In this document: in pieces, positions 1 to 64,000 of the stretch
How the letters are laid out: each line of letters opens with the position of its first letter
Numbering within the stretch: position 1 is the first letter of the stretch
Source of the DNA: Clostridium sp. 12(A)
GTDB lineage: Bacteria > Bacillota > Clostridia > Lachnospirales > Lachnospiraceae
Direction: 5' to 3'
Assembly (NCBI GenBank): GCA_000526575.1
Contig: JAGI01000002.1
Coordinates: forward strand, 1,240,001 to 1,304,000
Length of the DNA: 64,000 bases
The notes under the pieces: model-generated
What the model saw: only the letters and a program-made list of their open reading frames with translations
Told to the model about the DNA's origin: nothing
Database searches by the model: none
Made by a program: the position numbers and the translations under genes

Positions 1-749
1 CCAACCAGACGTTTAAAAACCTTTGTAAAATAATTGGAATCTAAATATCCCACTCTTGCACCAACATCTTTCACGATTACATTGGGCTGTTCCAGAAACT
101 TTTTTGCCTCGCCAACCCTGTAATCCATTAAGTAAGAGGTAAAGCTTTGACCGAACTGCTGCTTGAACATTTTACAAAAATAAGGTTCTGAATACCCGAT
201 GGAACGAGCTACTTCATTCATCGAAATATCATTCATGAAATTAGAACGAATGTATTCCTCCACCATAGAGGTCATCACCGACAACCGACTGCTGTTATAA
301 TCCGGTTCTTTTTCTGAAATATTATTGACAGCTTCTGTTGCCATATCCTTTTCTTTTTTGGTCTGGGGGGTAACATCACCGCTTACCCTTAGAGCTTCTT
401 CCACTACATTAATAATTTCCTTCTGGGAATAGGGCTTTAATAAATATTCCATGGCTTTTATGGATATGGCTTTCTTTGCATAATCAAACCTGTCATATGC
501 CGTTAAAAATATAAGGCAGCAATGCGGGTCTTCCTTTCTCATAATTTCAGCAGCCTGGATTCCATTAAGACCTGGCATTCCAATATCCAAAATAGCCACC
601 TGAATCTTCTCCCGCCGAAAGACATCCACTGCTTCTTTTCCATTCTGTGCCTCAAACACCAAACAGCTGTCCCCAAACTTTTTTTGAATCATCTTCTTAA
701 GCACAATCCGCTCAATCATTTCATCTTCCACTATCATCAACCGTTGCAT
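1..749 (-). CDS. AraC-type response regulator (YesN-like), 3' end cut by window
   Basis: DNA-binding response regulator. An N-terminal receiver domain (about residues 1-125) shows the acidic pair in IVEDEM, the phospho-acceptor Asp in AILDIGMPG and the conserved Lys in LLKPY. After a linker, an AraC/XylS double helix-turn-helix follows (YSEPYFCKMFKQQFG, then YLDSNYFTKVFKRLVG), which breaks off at the window edge probably 10-20 residues short of the end. The start at 749 (MQRLMIVEDE) lies inside the 3' end of the kinase gene; 737 (MIVEDE) is an alternative. The 29-nt overlap with the kinase indicates translational coupling. Regulators of this class usually control a nearby carbohydrate ABC transporter, which is not visible here. 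The class is secure; the target is unknown. Confidence 0.9.
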   Translation of the reverse strand, partial: MQRLMIVEDEMIERIVLKKMIQKKFGDSCLVFEAQNGKEAVDVFRREKIQVAILDIGMPGLNGIQAAEIMRKEDPHCCLIFLTAYDRFDYAKKAISIKAMEYLLKPYSQKEIINVVEEALRVSGDVTPQTKKEKDMATEAVNNISEKEPDYNSSRLSVMTSMVEEYIRSNFMNDISMNEVARSIGYSEPYFCKMFKQQFGQSFTSYLMDYRVGEAKKFLEQPNVIVKDVGARVGYLDSNYFTKVFKRLV

Positions 750-2238
750 TCCCCGTATACCCCTTTTTCCCACCGAATTCAATTTCAACTACAGTACCCT
801 TGTTCTCTGTGCTGTGAATGGTTACCTTCCCATATTCATAATAAGCAGAAATTCTTCTGTATATATTTCCAAGACCGATCCCCAGTCCGGTCCCTTTTGT
901 TTCCATGGCATTTCGTATGGCATTAAGCTTCTCCGGATCCATTCCTTTTCCGGTGTCCGAGACGGATATCCATAAATTCTCCCCTGATTTTTTAATATCG
1001 ATCTGGATGGCGCCCCCCATTTCTTTCTCCGATATGCCGTGGATCACCCCATTTTCCACCAGAGGCTGTAGAAGAAAAACAGGAACCTCCTCCTGATACA
1101 AAGCGCTGTCACAATTGATATTCCATTGAAACCGGTCCTTAAAACGCATTTGCTGGATATACATATAATCCCGCACCACCTTAAGCTCCTGTTCCAGAGG
1201 CTCAAAGGCGTTTGAGGTCCTAAGACTGTAACGAAGAAGATTTCCAACGGCGACCAGCATCTCTTCCGTTACCGGCGCTTCCTCCATCTGAGCCATCCTT
1301 GTCATCATATTTAAGGTGTTAAACAGGAAATGAGGGTTCAGCTGACTTTTAATCAGCTGAAGCTGAGCCATGGAGAAACGTTTTTCAAGCTCTGCCCTCT
1401 CAAGCTCATGGCGGTAAAGCTTTTCTTCCACCTGTCTTTTCTCTTCTGTTGCAATCACATAATTTTCTGTGGAGGATTTCATTTTATTAAAGGCATTCAC
1501 AAGCTGTCCGATTTCATCGGTTCCGTCCCAGTGCACATCAGGAGAAGAAAAATCATTCTTTTCAATTCTTCCGGAAACATTGGCCAGCTGTACCACCGCC
1601 TTAACGATACTCCCTGTAATGAACCGAAGAAGAATCACAAGCACCACAAAGGCCGTAAGGCTGATCATAACCAAAAGATAGGGCATCCGCTTCAGCGCTG
1701 AAATCTGGACTTCATAATAATCATTTCCCGCCATTAACACGATTTTCGTGAGACGGTTGGCATAGATTTCCAGATACTTCTGCATGTTATAGACCTTGTA
1801 CAGCTCTTTGATGTAGCTATCATCTCCCGAGCTCATGGATACTACCTTTTCCCGTTGCTTTTCATAGGTCTCATATCCATTGATAATATTCCAGGTCACC
1901 CCAAAACGGGCCTCCCCTATCTTATCGTAATCATAAGGAAGTCCATCTAAATGAATTTTAGTCTCCCTGCAGGCCAGCTGGTATGCCGACCGGTTATCCG
2001 ATGTATTGTTTGAAAGAAGGCGGGCAAACTGCTCCCTCTCCTTTTCCATGGATTCCTGAAATTTATAGCAGGCCAGATTGTCATCCATAATCACTCTTGC
2101 ACCGTCTACGAATATGTATACCACCTTTAAATTGATAAAAATAGAAGCACCCATAATCATTCCTACGCTGCCAATGATTACGTACAGCTTCTTTTTTAGT
2201 GTCATCTGATACCAAAGGGCAAGCAGCCGTTTCCCCAC
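721..2238 (-). CDS. sensor histidine kinase, YesM/LytS-type
   Basis: Membrane sensor kinase that should phosphorylate the overlapping response regulator. In order: a TM segment near residues 15-40 (KKLYVIIGSVGMIMGASIF), an extracytoplasmic sensor region, a second TM near 185-205 (YLLVMISLTAFVVLVILL), a HAMP segment, a coiled coil, the His_kinase family phospho-site (QLNPHFLFNTLN) and a C-terminal ATPase domain with the N box (LQPLVENGVIHGI) and G boxes (DTGKGM, GLGIGLGNIYRR). The open frame reaches 2277 only with a TTG. The GTG at 2238 is preferred because GGGAGG lies 7 nt upstream, giving about 505 residues. This is the classic pairing for carbohydrate-responsive systems in Clostridia. The ligand cannot be read from the sequence. 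Confidence 0.88.
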   Translation of the reverse strand: MGKRLLALWYQMTLKKKLYVIIGSVGMIMGASIFINLKVVYIFVDGARVIMDDNLACYKFQESMEKEREQFARLLSNNTSDNRSAYQLACRETKIHLDGLPYDYDKIGEARFGVTWNIINGYETYEKQREKVVSMSSGDDSYIKELYKVYNMQKYLEIYANRLTKIVLMAGNDYYEVQISALKRMPYLLVMISLTAFVVLVILLRFITGSIVKAVVQLANVSGRIEKNDFSSPDVHWDGTDEIGQLVNAFNKMKSSTENYVIATEEKRQVEEKLYRHELERAELEKRFSMAQLQLIKSQLNPHFLFNTLNMMTRMAQMEEAPVTEEMLVAVGNLLRYSLRTSNAFEPLEQELKVVRDYMYIQQMRFKDRFQWNINCDSALYQEEVPVFLLQPLVENGVIHGISEKEMGGAIQIDIKKSGENLWISVSDTGKGMDPEKLNAIRNAMETKGTGLGIGLGNIYRRISAYYEYGKVTIHSTENKGTVVEIEFGGKKGYTGNATVDDSGR

Positions 2239-2341
2239 CTGTTTTCCTCCCAATCCCCATTTGTCGTTTTTGTGCAATAATCATAATTTATCTTAGCTTC
2301 CCTTAAACTTTTTGTCAATATTATTGTATATAGAAAAAAAA

Positions 2342-2378
2342 CACAGCCGCAAAACGAGAATTTTTGCGGCTGCGTTTT
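2342..2378 (-). terminator. intrinsic terminator after the D,D-carboxypeptidase gene
   Basis: An 11-bp GC-rich stem (2344-2354 with 2362-2372, loop of 7) is followed on the minus strand by a run of T. The flanking A and T runs would also let it work for plus-strand transcription. Confidence 0.85.
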
Positions 2379-2385
2379 TTTGTAA

Positions 2386-3621
2386 TTACAGATTAAATGC
2401 CTTTAATAGACGTTTCAAATAATCCATGAATTTAGCTTCCCGGACGGCCTGGGCAGTAAGAATGGGAACCTCTCCTATCTTCTTTCCACCAAGGGTATAG
2501 ATGAGAGAACCCGCCGGCTGGCCTTCTTCTAGGGGTGCCGGAAGGGAAGGAACCAGTTCCAGTTTCTTTTCAATGGCTGCAAAATCTTCCCCTTTTAAGC
2601 TCAGATATGAAAATGAACCGCCATATTTTAGGGGGACCTCTTCTTCCACACCGTTATCTACGATCATGTTGGGAAGAGGAATCATATCTTTATCTTCATA
2701 CAGCTTACAGTTGGCATACCCGTAGTTTAACAAGGTCTGGGCATCGGCAAACCGAACCTTATAATCCGGTGCCGCCATGATGGAGGCAATGAGCCGGACG
2801 CCATCTTTTTCCGCTGTGGCTGACAAACAGTACTTGGCGACAGAGGTAGAACCAGTCTTCAAACCAGTTACATTAAAGTTCGTGGCCATCTTTAACAGCT
2901 TGTTGGTATTGGATAGACCGAATTCTTTCGTCCCCTGCTTTGTTACATGGGTGATGTTCTCCATCCAGATGGTGGAATAATTATGTATTTGAGGATATTT
3001 GTTAATAAGCTCTCTGGACATAATAGCAATATCCCTGGCAGTTGTCACATGGGTGGGGGACTCTGTAAGTCCGCAGCAATCTTCAAAATGAGTATTGGTC
3101 ATTCCAAGAGCTGCCGCCCTCTCATTCATCATTTTTATAAACTCATCTTCCGTTCCTGCTATGTATTCTGCCATGGCCACAGAGGCATCATTTCCAGAGG
3201 CAACCACAATACACTTAATCAGGGTTTCCACTGTCTGAACCTCTCCCTCTTCGAGGAACACCTGAGAGCCACCCATTGATTTTGCATGGGCACTGGTAAC
3301 GACCTCATCCGTAAGTTTAATTTTGCCGGAATCCAGCGCATCAAAAATAAGGATCAGTGTCATAATTTTTGTAATACTGGCTGGGCTTCTCTTTTCATCT
3401 GCATCTTTTTCATAGATGACCTGACCGGTCGAAGCCTCCATTAAAATAGCACTTGGGGCCTGGATCGCCGGGCCTCCCTCTGCATTAACCTCCTTCGCCT
3501 GTTCTGCCTGTACAATCATATCCGAGGCTACCGCGATATCAGGCTCCTGTCCTGCGGCCGGAATGCATAAACTGTAACAAAGCAGGATACAGCTTAAAAC
3601 AAATGCCGTAACTCTCCTCAT
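2386..3621 (-). CDS. D-alanyl-D-alanine carboxypeptidase (S11 family, PBP5-like)
   Basis: Secreted low-molecular-weight penicillin-binding protein that trims the terminal D-Ala of peptidoglycan stem peptides. It has a signal peptide (MRRVTAFVLSCILLCYSL...AAG) and the three S11 motifs: SITK (SxxK, catalytic Ser), SGN (SxN) and KTG in LKTGS. A C-terminal beta-rich PBP5 domain follows, then a terminal segment ending LKRLLKAFNL that could be the amphipathic membrane anchor. About 411 residues is normal for the DacA/DacF group. The frame opens at 3633, but the first ATG has its G-rich site directly abutting it, so the ATG at 3621 is preferred with modest certainty. It stands alone with its own terminator. 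Which paralogue (DacA, DacB or DacF) it is cannot be decided here. Confidence 0.92.
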   Translation of the reverse strand: MRRVTAFVLSCILLCYSLCIPAAGQEPDIAVASDMIVQAEQAKEVNAEGGPAIQAPSAILMEASTGQVIYEKDADEKRSPASITKIMTLILIFDALDSGKIKLTDEVVTSAHAKSMGGSQVFLEEGEVQTVETLIKCIVVASGNDASVAMAEYIAGTEDEFIKMMNERAAALGMTNTHFEDCCGLTESPTHVTTARDIAIMSRELINKYPQIHNYSTIWMENITHVTKQGTKEFGLSNTNKLLKMATNFNVTGLKTGSTSVAKYCLSATAEKDGVRLIASIMAAPDYKVRFADAQTLLNYGYANCKLYEDKDMIPLPNMIVDNGVEEEVPLKYGGSFSYLSLKGEDFAAIEKKLELVPSLPAPLEEGQPAGSLIYTLGGKKIGEVPILTAQAVREAKFMDYLKRLLKAFNL

Positions 3622-3811
3622 GCTAGATACCATCCCCTGAAAATTACTTTATACCATTGTATGGGGACATATCCTATTCCTATGCCAATTTTTCCAAAAA
3701 AAATTCCCAGCTTATCGTTTCATCTTCCCATAAAGTATGATATACTTGTACAGGAAATGTTACACTCATTGGGTAACAACCTAATATATTGAAAAGCTAA
3801 GGGGTTAGACT

Positions 3812-5197
3812 ATGAACTTTAATAATTTCCGTGAGCGAAATTTCGGCAGAGGTCGAAACCGTATTCAAAGCACTATTATAATTGCATTCTTTGGATTATT
3901 AATCATTGCAATTCTTGCACTTTGTGGCATTGCCATAAATAAAAAGCTTGGTCATGGCACATTACCTGCTGATTCTTCTGTCGCAAACCACTCCTCTGAA
4001 AGTGAAGCAACTGCTGCCAGTGAACCAGAAAAGGATCCTGGTTTAACTCTTCTTGAAAAGGCTGAGGCACTGTCTGTCCAGTACGATTATGACGGAGCCA
4101 TTGCCCTTTTACAGTCTGATACCAATCTGGCCGCCAGAGAGGATTTTAAATCAGCCATTGCCGGATATGAAACTGCCAAAAGCGCTTTAGTCCCTGTTAA
4201 TCCACAGGATGTGACCCATGTTTTTTTTCATTCTCTGATTATGGACAACAAAAAGGCCTTTGATGGAGATAAGAAACAGGCAGGCTATAACCAGATGATG
4301 ACCACCAAGTCTGAATTCTTAAAGATCATGCAGTCTATGTACGACAAGGGCTATGTGCTTGTCAAGATTCACGATCTGGCATATGAGACAAAGGATGAAA
4401 ACGGCAATCCTAAATTTACATATGGCAACATCATGTTACCAGAGGGAAAAAAAGCGTTCGTTCTTTCCCAGGATGATGTTTGTTACTACGAATATATGGA
4501 TGGGGACGGATTCGCTTCCAGGCTTGTCATTGGAAAAGACGGCTACCCTACCTGTGAGATGAAGATGGATGATGGCAGCGTTTCCGTTGGAGATTATGAC
4601 CTGGTCCCTATTCTGGAAAATTTTATTCAGACGCACCCTGGTTTTTCCTACAAAGGAGCAAGGGGAATCCTGGCTTTTACCGGGTACAATGGAATCTTGG
4701 GGTATCGCACCGACGAGGCTTATAAAGATACCAACCCTAATTTTGAAGAAGACAAAAAACAGGCGGCAGCCGTAGCCCAGAATCTTAAGGAGCATGGATG
4801 GGAGCTGGCCTCTCACAGCTGGGGCCACCGCAACATGGGCGGAATTTCCATGGAGCATTTTAAAATAGATTCGGATAAATGGGCAAAGAACGTGGGGTCC
4901 TTAATCGGCCCAACGGACATTATTCTCTTTCCCTTTGGAAGTGACATTGGAAGCTGGACGCCTTATACGGAGGACAACGAACGTTTTACTTATTTACAAT
5001 CACAGGGCTTTCGCTATTTCTGTAATGTAGATGCCAGCAAATCCACCTGGATGCAGCTTGGACCAGATTATTTCCGCCAGGCCAGAAGAAACCTTGACGG
5101 ATACCGTATGTATTATTATCCTGACAGCTTAAAGGATCTTTTCAATGTACCTGACGTATTTGATCCGGACAGGCCTACCCCTGTTCCTCCCATGTAA
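3812..5197 (+). CDS. membrane-anchored polysaccharide deacetylase (NodB family)
   Basis: Probable cell-surface carbohydrate esterase. A short basic cytoplasmic N-terminus is followed by a TM helix near residues 23-45 (TIIIAFFGLLIIAILALCGIA), a Ser/Glu-rich spacer, an alpha-helical segment (about 75-125) and a NodB-type domain to the C-terminus. Seen motifs are LSQDDV, in the place of the usual TFDDG with the metal-binding Asp kept, and SHSWGH, the His-x3-His metal motif. The domain carries a long insertion between these motifs, so it is a divergent family member. AAGGGG lies 11 nt before the ATG. It is a single-gene unit bounded by a terminator. The substrate (peptidoglycan GlcNAc or another glycan) is not evident. 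Confidence 0.82.
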   Translation: MNFNNFRERNFGRGRNRIQSTIIIAFFGLLIIAILALCGIAINKKLGHGTLPADSSVANHSSESEATAASEPEKDPGLTLLEKAEALSVQYDYDGAIALLQSDTNLAAREDFKSAIAGYETAKSALVPVNPQDVTHVFFHSLIMDNKKAFDGDKKQAGYNQMMTTKSEFLKIMQSMYDKGYVLVKIHDLAYETKDENGNPKFTYGNIMLPEGKKAFVLSQDDVCYYEYMDGDGFASRLVIGKDGYPTCEMKMDDGSVSVGDYDLVPILENFIQTHPGFSYKGARGILAFTGYNGILGYRTDEAYKDTNPNFEEDKKQAAAVAQNLKEHGWELASHSWGHRNMGGISMEHFKIDSDKWAKNVGSLIGPTDIILFPFGSDIGSWTPYTEDNERFTYLQSQGFRYFCNVDASKSTWMQLGPDYFRQARRNLDGYRMYYYPDSLKDLFNVPDVFDPDRPTPVPPM

Positions 5198-5280
5198 GCA
5201 GCAATGCTTAAACTGGGAACGTTTCATAATTCATTTGTTTTAGAAATATAGAAAGATAGAAATAAATACGCAAATAAGTA

Positions 5281-5327
5281 AAAAGGTATTTTGACATGGT
5301 TTAGCACCAGTCAAAATACCTTTTTTA
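5281..5327 (+). terminator. intrinsic terminator, likely bidirectional
   Basis: The arms 5281-5295 and 5310-5325 pair almost perfectly around a 14-nt loop, with a T run on the plus strand and an A run on the other side. It lies between two convergent genes and probably serves both. Confidence 0.88.
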
Positions 5328-5359
5328 TAATGAACTACGTGAAATACTTAAACGATGTA

Positions 5360-6313
5360 TTAAAATTCTACGAATCCTTTGATCGGTTGGTCAGGAGATA
5401 CAGTTTCTGCATAAAGTACCGGGCCTTCCCCGTTATAATCTTTCCAGTATTCATAGGCAATCTTAGCCTTTACCTTGACCCACTGCTTTGTCTCAAGGTT
5501 ATTGGCTTCTCTTGATTTTGTTACAAATCCTAAGAAGGTCATATCATCTTCACAGCAAGTCATGGCCATACGTCCCGGTACAAAGTAATTTCTTGGGAAC
5601 TCGGGAGTTTTTAGTACCATAGCTGTAAATTCGACGGTTTTCCCTTCATACCGGTCTCTCCGCTCCATACAGTCAATATACCAGACTCCATAAGCCTTAG
5701 GCGATATCTGTATTACGTCCTGGCTCATATCATAGGGCAGATCTTCTTCTGCAATCTCATTGACCTCTCCCTCAGAATCTTCAAACACAATCTCTCCCTT
5801 GGGACTCATGGACTTAAGCGTCCGGCGATAGCCGGAAAGATCCTCGATCCCATCGCAGCGGTTGCAGATAATCATCTCGGAATTTTTGACCATTGCAAAA
5901 AGAAGCGGCTTCATATTGGCTGAGTATAAATCAAAGGTGGACATATCAATCAGTGTAATCTGCTGATAAACGTTCCAGTCATCCGGAAGCTTTAACTGAT
6001 CTAAATTCCACATTCCGTTCCATTCAATCAGAACACGCTCCGGATTGTGAAGAAGCTCCAGCTCCAGAAGTCGGTCTGGTGTCATCTCTTCTAAGCTATC
6101 AATGAAAACAGCTTCTGTATGATTACGGGAAAGCAGTTCTGAATCGTATTCTGTCTCACCTTCTTCGCAGACAATTAACAGTGTCTTCCCGTCTGTCTTA
6201 AAATAATCCTGTTCCATGGTAAACTGAAGGAACTGGGTCTTACCTGATTCCAAAAATCCATTAATCAGGAATACCGGCATAAAATCATCTTCCATTGTTT
6301 CGGTATTACTCAT
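5360..6313 (-). CDS. CobW-like GTPase domain fused to a YcgQ/DUF1980-like C-terminal domain
   Basis: The N-terminal part (about residues 10-185) is a P-loop NTPase of the CobW/YjiA type: LINGFLESGKTQF is the Walker A, and ICNRCD sits where NKxD is expected. The CxCC metal motif of true CobW proteins is missing. The C-terminal part (about 200-317) resembles the second domain of the YcgQ/TIGR03943 family, with RMAMTCCEDD, a following Trp-Val segment (KQWVKVKAKI) and the terminal Pro-rich stretch. YcgQ proteins elsewhere are linked to metal-related permeases, so a metal-handling role is inferred. The start at 6313 is chosen for GGAGG 5 nt upstream; 6325 also opens the frame. It lies 17 nt after the His-rich CobW gene in the same operon. 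The domain assignment is by eye. Confidence 0.7.
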   Translation of the reverse strand: MSNTETMEDDFMPVFLINGFLESGKTQFLQFTMEQDYFKTDGKTLLIVCEEGETEYDSELLSRNHTEAVFIDSLEEMTPDRLLELELLHNPERVLIEWNGMWNLDQLKLPDDWNVYQQITLIDMSTFDLYSANMKPLLFAMVKNSEMIICNRCDGIEDLSGYRRTLKSMSPKGEIVFEDSEGEVNEIAEEDLPYDMSQDVIQISPKAYGVWYIDCMERRDRYEGKTVEFTAMVLKTPEFPRNYFVPGRMAMTCCEDDMTFLGFVTKSREANNLETKQWVKVKAKIAYEYWKDYNGEGPVLYAETVSPDQPIKGFVEF

Positions 6314-6330
6314 GTTTTCCTCCATTCCAC

Positions 6331-7560
6331 TTAACGCTTAAACGCTTTTTTCAGCTCTTCTTCTTTTAAATTGGCTCCAATGACACATACCTTGCCAGTA
6401 TATTCCGGAACTCCATTACGGATTTCGTACTGCTCCGGCACAAGATCAAAGTAAAGCCACTGACCCTTTTCTTCTCCTGGAATCATACCCTTAGCCCGAA
6501 GAACATCTCCAAAGCCTTCTCCGTATGCCAGCTCATCAAGGATCTTGTCCAGCTCTTCCCTGCTGATAGAAGCAACATTCTCTGCTCCCCAGCTGGTGAA
6601 TACCTCATCTGCATCATGATGGTCATGGTCATGACCACAGCCGCAGCCTTCACCATGATGATGGTGATGATGCTCATGGTCATGGTCGTGATTGTGGCCG
6701 CAGCCACAGCCTTCTTCGTGATCATGGTGATGATGCTCATGGTCGTGATCGTGGTCGTGATTATGACCGCAGCCACAGCCTTCTTCGTGATCATGGTGAT
6801 GATGCTCATGGTCGTGATCGTGGTCGTGATTATGACCACAGCCGCAGCCTCCCTCGTGATCATGATGGTGATGCTCATGGCCGTGATCATGGCCGCAGCC
6901 ACATTCTCCTTCGTGGTCATGATGATGGGACTTGACCTCAGCCAAAAGATCTTCAACCATGGTATCAGGCTTTTCAATGATTTCCATAAGCTGTTTTCCG
7001 CTCAGTTCCCCAAATGGTGTGGTAACTACGGAAGCCTTTGGATTCAATTCCCTGATGATTTCAACTGCCTGGTCAACCTTGTCCGATGGCGCGATGTCTG
7101 TACGGCTTAAAACAACGGTTCCGGCATTTTCTATCTGATTATTAAAGAACTCACCAAAATTCTTCCGGTACATTTTACACTTCTGAGCATCTACAATGGT
7201 CACTGCGCTGTTTAAAACCACATCAAGCTGGGAAGCAACGTCAACAACTGCCTTCATAACGTCAGACAGCTTACCTACGCCAGAAGGCTCGATAATTACA
7301 CGGTCAGGCTGGTACTTTGTAAGCACTTCTTTTAAGGATTCTCCAAAATCGCCTACAAGAGAACAACAAATACAGCCAGAATTCATCTCACGGATCTCAA
7401 TGCCTGCATCCTTTAAGAAACCGCCGTCAATTCCTATCTCACCAAATTCATTTTCAATCAGGACAACCTGCTCACCTGCAATGGCTTCCTGTAATAACTT
7501 CTTAATAAAAGTCGTCTTTCCAGCTCCAAGGAAGCCGGAGATAATATCAATCTTTGTCAT
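6331..7560 (-). CDS. CobW/COG0523 metallochaperone GTPase with expanded His-Cys repeats
   Basis: G3E-family GTPase that probably delivers a transition metal (zinc is most usual in this group) to a client. The Walker A is GFLGAGKTTF, the CxCC metal motif is CICCSL, and the base-recognition motif appears as SRTD. Between about residues 215 and 320 lies a low-complexity metal-binding insert built from tandem 23-residue units of the kind HHHHDHEEGCGCGHNHDHD. The CobW C-terminal domain follows (from about 325). The start MTKIDIISGFL has AGAGGT upstream. At about 409 residues it is longer than usual because of the repeats. It is the first gene of a two-gene unit with the DUF1980-type GTPase. Zur-type regulation would be expected, but no clear Zur box was identified. 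Confidence 0.9.
   Translation of the reverse strand: MTKIDIISGFLGAGKTTFIKKLLQEAIAGEQVVLIENEFGEIGIDGGFLKDAGIEIREMNSGCICCSLVGDFGESLKEVLTKYQPDRVIIEPSGVGKLSDVMKAVVDVASQLDVVLNSAVTIVDAQKCKMYRKNFGEFFNNQIENAGTVVLSRTDIAPSDKVDQAVEIIRELNPKASVVTTPFGELSGKQLMEIIEKPDTMVEDLLAEVKSHHHDHEGECGCGHDHGHEHHHHDHEGGCGCGHNHDHDHDHEHHHHDHEEGCGCGHNHDHDHDHEHHHHDHEEGCGCGHNHDHDHEHHHHHHGEGCGCGHDHDHHDADEVFTSWGAENVASISREELDKILDELAYGEGFGDVLRAKGMIPGEEKGQWLYFDLVPEQYEIRNGVPEYTGKVCVIGANLKEEELKKAFKR
6610..6930 (-). repeat. tandem repeats encoding the His/Cys-rich insert
   Basis: Copies begin near 6648, 6711, 6780, 6849 and 6906, so successive periods are 63, 69, 69 and 57 bp, all multiples of three. The two 69-bp units are nearly identical at the DNA level, which suggests recent slippage or unequal exchange. 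All changes keep the reading frame. Confidence 0.9.
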
Positions 7561-7724
7561 GTCAGTACGTACCTCTTTTCTTTCCAGAGTTTAACAAGAA
7601 ACTACAACTACTTATTGTGTCACAAACTTTACCATAAGTCAAGCAGAGTGCCTCCTGTTTTCTTCGGCATAATCTGCAAAAATTATCAGCTGATTCAATG
7701 ATTCCAATTTAATGGTATCACTTT

Positions 7725-7752
7725 TTGACACCTTTTTCTGCTATACTATATT
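7725..7752 (+). promoter_or_regulatory. sigma-A promoter of the S51 peptidase gene
   Basis: TTGACA (7725-7730) and TATATT (7747-7752) are 16 nt apart, 30 nt before the ATG, with a GAAAGGAG ribosome site in between. Confidence 0.75.
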
Positions 7753-7782
7753 AAAGACAGCAAAGAAAGGAGCTAACAGCTT

Positions 7783-8409
7783 ATGAAAAAACTATTTCTG
7801 GCATCCTCATTTCAGGATGTGGCAGACCTGCTTCCAGATTTTGAAAAAAACTTAAAGGGGAAAACAATTACCTTTATTCCCACCGCAAGTATCGTGGAAA
7901 CGGTTAATTTTTATGTGAAATCAGGTAGGAAAACATTGGAGGATATGGGACTTATGGTTGATGAGCTGGAGATTTCCACTGCATCAGCAGAAGAAATCAC
8001 TTCAAAACTCAAGCAAAATGATTATATCTACGTGACCGGAGGGAACACATTTTTCCTGCTTCAGGAAATGAAACGTACCGGTACTGATCAGTTAATAAAA
8101 GAGGAAGTAAATTCAGGAAAACTTTATATCGGGGAATCGGCAGGAGCCATTGTTGCATCGGCTGATATTGAATATGCAAAAGGTATGGATTCTGTTGATG
8201 AGGCACCGGACCTTGAAAGCTTTGAAGCGCTTGGTCTTGTAGATTTCTATCCTGTCCCTCACTATAACAATCCACCCTTTCAGGTAGCCTCTAAGAAAAT
8301 TATAGATACTTATTCCTCTACCTTAAAGCTCTCTCCCATCAGCAACCAAGAGGCCATTCTGGTCAATAACGAAGAGATAAAGGTAAAAACAAGCCAGCTC
8401 CATTCATAA
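7783..8409 (+). CDS. peptidase E-like serine hydrolase (S51, class I glutamine amidotransferase fold)
   Basis: A 208-residue protein of the peptidase E / dipeptidase family. The nucleophile elbow GESAGA (Ser in place of the Cys of glutamine amidotransferases) is preceded by YVTGGNTF, a typical S51 block, and the catalytic His fits PVPHYNN. Cytoplasmic; no signal peptide. Family members cleave Asp-X dipeptides or process cyanophycin-like substrates, but many Firmicute members have no known substrate, so the role here is open. The gene is transcribed alone, divergently from the CobW operon, from a clear promoter and ends at an intrinsic terminator. Confidence 0.85.
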   Translation: MKKLFLASSFQDVADLLPDFEKNLKGKTITFIPTASIVETVNFYVKSGRKTLEDMGLMVDELEISTASAEEITSKLKQNDYIYVTGGNTFFLLQEMKRTGTDQLIKEEVNSGKLYIGESAGAIVASADIEYAKGMDSVDEAPDLESFEALGLVDFYPVPHYNNPPFQVASKKIIDTYSSTLKLSPISNQEAILVNNEEIKVKTSQLHS

Positions 8410-8464
8410 ACACGGATTCTATTCATTTATAAATTTATGATATCATAGTTATAATGCCATAAAA

Positions 8465-8512
8465 ATACGCCTTGAAACGGGAATTATAAGACCGATCAAG
8501 GCATATTTTTTA
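8465..8512 (+). terminator. intrinsic terminator, bidirectional
   Basis: The GCCTTGA arm (8469-8475) pairs with TCAAGGC (8496-8502) around a 20-nt loop and extends outward with A/T pairs. T runs are present in both directions, serving the peptidase gene and the convergent small membrane protein gene. Confidence 0.75.
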
Positions 8513-8545
8513 TCCTTTTTCCACAGGGCGCTTGTAACAAGCCTT

Positions 8546-8731
8546 TTACAGTTCCTGCTTTTCCCTTTCCTGCTCATCAAAGCAGTGAAAACAGCATCCG
8601 CTGCATCCAGAACAGTTTCCGCAGCAGCTGCCCTTTTGCTTAGTCAATTTTTTTCCGGCACGATACACCAGAAAAATCAGAATCAGAGAAATAATAATTG
8701 TTGATCCATTGGCGAAAAGCCACAACAGCAT
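8546..8731 (-). CDS. FeoB-associated-type small Cys-rich membrane protein
   Basis: A 61-residue protein: one N-terminal TM helix (STIIISLILIFLVYRAG), a basic stretch, then a compact cysteine cluster CCGNCSGCSGCCFHC and a charged tail. This layout matches the FeoB-associated Cys-rich membrane protein family, which is usually encoded next to the ferrous iron transporter FeoB. No feoB or feoA is present in this window. AAGGAAGGAGA lies upstream of the ATG. Metal binding by the Cys cluster is inferred. It could be part of an iron-handling system encoded elsewhere or an orphan copy. Confidence 0.7.
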   Translation of the reverse strand: MLLWLFANGSTIIISLILIFLVYRAGKKLTKQKGSCCGNCSGCSGCCFHCFDEQEREKQEL

Positions 8732-8859
8732 AAGAGGTCTCTCCTTCCTTTTTTGCCTCCATCTCTAAGTAGCTTCGAGAATCAGATACTTTTATATATA
8801 GAATATTCTCACTTTCACGGATTGTAGCCAGGTTCCAAAAAATCATTGCATACCTGTCA

Positions 8860-9882
8860 TTATTTATTTACTCTGGACTTAATGAGTTTCCCGATTTCCT
8901 TTACCGTCTCTGATGGCTCATAATCCTCTTCATCAAATAAAAACTGATGCAGATGCCTGACACTGTCCACCATATCAACGGGCACAACGTAATCCTTTAC
9001 TTTCCCAATGGCAGCGTCTTTTACTTTATAGGGAAATCCCTCCGATTCTGTCATGTGAAACCGCCTCACATTCTTTATCAGGGGCAGAAGATCCTTCATT
9101 CCAATGCTGGTTGATATCTGGGGAAGAACGGTAGATACCAGCCTGTTTAAGGTAGGCAGATCAGCTTCTCTGGCCTTCTTAAGCACCAGATTTGCAACCT
9201 CTCTCTGCCGTTCTGTTCGCTTAAAATCAGTATCTGTTTTACGAAGTCTGGCATAAGCCACCGCCTGAACCCCATCTAAATGATTTAAGCCTTCCTTCTT
9301 TAGATGATGGGAGCCAATGCCTGTAGATTCCACGGTCTCCGTGATAAAACCATTGATTAACCGAAATTCTTCATGGCTGATGTCAACATCAATTCCGTCC
9401 AAAATATTAATAGCCTCTGCAACCGCCTTCCAGCTAAATGCGGCATAGTCATCAATATTTAAATCAAGATTTTCTGTCAGAGCCTCGACTGCCTGTGTAG
9501 GACCTCCAAAGAAGTAGGCATCGTTGATTTTCCCATACCGTCCTTTTTTATCCAGCTTTAAGTAAGTATCGCGGTATACAGAAACAACTCTCATTTCTCC
9601 AGTACCCAGATTAATATTAAAGACCATTTGCATATCAGACCTGGTACTCTTTTTTAAATTGCCTTCTCTGGAATCCACACCAAAGACAGCAACGGTCCAA
9701 TAGCCTTCCATCTTTTCCTGAGTCTCTATACTGATATTGGTATTCTGAACCGGGGGCCTCTCAATCTCCGGCAGCCTCTGCGGCATATGAGCTATATTCC
9801 ATGCAAATCCTGCCATCGTACCTATCATAGCCGCCCATACGGCTGCAATCGTAATAAAGCCCCATTTCAAGTAATTAGCCAT
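8860..9882 (-). CDS. LytR-CpsA-Psr (LCP) family protein
   Basis: A membrane-anchored protein with one N-terminal TM (WGFITIAAVWAAMIGTMAGF) and an extracellular LCP domain from about residue 60. Seen LCP features are the AVFGVDSRE opening strand, RSDMQMVF, SVYRDTYL with the phosphate-binding Arg, KINDAYFFGG, the IDGVDV-like LDGIDVDI and the YARLRKTDTDFKRTERQ block with its conserved Arg residues. LCP proteins attach undecaprenyl-linked glycopolymers such as teichoic acids or capsule to peptidoglycan. GGGAGG precedes the ATG. At 340 residues it is a typical, complete family member. It may be cotranscribed with the HAD phosphatase gene upstream; no terminator is seen in the 61-nt gap. The glycopolymer substrate is not evident. 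Confidence 0.9.
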   Translation of the reverse strand: MANYLKWGFITIAAVWAAMIGTMAGFAWNIAHMPQRLPEIERPPVQNTNISIETQEKMEGYWTVAVFGVDSREGNLKKSTRSDMQMVFNINLGTGEMRVVSVYRDTYLKLDKKGRYGKINDAYFFGGPTQAVEALTENLDLNIDDYAAFSWKAVAEAINILDGIDVDISHEEFRLINGFITETVESTGIGSHHLKKEGLNHLDGVQAVAYARLRKTDTDFKRTERQREVANLVLKKAREADLPTLNRLVSTVLPQISTSIGMKDLLPLIKNVRRFHMTESEGFPYKVKDAAIGKVKDYVVPVDMVDSVRHLHQFLFDEEDYEPSETVKEIGKLIKSRVNK

Positions 9883-9943
9883 GATTCCTCCCAGATTAAC
9901 AATGCATTCTTATCTCTCCTTAATTTCCCTTTATTTTTAAAAT

Positions 9944-10597
9944 TTATGCAAAAATATGTTTTATCTTTTCCGGGTGATCGATGATGAAGCTGGGATGAAA
10001 TGTTTCAAGTTCCTTCTGATCCCTAAATCCCCAAGTGACACCAACGGTATCTATACCTGCATGGATTCCAGTCTTCATATCTGTGTTGGTATCTCCGAAA
10101 TACAGGCATTCTGAAGGCTTTACGTGAAAGCTTTCTGCCATAAATAAGGCACCGGCTGGATCAGGTTTTAAGGAAATTCCGTCCCCATCCCCTACAATCA
10201 GATCGAAATATCCCGGTTCAAAGCAGGTCTCCACACATTCCACCGCTCTCACCCGGTTTTTGTTCGTCAGTATCCCTAATTTAATTTCCTTTTCCTTTAA
10301 GAACCGAAGGAGCTCCGGGATTCCATCATAAGGTTTTATCTCATAGAGGCAATTTTCCTCAAATATCTTTTCATATACAGAAAGAGCCTCCTCATAATGC
10401 ACCAGAGCTTCATCTCCGGAATAAATAAGGGCCCGTTCCACCAGCTTTTTATATCCGTCTCCTACAAATTTCTTCGTATGTTCCTCATCCACTGGTCCAT
10501 AGCCAAAATGTGCCATAGCTAAACTGACACTATGAGAAAGGGAAGCAATGGTATCAAGGACAGTTCCATCCAGATCAAAAATACAGCATTTATACAT
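9944..10597 (-). CDS. HAD-superfamily phosphatase, phosphoglycolate phosphatase-like
   Basis: A 217-residue cytoplasmic haloacid dehalogenase-type hydrolase. Motif I is DLDGTVLDT, with the nucleophile and acid Asp residues; motif II is GILTNK; motif III is the Lys in SLKPDP; motif IV is FGDTNTDM. An alpha-helical cap (about residues 18-85) marks subclass I, as in Gph and PpaX. Substrates in this subclass are hard to predict; phosphoglycolate or pyrophosphate are possibilities only. AAGGAGGAGAATT directly precedes the ATG. It is oriented divergently from the unknown membrane protein gene at 10737. Confidence 0.85.
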   Translation of the reverse strand: MYKCCIFDLDGTVLDTIASLSHSVSLAMAHFGYGPVDEEHTKKFVGDGYKKLVERALIYSGDEALVHYEEALSVYEKIFEENCLYEIKPYDGIPELLRFLKEKEIKLGILTNKNRVRAVECVETCFEPGYFDLIVGDGDGISLKPDPAGALFMAESFHVKPSECLYFGDTNTDMKTGIHAGIDTVGVTWGFRDQKELETFHPSFIIDHPEKIKHIFA

Positions 10598-10736
10598 AAT
10601 TCTCCTCCTTACGTAAAATCATAGTTCCATTATAGAGCATGGTGCACATAAAATCCAGTATTCCCTGAATCTGCATAAGGTACTTATTTATGACCATAAT
10701 AAACATATCTGTAAATGACAGATAAGGGAGAATGAT

Positions 10737-11462
10737 ATGAAAGAAAATAGAAGATACTGGATCATTGCAGCCATGATAGGAGTTGCATTTCTTTTGATTG
10801 CTGCTTTTACCACAGCAAACTGGTATCGCGGAAAAAACAAAACAACAGATCCGAACGCCTCGACAAATGGCGTCAGCGATTCCCTGACAATCCCACCCAA
10901 TAAAAACCTGGACAATGTTTCCGCAGAGGATGTCATAAACCGCTATCTCACCAGAGAGCAAGAGCTTAGAGCGAATTTACTAAAGGAGCTTAAACCTATG
11001 GAAGCCTCAGGAAATGGGTCCCTGGATTATGTAAAAGCAATGGTTTCACTAAATGAAGCAACCACCCTCCTTTCAGAGTCCTATAAAACCTTTGGGGGCA
11101 ATGATGAAACATTTAAGCTCCTATCCCAGCAAACGGAAAAAGGGCTCCGGGCAGAGAACGAAATCATGAAAGAATTAATGGATAAATACGCCAGGGAGGA
11201 GCACAAGAACGAGGATATGGAAAATGCTTATCTCACCGATTTCAATGCACTGGTGGCGGAATTTGAAAAAGCAGGAACAACGGACTCTTCCAGCTTGGAA
11301 CATGCCTTTTCTCAGGCCCTGATGCAGTATGATCAGCTGGCCGTAAATCTCTCCACCTCAATACTCGAATATACCGATTATAATGAAGTCGTTACCATGG
11401 CTCAGAAAATTATTAACGATAGAAAGCCCCAAATAGAGGAATTAAAAAAACTGACGCAATAG
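10737..11462 (+). CDS. unrecognised membrane-anchored helical protein
   Basis: Function not recognised. The 241-residue protein starts with a short basic segment and one TM helix (YWIIAAMIGVAFLLIAAF), followed by a polar linker rich in Asn, Thr and Ser, and then a region from about residue 60 that appears wholly alpha-helical and acidic (EDVINRYLTREQELRANLL, GLRAENEIMKELMDKYARE, NALVAEFEKAG). No cysteine, lipobox or catalytic motif is visible. It is most likely an extracytoplasmic helical domain tethered to the membrane. AAGGGAG lies upstream of the ATG and a strong terminator follows. It is monocistronic. Confidence 0.75.
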   Translation: MKENRRYWIIAAMIGVAFLLIAAFTTANWYRGKNKTTDPNASTNGVSDSLTIPPNKNLDNVSAEDVINRYLTREQELRANLLKELKPMEASGNGSLDYVKAMVSLNEATTLLSESYKTFGGNDETFKLLSQQTEKGLRAENEIMKELMDKYAREEHKNEDMENAYLTDFNALVAEFEKAGTTDSSSLEHAFSQALMQYDQLAVNLSTSILEYTDYNEVVTMAQKIINDRKPQIEELKKLTQ

Positions 11463-11474
11463 AATACAGCGTAC

Positions 11475-11522
11475 AAAAAACGCCTTGACGGAATTTCATT
11501 GTTCCGGATCAAGGCGTTTTTT
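11475..11522 (+). terminator. intrinsic terminator, bidirectional
   Basis: A 14-nt outer arm (11475-11488, AAAAAACGCCTTGA) pairs perfectly with 11509-11522, with an inner CGGAA/TTCCG stem. It lies between the convergent helical-protein gene and fruA and has T runs on both strands. Confidence 0.9.
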
Positions 11523-11552
11523 CATGATATATAAATCATTCTGCTTGTATCT

Positions 11553-13451
11553 TTATTCTCTGTCCAGATTCTTCTTTAATAAAGCCAGGACTCCACAGCC
11601 AGCCACAGAACCAATCACAATGGCTGCAAGATACCCAAATGGGTTACCAATGGTAGGAAGTACAAAAATACCGCCATGTGGTGCTCTTAAGGTACACTGA
11701 AATGCCATGGATAATGCGCCTGCCACTGCAGAACCGATCATACAGGAAGGAATGACACGGATTGGGTCAGCGGCTGCAAATGGAATGGCACCTTCGGAAA
11801 TAAAGGAAAGTCCCATAATATAATTCACCAGACCAGACTGACGTTCCTTATCGGTAAATTTCTTCTTAAAGAAGGTGGTGCAAAGGGCAATGGCAATTGG
11901 AGGAACCATACCGCCTGCCATAACTGCTGCCATGATATCAAAATTTCCTTCTGCAAGCTGAGCCGTACCAAATACGTATGCAGCCTTGTTAACAGGACCG
12001 CCCATATCCACTGACATCATACCGCCTACAACGGCACCTAATACAATTTTACTGGTGCCACCCATGCTGTTTAGCAAACTGGTAATTCCATCATTGATAG
12101 CTCCTACAAATGGATTAATAAAGGTAGTTGCCACGGCTGCCAGGAGAATACCGATTAATGGGTATAAAAGCACCGGCTTAATGCCCTCTAAGGATTTTGG
12201 AAGCTTGCTGAAAGCTTTCTTAAGCAGAAGCACGATATAACCGCCAATAAAACCAGCTAACAAAGCTCCTAAGAATCCAGAGTTCACTCCGCCTCCAGCA
12301 GGATTTGCAAAGGTAGATCCCATCTTTGCAATGAGTCCGGCTACGAAACCTACAGCTAATCCGGGACGGTCTGCAATACTCATTGCAATGTATCCGGCTA
12401 ACACAGGAAGCATCATACCAAAGGCCTGCTCACCAATGGTCTTTATATAAGCTGCAAAGGGTGTATTTTTACCAAAGTTTGAAGGATCAATGGAATAATC
12501 ATCAAACAGGAATGCCAGTGCAATTAAAATACCACCACCGATAACAAAGGGAAGCATGTGAGAAACACCATTCATTAAATGCTTGTAGATGGAATGACCC
12601 ACACTTCCGCTTTCGCTGCTTTCCCCGGAAGAAGAACCGGAATAATGATAAACCGGAGTTTCCTTATTGACTGCCCGTTTAATCAGTTCCTCGCCTTTTT
12701 GAATGCCTTCTGAAACCGTAGCCATGACCACACGCTTTCCATCAAAACGGGCCATATCTACATTTTTATCTGCGGCAATAATAATTCCCTCGGCGGCCTC
12801 AATTTCTTCCCTGGTCAATGCATTGCCGATTCCTTCGGCTCCATTGGTCTCTGCCTTTAAAGCGATTCCCAGCTTCTTTCCGCTCTGTTCCAGATTTTCC
12901 GCTGCCATAAAGGTATGAGCAATTCCTGTGGGACATGCGGTAACCGCCAGGACACGATAACCTTTGGCTTCCTTCGTCTCTTTTTTCTGGTTCCCTGCAG
13001 ACTCTTTGTCATCGATTACCTTTAAAAATTCTTCTTTTGAGGTTGCATTCATCAGACCTTCTCTGAAATCAGGGTCCATAAGAAGAGTGGACAGCTTTGA
13101 TAACGCCTCTAAATGTAAATCAGCTCCGCCCTCCGGTGCGGCAATCATAAATATCAGCTTAACAGGAGCTCCGTCAAACGCCTCATAATCCACACCCTCA
13201 GGCACTACTATCGCTGCAAGGCCTGCTTCCTTTACGGCTTTCGTCTTTCCGTGAGGAATGGCAATTCCCTCGCCTACAGCTGTGCTTCCATGTGCTTCTC
13301 TCTTTAAAATTTCTTCTTTGTAAGCGGCCTTATCAAGCAGTCTGCCGCCCCGTCCCATCAAGTCTACCAACCGGTCAATGGCTGCTTCTTTTCCTGAGAC
13401 CTTAACATCAAGCTCTACACTTTCTTTTTTTAGTAACTCTGTGATCTTCAT
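11553..13451 (-). CDS. fruA: fructose PTS transporter, fused EIIABC
   Basis: Imports fructose and phosphorylates it to fructose 1-phosphate. Three domains lie in order: EIIA (residues 1-145) with phospho-His67 in IPHGKT; EIIB-fructose (about 160-265) with phospho-Cys173 in TACPTGIAHT; and EIIC (about 290-632), a polytopic permease with many TM helices and the GGIL/GFIGGY-type Gly-rich blocks. The length of 632 is normal for the Firmicute FruA fusion. The ATG at 13451 is preferred over a TTG one codon upstream; AGGAGG lies 7 nt before it. The stop of fruK (TGA) and this start overlap by one base (TGATG), so the pair is translationally coupled. Phosphate would come from EI and an HPr such as the one encoded at 60.1 kb. 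Confidence 0.95.
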   Translation of the reverse strand: MKITELLKKESVELDVKVSGKEAAIDRLVDLMGRGGRLLDKAAYKEEILKREAHGSTAVGEGIAIPHGKTKAVKEAGLAAIVVPEGVDYEAFDGAPVKLIFMIAAPEGGADLHLEALSKLSTLLMDPDFREGLMNATSKEEFLKVIDDKESAGNQKKETKEAKGYRVLAVTACPTGIAHTFMAAENLEQSGKKLGIALKAETNGAEGIGNALTREEIEAAEGIIIAADKNVDMARFDGKRVVMATVSEGIQKGEELIKRAVNKETPVYHYSGSSSGESSESGSVGHSIYKHLMNGVSHMLPFVIGGGILIALAFLFDDYSIDPSNFGKNTPFAAYIKTIGEQAFGMMLPVLAGYIAMSIADRPGLAVGFVAGLIAKMGSTFANPAGGGVNSGFLGALLAGFIGGYIVLLLKKAFSKLPKSLEGIKPVLLYPLIGILLAAVATTFINPFVGAINDGITSLLNSMGGTSKIVLGAVVGGMMSVDMGGPVNKAAYVFGTAQLAEGNFDIMAAVMAGGMVPPIAIALCTTFFKKKFTDKERQSGLVNYIMGLSFISEGAIPFAAADPIRVIPSCMIGSAVAGALSMAFQCTLRAPHGGIFVLPTIGNPFGYLAAIVIGSVAGCGVLALLKKNLDRE

Positions 13452-14368
13452 CAAAACCCCTCCTTTGACAATTCATCATACAGTATCATTATCTCATCCC
13501 TGGTGGCAAGGCCTTCGGAAAAAGCGGTGGCGCTTCCTGCTGCACTGCCGAGCCTAAGGGCATGTTCATAACTGCCGTTTTCTAAATATCCTGCAAGAAA
13601 ACCTGCTACCATGGAGTCTCCTGCTCCTACGGAATTTTTTACAATTCCCTTTGGAACGCCCATCTGGTAAACTTCATGATCTGCTGTGATTAAAATTGCA
13701 CCATCACCAGCCATGGATATGAGAACATTCTGTGCTCCCATTTCCTGAAGCCTTTTTCCGTATTCGATGATCTCCTCTTTACTACTTAGAGTCACATGGA
13801 ACATCTCACCCAATTCATGGTTATTGGGCTTAATTAAAAATGGCTGGTAAGGAAGAACGTTAATCAGCAGATCCTTTGTTGCATCTACTGCAATGCGGAT
13901 ACCCCGGTCTTTTAACCGGGCCATAATCCGCTCATAAATATCATCATCAATGGTCTTTGGAATGCTTCCGGATAATACCAGGACATCTCCCTCTGTCAGG
14001 CAGTCCAGCTTATCAAACAGAAGTTTTATATCCTCACCCGTTATTTCAGGGCCCATTCCATTTAACTCAGTCTCTTCACTTGATTTTATCTTAACATTGA
14101 TTCTTGACATGCCTTTTTCCACCTGGATAAAATCCGACCGAAATCCCATATTAATGACTCTTTTTAAAATCTCATGGCCGGTAAATCCTGCAACAAAGCC
14201 AAGGGCAGTACTTCCAAAACCTAATGCTGCCAGAACTGTAGATACATTCAGTCCTTTTCCCCCGCAATAGATGCCTTCCCAATCAGCTCTGTTAACAGTT
14301 CCCAGGGTGAAGTGATCAGCTTTTACCACATAATCCAAAGCAGGATTAAACGTAACTGTGTAAATCAT
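13451..14368 (-). CDS. fruK: 1-phosphofructokinase
   Basis: PfkB/ribokinase-fold kinase that converts fructose 1-phosphate to fructose 1,6-bisphosphate, feeding glycolysis. Seen features are the N-terminal strand IYTVTFNPALDYV, the Gly pair in YCGGKGLNVS for substrate binding, the LSGSIP block and the C-terminal PfkB signature GAGDSMVAGFLAG with the catalytic Asp. At 305 residues it is complete. It is the first gene of the fruKA operon, transcribed from the promoter at 14418-14446 and overlapping fruA by one base. No DeoR-type FruR gene is adjacent; the RpiR regulator upstream is the likely local controller. Confidence 0.95.
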   Translation of the reverse strand: MIYTVTFNPALDYVVKADHFTLGTVNRADWEGIYCGGKGLNVSTVLAALGFGSTALGFVAGFTGHEILKRVINMGFRSDFIQVEKGMSRINVKIKSSEETELNGMGPEITGEDIKLLFDKLDCLTEGDVLVLSGSIPKTIDDDIYERIMARLKDRGIRIAVDATKDLLINVLPYQPFLIKPNNHELGEMFHVTLSSKEEIIEYGKRLQEMGAQNVLISMAGDGAILITADHEVYQMGVPKGIVKNSVGAGDSMVAGFLAGYLENGSYEHALRLGSAAGSATAFSEGLATRDEIMILYDELSKEGF

Positions 14369-14417
14369 ATTTCACCTCTCCTTTTATGCGTAAAATTTTA
14401 TTTCATCCCTCACTAAT

Positions 14418-14446
14418 AATATAATACGATTGTTTTGTTTCGTCAA
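14418..14446 (-). promoter_or_regulatory. fruKA promoter
   Basis: On the minus strand, TTGACG (14446-14441) and TATATT (14423-14418) are 17 nt apart, about 50 nt upstream of the fruK ATG. Confidence 0.75.
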
Positions 14447-14458
14447 TATAATTCCATG

Positions 14459-14473
14459 AGAAATAATATTTCT
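14459..14473 (-). promoter_or_regulatory. inverted repeat upstream of fruKA, candidate RpiR operator
   Basis: AGAAAT-AAT-ATTTCT is a perfect 6-3-6 palindrome starting 13 bp upstream of the fruK -35 box. The GAAAT/ATTTC half-sites also flank the regulator's own promoter (15531-15558). RpiR-family proteins bind such symmetric AT-rich sites, so operator function is inferred. Confidence 0.4.
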
Positions 14474-14588
14474 TGAATCTTTTCGGCGCTTTGCACAATT
14501 TTCTACAACCAGTCGAAGGTAACACTGATTTATTTTGTGCGTATTTACCTGTTTTTATCCAGTTTGGAACATACTTATAAAATAAACT

Positions 14589-14633
14589 AAGAAACGAAGG
14601 GATACATGACATGCATGCATCCCTTCGTTTCTT
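14589..14633 (-). terminator. hairpin after the RpiR gene
   Basis: A 15-bp perfect stem (14589-14603 with 14619-14633) around a 15-nt loop. The following T content is moderate. It probably ends the regulator transcript before the fruKA promoter. Confidence 0.75.
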
Positions 14634-14649
14634 ATCTATAGATACTTCT

Positions 14650-15504
14650 TTATTTTTTATCGTCTGATATGGCAATCTCATGACGTCTGATGTGGTCATG
14701 AGAATCTTTCATGCTCACTGACAGGAATAAATACAAAATCTCCATCACTGTAGTTGCCGAAACTCTGGAAAAACAGAATTCACCCAGCAAAAGCTTTTCT
14801 CTGGTGGCCGTCGTGATATGATACTGGCTGGCTTGTCCCAAAGGCGATGACGGATTGTTCGTAATCGCAATGATTGGCGTATGATTCTCCTTTGCCACCG
14901 CGGCCAGGGTCATAAGACGCTTGGAAAAACCAGAATTAGAGATGATGATCACCGCATCCTCTTTCGTTAAATTACAGGTAAAAGCCATCTGAGTCTCCCA
15001 GATGGTACCTGATACCGCTCGGATACCAAGCTGATTAAACTTAAATGATCCGTCCATGGCTACGGGTATGGTGTTGCCTACCGCTACCAGCTGGACTGTT
15101 CTTGCATGCTCGATGATTTTTAAAATCTGGTCCAGCTCCTCTGTATCCATCATGGTAATGGTCTGAGTCAGCTCTGCCACCTTGTTTGCCAATATATTCT
15201 GTAGAGACTGTGAAAGGTTCTCTCTGTTTATTTCATTGGAGACCTGGGTGGAATTTCCTCTCTCCTCAGCAATCTCCTTTGCCAGATTGATTTTTAAATG
15301 GTGAAAACCGTTAAAACCACATCTTCTGCAGAATCTGGATACGGTTGCATCGCTGGTTCCGCTTGCCAGAGCCAGTTCCGCTACCGTCATATCGATCATT
15401 TCACTTTTATGAGCCAGAATATAGTCTGCGATCTTTTTCTCCGCTTCAAAAAAGGAATCATAAGACGAACAGAGTACTCCTGACACGCTGATATTTTCCT
15501 GCAT
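14650..15504 (-). CDS. RpiR/MurR-family transcriptional regulator
   Basis: An N-terminal HTH_6 domain (about residues 1-75, with LALASGTSDATVSRFCRRCG as recognition region) and a C-terminal SIS sugar-phosphate isomerase-type sensor domain (about 125-260; LVAVGNTIPVA, VIIISNSGFSKR, IIAITNNPSSPLG). It should bind a phosphosugar and control sugar metabolism. Its position directly upstream of fruKA in the same orientation suggests fructose 1-phosphate or a related sugar as effector; this is inference. The frame opens at 15522; the ATG at 15504 is preferred because of the nearby AGGCAGG. About 284 residues, normal for the family. Its promoter contains a palindrome, consistent with autoregulation. 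Confidence 0.9.
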   Translation of the reverse strand: MQENISVSGVLCSSYDSFFEAEKKIADYILAHKSEMIDMTVAELALASGTSDATVSRFCRRCGFNGFHHLKINLAKEIAEERGNSTQVSNEINRENLSQSLQNILANKVAELTQTITMMDTEELDQILKIIEHARTVQLVAVGNTIPVAMDGSFKFNQLGIRAVSGTIWETQMAFTCNLTKEDAVIIISNSGFSKRLMTLAAVAKENHTPIIAITNNPSSPLGQASQYHITTATREKLLLGEFCFSRVSATTVMEILYLFLSVSMKDSHDHIRRHEIAISDDKK

Positions 15505-15530
15505 ATGCAACCTGCCTCTCATGTAACATT

Positions 15531-15568
15531 ATTTCACAATTATATCATGATATGAAATAAAATGTAAA
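15531..15568 (-). promoter_or_regulatory. RpiR gene promoter with embedded palindrome
   Basis: Minus strand TTTACA (15568-15563) and TATAAT (15544-15539) are 18 nt apart. The perfect palindrome ATATCATGATAT (15542-15553) fills most of the spacer and touches the -10 box. Outer ATTTCA (15531-15536) and TGAAAT (15553-15558) half-sites flank it. A repressor bound here would block polymerase, so autoregulation is likely. Confidence 0.6.
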
Positions 15569-15572
15569 GAGG

Positions 15573-16487
15573 TTATCTTCTTTTCCCAAGGGTAAGTAAA
15601 AAGATGGTGGAAATAATACATGCAAAACCAAGAAGATCCATGAGACCAAATCCCACCTTTAAAAGAAGGGCAGAAAACAGCGTAGCAGACACAGGCTCCA
15701 CGGAAGCAAACAAGCTCCCCCTCTTTGGTCCCACCCATTTGACCCCTTCCAAATAGGCCACAAATGCAACAATGGTACCAAACAGGATGATATAGGTAAG
15801 TCCTCCGATTACCCCTCCGTCCACGGTGACTGCCAAGGTCCAGGGTCTAAAAAACAGACAAAGGATAATTCCGCCAATGAGCATTCCCCAGCCGGTCACA
15901 ATCATGGAGCCATATTTTGTTAATATGGCTCCTGGCTGTACGGTATAGACTGCCAAAGCCACTGCCGAACAAAGTCCCCAGAACAATGCCTTATTGGATA
16001 TGGCGAGGCTGTTTAACTTCCCATGAGTAGCCAGCAATACAGTTCCCACAATTGCAAGCCCAACAGCAAACACTTCGATTTTATCCGGCCTTTTCCCCGT
16101 CTTTAAGGAAACATAAATGACGATTAAAACAGGGCCTATGTATTGAAGCACAGTGGCTGTCCCAGCGTTTGACTGGCTAATTGCTGTAAAATAAGTATAT
16201 TGGCACATGGACATTCCAAACATGCCGAAAATCAAAACATCCAGCCCATCCTTTGGATTCTTAAAAATCTGAAATACCTTCTTCCCATCCTTAATAAAGC
16301 ATATGGTCAGAAGAATCATTCCTGCCAATAGAAGGCGTATGGGAATCAGCCAATCAGAGGTAAGCCCTTTGCTCTGCATCAGATACTGCCCACAAGTTCC
16401 TGAAAGTCCCCACAAAATTCCTCCGAACAAGGTTAAAATACAGCCTTTTTTAAGATTGGGGACTGCTGTCATTTCCAATTCCGTCAT
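15573..16487 (-). CDS. EamA/DMT-family transporter
   Basis: An integral membrane protein of about 304 residues with ten predicted TM helices in two EamA repeats (for example LTLFGGILWGLSGTCGQYL in the first and ALFWGLCSAVALAVYTVQPG in the second). DMT carriers export or import small metabolites such as amino acids or nucleosides; the substrate cannot be predicted. The frame opens at 16511; the ATG at 16487 is chosen because GGAGGAG is just upstream. The start lies inside the 3' end of the phosphoesterase gene (38-nt overlap), so the two are probably coupled. The RpiR promoter begins directly after the stop. Confidence 0.85.
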   Translation of the reverse strand: MTELEMTAVPNLKKGCILTLFGGILWGLSGTCGQYLMQSKGLTSDWLIPIRLLLAGMILLTICFIKDGKKVFQIFKNPKDGLDVLIFGMFGMSMCQYTYFTAISQSNAGTATVLQYIGPVLIVIYVSLKTGKRPDKIEVFAVGLAIVGTVLLATHGKLNSLAISNKALFWGLCSAVALAVYTVQPGAILTKYGSMIVTGWGMLIGGIILCLFFRPWTLAVTVDGGVIGGLTYIILFGTIVAFVAYLEGVKWVGPKRGSLFASVEPVSATLFSALLLKVGFGLMDLLGFACIISTIFLLTLGKRR

Positions 16488-18015
16488 TTCTCCTCCCATA
16501 TTCCAGGACACATTCCCAGGTATTATAATCGTGTCCCGTATCTCGTATCATTTCATTCATTTCAGCAAAAAGCCTGCTGTCTGGTAAATTTCGCTCCCAT
16601 AGTCGGTAAGCCTCTTCCGACTTGACCCAGGCGGCATCCACCGGTATTCCAGCGCAGTACGCCCGGTTAATATCTGAATAGAGCCCTGCCATCTTATTTC
16701 TCTGCTCTTCGGGCAGATTTTTAAGCTTTTCATAGACCTGGCTGCTGACAACCTCCATTAAGAAATCAGCTCCATATTCCCTGAATTTGAGCAGATTATC
16801 ATCGGTTACCTGCTGGTCTTTGGCCCACTTTCCTACATCAAGCTCTTTTGAGGTATAGAAAAGTCCGTTGTTATCCGTCCATTTTAAGACTCCATATTGA
16901 AAAGGGGAAATGGCCAGGGAATCTGCCACCACCTCACTGATATGATATCCTTCTATAGGGGCGCCGGGCCTTGGCTTATGGGTTTTCGTCCTTTGTAAGT
17001 GCAGATGGCCGCTTATGTATAAAGGCACCCGGTAAGACTCTAAAAGCTGTATGACTTCCTCGCTGTTTTCCAGGGTACAATCCACCGGATAGCGGATGCT
17101 TTCCTTTAAAAGATTATGATGGGCGATGGTAATTACGTTGACCGAACGCTTCTTTGCCTCTAAAAGCTGGGTCTTCATCCAGGCCAGAGTCTTCTCTCTG
17201 ATCCGTCCTCCCACCTTATTCTCAGGCTCATACTGGGCAGAATCCAGCATGAGGAGCCAGTTGTACTCATCCAGCTCATATACGTAGCTAAAGGAAGCCT
17301 CATCCTGGCTGATTGCCTGATCATAACCGAAGCTTCTATATATACGGTAAAAATCCTCTGGAGTTACAATGTCTGAAGGTTCTCTTTCTTTTCCCATATA
17401 GGATGCTGAATTATAATTATTAATATCATGATTTCCAGGTATGACTAAGACCTTAACGCCTTTTTCCTCTAGAACTTCCAGCTTCTTAGCCAGTGCCTCA
17501 TGCCCTCTCTTCTCCCCGTTTAGGGTAAGATCTCCGCTTAAGACTACTGCAGACGGCTTCAGTTCTTCCATGTCCCTGGTAAAGGAATCCATAAGTTCTG
17601 GTATATATTGAACTACCTTGCCATCATCCCCTTTTGCCATGGTCCAAAACGCCTGGCCGTAATCTGTAAGATCCGGGGAATAGTAATGCACATCCGTTGC
17701 AATTACAATGGAAGGAGGCTTGTATACTTCCTCTGTTTCTGTTGTTTGGTCAGCTGGAATCTCTGCTTTTGATTCCGCCATGCTTTCTTTCATTTCTTCC
17801 TGTGTGGTCTGAGATTCCAAATCCGGCAGAGAAGGTTCTGTTTCGCTTTCCTTCGTTTCGCCTTCCGTCACTTCCATTGTCACGGGTTCAGAAGTCTGGA
17901 CTTTATCAGGAGATGGCGCACTTAGTCTGCCAATTATGGTAACGATTCCAAAACATACGAAAAGCATCACCGAATAAATCAAAACCAGAAGGCTGTTTTT
18001 CTTTCGTTTATTCAT
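16450..18015 (-). CDS. membrane-anchored calcineurin-like metallophosphoesterase
   Basis: A 521-residue protein with an N-terminal TM anchor (SLLVLIYSVMLFVCFGIVTII), a Glu/Thr/Ser-rich spacer (about residues 35-100) and a metallophosphoesterase domain. Metal-ligand motifs are visible in order: IATDVHYY (DxH), LSGDLTLNG (GDxx), VIPGNHD (GNHD), AHHNLL and SGHLHLQ (GHxH). It is presumably extracytoplasmic. A C-terminal region of about 130 residues follows the catalytic domain. The ribosome site is weak (AAAGG, 13 nt before the ATG). Substrates of such secreted phosphoesterases include nucleotides and phospholipid headgroups; nothing here decides between them. Confidence 0.85.
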   Translation of the reverse strand: MNKRKKNSLLVLIYSVMLFVCFGIVTIIGRLSAPSPDKVQTSEPVTMEVTEGETKESETEPSLPDLESQTTQEEMKESMAESKAEIPADQTTETEEVYKPPSIVIATDVHYYSPDLTDYGQAFWTMAKGDDGKVVQYIPELMDSFTRDMEELKPSAVVLSGDLTLNGEKRGHEALAKKLEVLEEKGVKVLVIPGNHDINNYNSASYMGKEREPSDIVTPEDFYRIYRSFGYDQAISQDEASFSYVYELDEYNWLLMLDSAQYEPENKVGGRIREKTLAWMKTQLLEAKKRSVNVITIAHHNLLKESIRYPVDCTLENSEEVIQLLESYRVPLYISGHLHLQRTKTHKPRPGAPIEGYHISEVVADSLAISPFQYGVLKWTDNNGLFYTSKELDVGKWAKDQQVTDDNLLKFREYGADFLMEVVSSQVYEKLKNLPEEQRNKMAGLYSDINRAYCAGIPVDAAWVKSEEAYRLWERNLPDSRLFAEMNEMIRDTGHDYNTWECVLEYGRRNDGIGNDSSPQS

Positions 18016-18121
18016 TTTATTTCTTGATAATCCTTTTCTTTTCCATATTTCCTAAGGAATCATATCACGCATTGAAGAATAGGGCAACTAAAGAATTGCA
18101 AAAGAAACCCATCAAACGGGA

Positions 18122-18167
18122 AAGGTGCTGCACCCATAGCTTTAAACGGCCATGAGTACAACACCTT
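18122..18167 (-). terminator. hairpin downstream of cfa
   Basis: The arms 18122-18140 and 18149-18167 form a 19-bp stem on the minus-strand RNA when G-U pairs are allowed. The mismatches are C-A on the plus strand, so the structure belongs to minus-strand transcripts. The T run after it is short. Confidence 0.6.
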
Positions 18168-18205
18168 CTTTATGAAACCTTATTTACAAATCATATTCCA
18201 CACCT

Positions 18206-19375
18206 TTAATACCACCGAGTCATTGGAATCTCATTATTCACACCCTTAGAAACAAGAATCTGGTGGAGGTCAATGATTCCGTTATGAAAGGTGGCAGCAC
18301 AGCCATTAAGATAAAGATCCCACATCCGGACAAATTCATTTCCCATCTTTTCCTGGATCTCCTGCCTGTGTTCATTAAAATTCATATCCCAGCAGCGCAG
18401 GGTCTTATAATAGTGCCTGCGAAGACTTTCTACGTCCAGAGTATAAAACTGATGGTCACTTAAGATATGAATCATCTCTCTCAGACTTGGAACCATGCCT
18501 CCTGGAAAAATATATTTCTTCATCCACGGGTCTCCCGGATATTCCTTTAAAGCACTGATATAATGCAGCAGGAACAGACCGCCCGGTTTTAAGGCTGCTT
18601 CTGCATTTTTAATAAACAGCTCATAATGCTCTCTGCCCACATGCTCCACCATTCCAACACTGACTACCCGGTCAAAGGTCCTGCCCCACTTTTCCAGATC
18701 CCGGTAATCCATTAGTTCCGCTGATACCTTTCCAACCAAACCCTCTGCCTCAATCCGCTCATCAAATTTCTTTTTCTGCTCTTTGCTGAGAGTAATTCCC
18801 ACACCGGTCACTCCATACTCCTTAGCAGCCCGTATGAGTAAATAGCCCCAGCCACAGCCTATGTCAAGAAGGGTCATATCTTTTTTCAGACATAGCTTTT
18901 GTAAAATCCGTTCCACCTTATTACACTGGGCTTCGTATAAGCTGTCTTCATCTGTTTTAAAGTATCCACAGGAGTAGCTCATGGTATCGTCAAGCCAGAG
19001 ACTGTAAAAGTCATTGCCGATATCGTAGTGTGAGGTTACTTCCTTCTCCTGATTCTTTCTGGACTGAGAAGAGAAAATAAGTTTCTTAAGCTTTGAATGG
19101 TCTGCAGAAAACTTTCCCATCTGACCAAGAAAATGATCCAGAGCCTGAAACAAATCTCCCTCTATCTCCAGATTCCCTTTCATATATGCTTCTCCTAAGG
19201 CAAGAGACGTGCTTGTTATAAGCTCCTGACTTCCGATGTCTTCTTTTAGATTCACCAGAAATGTTGGATTTCCTTCTCCGATGTGATGTGTTTTCCCATT
19301 GATGATTACATCAAAGGGGTGATCATCAAATTTCTGAAGAAAGGATATTATAAAATTGTCTGTCATAAGTTTCAT
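18206..19375 (-). CDS. cfa: cyclopropane-fatty-acyl-phospholipid synthase family methyltransferase
   Basis: S-adenosylmethionine-dependent enzyme that adds a methylene bridge to unsaturated acyl chains of membrane phospholipids. An N-terminal lipid-binding region (about residues 1-90) precedes a Rossmann methyltransferase domain with motif I LLDIGCGWGYLLI. Family blocks YSCGYF, HYDIGNDFYSLWLDDTMSYS and VEHVGREHYE (catalytic bicarbonate-site region) are present, as is the C-terminal FHNGIIDLHQIL. The frame opens at 19444, but the ATG at 19375 is chosen for the AGGAGG 8 nt upstream. 389 residues is close to the family norm. It is monocistronic, divergent from an EamA transporter gene. Confidence 0.92.
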   Translation of the reverse strand: MKLMTDNFIISFLQKFDDHPFDVIINGKTHHIGEGNPTFLVNLKEDIGSQELITSTSLALGEAYMKGNLEIEGDLFQALDHFLGQMGKFSADHSKLKKLIFSSQSRKNQEKEVTSHYDIGNDFYSLWLDDTMSYSCGYFKTDEDSLYEAQCNKVERILQKLCLKKDMTLLDIGCGWGYLLIRAAKEYGVTGVGITLSKEQKKKFDERIEAEGLVGKVSAELMDYRDLEKWGRTFDRVVSVGMVEHVGREHYELFIKNAEAALKPGGLFLLHYISALKEYPGDPWMKKYIFPGGMVPSLREMIHILSDHQFYTLDVESLRRHYYKTLRCWDMNFNEHRQEIQEKMGNEFVRMWDLYLNGCAATFHNGIIDLHQILVSKGVNNEIPMTRWY

Positions 19376-19514
19376 GGCTTTTCCTCCTGTTCGTATTTCG
19401 TCATACCAGGATTTTTGCCATAATTTAGCTGTTTTATAAGACATTTTAGATTTTCTGTGATAAAATCAGTACAGCCATCCATTAATTTATCGTTTTAACA
19501 GGAGTACATACATC

Positions 19515-20414
19515 ATGAACAAACAAAATCATCTATACGGGCACCTCGCCTCCGCTTTCTCTATCTTTGTATGGGGAACCACCTTTATTTCCACCAAAGT
19601 TCTGCTTCGGTCATTTACCCCTCTTGAAATCCTTGTTTTTCGTTTCATTATCGGTTATGCCGCTCTTTGGCTCGCCTATCCCCATTTTATGAAGACCAAA
19701 AGCTTAAAGGAAGAGAGTCTCTTTGCCTGTGCAGGCATATGCGGAGTTACCTTATATTTTCTGATGGAAAATTTTGCGCTGACCATGACCCTGACTTCTA
19801 ATGTCAGCACGATTATTGCAGCCGCCCCATTTATCACCGCTTTATTTGACTGGTTCTTTTTAAAGGGAAAAAGACCGGGAATCCGTTTTATGGCTGGATT
19901 TATTACGGCCATCGTGGGAATCGGACTGATCAGCTTTCAGGGAAACAGTACGCTGGAGTTAAATCCAAAAGGAGACTTACTTGCCCTGTTTGCAGCCATT
20001 ACCTGGGCAGCATATTCTGTATTCACAAAAAAAATAGGGGAGTACGGTCACGGAACCGTGGAAACAACAAGACGTATCTTTTTCTACGGCCTGTTGTTCA
20101 TGATCCCAGTGTTGACTGTTCTTCCCATTCGACTTGAGCTTCACCGGTTTAGCAATGTTGCTAACCTGTTAAATATTCTGTTTTTAGGTCTGGGTGCTTC
20201 CGCCCTGTGCTTTGCCACCTGGAACTTCGGTGTTAAAGTCCTGGGTACTGTTAAAACCAGCATTTACATCTATGCAGTACCAGTGATCACCGTTATTACT
20301 TCCATGATTTTTCTAAAGGAGACCCTTTCTTTGCAATCCTTCTTTGGAATCCTTCTGACACTGGCAGGGCTCATGCTCTCGGAGAGCAAAATTAAAAAAC
20401 AGGCTGAAACGTAA
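19515..20414 (+). CDS. EamA/DMT-family transporter
   Basis: A 299-residue polytopic membrane protein with ten predicted TM helices in two EamA repeats; SIFVWGTTFISTKVLL is the family's typical first helix and the second repeat begins near GDLLALFAAITWAAYSVFTKK. It is only distantly similar to the other DMT gene at 15.6 kb. The substrate is unknown; members of this subgroup are often annotated as cysteine or O-acetylserine-type exporters without proof. AGGAG lies upstream of the ATG. Its 3' end overlaps the convergent phosphopantetheinyl transferase gene by 23 nt, so no terminator can lie between them. Confidence 0.87.
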   Translation: MNKQNHLYGHLASAFSIFVWGTTFISTKVLLRSFTPLEILVFRFIIGYAALWLAYPHFMKTKSLKEESLFACAGICGVTLYFLMENFALTMTLTSNVSTIIAAAPFITALFDWFFLKGKRPGIRFMAGFITAIVGIGLISFQGNSTLELNPKGDLLALFAAITWAAYSVFTKKIGEYGHGTVETTRRIFFYGLLFMIPVLTVLPIRLELHRFSNVANLLNILFLGLGASALCFATWNFGVKVLGTVKTSIYIYAVPVITVITSMIFLKETLSLQSFFGILLTLAGLMLSESKIKKQAET

Positions 20415-20985
20415 CCTGGAATGTTTCGTCTCCTTCCCTGCATGCAGAAAAAATATATCCCCCTGAGAGACGTTTCTGGTAAAAGGAATAGCCAGGAACA
20501 GAACAAAGGGGATTTTCTTTTTCCGTCAGGGTAAAAGAAATTTGGGATAGAGGCATGGCGATACCGCATCCAACTGCCTTCCCATAGCTTTCTTTTAAAG
20601 TCCATATCTTAAAAAAGTACTCCTCACGCTCCTTTTGGGGCAGTCCTGAAATAAAGCGGTTCTCTGATTCTGACAACACCTTTCTAAGAATTCCATCTCC
20701 ATAAGGACGCATTCGTTCCACATCCACTCCGATCTCCCTGTCGGAAAAACCGCAGATGACCATACCATCGGTATGGCTGATGTTATAGTGAATCTGAGGG
20801 AAATCCTTTAAGCACGGCTTTCCGTGAATTCCAGTTGTAACCTGGAGGTCAGTCAGTTCATGTTCCTCTATTCCGTACAATTCCTTTAATCCCAAAATCA
20901 GAAGTTTCCTCCCCAGCTGGTGCTCCCATTCATGCTTTTTCACACCTTCTGGTATTTCATTTTCCGACAGGTAGATTTCTATCAT
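20392..20985 (-). CDS. 4'-phosphopantetheinyl transferase (Sfp-type)
   Basis: Transfers the phosphopantetheine arm of CoA to a carrier-protein serine. Typical blocks of the Sfp/EntD group are seen: YNISHTDGMVICGFS, IGVDVERMRPY with the Mg-binding acidic residues, and KIWTLKESYGKAVGCG. The 197-residue length suits a compact Sfp-like enzyme. GAGGAT precedes the ATG. No NRPS or PKS gene is in the window, so its carrier protein may be the fatty-acid ACP or a cluster elsewhere. The hydrolase gene ends 16 nt upstream on the same strand. Its 3' end overlaps the convergent EamA gene. Confidence 0.88.
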   Translation of the reverse strand: MIEIYLSENEIPEGVKKHEWEHQLGRKLLILGLKELYGIEEHELTDLQVTTGIHGKPCLKDFPQIHYNISHTDGMVICGFSDREIGVDVERMRPYGDGILRKVLSESENRFISGLPQKEREEYFFKIWTLKESYGKAVGCGIAMPLSQISFTLTEKENPLCSVPGYSFYQKRLSGGYIFSACREGDETFQVTFQPVF

Positions 20986-21001
20986 TCTCTTTTATCCTCA
21001 T

Positions 21002-21649
21002 TTAAATTCCGGTCCTGCTCCATTCCCGGTTTTCCACCGGATTACCATGACCAAAATATATTTTTCTCTTACCCAGAGCGCTGATTTTCTGTGCACTCTC
21101 TACCATTAATTCTCTATCCTGATAAATCATGGACAAGCCTGGATAGAAAAGATTCATCACGGCATCCCCGGCAATAAAATGCTGCTCTTCGATATCAAGT
21201 CCAATGGAGCCACTGGTATGTCCGGGAAGTTCCATGACCTTAGCATCAATTCCATATTCATGAAGGGGATCTCCATCATGAAGGTAAATATCCGGAACAA
21301 ATTCCGGAATCCGGTTCTTTTCCGAGTTTTTTTCCGCCACCTCAGCCACAAGCATCGCTAAAAGCCCCTGATGGTAAATGGGAACCTTACGGTTATCCTT
21401 TAACAGGGGAATATCTGCCTGATGCATTGCTACCGGCACCTTTAGAACATCCGCCAGATATGCCGTATTTTGCACATGATCAAAATGTCCATGAGTCAGG
21501 AGGATCAGCTCCACCTTTGTCTTTTGGCACATGTCCAGTATCTTTTTCTCTGCCCCCATCCTCCCTGTATCCACCAGGATGGCTCTTCCCTGGTTTTCGA
21601 TCAGATAGCTGTTCACACAGCCGCATCTGATTTGTTCAATTACTGCCAT
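21002..21649 (-). CDS. MBL-fold metallo-hydrolase (glyoxalase II-like)
   Basis: A 215-residue cytoplasmic metallo-beta-lactamase-fold hydrolase. Metal ligands are evident in LLTHGHFDHVQN (HxHxDH), in the LPGHTSGS block, in FIAGDAVM and in YFGHGNP. The compact architecture resembles glyoxalase II-type thioester hydrolases, but the family is functionally broad and no specific substrate is claimed. GAGAGG lies upstream of the ATG. It is followed closely by the phosphopantetheinyl transferase gene and is probably cotranscribed with it. Confidence 0.85.
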   Translation of the reverse strand: MAVIEQIRCGCVNSYLIENQGRAILVDTGRMGAEKKILDMCQKTKVELILLTHGHFDHVQNTAYLADVLKVPVAMHQADIPLLKDNRKVPIYHQGLLAMLVAEVAEKNSEKNRIPEFVPDIYLHDGDPLHEYGIDAKVMELPGHTSGSIGLDIEEQHFIAGDAVMNLFYPGLSMIYQDRELMVESAQKISALGKRKIYFGHGNPVENREWSRTGI

Positions 21650-21752
21650 CTCTTTTTCCTCTCTCCAATACCTCTTATCTCACATACCCCCGCCCCAAGC
21701 GGCACTCTGCTATTATTCATTGTATTGAAGGGAAGCCTTGCTTATTCCACCT

Positions 21753-22814
21753 TTAAAGGGATCTTTTCCGGTAAATACAATCAATGACTCCATTTTCTGA
21801 CTGAAGGGAGACAAGTTTTAAAAGCTGCTCCTTTTCTCCTCCCTGAAACAGGGGAATTCCCTTTCCAAGAAGAACGGGCATAATGGTCAAATGGTATTCA
21901 TCAATCAGGTTCTTTTCCATCAGCTGTCTGATTAGATCAGCACCTCCACATACCCAGATTCCTTTTTTGCACTCCTTTTTTAACCTTCCAACCAGAGGCT
22001 CCAACGGTTCTTTTGTAAAATAAATTCCTTCCTTATCCTCAAGCTCCTTATGGGTTATTACATAAGTTTTTTTGTCTGGATACACCCATTCATCAGGTGA
22101 CAGCTCTGAAACCACCTGGTGATACGTACGGTAACCCATTAAAACGGCATCCACCTGTTTTTCGAAAGCTCCATACCCATAATCTCCGGTGTAAGTTTCA
22201 TCCTGTCCCAAAAGCCAATCCACCTTACCATCGGCATCGGCAATATAGCCATCCAGACTGATTCCTATGTAAAGTACGACCTTTCGTTCCAGAACATATT
22301 CCAGCTGACAGTCATAAGGCTCTCTTGTTACGTGATCCTCATCGTATTCCTTTGCCTCTACACAGCCCATAGCCCTGTAAAACGCCTGAGTCTCTACAGA
22401 GGAGTGGGCAGAGATGTAAAGCTTTTCCGCACCCTTAAGCCTGGCCCACTCAGAGGCCATATGAAACAGACGGCGGCCTGTCCGCTTTCCCCGCACATCA
22501 AAGGATACGTGAATGTTGGATAAATCAAGATAATTCTTATGCTTTCCAATGGGTACCCCCTCCACGGAAGCGAACCCCTTTAGCTCTCCATGGTGAAAGG
22601 CTCCAAACACAACGCCTCCTGTATGAATGGTGATTTTAAGACAACGGATCAGCACATCGTAATCCTCGTCCTTCCACTGCTCTGTAAATGGATTCTTTAC
22701 TGCTGACCAGATTCCATTTATCTTTCTCATACATTCCTTTACTTCCTGATAGCGGTTAAACTGACAAAAGAGCTCTTTATTTAACTCGGATTCTTTTAAC
22801 TCTCTGTATTCCAT
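21753..22814 (-). CDS. GNAT acetyltransferase fused to a DHFR/RibD-like reductase
   Basis: Two domains in one frame. Residues about 1-175 form a GNAT N-acetyltransferase: SNIHVSFDVRGKRTGRRLF contains the acetyl-CoA-binding region, followed by AFYRAMGC. Residues about 177-353 resemble the RibD C-terminal / dihydrofolate reductase-like family: LYIGISLDGYIADADGKVDW, LMGYRTYHQV, KTYVITHK, IWVCGGADLIRQL and the IMPVLLGKGIPLF block. Both halves are usually separate small genes. The frame opens at 22853; the ATG at 22814 is chosen because AGGAG lies 6 nt upstream. No frameshift is needed to join the domains, so the fusion looks genuine. A drug- or metabolite-modifying role is possible, but the substrate is unknown. 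Confidence 0.8.
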   Translation of the reverse strand: MEYRELKESELNKELFCQFNRYQEVKECMRKINGIWSAVKNPFTEQWKDEDYDVLIRCLKITIHTGGVVFGAFHHGELKGFASVEGVPIGKHKNYLDLSNIHVSFDVRGKRTGRRLFHMASEWARLKGAEKLYISAHSSVETQAFYRAMGCVEAKEYDEDHVTREPYDCQLEYVLERKVVLYIGISLDGYIADADGKVDWLLGQDETYTGDYGYGAFEKQVDAVLMGYRTYHQVVSELSPDEWVYPDKKTYVITHKELEDKEGIYFTKEPLEPLVGRLKKECKKGIWVCGGADLIRQLMEKNLIDEYHLTIMPVLLGKGIPLFQGGEKEQLLKLVSLQSENGVIDCIYRKRSL

Positions 22815-22923
22815 AGTCTTCTCCTGTATCATACGTTTCCTAAAGCATACCATTTTTCCGCAGTTTCATCAATTCTTTTTCTCAAACAGGAGGTGATGGC
22901 CAAACCTGCCTATTCCACAAAGC

Positions 22924-22956
22924 AAAAAAACCTGCCAGATCTAAAGACCTGACAGG
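22924..22956 (-). terminator. intrinsic terminator after enolase
   Basis: An 8-bp stem (22931-22938 with 22949-22956, one G-U pair on the minus-strand RNA) is followed directly by seven T. Confidence 0.85.
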
Positions 22957-22969
22957 CATGTGTTTATGA

Positions 22970-25925
<2,956 letters not shown>

Positions 25926-25937
25926 AATATCCCACCT

Positions 25938-26501
25938 TTACAAGAGTCCAACTAGATCAAGGCTGGGCTTTAATGTTTTCTCACCTGGTTTCCAGTTTGC
26001 AGGACAAACCTCATCTCCATGTTCAGAAACGAACTGGGAAGCTTGTACCCGGCGGAATAATTCTTCCGCATTTCTTCCTACATTTCCTGCAATGACTTCA
26101 TAAGCCACAATCTTACCTTCTGGATTCACCACAAAGGTTCCACGCTCTGCCAAACCAGACTCTTCAATCATAACATCAAAATCTCTTGCAAGTGCTCCGG
26201 TTGGATCCGCAAGCATGGGATAATTGATTTTCTTAATGGTCTTTGACACATCGTGCCATGCCTTGTGTACAAAATGAGTATCGCAGGATACACTGTAAAT
26301 TTCACAACCAATCTTCTTAAAATCTTCGTATTTATCTGCAAGCTCTTCCAGCTCTGTGGGACAAACAAAAGTAAAATCTGCCGGATAGAAGAAGAATACT
26401 GACCATTTTCCCAGAACATCCTTCTTAGTCACTTCCTTAAATTCTCCGTTTATAAAACTCTGAACCTTAAAATCACTGATTTCTTTTCCAATAAATGACA
26501 T
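25938..26501 (-). CDS. ahpC: 2-Cys peroxiredoxin, alkyl hydroperoxide reductase C
   Basis: Reduces hydrogen peroxide and organic hydroperoxides. The peroxidatic Cys lies in FTFVCPTELEEL and the resolving Cys in GDEVCPANWKPG near the C-terminus, with the conserved Pro/Thr/Arg environment. The frame opens at 26522 but the ATG at 26501 (MSFIGKEI) matches family N-termini and has AAGGAG about 9 nt upstream; 187 residues is standard. It is the first gene of ahpC - reductase - eno. A promoter lies at 26593-26621, with a Fur/PerR-like box just beyond it. Confidence 0.95.
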   Translation of the reverse strand: MSFIGKEISDFKVQSFINGEFKEVTKKDVLGKWSVFFFYPADFTFVCPTELEELADKYEDFKKIGCEIYSVSCDTHFVHKAWHDVSKTIKKINYPMLADPTGALARDFDVMIEESGLAERGTFVVNPEGKIVAYEVIAGNVGRNAEELFRRVQASQFVSEHGDEVCPANWKPGEKTLKPSLDLVGLL

Positions 26502-26592
26502 ACCATCTATCTCCTTTCGCAATCGCTATACTAATTTAATATGGCATATTTCTATGCTTTTTATGAGTTAGTCAATACTAATTCATGTATTA

Positions 26593-26645
26593 ATATTAGC
26601 ACACATCTTCCAAAAGTTCAATAATGATATTGATAATAATTATTG
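26593..26645 (-). promoter_or_regulatory. ahpC promoter with upstream Fur/PerR-like box
   Basis: Minus strand TTGAAC (26621-26616) and TAATAT (26598-26593) are 17 nt apart. At 26631-26645 TGATAAT-A-ATTATTG matches the 7-1-7 inverted repeat bound by Fur-family regulators with two changes on the right arm. PerR control of ahpC is common in Firmicutes, but this site lies upstream of -35, so the link is tentative. Confidence 0.5.
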
Positions 26646-26656
26646 TTTTATCAAAA

Positions 26657-26706
26657 ACGCCGGAAAAGCTTAAAGGAACCCGTTTCCTCCGTAGCTTTTC
26701 CGGCGT
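26657..26706 (-). terminator. intrinsic terminator after the small RDAC-type gene
   Basis: A 14-bp perfect outer stem (26657-26670 with 26693-26706) plus an inner GGAA/TTCC pair, followed on the minus strand by T-rich sequence. Confidence 0.88.
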
Positions 26707-26718
26707 CCCTTTTTCTGG

Positions 26719-26964
26719 TCAGGAAAGAATCCAAAAATTCAATTTGTCTTCTCCATATTCCAATGTAAAACGAAACCTTGAAAAATATTCGTCCAAACTT
26801 TTATAAAGAGCCTGAAACTCAGCTTCTCCATTCTCTTCACGGAGGGACTCAATACGGCACGACTGCCTCCCGCAGGCATCCCGTAAGTGAATCCGGAAGC
26901 TTAATCCCTTTTCCTTTATCATCTCATTGCATTCTAATATCTGTTTTATGGAAATGATATTCAT
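26719..26964 (-). CDS. small uncharacterised protein with RDACG motif
   Basis: An 81-residue protein with no signal peptide or TM. It contains [13 protein letters not shown], with two Cys near the centre, and an aromatic C-terminal half ([12 protein letters not shown]). Small proteins with a conserved RDAC motif occur in Lachnospiraceae without assigned function; I recognise only that similarity. The start lies 5 nt after the trpS stop with an AAGGA site inside the trpS 3' end, so it is probably cotranscribed with trpS. A strong terminator follows, which supports it as a real gene. Confidence 0.6.
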
Positions 26965-26969
26965 AATCC

Positions 26970-28061
26970 TTATTCCTGGCTCTGGTACTTTTTCGCCTGT
27001 TCTTCTATCAGCTCCAGATCATCAAAATAATTGATCTTCATGGCATCTTTTACATCTTTTAAGGTTTTAGCCGCTGTGTCCGCTGCCTTCTTAGAACCTT
27101 CCTTTAAAATCTGGAATACGTAAGGGATGTTTGCCTCATATTCCTTCCTTCTCTTTCTGATTGGCTCTAACTCAGCCTGTAGAATGCTGTTTAAAAATCT
27201 CTTGACCTTAACATCACCCAGACCGCCTCTTCTATAGTGGTCCTTTAATTCATCAAGATTTTTGTATTCCGGTAAGTATTTTTCAAAATCATCTTCCTTA
27301 CAGAATGCATCAAGATAGGTAAATACCGTATTTCCTTCCACTTCACCCGGATCAGATACCTGTAAATGATTGGGATCTGTGAACATGCTCATTACCTTTT
27401 TCTTTACTTCCTCTTCTGTATCCGATAAATAGATACAGTTACCCAGGGATTTGCTCATCTTCGCCTTACCGTCAGTACCTGGAAGTCTTAAGCAGGCTTT
27501 GTTATCAGGAAGAAGGATATCCGGCTCTATGAGTGCTTCTCCATAAACGGAGTTGAATTTCCTTACGATTTCTCTGGTCTGCTCAATCATTGGCTCCTGA
27601 TCCTCGCCCACCGGAACCGTGGTAGCCTTAAATGCCGTAATGTCAGCCGCCTGGCTGATGGGATAGGTAAAGAAGCCTACTGGTATACTGGTTTCAAAAT
27701 TCCTCATGGCGATCTCAGACTTGACCGTTGGATTTCTCTGAAGTCTTGAGACAGTCACCAGGTTCATATAGTAAAAGGACAGCTCAGTCAGCTCCGCAAT
27801 TTGGGACTGGATGAACAAGGTACACTTCTTCGGGTCCAGACCGCAGGCAAGATAATCCAGCGCGACCTCTATGATATTCTGACGAACCTTTTCGGGGTTG
27901 TCCGCATTGTCCGTCAATGCCTGGGCATCCGCAATCATAATATAAATCTCGTCAAATTCGCCGGAATTCTGCAGCTCCACTCTTCGTCTTAAGGAACCTA
28001 CGTAGTGGCCGATATGCAGTTTTCCTGTGGGCCGGTCTCCCGTTAATATAATCTTTCCCAT
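26970..28061 (-). CDS. trpS: tryptophanyl-tRNA synthetase
   Basis: Class I aminoacyl-tRNA synthetase charging tRNA-Trp. The HIGH motif is LHIGHYVG and the KMSKS motif is AKMSKSLGN; the domain between carries the family's [15 protein letters not shown] block. The frame opens at 28106, but the ATG at 28061 ([13 protein letters not shown]) is chosen because GGAGG lies 7 nt upstream. 363 residues, complete. It lies 68 nt downstream of metH on the same strand. No T-box fits into that gap, so T-box control from its own leader is not supported. Confidence 0.96.
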
Positions 28062-28129
28062 CTTTGTACCTCCAGTTGTATTATCAAGTTTAATTGTACC
28101 ATTCATTCCGTATTTGTCAATGAGGCACC

Positions 28130-30568
28130 TTATATTCCTTCAAATACTCCTTCGGCATAATTTACGGAGGCCATGGCATCCCGGCAGTACTGGTCTGCGC
28201 CAATCGTTTTAGCATAATCAGCCGTTAAAACAGCACCTCCTACCATGACTTTTGTCTGGGGGGATTCCTTCCGTAGCTGTCTGATGGTTTCCTCCATGCT
28301 TGGAACTGTTGTGGTCATCAGAGCGCTTAAGCCTACCAGCTTAACCTGTTTTTCCACCGCTGTCTTTACGATCAGCTCTACCGGCACATCTTTTCCCAGA
28401 TCGATGACATCGTAGCTGTAATTTTCAAGAAGGACCTTCACGATATTCTTCCCGATATCGTGGATATCTCCCCGTACCGTAGCAAGGATAACCGTTCCCT
28501 TTTTCCCTTCCTCCATACCGTTTTTGGCCAGCTGTTCCTTTATGACTTCAAAGGCTGCTTTCGCTGCCTCCGCACTCATTAACAGCTGGGGAAGGAACAC
28601 CGTCCCCTTTTCAAATCCTTTTCCTACCCGGTCCAGGGCAGGAATCATCTCCTCATTGATGATAACAAGAGGTTCCTTGTCTTTAATCAGCTCTGTAACT
28701 GCCCCATGGGCTCTGTCCTTAAGACCTTTTTCAATGCTTTCTGATAAGGAAAGCTCTTTTCCTGCACCGCTTCCTCCTCCGGATGCTTCCCCTGGCCTTA
28801 CGGTATCGCCAAGAGTAGCCACCTGTCCGCTGTACACCTGAATATAGCGGCTGCACTGAGGATCTAAATCAGAAAGGGTGAGATAGCTTAAATAAGAACG
28901 CATCATTGCTTCTGAATTTGGATTAATAATAGCAGCGTTTAAACCATTTTGAAGAGCCATGGTAAAAAATGCAGCATTGATGATCTCTCTTTGAGGAAGT
29001 CCAAAGGAAATGTTGGATACTCCAAGAATCGTCTTTCCATTCAGCTCGTCTCTTACCTTTCTCAAGGTTTCCAGAGTGGTTAAGGCGCCTTTGCTGTCAG
29101 AGCTGACCGTCATGCACAGGGCATCTATGACGATGTCCTTTTTTTCAATTCCATACTCCATGGCTTTTTGATAGATTTTTTCTGCGACTGCAATTCTGCC
29201 GTCTGAGGTCTCAGGAATTCCATCTTCATCAAGGGCCAGGGCAACAACCACACCTCCATACCGTTTGACCAGAGGAAAGATAGCTTCCATCACTTCCTGT
29301 TTGCCGTTTACGGAGTTAATAAGAGGTTTGCCGTTATAAATTCTCATGGCCCGTTCCATGGCTTCAATATCAGAAGTGTCAATCTGTAAGGGCAGGTCAA
29401 TAATGCTTTGAATCTCCTTAATTACCTCTACCATCATAGACGCTTCATCGATTCCCGGAAGTCCTACATTGACATCAAGGACATGAGCTCCATTGTCCTG
29501 CTGGGAGACACCCTCTCTTAAAATGTATTCCAGGTTGTGGTCCCGAAGAGCCTGCTTGAATTTTGATTTCCCGGTGGGATTAATTCTTTCACCAATAATA
29601 ACCGGCTCCCGGTCCAAAACAACTGCCTGGGCATAGGAGGAAATTACGGTGCGGTCCTTTTTATCCGGAAGCCTGACAGGGAAATCCTTACATAATGCCA
29701 CTGTTTTTTCAATATGCTCCGGGGTGGTGCCACAGCAGCCTCCTATTACGCATGCTCCCATTAAAACGATCTCTGCCATGACTCTGGCAAACTCATCGGC
29801 ATCAATATCGTAAACCGTTTTGCCTCCTTCGCTTCTTGGAAGTCCGGCATTGGGATTGACGATGACAGGTATGGAGGTCACCTTCATAATGTCCGCCAGA
29901 ATGTCTTTCATCTGAATGGGGCCTAATCCACAGTTGATTCCAAGGGCATCCACTCTCAGTCCTTCTAGTAATGCAACAGTGGATTCTACATTACCGCCTG
30001 TCAGAAGCTTTCCTTTCTCATCAAAAATCATGGTCACGAATACAGGAAGGCTGGAATTTTCCTTTGCTGCCAACACGGCCGCTTTTGTTTCATAGCTGTC
30101 GCTCATGGTTTCAATGAGGACCAGGTCCGCTCCCTCTTCTTCCCCGATTTTAACCACCTGGGAATACATGTTGTAGGCGTCCTCAAAATCAAGGTCACCC
30201 AGGGGTTTTAAAAGTTTTCCGGTAGGTCCTAGATCCAGGGCAATGTAGCCACGCTTTTTCCCTTCGGGATAATTGGCTGTTTTAACTGCCTGTCTGGCAT
30301 TATGAAGTGCTGCCCGTACTACCTCATCCAGATCGAATTCGGCTCCCTTATAAAACTTTAGCCCATTGGCTCCAAAGGTATTGGTCTTTATAATATCCGC
30401 GCCAGCCTCCAGGTAATCCCGGTGAAGCTTTGTAATAATATCCGGATGTACCACATTCCAGGTTTCTGGCAGCTCCCCCGGTTTTAAACCATTGGCCTGC
30501 AAAAGACTTCCGGTTCCTCCGTCAAAAAATACAATTCTTTTTCTGATCTCTTCTAAAATTCCTGTCAT
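28130..30568 (-). CDS. metH: cobalamin-dependent methionine synthase, lacking the activation domain
   Basis: Transfers the methyl group of 5-methyltetrahydrofolate via cobalamin to homocysteine. Domains in order: homocysteine-binding TIM barrel (about residues 1-300, [14 protein letters not shown] and zinc ligands including GGCCGTTP), pterin-binding barrel (about 325-590, [18 protein letters not shown]), B12 cap and B12-binding domain (about 610-812, [12 protein letters not shown] with the cobalt-ligating His). It stops after the B12 domain, so the C-terminal AdoMet reactivation domain of E. coli MetH is absent and is supplied by the gene at 30595. The frame opens at 30640; the ATG at 30568 has GGAGG 5 nt upstream. 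Confidence 0.95.
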
Positions 30569-30594
30569 ATATTCCTCCACTAAAATCTGTCCCT

Positions 30595-31239
30595 TTAATT
30601 TCTTCGGTATGCGCAATCTGTCTTTCCACAGGACTCGCATCCCTTGACCTCACACCGGTATGGTTTTTCGCTGACTCCCATAATTGCTGTCACTGATTTT
30701 GACGGTGTCATTAAGAGACTGTCCGTCAGCATAATGCCTACCCGCTTTGAGGTTTCCAAAACGGCTGTAATATCCTTCTGACACTCTAAGGCAAAGTCAC
30801 CGTATCCAGGGCTGAACCTTGGCCGTAAATAAAGGCCTCTGGCTTCATATTCCTGTTTCAGCTTTAAATTTTCCTGGTCACAAAATTCCTCGATCATAGC
30901 TGCCGCTGCCGCCTGCATGGTGACAGCCTTACTCATCTGAAGCTTTGTATATTTATGCAAAAGAACATCCACACCGGTCCCCAGCGTAGCTGCAAACAAT
31001 ATGACCTGACTGCAGTCTTTTAAATTCTTACTTAAATGCCTGCTTTTCGTTTCAAAAACAGTAAAATCAATCTCTTCCTCAGGCAGGAGCGTTAAGGGGA
31101 ACGCGCGGCTGACGCTCTTACACGTGGCGGCAGCTGTCAGCTCCTTAATACATTCCTCAATCAGCCCGTTTACCGCATCATCCCCATCCTGTATGCCATA
31201 TCCCAAGTACCTGCGAACTTCTTTACGGCTGATTTCCAT
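30595..31239 (-). CDS. methionine synthase activation-domain protein
   Basis: A standalone version of the AdoMet-binding reactivation domain of MetH. The block YLRPRFSPGYGDF is the diagnostic RxxxSPGYG-type AdoMet-binding loop, followed by KRVGIMLTDSLLMTPSKSVTA split across the binding site. A C-terminal cluster CEVKGCESCGKTDCAYRR supplies four cysteines. 214 residues. It should reductively remethylate the cobalamin of the MetH encoded 26 nt downstream. AAGGAGG precedes the ATG. Splitting the activation domain from MetH is known in Clostridia and other anaerobes. Confidence 0.9.
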   Translation of the reverse strand: MEISRKEVRRYLGYGIQDGDDAVNGLIEECIKELTAAATCKSVSRAFPLTLLPEEEIDFTVFETKSRHLSKNLKDCSQVILFAATLGTGVDVLLHKYTKLQMSKAVTMQAAAAAMIEEFCDQENLKLKQEYEARGLYLRPRFSPGYGDFALECQKDITAVLETSKRVGIMLTDSLLMTPSKSVTAIMGVSEKPYRCEVKGCESCGKTDCAYRRN

Positions 31240-31271
31240 GAGCCTTCCTCCTTATAAATCTGTGAAAGAAT

Positions 31272-31301
31272 GGGTCCGGTCCTGCAACAGGCACCGAACC
31301 C
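31272..31301 (-). promoter_or_regulatory. intercistronic hairpin between metF and the activation gene
   Basis: Imperfect stem with GGGTCCGGTCCTG on one side and CAGGCACCGAACCC on the other, loop of three. No T run follows, so it is more likely an mRNA-stabilising or processing element than a terminator. Confidence 0.4.
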
Positions 31302-31313
31302 TAAATGGTATGA

Positions 31314-32171
31314 CTATAGTATCTCTGATAAGTTTTCCTTAATTTTATATGCAATATCCGGCTTATTCATAGAATACACATGAATGGCATTGACTCCGTT
31401 TGCGATGAGGTCAATGATCTGCTCTGTCGCATAAGCGATTCCAGCCTGCTTCATGGCTGCCGGATTATCCCCGAACCGGTCTACAATTGCTTTAAACCTG
31501 GAGGGCAGATAGGTTCCGGAGAGCTGACAGCTTCTTATAATCTGTCTTACATTGGTCACAGGCATAATTCCTGCAACGACCGGGACTGTAATTCCTTTTT
31601 CCCGTATGCGGTATAAATAGTTATATAATATATTATTATCAAAAAACATCTGAGTGGTTACAAAATCACAGCCTGCCTCTACCTTTTGTTTTAAATAATC
31701 CATATCAATGGTTTTGCTGGCAGACTCTACATGACCTTCCGGATAGCAGGCAGCGCCGATACAAAAATCTCCTGCTTCCTTAATCTCACGGATCAGCTCA
31801 GAAGCATAGCTGTATTCCTTGGAAACTGCTCCGTCCTGGGGAATATCTCCTCTGAGAGCAAGCACATTATCAATGCCAGCCTCCTTTAATTCATGAAGAA
31901 CCTCCCGGACCTTCTCTTTTGTAGAAGATACACAGGTTAAATGGGCAAGTGCCGTTACATGATGATTATGATGCAGTGCCGAGGCTATATCAACCGTATA
32001 TTTGCTGGTTCCTCCACCTGCTCCATAGGTGACACTCATAAAAGCCGGGTTTAACTTCGCAATCTCTGCCGCCGCCCGCTCTACAGATTCATATTTATCC
32101 TCTGTCTTAGGGGGGAAAACTTCAAAAGACAAGGTCGGCTTTCCCTGGCTCAAAATGTCTTTAATCTTCAT
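31314..32171 (-). CDS. metF: 5,10-methylenetetrahydrofolate reductase
   Basis: FAD-dependent enzyme that makes 5-methyltetrahydrofolate, the methyl donor for MetH two genes downstream. Family blocks: LSFEVFPPKTEDKYESV (catalytic Glu region), MSVTYGAGGGTSKYT, ALAHLTCVSSTK, VLALRGDIPQDG, IGAACYPEGHVE, FVTTQMFFDN and the IMPVTNVRQI segment. 285 residues, as in other bacteria. The frame opens with a TTG at 32186; the ATG at 32171 has GGAG 9 nt upstream. It heads the metF - activation gene - metH run, downstream of the hflC terminator. Confidence 0.95.
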   Translation of the reverse strand: MKIKDILSQGKPTLSFEVFPPKTEDKYESVERAAAEIAKLNPAFMSVTYGAGGGTSKYTVDIASALHHNHHVTALAHLTCVSSTKEKVREVLHELKEAGIDNVLALRGDIPQDGAVSKEYSYASELIREIKEAGDFCIGAACYPEGHVESASKTIDMDYLKQKVEAGCDFVTTQMFFDNNILYNYLYRIREKGITVPVVAGIMPVTNVRQIIRSCQLSGTYLPSRFKAIVDRFGDNPAAMKQAGIAYATEQIIDLIANGVNAIHVYSMNKPDIAYKIKENLSEIL

Positions 32172-32221
32172 GCTGTCTGTCTCCAATCTTTCGTCTTTTT
32201 ATCTTTTTAACACTTTACCAC

Positions 32222-32245
32222 AAAAAATTGTTTCCTGCAACAATT
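32222..32245 (-). terminator. intrinsic terminator overlapping the hflC stop
   Basis: A 7-bp stem (AATTGTT 32226-32232 with AACAATT 32239-32245) followed by six T on the minus strand. It separates hflKC from metF. Confidence 0.7.
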
Positions 32246-33116
32246 ACCGTCCCATAAAAATTTGTGCGATCGGTGAATTTCCTGGAAGAATCAGGGTATT
32301 GTTTTCGCCGGCAAGAGATGTTTTTGCTGCTTCCAGAGAACGGATAAAGGAATAAAAATCAGCTCTCTGGGGATTGCTGTAAGCCTCCGCCAGGATTCTC
32401 ATGTACTCTGCCTCTCCCTCAGCTGTAACAGATGCAGCCGTTGCCTGGGCATCGGAAATGCTGATAGCAATCTCTCTGTCTGTGGTATTTTGTATTTTCT
32501 TTGCTTCTGCCTGCCCTTCTGCGGTATAAGTAGCTGCTATTTTATCACGTTCTGATATCATTCTTTCGTACACCGCTGCTTTGTTATCTACCGGAAGATC
32601 CAGACGTTTCGTCTCAACGGCCAGTAGCTTAATGCCGTACTGGCTCATATTCTCACCCACGTTCTTCATGATCGCCTGAGAAAGCTCTTCATCTCTGCTG
32701 CTGATGACATCGTTCTGGCTCATACTGCTGATGACATTTTTTACGGAGTTATAAACTACCGTATCAATTCTTCCTTCCGCATTGGCAATGGAAGAATTTA
32801 AGGACTGGGCGAACCTTAAGGGGTCTTCAATCTTCCATAATACATAGCTGTCACTTAACATGGTCTTCTTATCCATGGTAATGACATCAGAAGCTGCCAG
32901 ATCGTAAATTAAAATCTGTCTTGGCAGCGTATCTGCTGTCTGTATCAGGGGAATCTTCATAGTAACACCAGCTGTATTTATGACCCGTTCCACACGGCCG
33001 AACTGACGTATTAATTTATATTCATTTTCATTGGTGACGACAAGGGAACCAGACAATACGATGACCGCTAAAAGAGCGAAAAATACAAGGACGGCTTTTT
33101 TTAGTTTCTGTTTCAT
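32244..33116 (-). CDS. hflC: SPFH/band-7 membrane protein HflC
   Basis: Prohibitin-like membrane protein that with HflK forms a large cage modulating the FtsH protease. An N-terminal TM (AVLVFFALLAVIVLSGSLVV) is followed by an SPFH domain (about residues 25-190: ENEYKLIRQFGRV, AGVTMKIPLIQTA, DSYVLWKIEDP) and a helical coiled-coil region (AEAKKIQNTTDREIAIS, AQATAASVTAEGEAEYMRILAEAYS split). 290 residues. It starts within the hflK stop (ATGA overlap of 4 nt) with AAGGAG upstream. It lies in a two-gene unit behind the leader at 34.1-34.4 kb. Confidence 0.92.
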   Translation of the reverse strand: MKQKLKKAVLVFFALLAVIVLSGSLVVTNENEYKLIRQFGRVERVINTAGVTMKIPLIQTADTLPRQILIYDLAASDVITMDKKTMLSDSYVLWKIEDPLRFAQSLNSSIANAEGRIDTVVYNSVKNVISSMSQNDVISSRDEELSQAIMKNVGENMSQYGIKLLAVETKRLDLPVDNKAAVYERMISERDKIAATYTAEGQAEAKKIQNTTDREIAISISDAQATAASVTAEGEAEYMRILAEAYSNPQRADFYSFIRSLEAAKTSLAGENNTLILPGNSPIAQIFMGR

Positions 33117-34090
33117 TCTGTTTTCTCCTTTTCTGGGCTGTTTCCTCCACCGGTGAAGCTATCCAAAGGAAGGATTGTGCTGGTCTTATCAGTTCCGTCT
33201 ATAATGACTTTCATATTTGGAAGTACCTTTTCCATGGTTTCATAGAACATTCGCTTTTTCGTAACTTCCGGATTCTTTTCGTATTCCATGAACATCGCAT
33301 TGAATTTTGCTACTTCTGCATTGGCTTCATTGATTCTTTTCGCTTTTGTTGATTCTGCATCCTGTAATATCTTATCGGTCTGAGCGGTTGCCTCCGGTAG
33401 CTTTTCGTTGCGGTATTTATTTGCATTGTTAATGGCAGTCTCTTTTCCCTGCTTTGCAGTTTCTACTGCCTTAAAGGCTTCCATGACCTCTTTGGTCGGC
33501 GGTTCAGAATCCTGAATGGTCACATTTACGACTGTAAGGCCTATTTCATGCCCTTCCAGCTTTTCCATGATCATCTGCTTAATCTTTGTCTGAATTTCAT
33601 TCTTTCCAGTAGTCAATACAGCATCCACATCATAGCTTCCAATCACGGTACGAATGCAGCTTTTTGTAATGCTCTGTAAGACCTTCAGGGGATCCTCTGA
33701 GCCATAGACTGCCTTCACTGGATCTGATACCTTATACTCTGTAAAAAAGTCTACGTTAACGAAATTATAATCTTTGGTGATCATCAGAGAATCCTCCTCC
33801 TTGCTTTCGTTATCGTCAGGATTATAGCCAATGGCAAATCCCTGAATGGTAGTGTTCACTTTCTTTACCTTCTGGACAAACGGCACTTTAAAATGAAGCC
33901 CCGGATCTGTCACCGCCCTTGGCCTGCCCATTGTCGTTACGACTGCCTGCTCCTGTTCCTGGATGTTGTATATGGAACCAAAACCAATCACTGGAACTGC
34001 CACCAATAAAACGGCTGCGATACCTGACTTCTTAAGGATTTTCTTTATCCTTTTCCATACCTCTCTTTTTTGAGGATCAAACGTTTCCAT
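33113..34090 (-). CDS. hflK: SPFH/band-7 membrane protein HflK
   Basis: Partner of HflC. An N-terminal TM (GIAAVLLVAVPVIGFGSIY) is followed by an SPFH domain (EQAVVTTMGRPRAVTDPGL, HFKVPFVQKVKKV, NFVNVDFFTEYKVSDP) and a coiled coil rich in Ala, Glu and Lys (EKLPEATAQTDKILQDAES region). 325 residues; it lacks the long Gly-rich N-terminus of proteobacterial HflK. AAAGGAG precedes the ATG. In proteobacteria the complex regulates FtsH; that role here is inferred from family. Its expression is likely controlled by the long structured leader directly upstream. Confidence 0.92.
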   Translation of the reverse strand: METFDPQKREVWKRIKKILKKSGIAAVLLVAVPVIGFGSIYNIQEQEQAVVTTMGRPRAVTDPGLHFKVPFVQKVKKVNTTIQGFAIGYNPDDNESKEEDSLMITKDYNFVNVDFFTEYKVSDPVKAVYGSEDPLKVLQSITKSCIRTVIGSYDVDAVLTTGKNEIQTKIKQMIMEKLEGHEIGLTVVNVTIQDSEPPTKEVMEAFKAVETAKQGKETAINNANKYRNEKLPEATAQTDKILQDAESTKAKRINEANAEVAKFNAMFMEYEKNPEVTKKRMFYETMEKVLPNMKVIIDGTDKTSTILPLDSFTGGGNSPEKEKTE

Positions 34091-34148
34091 AATGTGCTCC
34101 TTTCTTTACTTACCCTCTATGTTTATGCTCTCGTAAAGGAAACAAGAA

Positions 34149-34238
34149 AGAGTCTGACTTGTCAGACTCTGGCACTGACGCGCTGTCACTTTAGTGACAT
34201 CTTCCTCTTAAGCGTCATGTGCATCCTGCATGGAATGC
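34149..34238 (-). ncRNA. second structured element of the hflKC leader
   Basis: Minus-strand RNA with three stems: GCATTCC/GGATGC at 34238-34221; TGACGC (34217-34212 on the minus strand reads TGACGC) with GCGTCA (34181-34176), enclosing a perfect TGTCACT/AGTGACA hairpin (34199-34184); and a perfect 10-bp stem 34149-34158/34161-34170 with a 2-nt gap, followed by TTTCTTGTTT, which resembles a terminator. Some 60 nt then lead to the hflK ATG. I do not recognise a known RNA family. It may be an attenuator or an independent small RNA. Confidence 0.45.
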
Positions 34239-34280
34239 TTTTTATTATATAGGGGTGTATACCCCCCTATATAATAAAAA
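34239..34280. repeat. perfect 17-bp inverted repeat
   Basis: 34239-34255 and 34264-34280 are exact reverse complements (TTTTTATTATATAGGGG and its complement) separated by 8 nt. It directly abuts the T run of the riboswitch terminator and could be an operator, an anti-terminator element or a second hairpin. Confidence 0.85.
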
Positions 34281-34320
34281 AGACCTTTATTGACACCTTT
34301 ACGGTATCAATAAAAGTCTT
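34276..34320 (-). terminator. riboswitch expression-platform terminator
   Basis: An 18-bp stem, 34320-34303 with 34297-34280, loop of 5, continuous on the minus-strand RNA when two G-U pairs are allowed (C-A on the other strand), followed by a T/A-rich tract. Its 5' arm contains the 3' strand of the aptamer P1 stem, so the two structures are mutually exclusive. Confidence 0.85.
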
Positions 34321-34404
34321 GCACATTTCATAAGGATGCGGATAAATCACTTTACCGTTCTGACGCAATCTTATCCAGCAAATGCTGGCAGCTACTCCCT
34401 TTTA
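34311..34404 (-). promoter_or_regulatory. yybP-ykoY-like (manganese) riboswitch aptamer upstream of hflKC
   Basis: The minus-strand RNA begins UAAAAGGGAGUAGC (34404-34391) and ends GCAAGACUUUUA (34322-34311). UAAAAG pairs with CUUUUA to form P1. GGGAGUAGC and GCAAGAC are the conserved loop sequences of the yybP-ykoY family as I know it. Inside are a CCAGC/GCTGG hairpin (34388-34375) and a UGCGUCA segment (34367-34361), also family-like. About 94 nt, close to family size. Family members bind Mn2+ and usually turn expression on by preventing a terminator, which fits the overlapping terminator here. Assignment is by motif and pairing, without a covariance search. Confidence 0.72.
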
Positions 34405-34415
34405 CGATTGAAGCT

Positions 34416-34444
34416 ATTATATCAGATCCATAGCTGTGTGTCAA
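34416..34444 (-). promoter_or_regulatory. consensus promoter of the hflKC leader RNA
   Basis: TTGACA (34444-34439) and TATAAT (34421-34416) are 17 nt apart, a perfect sigma-A promoter. Transcription would start about 5-10 nt before the aptamer's first pairing base. Confidence 0.92.
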
Positions 34445-34474
34445 ATGAAACCCTTAGTATATTGCTGGTAAGGA

Positions 34475-35566
34475 TTAAGTTTCCCCATGTTCTGTGGAAA
34501 GTAAGGTATTATAGGATACCGTTACCTGAAGAGTGTCATCTTCTTCATATACATACAAGGAAAAAATTCCATCAGTAAAAATAGTTTCCTCTCCCCGTTC
34601 CAGTCCTCCCCTGACCTGCTCCATAATGACTGGAACACTGCTCTCCTCCAAAGGAATCTGAGCGGACGTTTCTGTTGTCTTTAAAAACTGCTCCAGATAA
34701 GCCAAGGATGCTTCTTTATCTTTTATGGAAGAGATATAATCATGCATCTCCCCGGTTGCAGTGTCATAATTGATCTCCACATACTGGTATACATATCCCT
34801 CATCCTTTGAAGTCAGCTGACTGGTCACCTCGTCCTCCAGATAATAGCCTTCCACAGTATCATAATAAGATATGGAACCGGAATCTGTTTTCATCTCATA
34901 ATTATCGGAATAAACTGACTGGGGTTTTAGGAGAAACCCATAGGAATTCGCCTCAATATACTGTCCCATGGAATCCATGATTTCTTTCCCTGATACCGGA
35001 AAATGATTGTAACCATTGCAGGGAATTCCGGCTGCCTTTACATCCTCTTCCTTTAAGTCCTTAAAACCGGAATCATCAAATGGATATGAAACTTCGTAAT
35101 CCTTCGTTTTATCCAGAAATCGGTCCGCTTTTTTTGCAATATCAGGCAGAGAACCAGCTATGATAAAAAGGAAGGTAATAATTCCTGCTATGGAAACAGG
35201 AAATCTCCTGCCCACTTTTTTCTTGGGCGATACTGAGGAGCCCGACGGTATGTAATCCCTGGGCGGCTGGGCGTCCATAGGAGGTGTCGCTGTACGCGGT
35301 GGTGTCATGGTTCTTGCTGGCTGTAAGGTTTTAGCTGGCTGAGCTGACCCTGTCCTGACCGGCTGAGAGGAGATTGTGCGCTTAGGCTGCTCAGCAGTTC
35401 CATTCGATTGAGAGCCGATTGGTGCAATTTCCTTTGCAGGCGGCTTTTCATTTAAATAATAATTCATTTCCCATATGACGGGACGGCGAACAATCTTTTT
35501 GCATCGGGCACAGAAGTTGGCCTCATTGACCGGAAGATCACAAACCGGGCATATCTTTCTTTTCAC
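34475..35566 (-). CDS. zinc-ribbon membrane protein of unknown function
   Basis: Function not recognised. A short N-terminal zinc ribbon (CPVCDLPVNEANFCARC, two CxxC knuckles) is followed by a long Pro/Thr/Ser/Gln-rich linker (about residues 45-125), one TM helix (SIAGIITFLFIIAGSLPDI) and an acidic extracytoplasmic domain of about 200 residues with many Tyr (DSGSISYYDTVEGYYLED) and no visible catalytic motif. The frame opens with a TTG at 35587; the GTG at 35566 (MKRKICPVC) is preferred because AGGGGG lies 9 nt upstream. About 363 residues. The upstream gene's stop overlaps this ribosome site. Its place behind ftsZ suggests a possible envelope role. Confidence 0.75.
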   Translation of the reverse strand: MKRKICPVCDLPVNEANFCARCKKIVRRPVIWEMNYYLNEKPPAKEIAPIGSQSNGTAEQPKRTISSQPVRTGSAQPAKTLQPARTMTPPRTATPPMDAQPPRDYIPSGSSVSPKKKVGRRFPVSIAGIITFLFIIAGSLPDIAKKADRFLDKTKDYEVSYPFDDSGFKDLKEEDVKAAGIPCNGYNHFPVSGKEIMDSMGQYIEANSYGFLLKPQSVYSDNYEMKTDSGSISYYDTVEGYYLEDEVTSQLTSKDEGYVYQYVEINYDTATGEMHDYISSIKDKEASLAYLEQFLKTTETSAQIPLEESSVPVIMEQVRGGLERGEETIFTDGIFSLYVYEEDDTLQVTVSYNTLLSTEHGET

Positions 35567-35579
35567 TTTTGTCTTCCCC

Positions 35580-35906
35580 CTATCCAAGTACCAGATGGGC
35601 CACAGCTATTTCATCATCTTCGTGGAAACCCTGGGCACAAACCTGGATATTATATACATATGTTTCCTCAAGGCCGGTAAGTGCAGAGATTTCTTTTATA
35701 TTTTTCCCCTCACCAGCCAATGCCAGTACCTGATGAACGTCCTCAATGGTCTTTTTTAATAACTCATCAGAAGGACTGGGAGCCAAAAGCTCTCCATGAT
35801 CAAGATCTGATTCCAGAATAAAATCCTCCAGAGACATCTCCTTGCCCTTCTCCTGACTGTCATAATAGTCCTCAGAAATTTCCCAATCATTCAATTTATC
35901 AGACAT
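35580..35906 (-). CDS. small acidic protein with helix-turn-helix-like C-terminus
   Basis: Function not recognised. About 108 residues, with a strongly acidic N-terminal half (DWEISEDYYDSQEKGKEM) and a C-terminal segment KNIKEISALTGLEETYVYN that resembles a helix-turn-helix recognition unit. The frame opens at 35963, but the ATG at 35906 has AAAGGAG 7 nt upstream and lies after the hairpin that follows ftsZ. It is closely followed by the zinc-ribbon membrane protein gene (13-nt gap). It may be a regulator or a structural partner of that protein. Confidence 0.7.
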   Translation of the reverse strand: MSDKLNDWEISEDYYDSQEKGKEMSLEDFILESDLDHGELLAPSPSDELLKKTIEDVHQVLALAGEGKNIKEISALTGLEETYVYNIQVCAQGFHEDDEIAVAHLVLG

Positions 35907-35926
35907 ACTGTCACTCCTTTCCAAAA

Positions 35927-35952
35927 CAGGCAGGTTCGTCGGAACCTGCCTG
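35927..35952 (-). terminator. hairpin between ftsZ and the next gene
   Basis: A perfect 11-bp GC-rich stem (35927-35937 with 35942-35952, 4-nt loop) followed by only four T. It is probably a partial terminator or attenuator that lowers expression of the two downstream genes relative to ftsZ. Confidence 0.7.
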
Positions 35953-35971
35953 ATATGTAACAAAATATGTT

Positions 35972-37318
35972 TTATCGTTTATTTCTTAAAAAATCTGGTA
36001 TGTTGATCTGAACTTCTTTGTTCACAGTTGGACGGTAAGGCTGTCCATTATTTCCCTGGGAAGCTCCCTGCGGGTTGTTCTGTGGCTGGTAGTTTGGCTT
36101 CTGATAATTATTGCCCGCATAGTTCTGGTTGCCGTAATTTCCATTGCCATTCTGATAGTTCTGGTTGTTGTTATAATTAGGAGCAGTGTAATTGCTGTTA
36201 TTGTTATTATTGTTATAGTTCTGGTTGAAGTTCGGATTAAATCCTGGATTTGCTGCTGTAGCTGCTGCTTCCTGGTTACCAGCCCCGCTCTGAGGTGCTG
36301 CTGTCTTTGGCTGTTTAAAGTTTGGATTGGAGAAATTCGTCATGACCTTGGATACCGGTGTCTCTGACTGCATATCAAGTCCGGTAGCGATAACAGTAAT
36401 GCTTGCTTCGTCCTGAGCGTTCTCATCGTACATAGCACCAAAGATAATGTTGGCATCATCTCCTGCCATCTCCTGAACGTAGCTGGCTGCTTCGTTTGCC
36501 TCAATCAGGCTGATATCACCGGAAATGTTAATGATTACATGGGAAGCTCCTTCGATGGTTGTCTCAAGCAGAGGGCTTGATACAGCCTGCTTAACAGCTT
36601 CTAAGGCCTTCTCATCACCCTTAGCACGTCCAATTCCGATATGGGCGATGCCCTTGTCTGTCATAACGGTCTGAACATCAGCAAAGTCCAAGTTAATAAG
36701 TCCTGGTACGTTGATTAAGTCAGTAATACCCTGTACTGCCTGCTGAAGAACCTCATCAGCCTTTCTTAATGCGTCCGGCATGGTTGTGCGTCTGTCCACG
36801 ATTTCAAGAAGGCGGTCATTTGGAATCACAATTAAGGTATCAACGCTTTCCTTTAAGCGCTCAATACCGTTAATAGCATTGGTCATACGAGTTCTTGCTT
36901 CGAAACGGAAAGGCTTTGTAACAACGCCGACCGTAAGAATGCCCATGTCTTTTGCGATTTTTGCAACAACAGGAGCTGCACCGGTTCCGGTTCCGCCTCC
37001 CATACCACAGGTTACGAATACCATATCAGCGCCCTTCATGGCCTGAGCCAGCTCGTCCGCATTCTCTTCTGCTGCCTTCTCACCCATCTCCGGCTTTGCA
37101 CCTGCACCAAGTCCCTTGGTCAGTTTTTCTCCGATCTGCATAGCTGTTGGTGCCTTACAAAACTGTAACGCCTGCTTGTCCGTGTTGATGCCAAGAAATT
37201 CCACACCAGCGATATTCTCATCGATCATGCGGTTCACCGCATTGTTTCCGGCACCGCCTACTCCGATAACCAGAATTCTTGCGGCATTGTCCGCCTCATT
37301 TATCTTAATCTCTAACAA
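35972..37318 (-). CDS. ftsZ: cell division protein FtsZ
   Basis: Tubulin-like GTPase that forms the division ring. Seen: [15 protein letters not shown], the tubulin signature [13 protein letters not shown], the T7 loop [11 protein letters not shown] and the C-terminal binding peptide [13 protein letters not shown] used by FtsA and other partners. Between the core (to about residue 325) and the tail is a long, very Asn/Tyr/Gln-rich disordered linker (for example [15 protein letters not shown]), unlike the more charged linkers of many Firmicutes. The start is a TTG at 37318 with GGAGG 8 nt upstream. A promoter lies at 37370-37398. It is the last division gene of the cluster. Confidence 0.97.
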
Positions 37319-37369
37319 GATTATATCCTCCTTTAACCATAAACAGCTTACTATATAAACCTAATTAAT

Positions 37370-37398
37370 ATAATATTTGATTTTTACAAAAATATCAA
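37370..37398 (-). promoter_or_regulatory. candidate ftsZ promoter
   Basis: Minus strand TTGATA (37398-37393) and TATTAT (37375-37370) are 17 nt apart in the AT-rich 118-bp gap between ftsQ and ftsZ. It would allow ftsZ to be expressed separately from the upstream wall genes. Confidence 0.65.
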
Positions 37399-37436
37399 CT
37401 ATTTTTTAAACAAAATTGCTTGCAAATTATGTAAAT

Positions 37437-38165
37437 TCATTTATCCTTTACAAATCGATAAGATGTGACAGTTTCCGCCTCATCGTAAGTGTCCAGATAT
37501 AATGTTCCCTTAAGCCCCTTTAAAACTGGAAGCTGATCATTCAACTCGGAGATCTTTCCATTCATCTGGTCATTGCTTCCAAGAAAGACCTTGATCCCTT
37601 CCATCATAAGGGTGGCATCCCCTCTGGTATCATATTGAATCTGATCTACTAATATCCCATGAGTGGATAACAGCTGGGTCAGGGTCAGTATTTCATTAAA
37701 TATCCTGCCATTTTCCACAGGAAGGGGCTGGTGCAGGGCAATATGCCCATATTTAAGCCCGACGATCTTCGGAATCCCAGGCAGTTCCCCGTTTGAGCTT
37801 TCCACGATGATTCCGTCCTTATCAAAATACATATAGCTTCCCATGTAAGAAATATAGCCTACTACGGTTTTTTCATAGACGATCACCTCGACCTTCACCG
37901 GGCTTTGGAATACGATTTTATAGTCTTCTACAAACGGAATCTGTTCGTGTTTCTGAAAACGATCCTTGTAGATACAATAAATCGCATTCCGGTCCCAGCT
38001 GCCCTTGAAAATAAGGTTTTCAATCTGTTCCGAAGTATATTTTTTATTGCCGGTCACCTTAATCTCCTTGATTTGAAGTGATAAAAAGGCAATGGCAACC
38101 AAAAAGATCACTGCCACGGCAATTCCAATTTTAACTTTTCCTCTGCTGCTTTTTAAATATCTCAT
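37437..38165 (-). CDS. ftsQ: cell division protein FtsQ/DivIB
   Basis: A bitopic membrane protein of the divisome. It has a basic N-terminus, one TM helix (IGIAVAVIFLVAIAFLSL), a POTRA domain starting at IKEIKVTGNKKYTSEQIENL and a beta domain (VEVIVYEKTVVGYISYMG, FDKDGIIVE, LPGIPKIVGL). 242 residues. Its ATG overlaps the murA stop by 4 nt. Its position between murA and ftsZ agrees with the usual place of ftsQ/divIB in dcw clusters. Confidence 0.9.
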   Translation of the reverse strand: MRYLKSSRGKVKIGIAVAVIFLVAIAFLSLQIKEIKVTGNKKYTSEQIENLIFKGSWDRNAIYCIYKDRFQKHEQIPFVEDYKIVFQSPVKVEVIVYEKTVVGYISYMGSYMYFDKDGIIVESSNGELPGIPKIVGLKYGHIALHQPLPVENGRIFNEILTLTQLLSTHGILVDQIQYDTRGDATLMMEGIKVFLGSNDQMNGKISELNDQLPVLKGLKGTLYLDTYDEAETVTSYRFVKDK

Positions 38166-39412
38166 TCCATCCCTCTGATTACCGCACCAAGACTGCTAAG
38201 ATCCCGGCAGATATCTTCGTATCCCCGTTCAATGTGGTAGCATTCATGAATCTCTGTGACGCCTTCGCATGCCAGACCAGCCACCACCAGTGCCGCACCG
38301 CCTCTTAAGTCGGGGGCTGTTACCCGTTTTCCTGACAGGGGATAAAGACCATGTACAATGGCGTGCCTGCCATCTATGATAACGTCTGCTCCCAGCTTCT
38401 TTAGCTCTTTGGCAGTTGCGAACCGCCCTTCAAAAATAGTTTCCGTAAGTCTTCCCGTCCCATGTCCCGATGCCATCACTGCCATGATCTGAGACTGAAG
38501 ATCCGTGGGAAATCCAGGATAGGGTGAAGTCACCACATCGAGACAGTCAGGGCGTCCCTTCATAGACACCTCTAATCCGTCACGGTAGGTTTTCAGTTCT
38601 GCGCCCATGCGTTCTGCAAGTGTGAGAGCCGCTGATAGTTCCTCTGGCCGGATTCCCGTTATAGAGATGTTCCCTTCTGCGGCCATAACTGCCGCTAAGT
38701 AAGTTCCTGCTACGATCCGGTCTCCTGCTACAATAAATTCAGAATCGTGGAGATTATTTACACCCATGACCGTCAGCTTTGAGGTTCCGGCTCCTTCAAT
38801 CTTCGCACCCATATTGTTTAAAAATTCACAAAGAGTGGTGATCTCCGGCTCTTTTGCCGCTCCCCGGATTACAGTGATTCCTTTGGCAAATACGGAAGCA
38901 AGCAGTGCATTCTCTGTTGCTCCCACACTGGGAAACTTAAGTTCTATATCAGCACCTGTGAGTGTTCTTGCAGATACAATAAGCTTTTCGACCTTCTCTT
39001 CAACCACTGCCCCAAGTTTCTGAAATGCAGATAAATGAAGATCAATCGGTCTCTGTCCAATGGAACAGCCGCCAGGAAAACTTGTAACTGCAAGACCTGT
39101 TCTCCCAAGAAGGGGGCCGGACAAAATAATGGACGACCGCATGCTCTTTATATATTCTTCCGGAATCTCTGCCTGAGTAATTGATGATGCGTTTACGATC
39201 AGTGTATTGCCGTCCAAGCGGCAATCACAGCCAATACGCTGAAGTATCCCCAGCATACAGAACACATCCTGTATCCTGGGGACGTTATGAATCACTGTTG
39301 TACCTTTATGGAGAACCGCCGCTGCCATCATGGGCAGAACAGCATTTTTGGAACCCTGAATCTTTATCTCACCTTTTAAGGATCGTAACCCCTGGACCTG
39401 TATGACTGACAA
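38162..39412 (-). CDS. murA: UDP-N-acetylglucosamine 1-carboxyvinyltransferase
   Basis: First committed step of peptidoglycan precursor synthesis. The blocks IQGSKNAVLPMMAAA (Lys/Asn of the active site), FPGGCSIGQRPIDLHL with the catalytic Cys that fosfomycin targets, and the IVAGDRIVAGTYL and FPTDLQSQIMAV segments are present. The frame opens at an ATG (39427) with no good ribosome site. The TTG at 39412 has GGGAGGT 6 nt upstream and gives MSVIQVQGLRSLKGEI, matching family N-termini, so TTG is preferred (416 residues). It lies between ftsW and ftsQ, where murG usually sits. Confidence 0.95.
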   Translation of the reverse strand: MSVIQVQGLRSLKGEIKIQGSKNAVLPMMAAAVLHKGTTVIHNVPRIQDVFCMLGILQRIGCDCRLDGNTLIVNASSITQAEIPEEYIKSMRSSIILSGPLLGRTGLAVTSFPGGCSIGQRPIDLHLSAFQKLGAVVEEKVEKLIVSARTLTGADIELKFPSVGATENALLASVFAKGITVIRGAAKEPEITTLCEFLNNMGAKIEGAGTSKLTVMGVNNLHDSEFIVAGDRIVAGTYLAAVMAAEGNISITGIRPEELSAALTLAERMGAELKTYRDGLEVSMKGRPDCLDVVTSPYPGFPTDLQSQIMAVMASGHGTGRLTETIFEGRFATAKELKKLGADVIIDGRHAIVHGLYPLSGKRVTAPDLRGGAALVVAGLACEGVTEIHECYHIERGYEDICRDLSSLGAVIRGME

Positions 39413-39480
39413 TCCGGTACCTCCCATGGCTTCTTATATACTATCCTATGTTAAAAGTGAGAGAATGGTATCAAATTTTA

Positions 39481-40632
39481 TCATTTTTCCAGCTTTATCT
39501 GGTTGGAAACGCTTAAAACCATACCCATTTCCATCATAAGAAACATGACCGAGGTACCCCCATAACTGATGAACGGCAGGGTAATACCCGTATTCGGTAT
39601 GGTATTGGTAACTACTGCAATGTTAAGGATAACCTGTATGGCAATATGTCCCATGACTCCAACCACAAGAAGCGCACCAAACAGATCCGGTGCATTGTCT
39701 GCAATCAGCATGAAACGGTATATCATGAAGAGAAAAATGAGAATGACTGATACCGCTCCAAAAAGCCCCAGCTCTTCGCAGATAATGGAAAAAATCATAT
39801 CGTTTTGCGCCTCAGGCACAAATCCCATCTTCTGTATGCTCTCTCCCAGGCCTCTTCCGACAAGGCCGCCGGAACCAATGGCATATAAGCCCTGTAATAC
39901 CTGATATCCACCGGTAGACGGGTATGCCTCCGGCTCCAGCCATACTAAGATACGGCCCAGCTGATAATCATGCAGGATGTTCATTTTCTGAAGAACGGTA
40001 GCCACAGGCCCTGCAAAAGCCAAAAGTGCTACTCCACCTAAACCACAGGCAAAAAACGGCCATTTCTTTTTACATGCCACAAACAGCATGACAAAAGCAA
40101 TTCCCAAAATAATAATTCCGGAGCTTAAGTTATTTGCAGCAACGATACCTGCAATGGGAACGGTCGTAATGATGACCAGAATGACTCCATTTCTTGTATT
40201 GATATTTTTACCCATCTGTACAATCATGAGAGCCAGCATAACGATCAAAGCGATTTTTACAAACTCTGTAGGCTGAAAGGAAAGAGAGCCGACTCCAAGC
40301 CACCTCTTTTTTCCGTTTGCCTCAATACCCACAAGAGAAACTGCAATCATAAGTATGTAGGAAAGCACATAAGCAAACACTGCAAACTTTCCATACCAGT
40401 GATAATCCATTCTGGATATTATAATCATAAGTACAAAGCCACCAAGTGCGATCTTTGCCTGCTTCATCATAAAAAATGCCGCATTATTGAATTTAAGCTG
40501 AGCAGCGTAAGAACTGGAGCTGTATATCATGACAAGTCCAAAGACTGTCAGGAATATCACGGTAAATAAAAGGCTGTAATCGTAAAAACGGCGTGGTTTA
40601 TTCTTTTTCTTCACTGGCCTTTTTTCTGCCAT
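39481..40632 (-). CDS. ftsW: SEDS-family peptidoglycan polymerase FtsW/SpoVE
   Basis: A polytopic membrane glycosyltransferase of the SEDS family that polymerises lipid II during division or spore cortex formation. Ten TM helices are predicted. Typical blocks are MIYSSSSYAA, KKRWLGVGSLSFQPTEFVK (with the conserved Gln/Pro/Ser/Glu) and the C-terminal GITLPFISYGGTSVMF. The frame opens at 40650; the ATG at 40632 (MAEKRPVKKK) is chosen because GAGGAGG lies about 6 nt upstream. 383 residues. Whether it acts as FtsW or SpoVE depends on other copies outside this window. It lies 42 nt after murD. Confidence 0.93.
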   Translation of the reverse strand: MAEKRPVKKKNKPRRFYDYSLLFTVIFLTVFGLVMIYSSSSYAAQLKFNNAAFFMMKQAKIALGGFVLMIIISRMDYHWYGKFAVFAYVLSYILMIAVSLVGIEANGKKRWLGVGSLSFQPTEFVKIALIVMLALMIVQMGKNINTRNGVILVIITTVPIAGIVAANNLSSGIIILGIAFVMLFVACKKKWPFFACGLGGVALLAFAGPVATVLQKMNILHDYQLGRILVWLEPEAYPSTGGYQVLQGLYAIGSGGLVGRGLGESIQKMGFVPEAQNDMIFSIICEELGLFGAVSVILIFLFMIYRFMLIADNAPDLFGALLVVGVMGHIAIQVILNIAVVTNTIPNTGITLPFISYGGTSVMFLMMEMGMVLSVSNQIKLEK

Positions 40633-40674
40633 ATCATTCCTCCTCGCCAACCATACTTCTATGCAGAAAGTACC

Positions 40675-42021
40675 TTAGAGATTGCGGACGCATTCTTTAA
40701 AGATTTCGCCGCGTTCCTCATAGCATTTAAACATGCCCCAGCTGGCACATGCCGGAGAGAGAAGTACATAATCTCCGTTATTGGCATAGGAAGCGCAGAC
40801 ACTGACAGCTTCCTGCATATCCTCTGCATACATCACATTGGTAAAGCCATGTCTTGCGGCACATTCGGCAATTTTTTCCCTGGTCTGTCCAAGCAAAACC
40901 ATATATCTTACCTTACCGTCAAAGGACTCGATCCATTCATCATACTCCGATTCCTTATCATACCCTCCCGCTATGAGAATAGTAGGACCAGGCATAGCCT
41001 TAACAGCCTGAATGGCTGCATCAGGGTTAGTACCCTTGGAATCATTGTAATATTTAACCCCTGACTTCTCTGCCACATATTCAATTCTATGCTCCACTGC
41101 CTTAAATTCACAGACTGCCTTTTTAATCACTTCCATGGGAACCTTTGCTTCCACAGCCATAGCAATGGCTGCCATAACATTCTCATGATTATGACGTCCA
41201 AGAAGCTTTAATTCATGAACGGAAACGATATCTTCCCGCACACCTTCATGATTGCGGATGATCATGTCCCCATCAAGGCAATACCCTTCTTTTAAAGCTT
41301 CCCGGCTGCTGAAAAATACCACCTTTGATTTTACCGTACTTCCAAACGCTCTTAACACCGGGTCGTCATAATTTAAGACGCAAGAATCCTCTGCTCCCTG
41401 GTTTTTTGTAATGCTTTCCTTTACTTTTATGTAACAATCCATTGTTTTATGACGATTTAAGTGATCCGGAGTGATATTAAGGATCGCACTGACATGGGGT
41501 CTAAAGTCTGTTATCGTCTCTAACTGAAAGCTGCTGATCTCTGCTACGGTCACAGAATCTTCCGTTGTTTTAAGCGCTTCCTCTGTATAAGGAATTCCAA
41601 TGTTTCCTACCACAAAAACGTGATCATAAAAAGCCTTCATGATCTCTCCGGTGAGAGCCGTTGTGGTGGTCTTTCCATTGGTCCCGGTGATAGCAAGGAG
41701 CTTACCTCTGGCATGGTGATATGCCAGCTGAATCTCACTCCAGATTGGGATATTCTCCTCATTTAAAACCGCTACAAAAGGGGCATCAAGAGAAATACCA
41801 GGGCTGATGACACAAAGGTCAACACCTGCTAAATCTTCCTTTTTTAATTCCCCCAGCAAAACGGAGAAGGATCCCTCTCCCTTAAACTGTTCTGACAGCT
41901 CATCCTTATTTAAGGCATCATTGCTGTCATAAAGTACAACTTCATCACCCGTCTTTAAAATCATCCTGGAGGCGGCGATACCACTTTTTCCACTGCCGGC
42001 TACTAAAATCTTCTGACTCAT
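40675..42021 (-). CDS. murD: UDP-N-acetylmuramoylalanine--D-glutamate ligase
   Basis: Mur ligase adding D-Glu to UDP-MurNAc-L-Ala. Three domains are evident: an N-terminal Rossmann domain (ILVAGSGKSGIAASRMI), the ATPase core with the P loop AITGTNGKTTTTAL and the EISSFQLETI and ILNITPDHLNRH blocks, and the C-terminal ligase domain starting at HRIEYVAEKSGVKYYNDSKGTNPDAA split. 448 residues, complete. TAGGAGAG precedes the ATG. It sits between mraY (12-nt gap) and ftsW. Confidence 0.96.
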   Translation of the reverse strand: MSQKILVAGSGKSGIAASRMILKTGDEVVLYDSNDALNKDELSEQFKGEGSFSVLLGELKKEDLAGVDLCVISPGISLDAPFVAVLNEENIPIWSEIQLAYHHARGKLLAITGTNGKTTTTALTGEIMKAFYDHVFVVGNIGIPYTEEALKTTEDSVTVAEISSFQLETITDFRPHVSAILNITPDHLNRHKTMDCYIKVKESITKNQGAEDSCVLNYDDPVLRAFGSTVKSKVVFFSSREALKEGYCLDGDMIIRNHEGVREDIVSVHELKLLGRHNHENVMAAIAMAVEAKVPMEVIKKAVCEFKAVEHRIEYVAEKSGVKYYNDSKGTNPDAAIQAVKAMPGPTILIAGGYDKESEYDEWIESFDGKVRYMVLLGQTREKIAECAARHGFTNVMYAEDMQEAVSVCASYANNGDYVLLSPACASWGMFKCYEERGEIFKECVRNL

Positions 42022-42033
42022 ATGGTTTCTCTC

Positions 42034-43002
42034 CTATAATCCAAGGTAAGCAAGCAGGCAAAGAACTGCCGTAATAATAGCAAACACAGCGACCACCCTG
42101 GTTTCAGACCATCCGCTCAGTTCAAAATGGTGATGAATGGGGGCCATCTTAAAAATTCTTTTGCCGCCTGTTTTCTTAAAATATGTCACCTGAATAATGA
42201 CAGATAACACTTCCAGCAAATAAATGAAGCCGATTATGGCGATGAAAACCGGTATCTGCATCATAAAGGCACTGGAAGCTACAAAGCCTCCAAGTCCAAG
42301 GGAACCGGTATCTCCCATAAATACTCTGGCCGGATAAACATTAAAAAGTAAAAATCCAAGAAGGCTTCCTACGACGGCTCCTGTAATGGGGCTGATGCCA
42401 GTCTTTTCCCCAATAGCAACCACAGTAAGGAACGTAGCAACCAAAATGGTCACACTGGTACACAGTCCGTCCAGACCATCAGTAAAATTAACGCCGTTAT
42501 CCGTTCCTATGACAATGAAAAATACAGCGGGTACAAAGAATATTCCCAGGTTCAGATAAAGTCCTTTATCAAAGCCTCCGGTAAATGGAATCAGCATTCC
42601 CGTGCCCACGTCTTTTGAATGAATGAGATAATAAGCAAAAATTCCTGTGATGATTAACTGCCCGGCCATCTTTTGAACAGGGGTAAGCCCCTCTGACCGT
42701 TTCATCACGATCTTGATATAATCATCAAGAAATCCAACAATTCCAAATCCTACCGTCATAAAAAGCACAGGAATGATCTTTGGATAATCCCTGATATAAA
42801 ACAAGGACGTGATGATAACACTGGTCAGTATAATAAGTCCTCCCATGGTGGGAGTCCCCTGTTTTTTCAAATGGCTTTCAGGACCTTCCTTACGGACCTC
42901 CTGGCCAAATTTCAGTCTGTGTAAAAATGGAATCACTATGGGACACAGCATGGCGCTGATGGCAAAAGCTATGATGATTGCCAGAATCGTTTCGTTAATC
43001 AT
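42034..43002 (-). CDS. mraY: phospho-N-acetylmuramoyl-pentapeptide-transferase
   Basis: Makes lipid I by moving phospho-MurNAc-pentapeptide to undecaprenyl phosphate. A polytopic membrane enzyme with ten predicted TM helices. Diagnostic blocks are GTPTMGG, FGIVGFLDDYIK with the Asp pair, NFTDGLDGLCT, FMGDTGSLGLGG and the C-terminal MAPIHHHFELSGWSE (HHH motif). The frame opens with a TTG at 43014; the ATG at 43002 has GAGGTG upstream and is preferred. 322 residues. It lies between the class B PBP gene and murD, as in most dcw clusters. Confidence 0.96.
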   Translation of the reverse strand: MINETILAIIIAFAISAMLCPIVIPFLHRLKFGQEVRKEGPESHLKKQGTPTMGGLIILTSVIITSLFYIRDYPKIIPVLFMTVGFGIVGFLDDYIKIVMKRSEGLTPVQKMAGQLIITGIFAYYLIHSKDVGTGMLIPFTGGFDKGLYLNLGIFFVPAVFFIVIGTDNGVNFTDGLDGLCTSVTILVATFLTVVAIGEKTGISPITGAVVGSLLGFLLFNVYPARVFMGDTGSLGLGGFVASSAFMMQIPVFIAIIGFIYLLEVLSVIIQVTYFKKTGGKRIFKMAPIHHHFELSGWSETRVVAVFAIITAVLCLLAYLGL

Positions 43003-43077
43003 GTCACACCTCAATATTTTATGTATTCGTATATCAAAAGTACACAGTAAGTAGTATACGTCTTTTTTTCCGAATAA

Positions 43078-44838
43078 TCAACCACTGATTCGAAACGTGG
43101 AAACAGTTTTTTCCTCTGTTGGCTCTATTCCCATATAAGGAAGAATATTCTTAAAAATATCTGCGATAACCGGTGCCGCAATGGTTCCTCCATAATAAAT
43201 TCCCTGAGGTTCATCAATGGTAATAAGCGCAATTACCTCTGGATCATTTGCCGGCGCAAAGCCTACAAAAGAAGAAATATATTTCTTTAAGCTTCTTGGA
43301 AGCTTTTCTGATGTAGCTGTTTTACCTCCGACCCGATAGCCGTCGAGTTTTGCCTTTTTACCGCTTCCTTCTGCTACTACCTCTTCCAGGATATAGCGCA
43401 TGGTCTCACTGGTCTGCTGGGATACAATTCCCTCTTTCATTGGATAAGTAAAGGTATGAGAGGACTCTCCGTCAGCAGTGATTGCTTTCACACCAAAGTG
43501 AGGGGTTATACGGTTTCCGCCGTTTACAATAGAGGCTGCCGTTGTGATAAGCTGCAGTGGGGTTATCTGGAATGACTGACCAAAGGATACGGTGGCAAGT
43601 TCTACCAGTCCCATATCCTGCTTTCTATGCATGATGGTAGACGCCTCACCTGGTACGTCGATTCCTGTCTTCCCTTTTAACCCGAACTGTTCAAAATACT
43701 TATAATAATTGTCTACACCAAGGCGCTGTCCTACATCGATTAAAACCGGGTTACAGGAGTTCATCATTCCCTGAAGAAAGGATTCTGAACCATGACCGCC
43801 CACCTTATGGCACCGTATCTTACGATCTTCCACCACCCGAAATCCCGGGCAGGAAAAATGATCATCAAGCTTAACCACTCCAGCCTCAAGACCTGCTGCA
43901 GCCGTTATGATTTTAAAAGTGGAACCTGGCTCATACGTATCATTGATGCAGGGATTTCTCCACATCTGATTTAACAGATCCTGTTTTTCCTTGGCGGACG
44001 CAGGTATTTCTGCATTGGTATTTAAGGTAAATGGATCGTTAAGATTAAACTCCGGAACGTTTACCATTGCCTTGATCTCCCCGTTTTTAGGGTTCATTAC
44101 AATGATAGATACTTTCTTCGCTCCCTTTTTCTCCATGACCTGATAGGCAGCCTGTTCACAATATTTCTGTATATTTACATCCAGGCTGATCTGCAGTGTC
44201 TGACCGGAGATGGGCTCAATCCTGTCTTCTGCTGCATTTTCAATTTCAATTCCTGCCGCATCAGACATGGTGAGAATCTTTCCATTCATTCCTTTTAAAT
44301 ACTGCTCGTATTTTACTTCCAGTCCGATAATTCCCTGATTATCCCCGCCAGTAAAGCCTAATACCTTGGAAGCCATGGTATCATAAGGATAATAACGCTT
44401 ATAATCCTCATCCACCTTTACTCCAGCAAGATGATACGTACGGATCTGATCTCCCAGGGCCTTGTCTACATTGGTCTTAATAATTTCCCTTGAGCTGTAC
44501 TTCTCTACCTTCTTACGTATTTCAGCTTCCTCAATCCCCAACTCCTTAGACAGGACCGCCACCACTTCATCCGGCTTTTTCACCTGATTATGAATGACCG
44601 AAATGGTACAAACCGTCCGATTGGTTGCGATGACGGTACCATTGGCATCAATGATATTTCCTCTGGCAGCCTTTATGGTCCTCTCGCGTTCATGTAGATC
44701 TTCGGCCATGGCGCTGTAATGTTCGGATTGGAAGATCATTAGAAAAATAAGCCGACCCATCAGTCCTGTCATGGCGAGAAACAACAGGAAAAACAGGAGG
44801 GCTATTTTCTCTCTGTGATGTGTTTTGTTTGAATTCAT
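43078..44838 (-). CDS. class B penicillin-binding protein (FtsI/SpoVD-like)
   Basis: Septal or sporulation peptidoglycan transpeptidase. One N-terminal TM (IALLFFLLFLAMTGLMGRLIF), a dimerisation domain (RERTIKAARGNIIDANGTVIA onwards) and a transpeptidase domain with EPGSTFKIIT (SxxK) and MNSCNPVL (SxN). The third motif reads GGKTATSEK, so KTG is replaced by KTA. No PASTA domain. The frame opens at 44856; the ATG at 44838 has GGAG 6 nt upstream. 586 residues. It lies 56 nt after a second class B PBP gene. Which of the two is FtsI and which SpoVD is not clear. Confidence 0.9.
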   Translation of the reverse strand: MNSNKTHHREKIALLFFLLFLAMTGLMGRLIFLMIFQSEHYSAMAEDLHERERTIKAARGNIIDANGTVIATNRTVCTISVIHNQVKKPDEVVAVLSKELGIEEAEIRKKVEKYSSREIIKTNVDKALGDQIRTYHLAGVKVDEDYKRYYPYDTMASKVLGFTGGDNQGIIGLEVKYEQYLKGMNGKILTMSDAAGIEIENAAEDRIEPISGQTLQISLDVNIQKYCEQAAYQVMEKKGAKKVSIIVMNPKNGEIKAMVNVPEFNLNDPFTLNTNAEIPASAKEKQDLLNQMWRNPCINDTYEPGSTFKIITAAAGLEAGVVKLDDHFSCPGFRVVEDRKIRCHKVGGHGSESFLQGMMNSCNPVLIDVGQRLGVDNYYKYFEQFGLKGKTGIDVPGEASTIMHRKQDMGLVELATVSFGQSFQITPLQLITTAASIVNGGNRITPHFGVKAITADGESSHTFTYPMKEGIVSQQTSETMRYILEEVVAEGSGKKAKLDGYRVGGKTATSEKLPRSLKKYISSFVGFAPANDPEVIALITIDEPQGIYYGGTIAAPVIADIFKNILPYMGIEPTEEKTVSTFRISG

Positions 44839-44912
44839 ATGCTGCTCCACCGTCATTATTGTTACAGTATATGAATATCTGACTTTTTTATGAGCCCTCT
44901 AAGTTTCTTTTC

Positions 44913-47168
44913 TTATTGGGCAGTGTTTTCTTCCTCAGACTCCGTTTCACCCTCAGTGGATTCTCCGGTATCGCCTGGTATGGAATCAGGAAGGTTAAAG
45001 TCTTCTCCCTCCTGCCTGTTAACGTATTCTTCTGGAGGATTTAAGTATTCATTGGGAATGGGCTGGCCATTTTCCATGGTCGGTGCTGGTGCCGTTGTTT
45101 CCTGAGTACCAGTCTCCTGAGTTGCCTCTTGTCCTTCCGTACCCGATTGAGTCTCACTGGTGATTCCTTCCTGTTCCGGAAGCTTTGCTCCATCTCCTGC
45201 CGGAGCACCTCCGTTTGTATCTGTATCCGGGAAGATATTTAAATAAGGAAGAATATCCGTCATAATCTTCTGGAATATCTGACTTGCATACGTGCTGTGA
45301 GGCTGGTCTTCCACGTGAGGTTCATCTACCACCACATAAACCAGTACCTGGGGATTATCTGCTGGTGCGTATCCGCAGAATGATACAACATAATTCGTCT
45401 TGTCACGAGGTATCTTTTCTGCCGTTCCCGTCTTCCCGGCAACCTTATATCCTGCAACTTTGGCAGCACCGCCGGTGCCTCCTTCTGCGTTGACCGTCTT
45501 AAACAAGGCTTCATTAATAAATTTGGCGGTTGGCTCAGATACTGTTTCACGAACCAAAACTGGATCCACCTTTTTTATAATCGCTCCCTGCTCGTTTAAT
45601 ATCTGTTTTACGACATGAGGCTCGTAATAGGAACCGCCGTTAATGACGGAACAATACGCCGCCGCCATCTGAATCATTGTAGAGTTGAAATTCTGTCCGA
45701 AGGAATTGGTTGCCAGATCCGTTGGACCTGCATTTTCAACGGTATATATATTACTCTTATTATCAGCCTCACCAGGAAGATCAATACCTGTTTTAGATCC
45801 AAAACCAAACATCTGCTGATATTTGTAGAATTTGTCCTTGCCAATCTGCTGGGCAATCCTCATCATTACTACGTTACAGGATTTCATAAGTCCCTCCTCT
45901 ACCGTAATAAGACCATGTCCATATCGGCTGACGCATTTGATTTTATGGCCTCCCACTTCCAGGAACCGATTGCATTCATAGGTCTCGTGTCCTGTGATTG
46001 CACCTTCCTCCAAAGCGGCTGATACGGTAAATATCTTTTCTGTTGATCCTGGTTCAAAACCGTCACTAATGGTGAAATTACGCCAGGTCTGGTTCCAGGC
46101 GACCTGGGTTCCCAGTGATATAATCTCCTGATTGCTGTAGTGCTGAGGTACGGTCTCGGCTGTCAGAGGCTCGGCATCCTTATTCTTTCTCTTATAATCA
46201 GCAATGGCTTCCTTGATTCCCAGCTCTCTTAACACCTCAGCAGTAAACTCCGGTCTCAAATCACGGGGATTGTTAAGATCAAAGGACTTATCATCTGCCA
46301 TCGCCAGAACCTCAGCGTTGTTGGGATCCATGACTATGACTCCCACCTTTTTACTGCCCGTCTGCTGTTCCCATTCATTTATGTATTTTTCAACGATTTT
46401 CTGTATGTTCACATCAATGGTGGATACGACTGTATTTCCATTCGTGGAGGGTTTAATCACTCGCTCTAAATTGGAATCATCGTTTAGATATCCGTACTCT
46501 CTTCCATTGATCCCCATAAGTGTTGTATTATAAAACTGTTCAATTCCTCCGGTTCCTCCCATTCCATCTCCATTGGCGAATCCGATTACTTTGCTGCCCA
46601 TGGAATTGTAGGGATACACTCTCTTATACTCATCTTCGAACCAGATACCCTTTATGGCCTTCTTTGCTTTCTTCAGTTCTTTGGATTTGTCTGTTTTGTA
46701 TTTATCATATTTATTTTTATCATCATAGGTAAGCTGCTTGGCATAGAGAACGTATTGTTTGCCCTTCTTCTCCTGGATCAGATTCATGATCTCTGTACGG
46801 TCATAACCAAAGCATTCTGTAAGGGCTGTTACCGAAGGCTCTAGAAATGCATCGGGGTCAGACATGATCTGTTTTGGATCAAGGATTAAGTTATAAACTT
46901 TCTCACTGGCAGCAAGATACGTTCCATTTCGGTCCAGAATGTCGCCTCGTTTAAAGGGAATTACCCTGCTGTCATATTCCTGCTGAGACAACACGATCTG
47001 ATTATAATCTTCTTTTTTATGGGTCATCAGATTATAAAGGACCATAACCAATGCAAACAAAGCCAGCGTAATTACAAGAACCGTAATCGCCAGCTTTTCC
47101 TGCATATAACGTGGGAATACTTTACTCTTATTATTCCTGTTTTTGTTAGTATTTCGGGATATCCTCAT
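44913..47168 (-). CDS. class B penicillin-binding protein with long acidic tail
   Basis: Peptidoglycan transpeptidase. An N-terminal TM (LAITVLVITLALFALVMVLY), a PBP dimer domain (FKRGDILDRNGTYLAASEK) and a transpeptidase domain with EPGSTEKIFT (SxxK), MKSCNVVMM (SxN) and AGKTGTAEK (KTG). After about residue 640 comes a Gly/Glu/Thr/Pro-rich low-complexity tail of about 110 residues, lying outside the membrane and without PASTA repeats. 751 residues. The ATG at 47168 has only a weak ribosome site and overlaps the ftsL 3' end by 23 nt, which suggests coupling. It is the first of two tandem class B PBPs in the cluster. Confidence 0.9.
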   Translation of the reverse strand: MRISRNTNKNRNNKSKVFPRYMQEKLAITVLVITLALFALVMVLYNLMTHKKEDYNQIVLSQQEYDSRVIPFKRGDILDRNGTYLAASEKVYNLILDPKQIMSDPDAFLEPSVTALTECFGYDRTEIMNLIQEKKGKQYVLYAKQLTYDDKNKYDKYKTDKSKELKKAKKAIKGIWFEDEYKRVYPYNSMGSKVIGFANGDGMGGTGGIEQFYNTTLMGINGREYGYLNDDSNLERVIKPSTNGNTVVSTIDVNIQKIVEKYINEWEQQTGSKKVGVIVMDPNNAEVLAMADDKSFDLNNPRDLRPEFTAEVLRELGIKEAIADYKRKNKDAEPLTAETVPQHYSNQEIISLGTQVAWNQTWRNFTISDGFEPGSTEKIFTVSAALEEGAITGHETYECNRFLEVGGHKIKCVSRYGHGLITVEEGLMKSCNVVMMRIAQQIGKDKFYKYQQMFGFGSKTGIDLPGEADNKSNIYTVENAGPTDLATNSFGQNFNSTMIQMAAAYCSVINGGSYYEPHVVKQILNEQGAIIKKVDPVLVRETVSEPTAKFINEALFKTVNAEGGTGGAAKVAGYKVAGKTGTAEKIPRDKTNYVVSFCGYAPADNPQVLVYVVVDEPHVEDQPHSTYASQIFQKIMTDILPYLNIFPDTDTNGGAPAGDGAKLPEQEGITSETQSGTEGQEATQETGTQETTAPAPTMENGQPIPNEYLNPPEEYVNRQEGEDFNLPDSIPGDTGESTEGETESEEENTAQ

Positions 47169-47628
47169 TCTGTCTTACATACTCACTTTCCGTTTTATCA
47201 TAGTGAAGGATCTGATCTTTATTTGCATAGACCATACCAAGTTCTTCAGTGGCCACCTTATACACATGATCCAAATCAACGGAAGTTTTAATACTCATCT
47301 CCAGTGCGTTGTTTTCAGTTCGTAATTTTTCAAGCTTCGCTTCTTGTACCTCAATTCCGTGAATGTTGGTTGTAATTGATGACTGCAGATGCAGATACTT
47401 AATGCAGATAAAGAGGGTGCAGACGACAGCAGCCGTCAGCATAAGAACATAGGGTAAATCCATTTGCAGAGCTTTTTCACGATTTCGCCTTACCCTGTGA
47501 TTGACAGATGTCCGGCGGACTTCATCTGGCGTACGGGCCGGCATGGATGCTGGCATGGCTTTACGGACAGTATTTCCGTGCACGTAAGCAGTATTCCCAT
47601 AGGAACGCACATTTTTTTTGGCAGCCAC
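47146..47628 (-). CDS. ftsL: FtsL-like cell division protein
   Basis: A small bitopic divisome protein of 160 residues. A basic cytoplasmic N-terminus of about 60 residues is followed by one TM helix (YVLMLTAAVVCTLFICIKYL) and an extracytoplasmic coiled coil (EVQEAKLEKLRTENNALE), then a short conserved end (ATEELGMVYAN). Sequence conservation in FtsL is low, so the assignment rests on topology and on its position between rsmH and the PBP genes. The start is a GTG at 47628 with GGGAGG 8 nt upstream. Confidence 0.85.
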   Translation of the reverse strand: MAAKKNVRSYGNTAYVHGNTVRKAMPASMPARTPDEVRRTSVNHRVRRNREKALQMDLPYVLMLTAAVVCTLFICIKYLHLQSSITTNIHGIEVQEAKLEKLRTENNALEMSIKTSVDLDHVYKVATEELGMVYANKDQILHYDKTESEYVRQNEDIPKY

Positions 47629-47642
47629 TCGAATTTCCTCCC

Positions 47643-48584
47643 TTAATCTATACGCTCAAATACCCTAAGCTTGGAACTTTTTGAACGCTTATTCTCTTCG
47701 ATCTCTTCCTCTGTTGGTATGACAGGTTTTCTTGTAATAACCTTGCCTTTGCTTTTCTTACCGCAGACACATACCGGGAAATCCGGTGGACAAATACATG
47801 GATTTTCATTTGTCTTAAATCTCGCTTTTACAATCCGGTCTTCCAGAGAGTGGAACGTAATGATAGATAAACGCCCACCTGGATTTAGTAAATCAATCAT
47901 GGTATCAAGGGACTGACTGAGTACCTCCAGTTCCTTATTGAGTTCAATTCGTATTGCCTGGAATGTGCGCTTGGAAGGATGTCCTCCCACTGCTCTTATC
48001 TTTGCAGGAATTGCGTTTTTAATAATCTCTGACAATTCGCCAGTTGTCTTTATAGGCTTTACTTGTCTTTCTCTCACAATATGTTTTGCAATATTTTTTG
48101 CAAACTTGTCCTCACCATAATCTCTTATGATCCGGTATAAATCAAATTCGCTGTATTCGTTGATGATATCAGCGGCTGTCTGATCATTCCTCTGATCCAT
48201 ACGCATATCAAGAGGTGCATCTTCTTCTCTATAAGTGAACCCTCTCTCCGGCACATCTAGCTGATGTGAGGATACCCCCAAATCCAGATAGATACCATCC
48301 ACCTTTTCAATGCCAAGTTCTTTCAGCACTTCTTTTATATTTACATAGTTGCTTCTTACAACTGTTACTTTATCTTTATGGTCCTTGAGCCTTTCCGTAG
48401 CTGCTGAAATGGCAGCTGCATCCTGGTCAATTCCGATTAATCTTCCGTGTTCTGACAGGCGTTTGCATACTTCTAAAGCATGTCCTCCACCTCCCAGGGT
48501 TCCGTCAACATATATTCCATCTGGTTTTATATTCAGGCTGTCAATGGTCTCATTTAGCAGCACTGACTTGTGTTCAAATATCAT
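47643..48584 (-). CDS. rsmH: 16S rRNA m4C1402 methyltransferase
   Basis: AdoMet-dependent methyltransferase of the ribosomal decoding centre (also called MraW). Blocks [28 protein letters not shown] (AdoMet-binding), [29 protein letters not shown] split and [15 protein letters not shown] are all diagnostic. 313 residues, complete. Its ATG overlaps the mraZ stop by 4 nt (ATGA), the usual tight coupling of this pair. ftsL follows after 14 nt. Confidence 0.96.
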
Positions 48585-49006
48585 ATTCCAAGTCCTTCCA
48601 TAGCTTCCGCAATTTCTTCCATATCATCATAGGTATTGGCTGCTGTCCATGCATCCTTGCTCCAAATCTCGATTCGGCTTCCTACTCCCACTAAAACTGC
48701 ATCCTTATCAATGCCTGCATGTTCTCTAAGCACTGCTGGAAGAAGAATTCTTCCCTGCTTGTCCACTTCACAGGAGGACGCACCGGCGAGAAAGAATCTG
48801 GAGAACTTTCTGGCATTGGTATTGGTCAGCGGCAGGCTTTTTAACTTTTCTTCCAGGGCAGTCCATTCCTTATTATCATACACAAATAAACAGCCGTCCA
48901 AGCCCTTCGTCACGACGAATTCTTCTCCAAGCTGTTCTCTGAATTTCGATGGGACTATGAGACGTCCCTTAGCATCGACTGTATGATTGTATTCGCCCAT
49001 GAACAT
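48581..49006 (-). CDS. mraZ: transcriptional regulator MraZ
   Basis: AbrB-fold regulator of the division and wall cluster. Two SpoVT/AbrB half-repeats are visible: [19 protein letters not shown] with its DAKGR motif and a second [11 protein letters not shown]. The frame opens at 49027; the ATG at 49006 matches family N-termini and has AGGTGAT upstream. 141 residues. MraZ binds short direct repeats in its own promoter; four such repeats lie at 49051-49090. Confidence 0.96.
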
Positions 49007-49050
49007 ACCAATCACCTGCTTGTACAAGGTAGAGTGGATTACTTACTTTC

Positions 49051-49126
49051 CCACCATTTTCTACCACTTTGTACCACTTTCCTCCACTTGTACTTTAATT
49101 TTAGTACATTTACCTGGAAATAGCAA
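49051..49126 (-). promoter_or_regulatory. mraZ promoter with four direct-repeat MraZ boxes
   Basis: Four 10-bp units follow one another exactly (49051-49060, 49061-49070, 49071-49080, 49081-49090), each reading AAGTGG or AAATGG plus four variable bases on the minus strand. Upstream, TTGCTA (49126-49121) and TAAAAT (49103-49098) are 17 nt apart. The boxes lie just after the -10, suited to autorepression as known for MraZ in other bacteria. Confidence 0.75.
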
Positions 49127-49300
49127 GGAGATTTTTGATTATTTTTCAATGATTTCGGTTACAAAGAGCCTGAAATACAAGCTATACCAATTTTTCCCAA
49201 AATTTGACAAGGCTTTTCCATACCACTCGCTTTATCAGAGTTTCTTCATATTATAATGAACATTCTCCGATAAAATATCATGGTAATTATTTGCACAAAA
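49091..49300. other. intergenic stretch upstream of mraZ
   Basis: Apart from the mraZ promoter at 49098-49126, this AT-rich stretch shows nothing I can assign. No ORF with a ribosome site was found in it on either strand. Confidence 0.5.
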
Positions 49301-49331
49301 AAAGTGGGAAGGCATCTGGCCTTCCCACTTT
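49301..49331 (-). terminator. intrinsic terminator after the Spo0E-like gene
   Basis: A perfect 13-bp stem (49301-49313 with 49319-49331, 5-nt loop) followed on the minus strand by a T run. Confidence 0.92.
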
Positions 49332-49340
49332 CATATAAAA

Positions 49341-49493
49341 TTAATAACCCGCTTCTATATATTGCTCAATTAATTTATCCAGTTCTACACTCCTAAGATA
49401 AATAACATCTCCATCATCATGATCAATACTTTTATTCAGTCTTTCCCTAGCTTCTTCAATATTACGGATTAACTCTTCTTTTGAAATCATCAT
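49341..49493 (-). CDS. Spo0E-like aspartyl-phosphate phosphatase
   Basis: A 50-residue protein: MMISKEELIRNIEEARERL, then a short Asp-rich turn, then RSVELDKLIEQYIEAGY. The SxxLDxLI signature (SVELDKLI) in a two-helix hairpin is the hallmark of the Spo0E family, which dephosphorylates Spo0A-P and delays sporulation. The start ATG at 49493 has AAGGAG 9 nt upstream and lies just after the lgt stop; a strong terminator follows. The size and motif fit the family well. Spo0A as target is inferred. The gene is short enough to escape ordinary ORF cut-offs. Confidence 0.85.
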   Translation of the reverse strand: MMISKEELIRNIEEARERLNKSIDHDDGDVIYLRSVELDKLIEQYIEAGY

Positions 49494-49494
49494 A

Positions 49495-50373
49495 TCATGT
49501 TTCTCCTTTGCTCTTTAATCTAATCTGTCTGTGTTGGAAGAAGAGCACAAGAGTAGATACCACTACCAGGATCAATGACAGTGCCTGAGACACCGGAATG
49601 CCAGTACCAAAGAATATTAGCTGGTCCGTACGGATTCCTTCTATCCATACTCGTCCTAAGCCATAGCCAAGCAGGTAGATAAGAAACATCTCCCCATCAA
49701 ACCGTTTGTGTTTGCGGTACCAGAGCATAAAAACAAGCACACAAAGGTTCCACGCTGACTCATAAAGAAAAGTGGGATGTACCTGTATATACTCTACACC
49801 ATTCTCAATGATTAAATGGTTTAACAGTTCCTTTGATATCATATTCTCGTTAACTAGCGCCCTTCTGATTCTCATAGCAAACAGGCCGTCTGTATATCCG
49901 CCAAACGCTTCGCAATTAAAGAAGTTTCCCCATCTTCCTATAATTTGCCCGGTTATCAGTCCAAGACATCCAGTGTCCGCCAAGGAAAAGAAGGAAAGTT
50001 TCTTCACCCTGGTATAGACGATCAGAGTTAAAGCTGCGCCAATGACACCGCCATAAATAGCCAGCCCCCCTGCTCTCAGGTTCAAAATTTGTAACAGGTC
50101 ATTTTTATAATTAGCCCAATCGAAAATCACATAGTAAAGTCTGGCACTTATAATAGAAACAACGATAGCATACAGGGCAAAATCCAGATAGATTTCCGGG
50201 TCTTGTCCTCTTCGTTTTGCATCTTTAGAAGCAATCCAGAGGCCTGTTAGAATTCCGATCCCAATGATAATCCCGTAGAATGCAATGCGGAACCCAAATA
50301 TCGAGATACTGTTTCGTAAATGAGCAATGGTAATACCCAAATGCACAAAACTAATATCTGCCGTATTTGCCAT
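49495..50373 (-). CDS. lgt: prolipoprotein diacylglyceryl transferase
   Basis: Integral membrane enzyme that adds diacylglycerol to the lipobox Cys of prelipoproteins. About seven TM helices are predicted. The signature GRWGNFFNCEAFGG, the YGGVIGA segment and VHPTFLYES are diagnostic. 292 residues. AAAGGAG precedes the ATG. It is divergent from ychF and forms a two-gene unit with the Spo0E-like gene. Confidence 0.95.
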   Translation of the reverse strand: MANTADISFVHLGITIAHLRNSISIFGFRIAFYGIIIGIGILTGLWIASKDAKRRGQDPEIYLDFALYAIVVSIISARLYYVIFDWANYKNDLLQILNLRAGGLAIYGGVIGAALTLIVYTRVKKLSFFSLADTGCLGLITGQIIGRWGNFFNCEAFGGYTDGLFAMRIRRALVNENMISKELLNHLIIENGVEYIQVHPTFLYESAWNLCVLVFMLWYRKHKRFDGEMFLIYLLGYGLGRVWIEGIRTDQLIFFGTGIPVSQALSLILVVVSTLVLFFQHRQIRLKSKGET

Positions 50374-50579
50374 TCGTCTTCTCCTTTCGATTTTTCTTTA
50401 TTTTACCCCGTGAAAACACAAAAATCAAACAGATTCGCCCGACATATTCAACTATTTTTCGACAACAGCAGGGAATCTTATGTTTTCTATCTTTTTTTTT
50501 TGCGGATAATATGTTATTCTATATTAGTTGTAAACAAAAATCAACCATGAATATTAACAATATTAGGAAGGTAATTGCT

Positions 50580-51677
50580 ATGAAATTAGGTATTGTCGGA
50601 TTACCGAACGTAGGTAAAAGCACTTTGTTCAATTCTCTCACAAAGGCTGGGGCAGAATCTGCCAACTATCCGTTCTGTACAATTGATCCAAATGTAGGAG
50701 TCGTTCCCGTTCCGGATGCACGCCTGGGTCAGTTGGCTGAACTTTATAATTCTCAGAAAATAATTCCAGCTGCCATTGAGTTTGTGGATATCGCTGGACT
50801 TGTAAAAGGAGCATCAAAAGGAGAAGGTCTTGGAAACCAGTTCCTCTCCAACATAAGAGAGGTTGACGCCATCGTCCACGTGGTACGCTGTTTTGAAGAC
50901 GGCAATGTGATTCACGTTGACGGAAGTGTAGATCCCTTGCGTGATATTGAGACCATTGATTTAGAACTTATCTTTTCCGATCTTGAGATTTTAGACCGCC
51001 GTATCGCAAAGTCCACCAAGGGGGCAATGAACGATAAGTCTCTTGCAAAGGAACTGGATATTTTAAAGAGAATCAAGGCCCACTTAGAAGACGGCAATCT
51101 GGCAAGAAGCATGGAAATTGACGATGCAGATGAACTTAATTTCGTCTCTACCCTTAATCTTCTTACCTTTAAGCCTGTTATCTTTGCCGCCAACGTTTGC
51201 GAAGACGACCTGGCTGATGATGGTGCCACCAATGAGCACGTTGCCAAGGTCAGAGCTTTTGCAGCAGAAAACAACAGCGAGGTTTTTGTCATCTGCGCTC
51301 AGATCGAACAGGAAATTGCCGAACTGGAAGAGGATGAGAAAAAGATGTTCCTAGAAGATCTTGGCCTGACTGAGTCCGGACTTGAAAAGCTCATTGGCGC
51401 AAGCTACCACCTGCTTGGTCTTATCAGCTATTTAACTGCCGGTCCTATGGAAACAAGAGCCTGGACCATTGAGGAAGGTACCAAAGCACCTCAGGCTGCC
51501 GGTAAGATTCATTCTGATTTTGAACGCGGATTTATCCGTGCAGAGGTTGTTAACTTCAAAGATCTTCTGGACTGCAAGAGCTACAATGCAGCAAAAGAAA
51601 AAGGACTTGTGCGTTCCGAAGGGAAGGAATATGTGGTTAAGGACGGGGATGTCATCCTTTTCCGCTTCAACGTTTAA
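50580..51677 (+). CDS. ychF: Obg-family ATPase YchF
   Basis: A conserved P-loop NTPase of the YchF/OLA1 group, which prefers ATP to GTP and binds ribosomes. The G1 motif is [16 protein letters not shown]3 is [19 protein letters not shown], and a non-canonical NxxE-type specificity motif is expected near FAANVCEDD. The coiled coil and C-terminal TGS domain ([24 protein letters not shown]) follow. The frame opens far upstream at 50367, but the ATG at 50580 ([14 protein letters not shown]) has AGGAAGG upstream and gives the standard 365 residues. A terminator follows at 51687. Confidence 0.96.
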
Positions 51678-51686
51678 AGCTTATCA

Positions 51687-51715
51687 GCCGGTGCCTGAAA
51701 GCACCGGCCTTTCTT
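51687..51715 (+). terminator. intrinsic terminator after ychF
   Basis: A perfect 8-bp GC stem (GCCGGTGC 51687-51694 with 51701-51708) followed by a T-rich tract. Confidence 0.85.
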
Positions 51716-51760
51716 TGCCCAAATTAAGACGATTATGTGATATCAAATGTATCTTTATTC

Positions 51761-51788
51761 TTGCAAACGGTATCCATTATGCTATAAT
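51761..51788 (+). promoter_or_regulatory. promoter of the FNT-family gene
   Basis: TTGCAA (51761-51766) and TATAAT (51783-51788), 16 nt apart, about 65 nt before the start codon. Confidence 0.75.
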
Positions 51789-51853
51789 ATGACAGGGCAA
51801 AAACCTCAACTAATATTAAGACATCAAGTGACAAAGGAGAAGGAGTATTTAAA

Positions 51854-52480
51854 ATGAAAACAATAATTAAAGCAATTGCAGCAGGAGTCTGTATTGCCAT
51901 GGGAGGAATTATCTATCTGACTCTTGAAAACCGGATTGCTGGTTCTTTTTTATTTTCCATCGGTTTATTTACGATTTATACGTTTGGTTTTAACCTGTAT
52001 ACCGGAAAGATCTGTTATATCGTTCACGAGGGTCCTGCATATCTAAAAGAAGTTCTGCTGGTCTACATAGGCAATCTGATTGGTACCCTTGGTTCCGGTA
52101 TCATCTTCCGCAATACCAAACTGGAAAAATTAGTGGAGCATGCAACGGAAATTGTAGATTTGAAATTATCCGACACTTTATTCAGCACCTTCGTAATGGC
52201 TTTTATGTGCGGAGTGTTGATGTGCATCGCTGTCATTGGCTTTCAGACGATTAAGGACGGCGTAGGCAAGCACCTGGCTCTCATACTTCCTATCATGGTA
52301 TTTATACTTTCCGGCTTTGAACATAGCATCGCAGACATGTTTTATTTCACAATGGCAGGAGCCTGGAGCACAAAGGCGGTCCTGTATATGCTTGTAATAT
52401 CTCTTGGAAACCTGGTGGGAGCATGTATGATTCCTCTTTTAAAGAAAACATTCAAGGAAGATTTTCCTTCTTTACACTAA
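51854..52480 (+). CDS. formate/nitrite transporter (FNT)-like membrane protein
   Basis: A 208-residue integral membrane protein with about six TM helices and FNT-like features: an N-terminal AIAAGVCIAMGGIIYL, a Gly-rich FNLYTGKICY, the central MAFMCGVLMCIAVIG and FILSGFEHSIADMFYF, which matches the GFEHSVANM block of the family. It is shorter than typical FocA/NirC proteins (about 260-280). FNT channels carry formate, nitrite or hydrosulfide; the substrate here is not clear. AAAGGAGAAGGAG precedes the ATG. It is monocistronic. Confidence 0.82.
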   Translation: MKTIIKAIAAGVCIAMGGIIYLTLENRIAGSFLFSIGLFTIYTFGFNLYTGKICYIVHEGPAYLKEVLLVYIGNLIGTLGSGIIFRNTKLEKLVEHATEIVDLKLSDTLFSTFVMAFMCGVLMCIAVIGFQTIKDGVGKHLALILPIMVFILSGFEHSIADMFYFTMAGAWSTKAVLYMLVISLGNLVGACMIPLLKKTFKEDFPSLH

Positions 52481-52495
52481 ATACGATACAAATCC

Positions 52496-52532
52496 AAAAA
52501 AGGAGCACAGCCATACGGTTTGTGCTCTTTTT
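52496..52532 (+). terminator. intrinsic terminator after the FNT-like gene
   Basis: A GAGCACA/TGTGCTC stem (52503-52509 with 52521-52527) flanked by A and T runs. Confidence 0.82.
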
Positions 52533-52606
52533 GGTCATATTATGCATTTTTTCTCCATATGCTGTGTTTTTTTGTAATCTTAACTTTATTTTAACTCGTT
52601 TTATGC

Positions 52607-52612
52607 TATAAT
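52607..52612 (+). promoter_or_regulatory. extended -10 promoter of the MBL hydrolase gene
   Basis: ATGCTATAAT gives a TGn extended -10 (TATAAT at 52607-52612); no good -35 is seen. It lies about 33 nt before the start codon. Confidence 0.6.
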
Positions 52613-52645
52613 GAAGGCAATAAAACAGCCAGATCAGGAGTTTAT

Positions 52646-53452
52646 ATGTTAGTGAAAATAGTCGTAGACAACAATACTTTAGTAGACCAGTTTTATAAAG
52701 GGGAGCCTGCCGCAAGTTTTTACATTGAAATTGACGATTTAAGGATCCTATTTGATACCGGATTTTCTGACATAGTTTTATACAATGCAGAAAAAATGGG
52801 AATTGATTTGACCAAACTGACCCATATCGTACTTTCCCATGGACACAACGATCATACCAATGGATTGAAATATCTGGATGAAGTCATAGATTTATCCAAG
52901 ATCACAATCATCTCTCATACTGGCTGCTTTCACCCAAGGAAAGCAGGAAGCCAAAGCATCGGAGCCCCATTTACCGAGGCTGAACTGTTTGAAAAGACCG
53001 AATACATACCATCTGATACCCCGTATTTCTTATCCGATCATTGTGTGTTTTTAGGTGAGATTCCTCAAAAGCATTCGTTTGAACAGAGAAGTCCTTTCGG
53101 TAAAGTTATGAGAGAAGGCGAATGGCAGGATGATTATCTCACGGATGACTCTGCCATCGCTTTAAAGACCTCCAAAGGACTATTCCTTATCTCCTCCTGC
53201 TCTCACAGCGGCATCTGCAATGCTCTTGATTATGCAAAGGAAGTATGCAAGGAAGATCACGTCGCCGGTGTGCTGGGAGGTTTCCACCTGCTAGATGTAA
53301 ACGAGCGTTTTGTACAGACTGTGAATCATTTAGAAAGCTGCCAGGTGGACCAGATTTATCCATGTCACTGCATCTCTCTTCTTGCAAAAGCTAAGATGAT
53401 GGACAAGTTACCGGTACACGAGGTGGGGGTCGGACTGACCATAGAGATTTAA
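52646..53452 (+). CDS. MBL-fold metallo-hydrolase (COG1237-like)
   Basis: A 268-residue cytoplasmic metallo-beta-lactamase-fold protein. The metal motif is LSHGHNDHTNGL, with later ligands in SSCSHSGICNALDYA, GGFHLLD and YPCHC. The SHGHNDHTNG variant and the SHSGICN block are typical of the COG1237 subgroup, which includes the dihydropterin ribofuranosylaminobenzene phosphate synthase of methanogens. In bacteria the function of this subgroup is mostly unknown, so only the fold is claimed. AGGAG precedes the ATG by 5 nt. A terminator shared with the convergent gltD follows. Confidence 0.83.
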   Translation: MLVKIVVDNNTLVDQFYKGEPAASFYIEIDDLRILFDTGFSDIVLYNAEKMGIDLTKLTHIVLSHGHNDHTNGLKYLDEVIDLSKITIISHTGCFHPRKAGSQSIGAPFTEAELFEKTEYIPSDTPYFLSDHCVFLGEIPQKHSFEQRSPFGKVMREGEWQDDYLTDDSAIALKTSKGLFLISSCSHSGICNALDYAKEVCKEDHVAGVLGGFHLLDVNERFVQTVNHLESCQVDQIYPCHCISLLAKAKMMDKLPVHEVGVGLTIEI

Positions 53453-53463
53453 CGGAAGGCACA

Positions 53464-53491
53464 AAAAGGGAGACTCAATTGTCTCCCTTTT
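53464..53491. terminator. bidirectional intrinsic terminator
   Basis: A perfect 11-bp stem (53464-53474 with 53481-53491), with A and T runs on both sides, between the convergent hydrolase gene and gltD. Confidence 0.88.
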
Positions 53492-53493
53492 AT

Positions 53494-54981
53494 TTATGCC
53501 AGATTAGAATATCCCATTAAGTTTTTATCCACCTCTTTGGCTACCTCACGACCTTCCCGGATCGCCCATACAACCAATGACTGGCCTCTGTGCATATCTC
53601 CGGCCACAAATACCTTATCCACGTCCGTGCGGTATTTCCCCTTCGGGGTCTCCACATTGCTGCGTTCATTTAATTTAACCCCAAAGGCATCGGCCACATA
53701 GCTCTGGGCTCCAAGAAATCCAGCTGCAATGAGAACAAGATCTGCAGGCACTTCCTTTTCGCTTCCAGCTACCGGTTGCATCACGAGCCTTCCGGTCTTC
53801 TCATCCATCTTCTGTTCCAGCTTCATTAAGACAGCCTTTATAAGTTTACCGGATTTATCTTTAATAAATTCCTTAACCGTTGTCTGATAGCTTCTTGGAT
53901 CCTTTCCAAACACTGCGATGGATTCCTCCTGGCCGTAATCGGTTTTTAATACCTTGGGCCACTGAGGCCAGCTATTGTCTGCCGTTCTCTTTTCCGGAAG
54001 CTTTGGCATCATCTCCAGCTGGGTGACGGAAGCACAGCCGTGACGTATGGCAGTTCCCACACAGTCATTTCCAGTATCTCCGCCACCGATCACAATGACA
54101 TGCTTGCCTTTCGCAGAGATATAAAGATTATCCTGAAGATCGGAATCAAGAAGACTTTTGGTGGTAGACTTTAAGAAATCCACTGCAAAGTATATTCCCT
54201 GAGCATCTCTTCCCGGAACCTTTAAATCTCTTGGATTGGAGGCTCCGCAAGCCAGAATAATTCGGTCAAAATCCTTTAATAGATCCTTTACCTTGTGATT
54301 CTTACCTACATCTGCTCCTGTCACAAAGGTTATGCCTTCCTCTTGCATGATCTTTACCTTACGGTCGATGATATGTTTTTCCAGCTTCATATTAGGAATT
54401 CCATACATCAAAAGTCCGCCGATACGATCCTCACGTTCAAATACAGTGACTTTGTGGCCTCTCTTATTTAGCTGATCCGCCGCCGATAAGCCGGCAGGAC
54501 CGGAACCAATGACTGCAATTCGTTTGCCTGTGCGGATTTTCGGAGGATTAGGGCCTGCGATCCCCACTTCATATGCCCGCTCAATGATGGCAAATTCATT
54601 TTCTTTAATGCTTACCGGATCTCCGTTTAACCCGCAGGTACATGCAGCCTCACAAGGGGCCGGGCATACTCTGGCGGTGAACTCCGGAAAGCTGTTTGTC
54701 TTTTTCAGCCTTTTATAGGCTTGCTGCCAATTTCCAGTATAAACAAGCTCATTCCATTCCGGTATCAGATTGTTGATCGGACAGCCGGATACCATTCCTT
54801 TGATGATCACTCCGGATTGGCAGAAGGGAACGCCGCAATCCATGCAGCGTGCGCCCTGGCATCTCTGTTCTTTCTCAGAAAGAGGCAGATGGAACTCGTC
54901 GTAGTTCTTAATACGAGTCTTGGGGTCTACCGTTTTTCCTGTTTTTCTGTCATATTCTAAAAATCCTGTTGGCTTTCCCAT
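53494..54981 (-). CDS. gltD: glutamate synthase small subunit
   Basis: FAD and NAD(P)H-binding subunit feeding electrons to GltB. The N-terminal 4Fe-4S region shows CMDCGVPFC and CPAPCEAACTCGLNGD. Next come the FAD fold (AVIGSGPAGLSAADQL), the NAD(P)H fold (VIVIGGGDTGNDCVG) and the C-terminal FVAGDMHRGQSLVVWAI. 495 residues, complete. GAGGAGG lies upstream of the ATG, 13 nt after the gltB stop. The motif order is the standard one for the bacterial beta subunit. Confidence 0.95.
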   Translation of the reverse strand: MGKPTGFLEYDRKTGKTVDPKTRIKNYDEFHLPLSEKEQRCQGARCMDCGVPFCQSGVIIKGMVSGCPINNLIPEWNELVYTGNWQQAYKRLKKTNSFPEFTARVCPAPCEAACTCGLNGDPVSIKENEFAIIERAYEVGIAGPNPPKIRTGKRIAVIGSGPAGLSAADQLNKRGHKVTVFEREDRIGGLLMYGIPNMKLEKHIIDRKVKIMQEEGITFVTGADVGKNHKVKDLLKDFDRIILACGASNPRDLKVPGRDAQGIYFAVDFLKSTTKSLLDSDLQDNLYISAKGKHVIVIGGGDTGNDCVGTAIRHGCASVTQLEMMPKLPEKRTADNSWPQWPKVLKTDYGQEESIAVFGKDPRSYQTTVKEFIKDKSGKLIKAVLMKLEQKMDEKTGRLVMQPVAGSEKEVPADLVLIAAGFLGAQSYVADAFGVKLNERSNVETPKGKYRTDVDKVFVAGDMHRGQSLVVWAIREGREVAKEVDKNLMGYSNLA

Positions 54982-54994
54982 GTTCTACTCCTCC

Positions 54995-57900
54995 TCATCC
55001 TTTTGAATTGGCATAAAATGCTTCAATCTGTGCCTGTTCACTGCTTAATCCCTTTTCCTCCATCTGAACGATGGTATTCATCATGCGTCTGTAATCATGA
55101 GGCATGATCTTTTTGAATTTAGGCAGGTACTCTCCAAAATTATCAAGGATTTCTTTTCCTTTTGCGGAATTGGTGTAAGCCACGTGCTCCTTGATCATCT
55201 CTTTCAGTTCCAGAACATCATATTTATTTGTAACCTCTTCAAAGGAAACCATTTCCTTGTTAAGTCTCTTATAAAGGTCTGTCTTTTCATCCAGAACATA
55301 AGCAATTCCACCGCTCATACCTGCTGCAAAATTCTTTCCGGTAGAGCCAAGGACCACAACACGGCCGCCTGTCATATACTCACAGCCATGGTCGCCTACA
55401 CCCTCTACTACGGCTGTTGCACCAGAGTTACGGACACAGAACCGCTCTCCTGCTACGCCGCAGATAAAGGCTTTGCCGCTGGTCGCTCCGTAAAGTGCCA
55501 CATTACCGATTACGATATTGTCCTCTGCTTTAAACTTAACACCTTGAGGAGGATACACCACCAGCTTGCCGCCGGAAAGTCCTTTTCCGAAATAATCGTT
55601 GCTGTCGCCTACAAGCTCCAGGGTAAGGCCCTTTGGTATGAATGCTCCAAAGCTCTGTCCGCCGCTGCCGGTACAGTTAATGGTAAAGGTATCTTCTGCC
55701 AGTCCCTCCGGATACAGTCTGGTGATTTCTGACCCAAAGATAGTACCAAGGGCACGATCTGTATTGGAAACATCAATTTGAAGTCCCTTTTTCTGGCCTG
55801 CTAAAAGTGCCTGCTTTAATTTCTTTAAGATGGTCTTTTCATCCATGGTCTTATCCAGTTCAAAGTCATAGATGTGCTTACTGCTGTAGCCTGCAAGCTT
55901 CTGGTCTGCATATGGATTGCCTAAAATAGCACTTAAATCCACCTTGCGGGCACGCTCGGAAGAGAGAGCTTCCTTCTTCTTTAAAAGATCCGTTCTACCG
56001 ACCAGCTCATCTACTGTACGAACGCCAAGCTTTGCCATATACTCTCTAAGCTCTTTGGCGATAAAATACATGAAGTTAACTACATACTCCGGTTTCCCTT
56101 TAAACCGCTTACGAAGTTCCGGATTCTGGGTAGCAACCCCTACTGGGCAGGTATCCAGATTGCAGACTCTCATCATAACGCAGCCAAGAGTTACAAGGGG
56201 CGCTGTTGCAAATCCAAACTCTTCCGCGCCTAGCATACACGCGATGGCAACATCACGGCCAGTCATAAGCTTTCCATCTGTTTCAAGAATTACCTTATCA
56301 CGAAGCCCGTTCATGATCAGGGTCTGATGAGCCTCAGCCACACCAAGCTCCCATGGAAGTCCTGCATTGTAAATGGAGTTTCTTGGAGCTGCTCCCGTTC
56401 CTCCATCAAAGCCTGAGATAAGAATTACCTGGGCACCTGCCTTGGCAACACCGGCAGCAACCGTACCAACTCCTGCTTCTGAAACAAGCTTTACTGAGAT
56501 TCTTGCTTCGGTATTGGAGTTTTTAAGGTCATAAATCAGCTGCGCCAAGTCCTCAATGGAGTAAATATCATGATGAGGAGGCGGGGAGATCAGTCCCACA
56601 CCGGTTGTGGAATGTCTTGTCTTTGCAACCCAGGGATATACCTTCTGTCCCGGAAGCTGTCCGCCCTCGCCTGGTTTCGCACCTTGGGCCATCTTAATCT
56701 GGATTTCTTTCGCACTTACTAAATATCTTGAGGTAACACCAAAACGACCGGAGGCAACCTGCTTGATTGCAGAACAGCGGTTTACACCATCAACGCCTGG
56801 GTTTAATCGCTCAAGGCTCTCTCCACCCTCACCACTGTTGGATTTTCCGTGAATGCGGTTCATGGCGATAGCCAGAGTCTCATGTGCCTCCTGGGAGATG
56901 GAGCCGTAAGACATAGCACCTGTCTTAAACCGTTTTACAATGGAATCCTCACTCTCTACTTCTGTCAGAGGAATTTCTTTTGCCTTGGAATAATCAAGAT
57001 CCAAAAGACTTCTTAAATTCACCATCTGACCCTCGTTCGTTAAAGCATGGGTGTATTCCTTAAATGTTTCATAGCTTCCTGTCCTGGTGGCTTCCTGAAG
57101 AAGATGTATGGTGAGAGGATTGTATAAATGCTCCTCCTGTCCCGCTCTCTCCTTATGGCTTCCCACACTGTCAAGGGTGAGATCCACATCAAGTCCTAAG
57201 GGATCAAAGGCTGCTGAATGAAGATCATCTACATCATCTGCGATGTCTTCCAGAGTAATTCCCTCCACACGGCTTACAGTATCTGTGAAGTATTTATCAA
57301 TCACATTCTTTGAGATACCAACTGCTTCAAAGATCTGGGCTCCCTGATAAGACTGTATGGTGGAAATTCCCATCTTGGATGCGATCTTGACAATTCCGTG
57401 AAGAACGGCGGAATTGTAATCTTCCACAGCTGCATAATAATCTTTATCAAGCATTCCGCTTTCAATAAGATAATGAATGGATTCCTGAGCCAGATATGGA
57501 TTGATGGCACAGGCTCCATAGCCAAGTAAGGTCGCAAAATGATGAACCTCTCTTGGTTCTCCGCTTTCTAAAATTAAGGCCACGGAGGTTCTCTTTTTTG
57601 TTTTTACCAAATGCTGCTGTAGCGCAGAAACCGCCAGCAGGGAAGGAATCGGCACATGATTCTCGTCAATGTCACGGTCAGACAGAATGATGATATTTGC
57701 CCCATCCCTATGGGCCCGGTCTGCTTCCAGAAACAATCTGTCAATGGCCTTTTCCAGAGAAGTGTTCTTATAATATGTAATCGGGATCACTTCCACCTTA
57801 AAGCCAGGCTTCTTCATATGCTTAATCTTTAATAAATCAGTGCAGGTAAGAATGGGATTGCTCACCTTAAGTATTTTGCAGTTTTCTGCTTTTTCTTCCA

Positions 57901-59554
57901 GAATGTTGCCTTCCTCTCCTACGTAGACCGTAGTGGAGGTAACAATCTCTTCACGAATGGAGTCGATCGGAGGATTGGTAACCTGAGCAAACAACTGCTT
58001 AAAGTAATTATATAAAGGCTGATGTTTTTTGCTGAGCACCGCCAGAGGACTGTCTGTACCCATGGCAGAGACGGCTTCTGCCCCATTTAAAGCCATAGGA
58101 AGAATCATGGTCTTATACTCTTCATAGGTGTAGCCATAGGTCTTCTGCATTTTGGCCCGCTCGTCACGGCTCATCACAGGAACTCCCTTATTAGGAATCT
58201 GGAGATTCTTAAGTTCGATGAGATTAGAATCCAGCCATTCTCCATAAGGTTTACGGGTGGCATAATATTCTTTTAACTGTTCATCTGTAATGAGACAGCC
58301 TTTCACCGTATCAATGAGAAGCATTTTACCAGGACGAAGACGTTCCTTTCTCACCACACGGCTCTGGTCAATATCAATGGCACCAACCTCAGAGGCAAGG
58401 ATCATATGATCGTCATCTGTGATGTAATATCTGGAAGGACGCAGACCGTTACGATCAAGGACAGCTCCCAAAAGATCACCGTCACTAAAGACGATAGAAG
58501 CAGGACCATCCCAAGGCTCCATCATGGTAGCGTAGTAACGGTAAAAATCTTTGATTTCCTGAGGCATGGACTTATCATGCTCCCACGGCGCCGGAATTGT
58601 TACCATAACGGCGAGAGGAAGATCCATTCCGCTCATGGTCATAAATTCCAGTGCATTATCAAGCATGGCAGAATCGGAGCCTTCCTGATTAATAATAGGA
58701 AGTACTTTATGCATGTCGTTCTGGAAGTACTCTGATTCCATATTTTCTTCTCTGGCCATCATCTTATCTACATTTCCGCGAATGGTATTGATCTCGCCGT
58801 TGTGTACAATCAGACGGTTGGGATGAGCCCTCATCCAGCTGGGGTTTGTGTTTGTACTAAAACGGGAATGAACCACTGCGATTGCTGACTCGTAATCCTT
58901 ATCCTGAAGATCCTGAAAGAACTTTCTAAGCTCTTTTACCAGGAACATACCTTTATAAACGATGGTTCTGCTGCTTAAGGAAACAACATAAGTGTTATCA
59001 TTGCTCTGCTCAAAAACTCTTCTGGACACATAGAGCTTCCGGTCAAAATCCAGTCCCTTATTGATATCAGAAGGTTTTTTTACGAAGCCCTGAGCAAAGT
59101 AAGGCATGCAATCGACAGCCTTCTTTCCAATGAGTTCCGGATGAGTAGGCACTTCTCTCCAGCCTAAGAACTGAAGCCCTTCCTTTTCCACAATAATCTC
59201 GAACATCTTCTTGGCCTGATTTCTGGCAAGTTCATCCTGAGGAAAGAAAAACATACCAATACCGTATTCTCTTTCTTCTCCGATTTCAATTCCCAGGGTC
59301 TTAGCTGCCTTTTTAAAAAACTTATGGGAGATCTGAAGCATGATTCCAACACCGTCGCCAGTCTTTCCTTCTGCATCCTTACCTGCTCTGTGTTCCAGAT
59401 TTTCTACGATATGTAGTGCCTGTTCAACGGTCTTGTGGGTCTTTTCACCTTTCATATTGGCAACAGCACCAATACCGCAGTTATCATGCTCAAAACGGGA
59501 ATCATAAAGTCCCGGAGTCACTATTTTGTTTGGGGAGTATAAACTCTTATCCAT
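54995..59554 (-). CDS. gltB: glutamate synthase large subunit
   Basis: Makes two glutamates from glutamine and 2-oxoglutarate. An N-terminal Ntn-type amidotransferase: Cys26 in HDNCGIGAV becomes the N-terminal nucleophile after removal of a 25-residue propeptide. Next are the central domain, the FMN-binding synthase domain (GAMSYGSISQEAHE, VLISGFDGGTGAAP-like ILISGFDGGTGA) with the 3Fe-4S cluster in CVMMRVCNLDTCPVG, and the C-terminal GXGXG beta-helix (GGRVVVLGSTGKNFAAGMSGG split). The frame opens at 59572; the ATG at 59554 has AAAGGAT 6 nt upstream. 1519 residues, full length. Transcribed from the promoter at 59621-59649. Confidence 0.96.
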   Translation of the reverse strand: MDKSLYSPNKIVTPGLYDSRFEHDNCGIGAVANMKGEKTHKTVEQALHIVENLEHRAGKDAEGKTGDGVGIMLQISHKFFKKAAKTLGIEIGEEREYGIGMFFFPQDELARNQAKKMFEIIVEKEGLQFLGWREVPTHPELIGKKAVDCMPYFAQGFVKKPSDINKGLDFDRKLYVSRRVFEQSNDNTYVVSLSSRTIVYKGMFLVKELRKFFQDLQDKDYESAIAVVHSRFSTNTNPSWMRAHPNRLIVHNGEINTIRGNVDKMMAREENMESEYFQNDMHKVLPIINQEGSDSAMLDNALEFMTMSGMDLPLAVMVTIPAPWEHDKSMPQEIKDFYRYYATMMEPWDGPASIVFSDGDLLGAVLDRNGLRPSRYYITDDDHMILASEVGAIDIDQSRVVRKERLRPGKMLLIDTVKGCLITDEQLKEYYATRKPYGEWLDSNLIELKNLQIPNKGVPVMSRDERAKMQKTYGYTYEEYKTMILPMALNGAEAVSAMGTDSPLAVLSKKHQPLYNYFKQLFAQVTNPPIDSIREEIVTSTTVYVGEEGNILEEKAENCKILKVSNPILTCTDLLKIKHMKKPGFKVEVIPITYYKNTSLEKAIDRLFLEADRAHRDGANIIILSDRDIDENHVPIPSLLAVSALQQHLVKTKKRTSVALILESGEPREVHHFATLLGYGACAINPYLAQESIHYLIESGMLDKDYYAAVEDYNSAVLHGIVKIASKMGISTIQSYQGAQIFEAVGISKNVIDKYFTDTVSRVEGITLEDIADDVDDLHSAAFDPLGLDVDLTLDSVGSHKERAGQEEHLYNPLTIHLLQEATRTGSYETFKEYTHALTNEGQMVNLRSLLDLDYSKAKEIPLTEVESEDSIVKRFKTGAMSYGSISQEAHETLAIAMNRIHGKSNSGEGGESLERLNPGVDGVNRCSAIKQVASGRFGVTSRYLVSAKEIQIKMAQGAKPGEGGQLPGQKVYPWVAKTRHSTTGVGLISPPPHHDIYSIEDLAQLIYDLKNSNTEARISVKLVSEAGVGTVAAGVAKAGAQVILISGFDGGTGAAPRNSIYNAGLPWELGVAEAHQTLIMNGLRDKVILETDGKLMTGRDVAIACMLGAEEFGFATAPLVTLGCVMMRVCNLDTCPVGVATQNPELRKRFKGKPEYVVNFMYFIAKELREYMAKLGVRTVDELVGRTDLLKKKEALSSERARKVDLSAILGNPYADQKLAGYSSKHIYDFELDKTMDEKTILKKLKQALLAGQKKGLQIDVSNTDRALGTIFGSEITRLYPEGLAEDTFTINCTGSGGQSFGAFIPKGLTLELVGDSNDYFGKGLSGGKLVVYPPQGVKFKAEDNIVIGNVALYGATSGKAFICGVAGERFCVRNSGATAVVEGVGDHGCEYMTGGRVVVLGSTGKNFAAGMSGGIAYVLDEKTDLYKRLNKEMVSFEEVTNKYDVLELKEMIKEHVAYTNSAKGKEILDNFGEYLPKFKKIMPHDYRRMMNTIVQMEEKGLSSEQAQIEAFYANSKG

Positions 59555-59590
59555 AATCTCATCCTTTCCCAACTGCCAGTTTTGCTTTCG

Positions 59591-59649
59591 AGTGTTACAG
59601 TGTTACAGTAATTTTAGTTGATAATACTACATTTTTATCACTTTGTAAA
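59591..59649 (-). promoter_or_regulatory. gltBD promoter and tandem 9-bp repeat
   Basis: Minus strand TTTACA (59649-59644) and TATTAT (59626-59621), 17 nt apart. Just downstream, AGTGTTACA is repeated directly at 59591-59608, within the expected 5' leader, where it could bind a regulator. Confidence 0.6.
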
Positions 59650-59882
59650 TGTGTTTTATTTGCTAATTGTCAGATAATTAGATATTTTAGGATTCACAAG
59701 ATATTATATCAGTTTATTGTAATCTAAATTACATTATTAACTCTTATGCAAGTGCAATTAAGGCCTCTACAGAAGAAAATGGCTAAAATTCCTAATTATA
59801 TTAAGCTTTTGCCTTCCAAGTTTAAGAGAGCTTTTATTTTTTTATAGTTAAAACCATAAATCAGGAAAATTAGCACCCCCAT
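59650..59882. other. AT-rich intergenic stretch upstream of gltB
   Basis: Very AT-rich with no ORF bearing a ribosome site. It presumably holds the promoter of the RNA at 59883, but no convincing -35/-10 pair was found. Confidence 0.4.
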
Positions 59883-60034
59883 AAGCTCCGGGAATACACA
59901 AGTAGGTGCTATATAAGACGGTACTTTGCAACAGACGGTATTTTATATGCCGCCTATGGTGCAGTGCCTTTATTTAATTAAGCAATTGATATCATAGGAC
60001 GTCGTGCCTATCCCGCCCGGCGGAGCTTTTTTAT
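59883..60034 (+). ncRNA. candidate standalone structured RNA, possibly 6S-like
   Basis: About 150 nt closed by a perfect 8-bp terminal stem, AAGCTCCG (59883-59890) with CGGAGCTT (60021-60028), which runs straight into six T. Inside, TAGGTGC pairs with GTGCCTA (with wobbles), then a large bubble carries a CGGTAT/ATGCCG hairpin, and an apical CCTATG/CATAGG stem follows. This long rod with a central bubble recalls 6S RNA, but it is shorter than most and no sequence hallmark is certain. No gene lies downstream on the plus strand, so it is not a leader. Confidence 0.45.
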
Positions 60035-60055
60035 GTAACAGGGTCGTAACAGGGT
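60035..60055. repeat. short direct repeat
   Basis: GTAACAGGGT occurs at 60035-60044 and again at 60046-60055, directly after the RNA's T run. Function unknown. Confidence 0.6.
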
Positions 60056-60075
60056 TTATTTATCGATTACATAAA

Positions 60076-60107
60076 AAAAGCTCTGGGAATATCTTCCCAG
60101 AGCTTTT
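60076..60107 (-). terminator. intrinsic terminator after the HPr gene
   Basis: A perfect 14-bp stem (60076-60089 with 60094-60107, 4-nt loop) with a T run on the minus strand. Confidence 0.92.
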
Positions 60108-60137
60108 GCCCGTTTCTTAATAAGCCAAACGATACGA

Positions 60138-60404
60138 TTACATCTCGCCAAGGCCGCTTTCAATTGCCTCAGTCATAGTCTGCATAGCTGCTTCTTCATC
60201 TTCGCCATCACAGATTAAAGTGATTTCAGCACCACTTTTAATTCCTGCTGCCATAACGTTTAATACGCTCTTTGCAACAATTCTCTTCTCGCCATACTCA
60301 ACAATTATATCAGATTTAAACTTCATAGCTGTCTGAGACAGAACTCCTGCTGGTCTTAAGTGAAGTCCGGATGGATTTATTACAGTCAGTGTTTTAGATA
60401 ACAT
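60138..60404 (-). CDS. ptsH: HPr-family phosphocarrier protein
   Basis: Small phosphocarrier of the PTS. The active His sits in SGLHLRPAG, with the following Arg, and the regulatory Ser in AKSVLNVMAAG, the site phosphorylated by HPr kinase in Firmicutes. 88 residues. The presence of His rather than Gln distinguishes it from Crh. AAAGGAG precedes the ATG, and a strong promoter lies at 60450-60478. It probably serves the FruA transporter among others. No ptsI gene is adjacent, so a paralogue next to ptsI elsewhere is possible. Confidence 0.9.
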   Translation of the reverse strand: MLSKTLTVINPSGLHLRPAGVLSQTAMKFKSDIIVEYGEKRIVAKSVLNVMAAGIKSGAEITLICDGEDEEAAMQTMTEAIESGLGEM

Positions 60405-60449
60405 ATCGTTCTCTCCTTTATCCTCAATTTTATATACTCCTTGCTGTTA

Positions 60450-60478
60450 ATTTTATTACAATATCAAGTTTGTGTCAA
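60450..60478 (-). promoter_or_regulatory. HPr gene promoter
   Basis: Minus strand TTGACA (60478-60473) and TAAAAT (60455-60450), 17 nt apart, about 45 nt before the ATG. Confidence 0.88.
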
Positions 60479-60515
60479 GCCAAACCCGGCATGTCTTTTT
60501 TATTTTGCAAGGCGG

Positions 60516-61133
60516 TCAATCTTCCTTTCGCTGGGAAAATATACAGCCGCAGTAATCCTGGCGGTATAGCCCGTGTTCCTTTGACAATTCCACCGAACGT
60601 TTATAACCATTCTTCTTTTTAAAGTCGGATGGAAGGTAAGAAACCCGGTATTCCCTGGCTAGCTTTTCACCAATTTCATTTAACTTATCTGCATTCTTTA
60701 AAGGGCTGATGGACAGTGTGGTAGTGTAGTAATCAAAATGCTCTGCCTGAGCAATTTTAGCCGCCTCCTGGAGGCGCAGCTCATAGCAGCGAAAACACCG
60801 TTCTCCACCCTCTGGCTCCTTCTCATAACCCTTTATGATCTGGTAGAACTCCTGAGGCTCATAGGCGCCATTTACGATTGTTACCGGGTGTATAAAGTCC
60901 ATACCGGCAACAAGGCGCTCCTGTTCCTCTACCCGCCTTAAGTATTCTTCCGGTGGGTAAATATTGGGATTATAAAAATAAATCGTTATAGCAAAATACT
61001 GGGATAAATACTCCAGTACATAACTGCTGCAGGGTGCACAACAGCTATGTATCAAAAGTCTTGGAACTTTCTTTTCCTCTTCCAGTTCCGCAATGATCTG
61101 ATCAAGTTCCTTCTGATAATTTCTACGGTTCAT
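60516..61133 (-). CDS. queH: epoxyqueuosine reductase QueH
   Basis: Last step of queuosine tRNA modification, reducing epoxyqueuosine, as a non-homologous replacement of QueG. Cysteine blocks HSCCAPCSS, ERCFRCYELRL and YCGCIFS, which bind the iron-sulfur cluster and a second metal site, identify the family, with the YYTTTLSISPLKN segment between them. The frame opens at 61151; the ATG at 61133 has AAGGGAG about 5 nt upstream. 205 residues, complete. It lies just downstream of the rpoD terminator. Confidence 0.93.
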   Translation of the reverse strand: MNRRNYQKELDQIIAELEEEKKVPRLLIHSCCAPCSSYVLEYLSQYFAITIYFYNPNIYPPEEYLRRVEEQERLVAGMDFIHPVTIVNGAYEPQEFYQIIKGYEKEPEGGERCFRCYELRLQEAAKIAQAEHFDYYTTTLSISPLKNADKLNEIGEKLAREYRVSYLPSDFKKKNGYKRSVELSKEHGLYRQDYCGCIFSQRKED

Positions 61134-61175
61134 AACGTCTCCCTTCGCCATACGAAAACAATGTACGAAAAATGC

Positions 61176-61209
61176 AAAAAAGGCGTAGAATCTTTCTGCT
61201 ACGCCTTTT
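61176..61209 (-). terminator. intrinsic terminator after rpoD
   Basis: AAAAGGCGTAG pairs with CTACGCCTTTT (ending at 61209) around a 10-nt loop, with a T run on the minus strand. Confidence 0.9.
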
Positions 61210-61214
61210 GCTTC

Positions 61215-62357
61215 TTATAAGAAGTCCCGAATACGCTTGCTGCGTACAGGATTCCTTAACTTTCTAAGAGCCTTTGCCTCAATCTGTCTAATGCGCTCTC
61301 GGGTAACATTAAATTCTTTTCCCACTTCTTCCAATGTACGTGGATGGCCGTCTTCCAGACCAAAACGAAGCACAATAACCTGACGCTCTCTCTCTTTTAA
61401 ATCGCCGAGAAGGGCATCGATATGTTCTCTTAACATCACGGATTCTACGTTGCCTTCCGGAGTTACCACATTGTTGTCCGCTACAAAGTCCCCAAGGTTT
61501 GAATCGTCCTCTTCACCAATTGGTGTTTCCAGGGAAGCAGGTTCTCTGGCGATCTGCATGATCTCCATGACCTTATCCTCAGTCATGTCCAATGCTTCCG
61601 CAAGTTCAGCCACCGATGGTTCATATCCCAGTTCCAGAGTAAGTTTTCTCTGCATCTTGGACATTTTATTAATGGTCTCAACCATATGCACAGGCACTCG
61701 GATCGTTCTTGCCTGGTCTGCAAGCGCTCTGGTTACAGACTGACGTATCCACCAAGTAGCATATGTACTTAATTTATAACCTTTGGTATAGTCAAACTTT
61801 TCAACGCCCTTAATAAGACCCAGGTTTCCTTCCTGAACCAAATCAAGAAAACTCATTCCGCGGCCCGTATAGCGCTTTGCAATACTGACCACAAGACGTA
61901 AATTTGCTTCGATTAAACGTTCTTTGGCGTCATCGTCGCCATCAGCTTTTCTCTTAGCAAGGCGCAGTTCTTCCTCTGCGTTTAAAAGTGGTACTGTACC
62001 GATTTCCTTTAAATACATGCGGACAGGGTCCTCTGTGCCGATGCCTTCAAGCAAATCAATAGCGTCAAGGTCGATATCTTCTTCATCGATGTCCTTTATG
62101 AAGCCATCATCAATATCATCGTCTAAAAGAAGATCTTCTGACATGAGCACATCATCAGCCAAAACGGAATCGTCAATGACCGGGACCACGTCAACGCCGC
62201 GGTTCTCCAGGTACGTATAAATCTGATCCATCTGCTCTGCAGTCAACTCTTCTCCTATGAAGAAGTTATTAATCTCCGTTACGTCCAAAGCATTCTGCTT
62301 TGTTTTTGCAAGATCGACAAGCTTACCCAGCTTCTCTAAAAAATTTTCCTTTTCCAC
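61215..62357 (-). CDS. rpoD: primary sigma factor RpoD/SigA
   Basis: Main vegetative sigma factor. Region 1.1 is short, followed by an acidic spacer and region 1.2 ([16 protein letters not shown]), region 2 ([38 protein letters not shown]), region 3 and region 4 ([29 protein letters not shown], the -35 helix-turn-helix). 380 residues, usual for Firmicutes. The start is a GTG at 62357 with AAAGGAC upstream. dnaG, its common upstream partner, is not adjacent here. It has its own promoter at 62409-62437. Confidence 0.97.
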
Positions 62358-62408
62358 TTAATAACGTCCTTTCGCTAAGAAGTATACATAAAGCCCACAC
62401 AACATTTC

Positions 62409-62437
62409 ATTATATACTACCATGCTTCATATTTCAA
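62409..62437 (-). promoter_or_regulatory. rpoD promoter
   Basis: Minus strand TTGAAA (62437-62432) and TATAAT (62414-62409), 17 nt apart, about 50 nt before the GTG start. Confidence 0.88.
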
Positions 62438-62461
62438 CATATTTCTTTTGTAAAAGCAGAA

Positions 62462-63364
62462 TTATTGCTTTTTTTGCGGATTTCTCAAAATCCGGATTTG
62501 TTTCTTCAAATTAAAAATTTCAACTTCCCTTCTGGATCCTCCAAACTCACCATCAAGGACCCAGTCGATGGGCTCTTCAGGGAATATCTTGATACAACTA
62601 GTCCGTAGCTTGTGGACGTATTCGTTAGGTTCTTCTTTGAGAAACATATAATTAATGATATTGGTAAAATCAAGAGGTGTTTTGGGAGTTCGGATCAAAA
62701 GAACCTCAAACTCTCCGTCATTTAAAGCCACATCCTGTGTGACCAGCCCTTTAAAGCCTCCAACGCTTATGGTATTGGTAATCATGCCGAAGATAAAATC
62801 CCCCTCTAAAACGGTAGAATCGCATTCGACACGAAGTACATAAGACTTGATGGAAGCAAGACTTTTCATTCCCTCCATGATATATGCCTGGTGTCCCAGA
62901 ACATTTTTAAAATCCTGAGGTGTTAAATAGGCAACTTCAGTAAACGCCCCAAAAGCTGCAATGTACACAAAGTGCCTGTCCCTGCAGAAGCAGCCAATAT
63001 CAATGGGGTAAGGTACACCTGAAACAACCGTTCTGGCAGCCGTTATCATGTTTTTTGATATCTTAAGACTGGAAGCAAAATCATTGGTGGAACCAGCAGG
63101 AATATAACCAAGCCTTGGAATCTTGTCCAGCTTCATCAGTCCGTTGATGGTCTCATTTAAAGTGCCATCCCCACCGCTGCAAACCACCAGGTCCATTGAT
63201 TTTCCAAAGGCGGCTGCCGCCTCGGATGCATCTTTCGGCCCCTGGGTCACATGCACCTGAAGCTCATACCCTGCTTTCGTAAAGATATCAAGAATTTCCA
63301 TTAATTTGTTTTTGATCTGCGCCTTGCCGGATCGCGGATTAAATATAAAAAGCATCTTTTTCAT
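62462..63364 (-). CDS. diacylglycerol/lipid kinase family protein (YegS/DagK-like)
   Basis: ATP-dependent lipid kinase of about 300 residues. The N-terminal catalytic domain shows FIFNPRSGKAQ and the nucleotide loop VCSGGDGTLNETINGLM; IPAGSTNDFA is the second family motif. The C-terminal beta domain includes the VLDGEFGGSRREVEI block. It may phosphorylate diacylglycerol during lipid recycling; the exact lipid is not shown by sequence. The frame opens with a GTG at 63373; the ATG at 63364 has AGGTGA 6 nt upstream and is preferred. It follows mutY closely. Confidence 0.88.
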   Translation of the reverse strand: MKKMLFIFNPRSGKAQIKNKLMEILDIFTKAGYELQVHVTQGPKDASEAAAAFGKSMDLVVCSGGDGTLNETINGLMKLDKIPRLGYIPAGSTNDFASSLKISKNMITAARTVVSGVPYPIDIGCFCRDRHFVYIAAFGAFTEVAYLTPQDFKNVLGHQAYIMEGMKSLASIKSYVLRVECDSTVLEGDFIFGMITNTISVGGFKGLVTQDVALNDGEFEVLLIRTPKTPLDFTNIINYMFLKEEPNEYVHKLRTSCIKIFPEEPIDWVLDGEFGGSRREVEIFNLKKQIRILRNPQKKQ

Positions 63365-63369
63365 TATAA

Positions 63370-64000
63370 TCACCTGACCAACTTTGTATACGCCTTAAAA
63401 GCACCTGGCAGAGAATAAGTTTTTTTGATTTCTTCCGGAGTGACCCATAAATAGTCACCGCCTGGCATTTCTTCTAACTCAATTCGGTATGCCGTCATAT
63501 TCCATTCCACGTGGCTGAATATATGTCTGGAAGGAGGAAGCTCTTTAATGTTTCCTTCCTTTACTTGTAAATAGGAAAGAAGCTGAGCTTCATCAAGGTG
63601 ACCCTCTGCATTAGGAAATTCATACAGAGAAGCCAAAAGCCCGGTTCCCTCTCGTTTCCTTATGGCAACCCGGCCTTTTAGCCACAGCAGCATAACAGTT
63701 TTATCCTCAGATTTCCTCGGCTTCTTCGGTGTCTTCACCGGTATCACTCCAGTTAAATCCTTCTCTCTTGCAACGCAAAGTGAGCTTAAAGGACACCGGT
63801 CACAAAGAGGAGCTCCATTGGGAATACAGACCACCGCACCAATCTCAATCAGTCCTTGATTATAAGAACTGGCTGCCTCCTTTGGCATTACTGCTTTTAA
63901 TTTTTCTTCTATGCCAGACTTAACTGACTGCTTTAGAATGTCTTCTTCGCTTCCTGTGACCCTTGAAATCACCCGAAGTACATTCCCATCCACAGCAGGA
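63370..64000 (-). CDS. mutY: adenine DNA glycosylase, 5' part outside the window
   Basis: Removes adenine mispaired with 8-oxoguanine. Only the C-terminal part is present: PAVDGNVLRVISR is the catalytic-Asp region of the HhH-GPD glycosylase, CIPNGAPLCDRCPLSSLC holds the four ligands of the 4Fe-4S cluster, and residues after PVKTPKKPRKSE form the NUDIX-like 8-oxoG recognition domain (IRKREGTGLLASLYEFPNAEG split; HIFSHVEW). The start lies beyond position 64000. Its stop is 5 nt from the lipid kinase start, suggesting an operon. Confidence 0.93.
   Translation of the reverse strand, partial: PAVDGNVLRVISRVTGSEEDILKQSVKSGIEEKLKAVMPKEAASSYNQGLIEIGAVVCIPNGAPLCDRCPLSSLCVAREKDLTGVIPVKTPKKPRKSEDKTVMLLWLKGRVAIRKREGTGLLASLYEFPNAEGHLDEAQLLSYLQVKEGNIKELPPSRHIFSHVEWNMTAYRIELEEMPGGDYLWVTPEEIKKTYSLPGAFKAYTKLVR

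Follow-up and report, generated by a model that had tools for sequence, protein, structure and literature searches.

What kind of RNA precedes the hflKC genes of Clostridium sp. 12(A), and which signal does it read? Manganese riboswitches have been described mainly on cation transporter genes, and the first-pass annotation of the 64,000-nt stretch that we analysed (the window) placed one, of the yybP-ykoY family, before hflKC. HflKC is a partner of the FtsH protease, and we know of no established role of hflKC in manganese biology. The reading that we favour, with a probability of about 0.72, is that the hflKC leader is a divergent yybP-ykoY variant that lacks P4 and turns hflKC on at high Mn2+. 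At the level of sequence, the comparisons given here establish the leader as a real element with its helices, its L1/L3 core, its mutually exclusive P1 and terminator, and its target genes. Its ligand is probably Mn2+.

All features of the locus lie on the minus strand. The promoter (34416..34444), of sigma-70 type with a TG before the -10 hexamer, is indeed a perfect TTGACA-17-TATAAT (12/12 consensus matches), and the RNA begins UAAAAGGGAGUAGC at 34404, 11 nt from the promoter and thus within the 15 nt first proposed, and ends GCAAGACUUUUA. The aptamer RNA of 95 nt (34310..34404) occupies positions 1-95 of our covariance model R1. It scores 96.6 bits with R1, which was built from 12 family elements with the hflKC leader itself among them, and 77.1 bits with R2, a model built from 100 Lachnospiraceae elements at other loci.

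The 5' strand of the switch helix P1, UAAAAG (34399..34404), pairs with 34311-34316, as judged from sequence and covariation, and leads into the 5' side of L1, GGAGUA (34393..34398). Fold and covariation define the P2 hairpin CCAGC-AUUU-GCUGG (34375..34388; helix 3) and P3 (34330..34374; helices 5-7), which consists of P3.1 (AUAAG/CUUAU), GCG/CGC and then P3.2 (GGUAAA/UUUAUC). The putative metal site is the 7-nt L3 bulge UCAGAAC (34357..34363), closed by CG/CG and placed by L3 calls across the related elements. Where P4 would stand, sequence and folds of the element set give the junction GAAAUGU (34323..34329). The terminator scan places an intrinsic terminator at 34280..34320, with an 18-bp stem followed by a T run and a hairpin of -24.0 kcal/mol. 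Its 5' arm includes the P1 3' strand CUUUUA (34316-34311), which bears out the earlier description of a strong terminator that re-uses this strand.

Downstream lie hflK (33113..34090; PF01145, E 1.1e-30) and hflC (32244..33116; PF01145, E 3.7e-26), two SPFH/Band_7 genes that overlap by 4 nt; they are the predicted targets at this locus, and neither is a metal exporter or cation transporter. Homologues of metF (Pfam MTHFR) and metH (S-methyl_trans, pterin- and B12-binding) follow. The gap that separates hflC from the metF homologue (32187-32243) holds a weak, short hairpin followed by T residues, seen by eye and absent from the terminator scan, so that metF may share a transcript with hflKC or be transcribed apart from it. 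Upstream of hflK, the riboswitch terminator is followed by a palindrome-rich, MITE-like repeat of about 140 bp (34142-34280), of which seven more copies of at least 98 bp and 81-92 % identity occur elsewhere in the genome. The repeat is also found in [Clostridium] aerotolerans (L249); it is absent from Lacrimispora algidixylanolytica (L266), where the site looks empty.

Aptamer and terminator together fold far below shuffled sequences (z -5.56, 0/200), and the aptamer alone is not better folded than its shuffles (z -0.47, 55/200). Single-sequence folding thus gives the aptamer no support, and the real evidence is covariation. Across the alignment of 98 distinct elements, 92.8 % of the cells are paired, compared to 37 to 50 % in slid controls, and 516 cells show changes on both sides of a pair, compared to 156 in shuffles of the 98 distinct rows, in an alignment whose fitting to the model structure is a bias in favour of pairing. 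P1 and P1.2 covary, and the P2 and P3 helices are present with covariation. Eight hflK leaders taken alone are 92.4 % paired, with both-side changes at 15 pairs. For ten named hflK leaders the figures are 88.8 % and 11 pairs, with poor pairing in P3.1 (52 %), probably the result of a register shift of this helix in the alignment behind R1.

The first-pass annotation had looked to a significant score with the Rfam model RF00080 and had taken its absence to speak against the assignment. That score is absent: RF00080 (gathering cut-off 45 bits in Rfam 15) has no match at gathering in the whole window, no match at E<=10 to the hflKC leader or to any of the 17 loci of our first DNA search, 14 of which bear an element, and no match at E<=0.001 anywhere in the Clostridium sp. 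12(A) genome. We discount this result because the E. coli alx leader is also without a match at E<=1 (L271 4360-4520). The E. coli mntP leader reaches 41.6 bits, below the cut-off, and taken together these controls show that RF00080 is insensitive and that the missing match is not decisive. Among leaders of the phylum, the model matches 6/9 that come from outside the Lachnospiraceae (27 to 53 bits) and 0/11 from within this family; the P4-less mntP leader L021 and a P-type ATPase leader of the same genome as hflKC (L268) score 20-21 bits, far under 45. Other Rfam matches, at gathering or by lax cmscan, were rejected as look-alikes of unrelated families around terminator palindromes, among them a MIR1120 match of 31 bits against a cut-off of 86 that covers mostly the terminator hairpin.

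The custom models give a different view of the family and expose a gap in Rfam: R1 has matches in 127/299 Lachnospiraceae genomes, while RF00080 finds four places at E<=0.01 in 150 such genomes and is above its cut-off in 0/150. R1 also scores all four of these places (27 to 39 bits), each of which precedes an MntP-like gene (L019 by Pfam, the others by likeness). Both models match L018-L021, L078 and L079, and since the same mntP leaders are found by both, we regard the two sets as probably one superfamily seen from both sides. In the phylum, R1 has matches in 33/299 genomes, including Clostridium sp. 12(A) and one other member of the Lachnospiraceae, and the weaker of them precede TerC, GDT1/UPF0016, P-type ATPase and Na+/Ca2+ exchanger genes, among others; the TerC, GDT1/UPF0016 and MntP targets were assigned by Pfam on one representative each. 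R1 does not find the E. coli mntP or alx leader, and R2 recognises only the P3/L3 part of the alx leader (17 bits, E 0.059).

In the Clostridium sp. 12(A) genome R2 finds four places, namely the leaders of hflKC, of a KUP potassium transporter and of two P-type ATPases, the fourth being weak (E 0.147). The KUP leader (L103/L267, C2:3284073-3284185) is a second variant element with its own overlapping terminator. Both P-type ATPase leaders carry a CAACAU-type L3, so that two L3 types, this one and UCAGAAC, coexist in one genome.

How close is the hflKC leader to known manganese riboswitches? With the RF00080 kind, as known from L. lactis, X. oryzae and E. coli mntP and alx, it shares the L1 motif GGGAGUA..AGAC, the helices P1, P2 and P3, a 7-nt L3 that includes the adenosine of the metal site and the predicted competition between P1 and terminator, and related elements in the same genomes target cation transporters. 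It differs from the reference in having no P4, no RF00080 match and hflKC as its target. In the place of P4 and the four-way junction, sequence and alignments show 7 nt without a hairpin, which makes the hflKC element a three-way-junction variant. The mntP leader L021 is without P4 as well, and P4-bearing and P4-less forms both occur outside the Lachnospiraceae (folds read by eye), so members of the yybP-ykoY kind do not always have P4. Branch counts of the junction from MFE folds were dropped, as they were confused by extended P1.2 pairs. The mntP leader L021 and the P-type ATPase leader L268 share the three-way junction; their L3 is of the CAACAUACU type, whereas that of the hflKC leader is CG-UCANNAC-CG.

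The E. coli alx leader resembles the hflKC leader in its loop: it shares GGGGAGUAAC..GUGAGACC and the L3/P3.2 module CG-UCAUUAC-GAUGUG..CACAUC-CG. By eye it differs in that an additional long hairpin stands where P4 would be and no T-run terminator comes directly after P1, and it controls a gene annotated as a Mn2+ exporter, which the hflKC leader does not. The assignment to the yybP-ykoY kind is thus supported by the matches of the custom model to MntP, TerC and GDT1/UPF0016 leaders, the covariation, the L1/L3 core and the terminators that overlap P1; the kind first proposed has stood, with two corrections: a match to RF00080 is missing, and the element is without P4.

Two papers describe how L1 and L3 dock around Mn2+, whose ligands are phosphates and the N7 of an invariant adenosine, namely A41 in L. 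lactis and A48 in X. oryzae (PMC6754395, PMC9190785). The adenosine at 34361 in L3 of the hflKC leader is the predicted counterpart of both (PMC6754395, PMC9190785). For L. lactis, G9, U39, C40, A41, U44 and C45 are named at the metal site (PMC9190785), and we count it as a difference that L3 of the hflKC leader reads UCAGAAC where the L3 nucleotides of this list are U39, C40, A41, U44 and C45. P1 and P1.2 close the L1 motif GGGAGUAG / AGAC of the hflKC leader.

We examined 133 elements out of the best 150 R1 matches, of which 30 and 100 were taken from the R1 search and three from the first DNA search; some are near-copies, and the 17 of the best 150 that lie outside the set include the hflK leader L188. 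GGGAGUA(G/A) is present in 133/133, in a search whose finding model itself rewards L1. The L3 adenosine is kept in 131/133, after correction by eye of eight automatic L3 calls (L127, L140, L156, L161, L162, L167, L171 and L179). The two exceptions, L027 (1501-1597) and L040 (1501-1617), carry a U where the others have the adenosine that binds manganese (UCUUCUU) and stand before YccF-type operons.

In 128/133 elements the terminator hairpin includes 4 nt or more of the P1 3' strand and has U after it, compared to 5-18/133 after downstream shuffling, and P1-overlapping terminators are found in 15/15 leaders with SPFH targets. In 106/133 elements a hexamer resembling the -10 box stands no more than 35 nt from P1, compared to 44 to 58 in shuffled sequences. 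Such a geometry is that of an ON switch, as the accessible text on L. lactis describes (PMC11087558), and we infer from it the direction in the cell. Transcription would start just upstream of P1. At low Mn2+, L1 and L3 would stay undocked and P1 weak, CUUUUA would be drawn into the 18-bp terminator and transcription would stop before hflK. At high Mn2+, the L1-L3 site would be filled via the conserved L3 adenosine, P1 would be stabilised, the terminator blocked and hflK-hflC transcribed.

To classify the genes that follow the 133 elements, we used BLAST clustering and Pfam of representatives. P-type ATPases are the commonest targets (45), followed by Na+/Ca2+ exchangers (14) and OadB (9), with a few each of CNNM, NaPi, CitMHS/ArsB-type and KUP genes; ion-transporter classes account for 76/133, and 20 elements fall in no target class. 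SPFH genes are the target of 15/133, ten of HflK type, four flotillins and one other. With 108 Band_7 genes in 40 Lachnospiraceae genomes (about 2.7 per genome), and on the estimate of roughly 3000 genes per genome, chance would give roughly 0.1 of 133 SPFH targets compared to the 15 seen. A further 22/133 precede YccF and/or its companion, a protein of about 150 residues with no Pfam family, which is often then followed by YccF (L022, L024, L025, L033, L040, L041, L045 and others). Identical elements precede an EcsC gene in three genera (L097, L098 and L100, in G191, G232 and G102), and the DNA downstream is nearly identical (1499 and 1447 of 1500 positions), which suggests that this segment has recently moved.

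HflK was found in 69/200 Lachnospiraceae genomes. Taking the best HflK locus of each of 68 genomes, with four weak matches excluded, the element is upstream in 8/68 and missing in 60/68. In a ninth genome, G114, element (L004) and gene (L185) lie at the ends of different contigs, a pair that is only suggestive of a further hflK leader. On the HflK tree the element label needs 7 changes compared to a shuffled mean of 7.7, a patchy distribution that points to several gains or losses. The element is present at every one of the nine named loci whose HflK is at least 73 % identical (10/18 named loci overall). These nine records belong to Lacrimispora, Clostridium and Hungatella, with [Clostridium] aerotolerans the closest at 97 %. 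The HflK of L183 (G033) is 77 % identical to that of Clostridium sp. 12(A), yet its locus is without the element. The proposal of hflKC as the target, with conservation upstream of hflK in relatives, is thus upheld in the nine close loci. The companion proposal, in which hflKC took the place of an earlier metal gene at this locus, is unlikely because these nine loci share the arrangement and SPFH targets recur, and we dropped it.

Could the loop have been retuned? One explanation for the L3 differences in the family is a yybP-ykoY derivative of altered specificity, in which SPFH/YccF elements with a changed L3 sense another divalent ion or an envelope-stress signal. A 6-nt L3 occurs in 19/37 YccF/SPFH leaders compared to 0/76 transporter leaders (Fisher 1.7e-10, a value that still counts the miscalled L179 and ignores relatedness), and in 7-nt loops a purine at position 43 occurs in 10/12 SPFH compared to 8/66 transporter leaders (Fisher 1.8e-6, relatedness again ignored). 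The two natural A-to-U elements point the same way. A review from 2020 by Sherlock and Breaker deems it likely that some yybP variants are of altered specificity (PMC7266159), and the elements described here offer concrete candidates.

On a weakly supported RNA tree of 130 distinct rows, the 6-nt L3 needs 6 changes compared to 23 when shuffled, and this form is largely one RNA lineage. SPFH leaders are scattered on the same tree (13 changes compared to a shuffled mean of 14.5), so SPFH genes seem to have acquired the switch on several occasions, with the L3 signature recurring. For the SPFH (hflKC, flotillin) and YccF elements of the Lachnospiraceae in general, a metal loop retuned to a ligand other than Mn2+ by purine 43, a 1-nt deletion or A41U is a tentative idea that we hold doubtful. 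The hflKC leader itself, however, retains both the adenosine and the 7-nt length of L3, and UCAGAAC is also found before P-type ATPase (L032) and OadB (L126, L145) genes, so that altered specificity is an unlikely account of this leader. As its L3 is near the Mn2+ type, Mn2+ remains the best guess.

Also conceivable is a switch in the style of alx that reads Mn2+ together with alkaline pH or with Na+ stress; the hflKC, OadB, CitMHS/ArsB-type and KUP targets would then be pH or ion-stress genes. The hflKC leader has the L3/P3.2 module of alx, the alx leader responds to pH, and the targets of the family include the OadB, CitMHS/ArsB-type and KUP genes. The pH response of alx is attributed to alternative folds outside the aptamer, though, and the commonest targets here are P-type ATPases; we consider this alternative quite improbable. 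In the part available, a paper with alkalization in its title names both mntP and alx as Mn-sensing (PMC9603457). A plain terminator or attenuator that binds no ligand, or a chance look-alike, would agree with the lack of a right-kind Rfam match and with the ordinary fold of the aptamer, but the covariation already contradicts it, as do the near-invariant unpaired L1 and L3 and the many genomes matched, and we give it hardly any credence.

We return to the manganese reading of the hflKC leader and to its place in what has been published. The open-access literature gave no report, among the matches listed, of a link between a yybP-ykoY riboswitch and hflK, no paper pairing yybP-ykoY with SPFH and none on manganese riboswitch variants in Lachnospiraceae; the one paper to mention both yybP-ykoY and flotillin is that on TerC, in two versions. 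Titles and abstract starts likewise gave no work on riboswitch control of hflK. The accessible part of the 2020 review mentions diverse yybP-associated genes without naming them (PMC7266159). Two 2015 Mol Cell papers on this riboswitch list its targets, and specialists may already know of SPFH genes as such. The SPFH association is recurrent, and we found no earlier report of it in the open-access literature.

What would the cell gain? On the manganese reading, HflKC would be supplied when manganese load disturbs the maturation of secreted and membrane proteins. We count a link to FtsH in its favour, from the available part of work on B. subtilis (PMC10550928), and infer that placing hflKC and flotillin genes under manganese control would fit the FtsH picture drawn there (PMC10550928). 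The natural L3 variants of the family (7-nt with U43, 7-nt with purine 43, 6-nt, and A41U) are matched and allow a side-by-side test of the idea of altered specificity in yybP RNAs. If that idea were true of the SPFH and YccF elements, the retuned L3 would make genes for membrane scaffolds and quality control answer to a new ionic signal.
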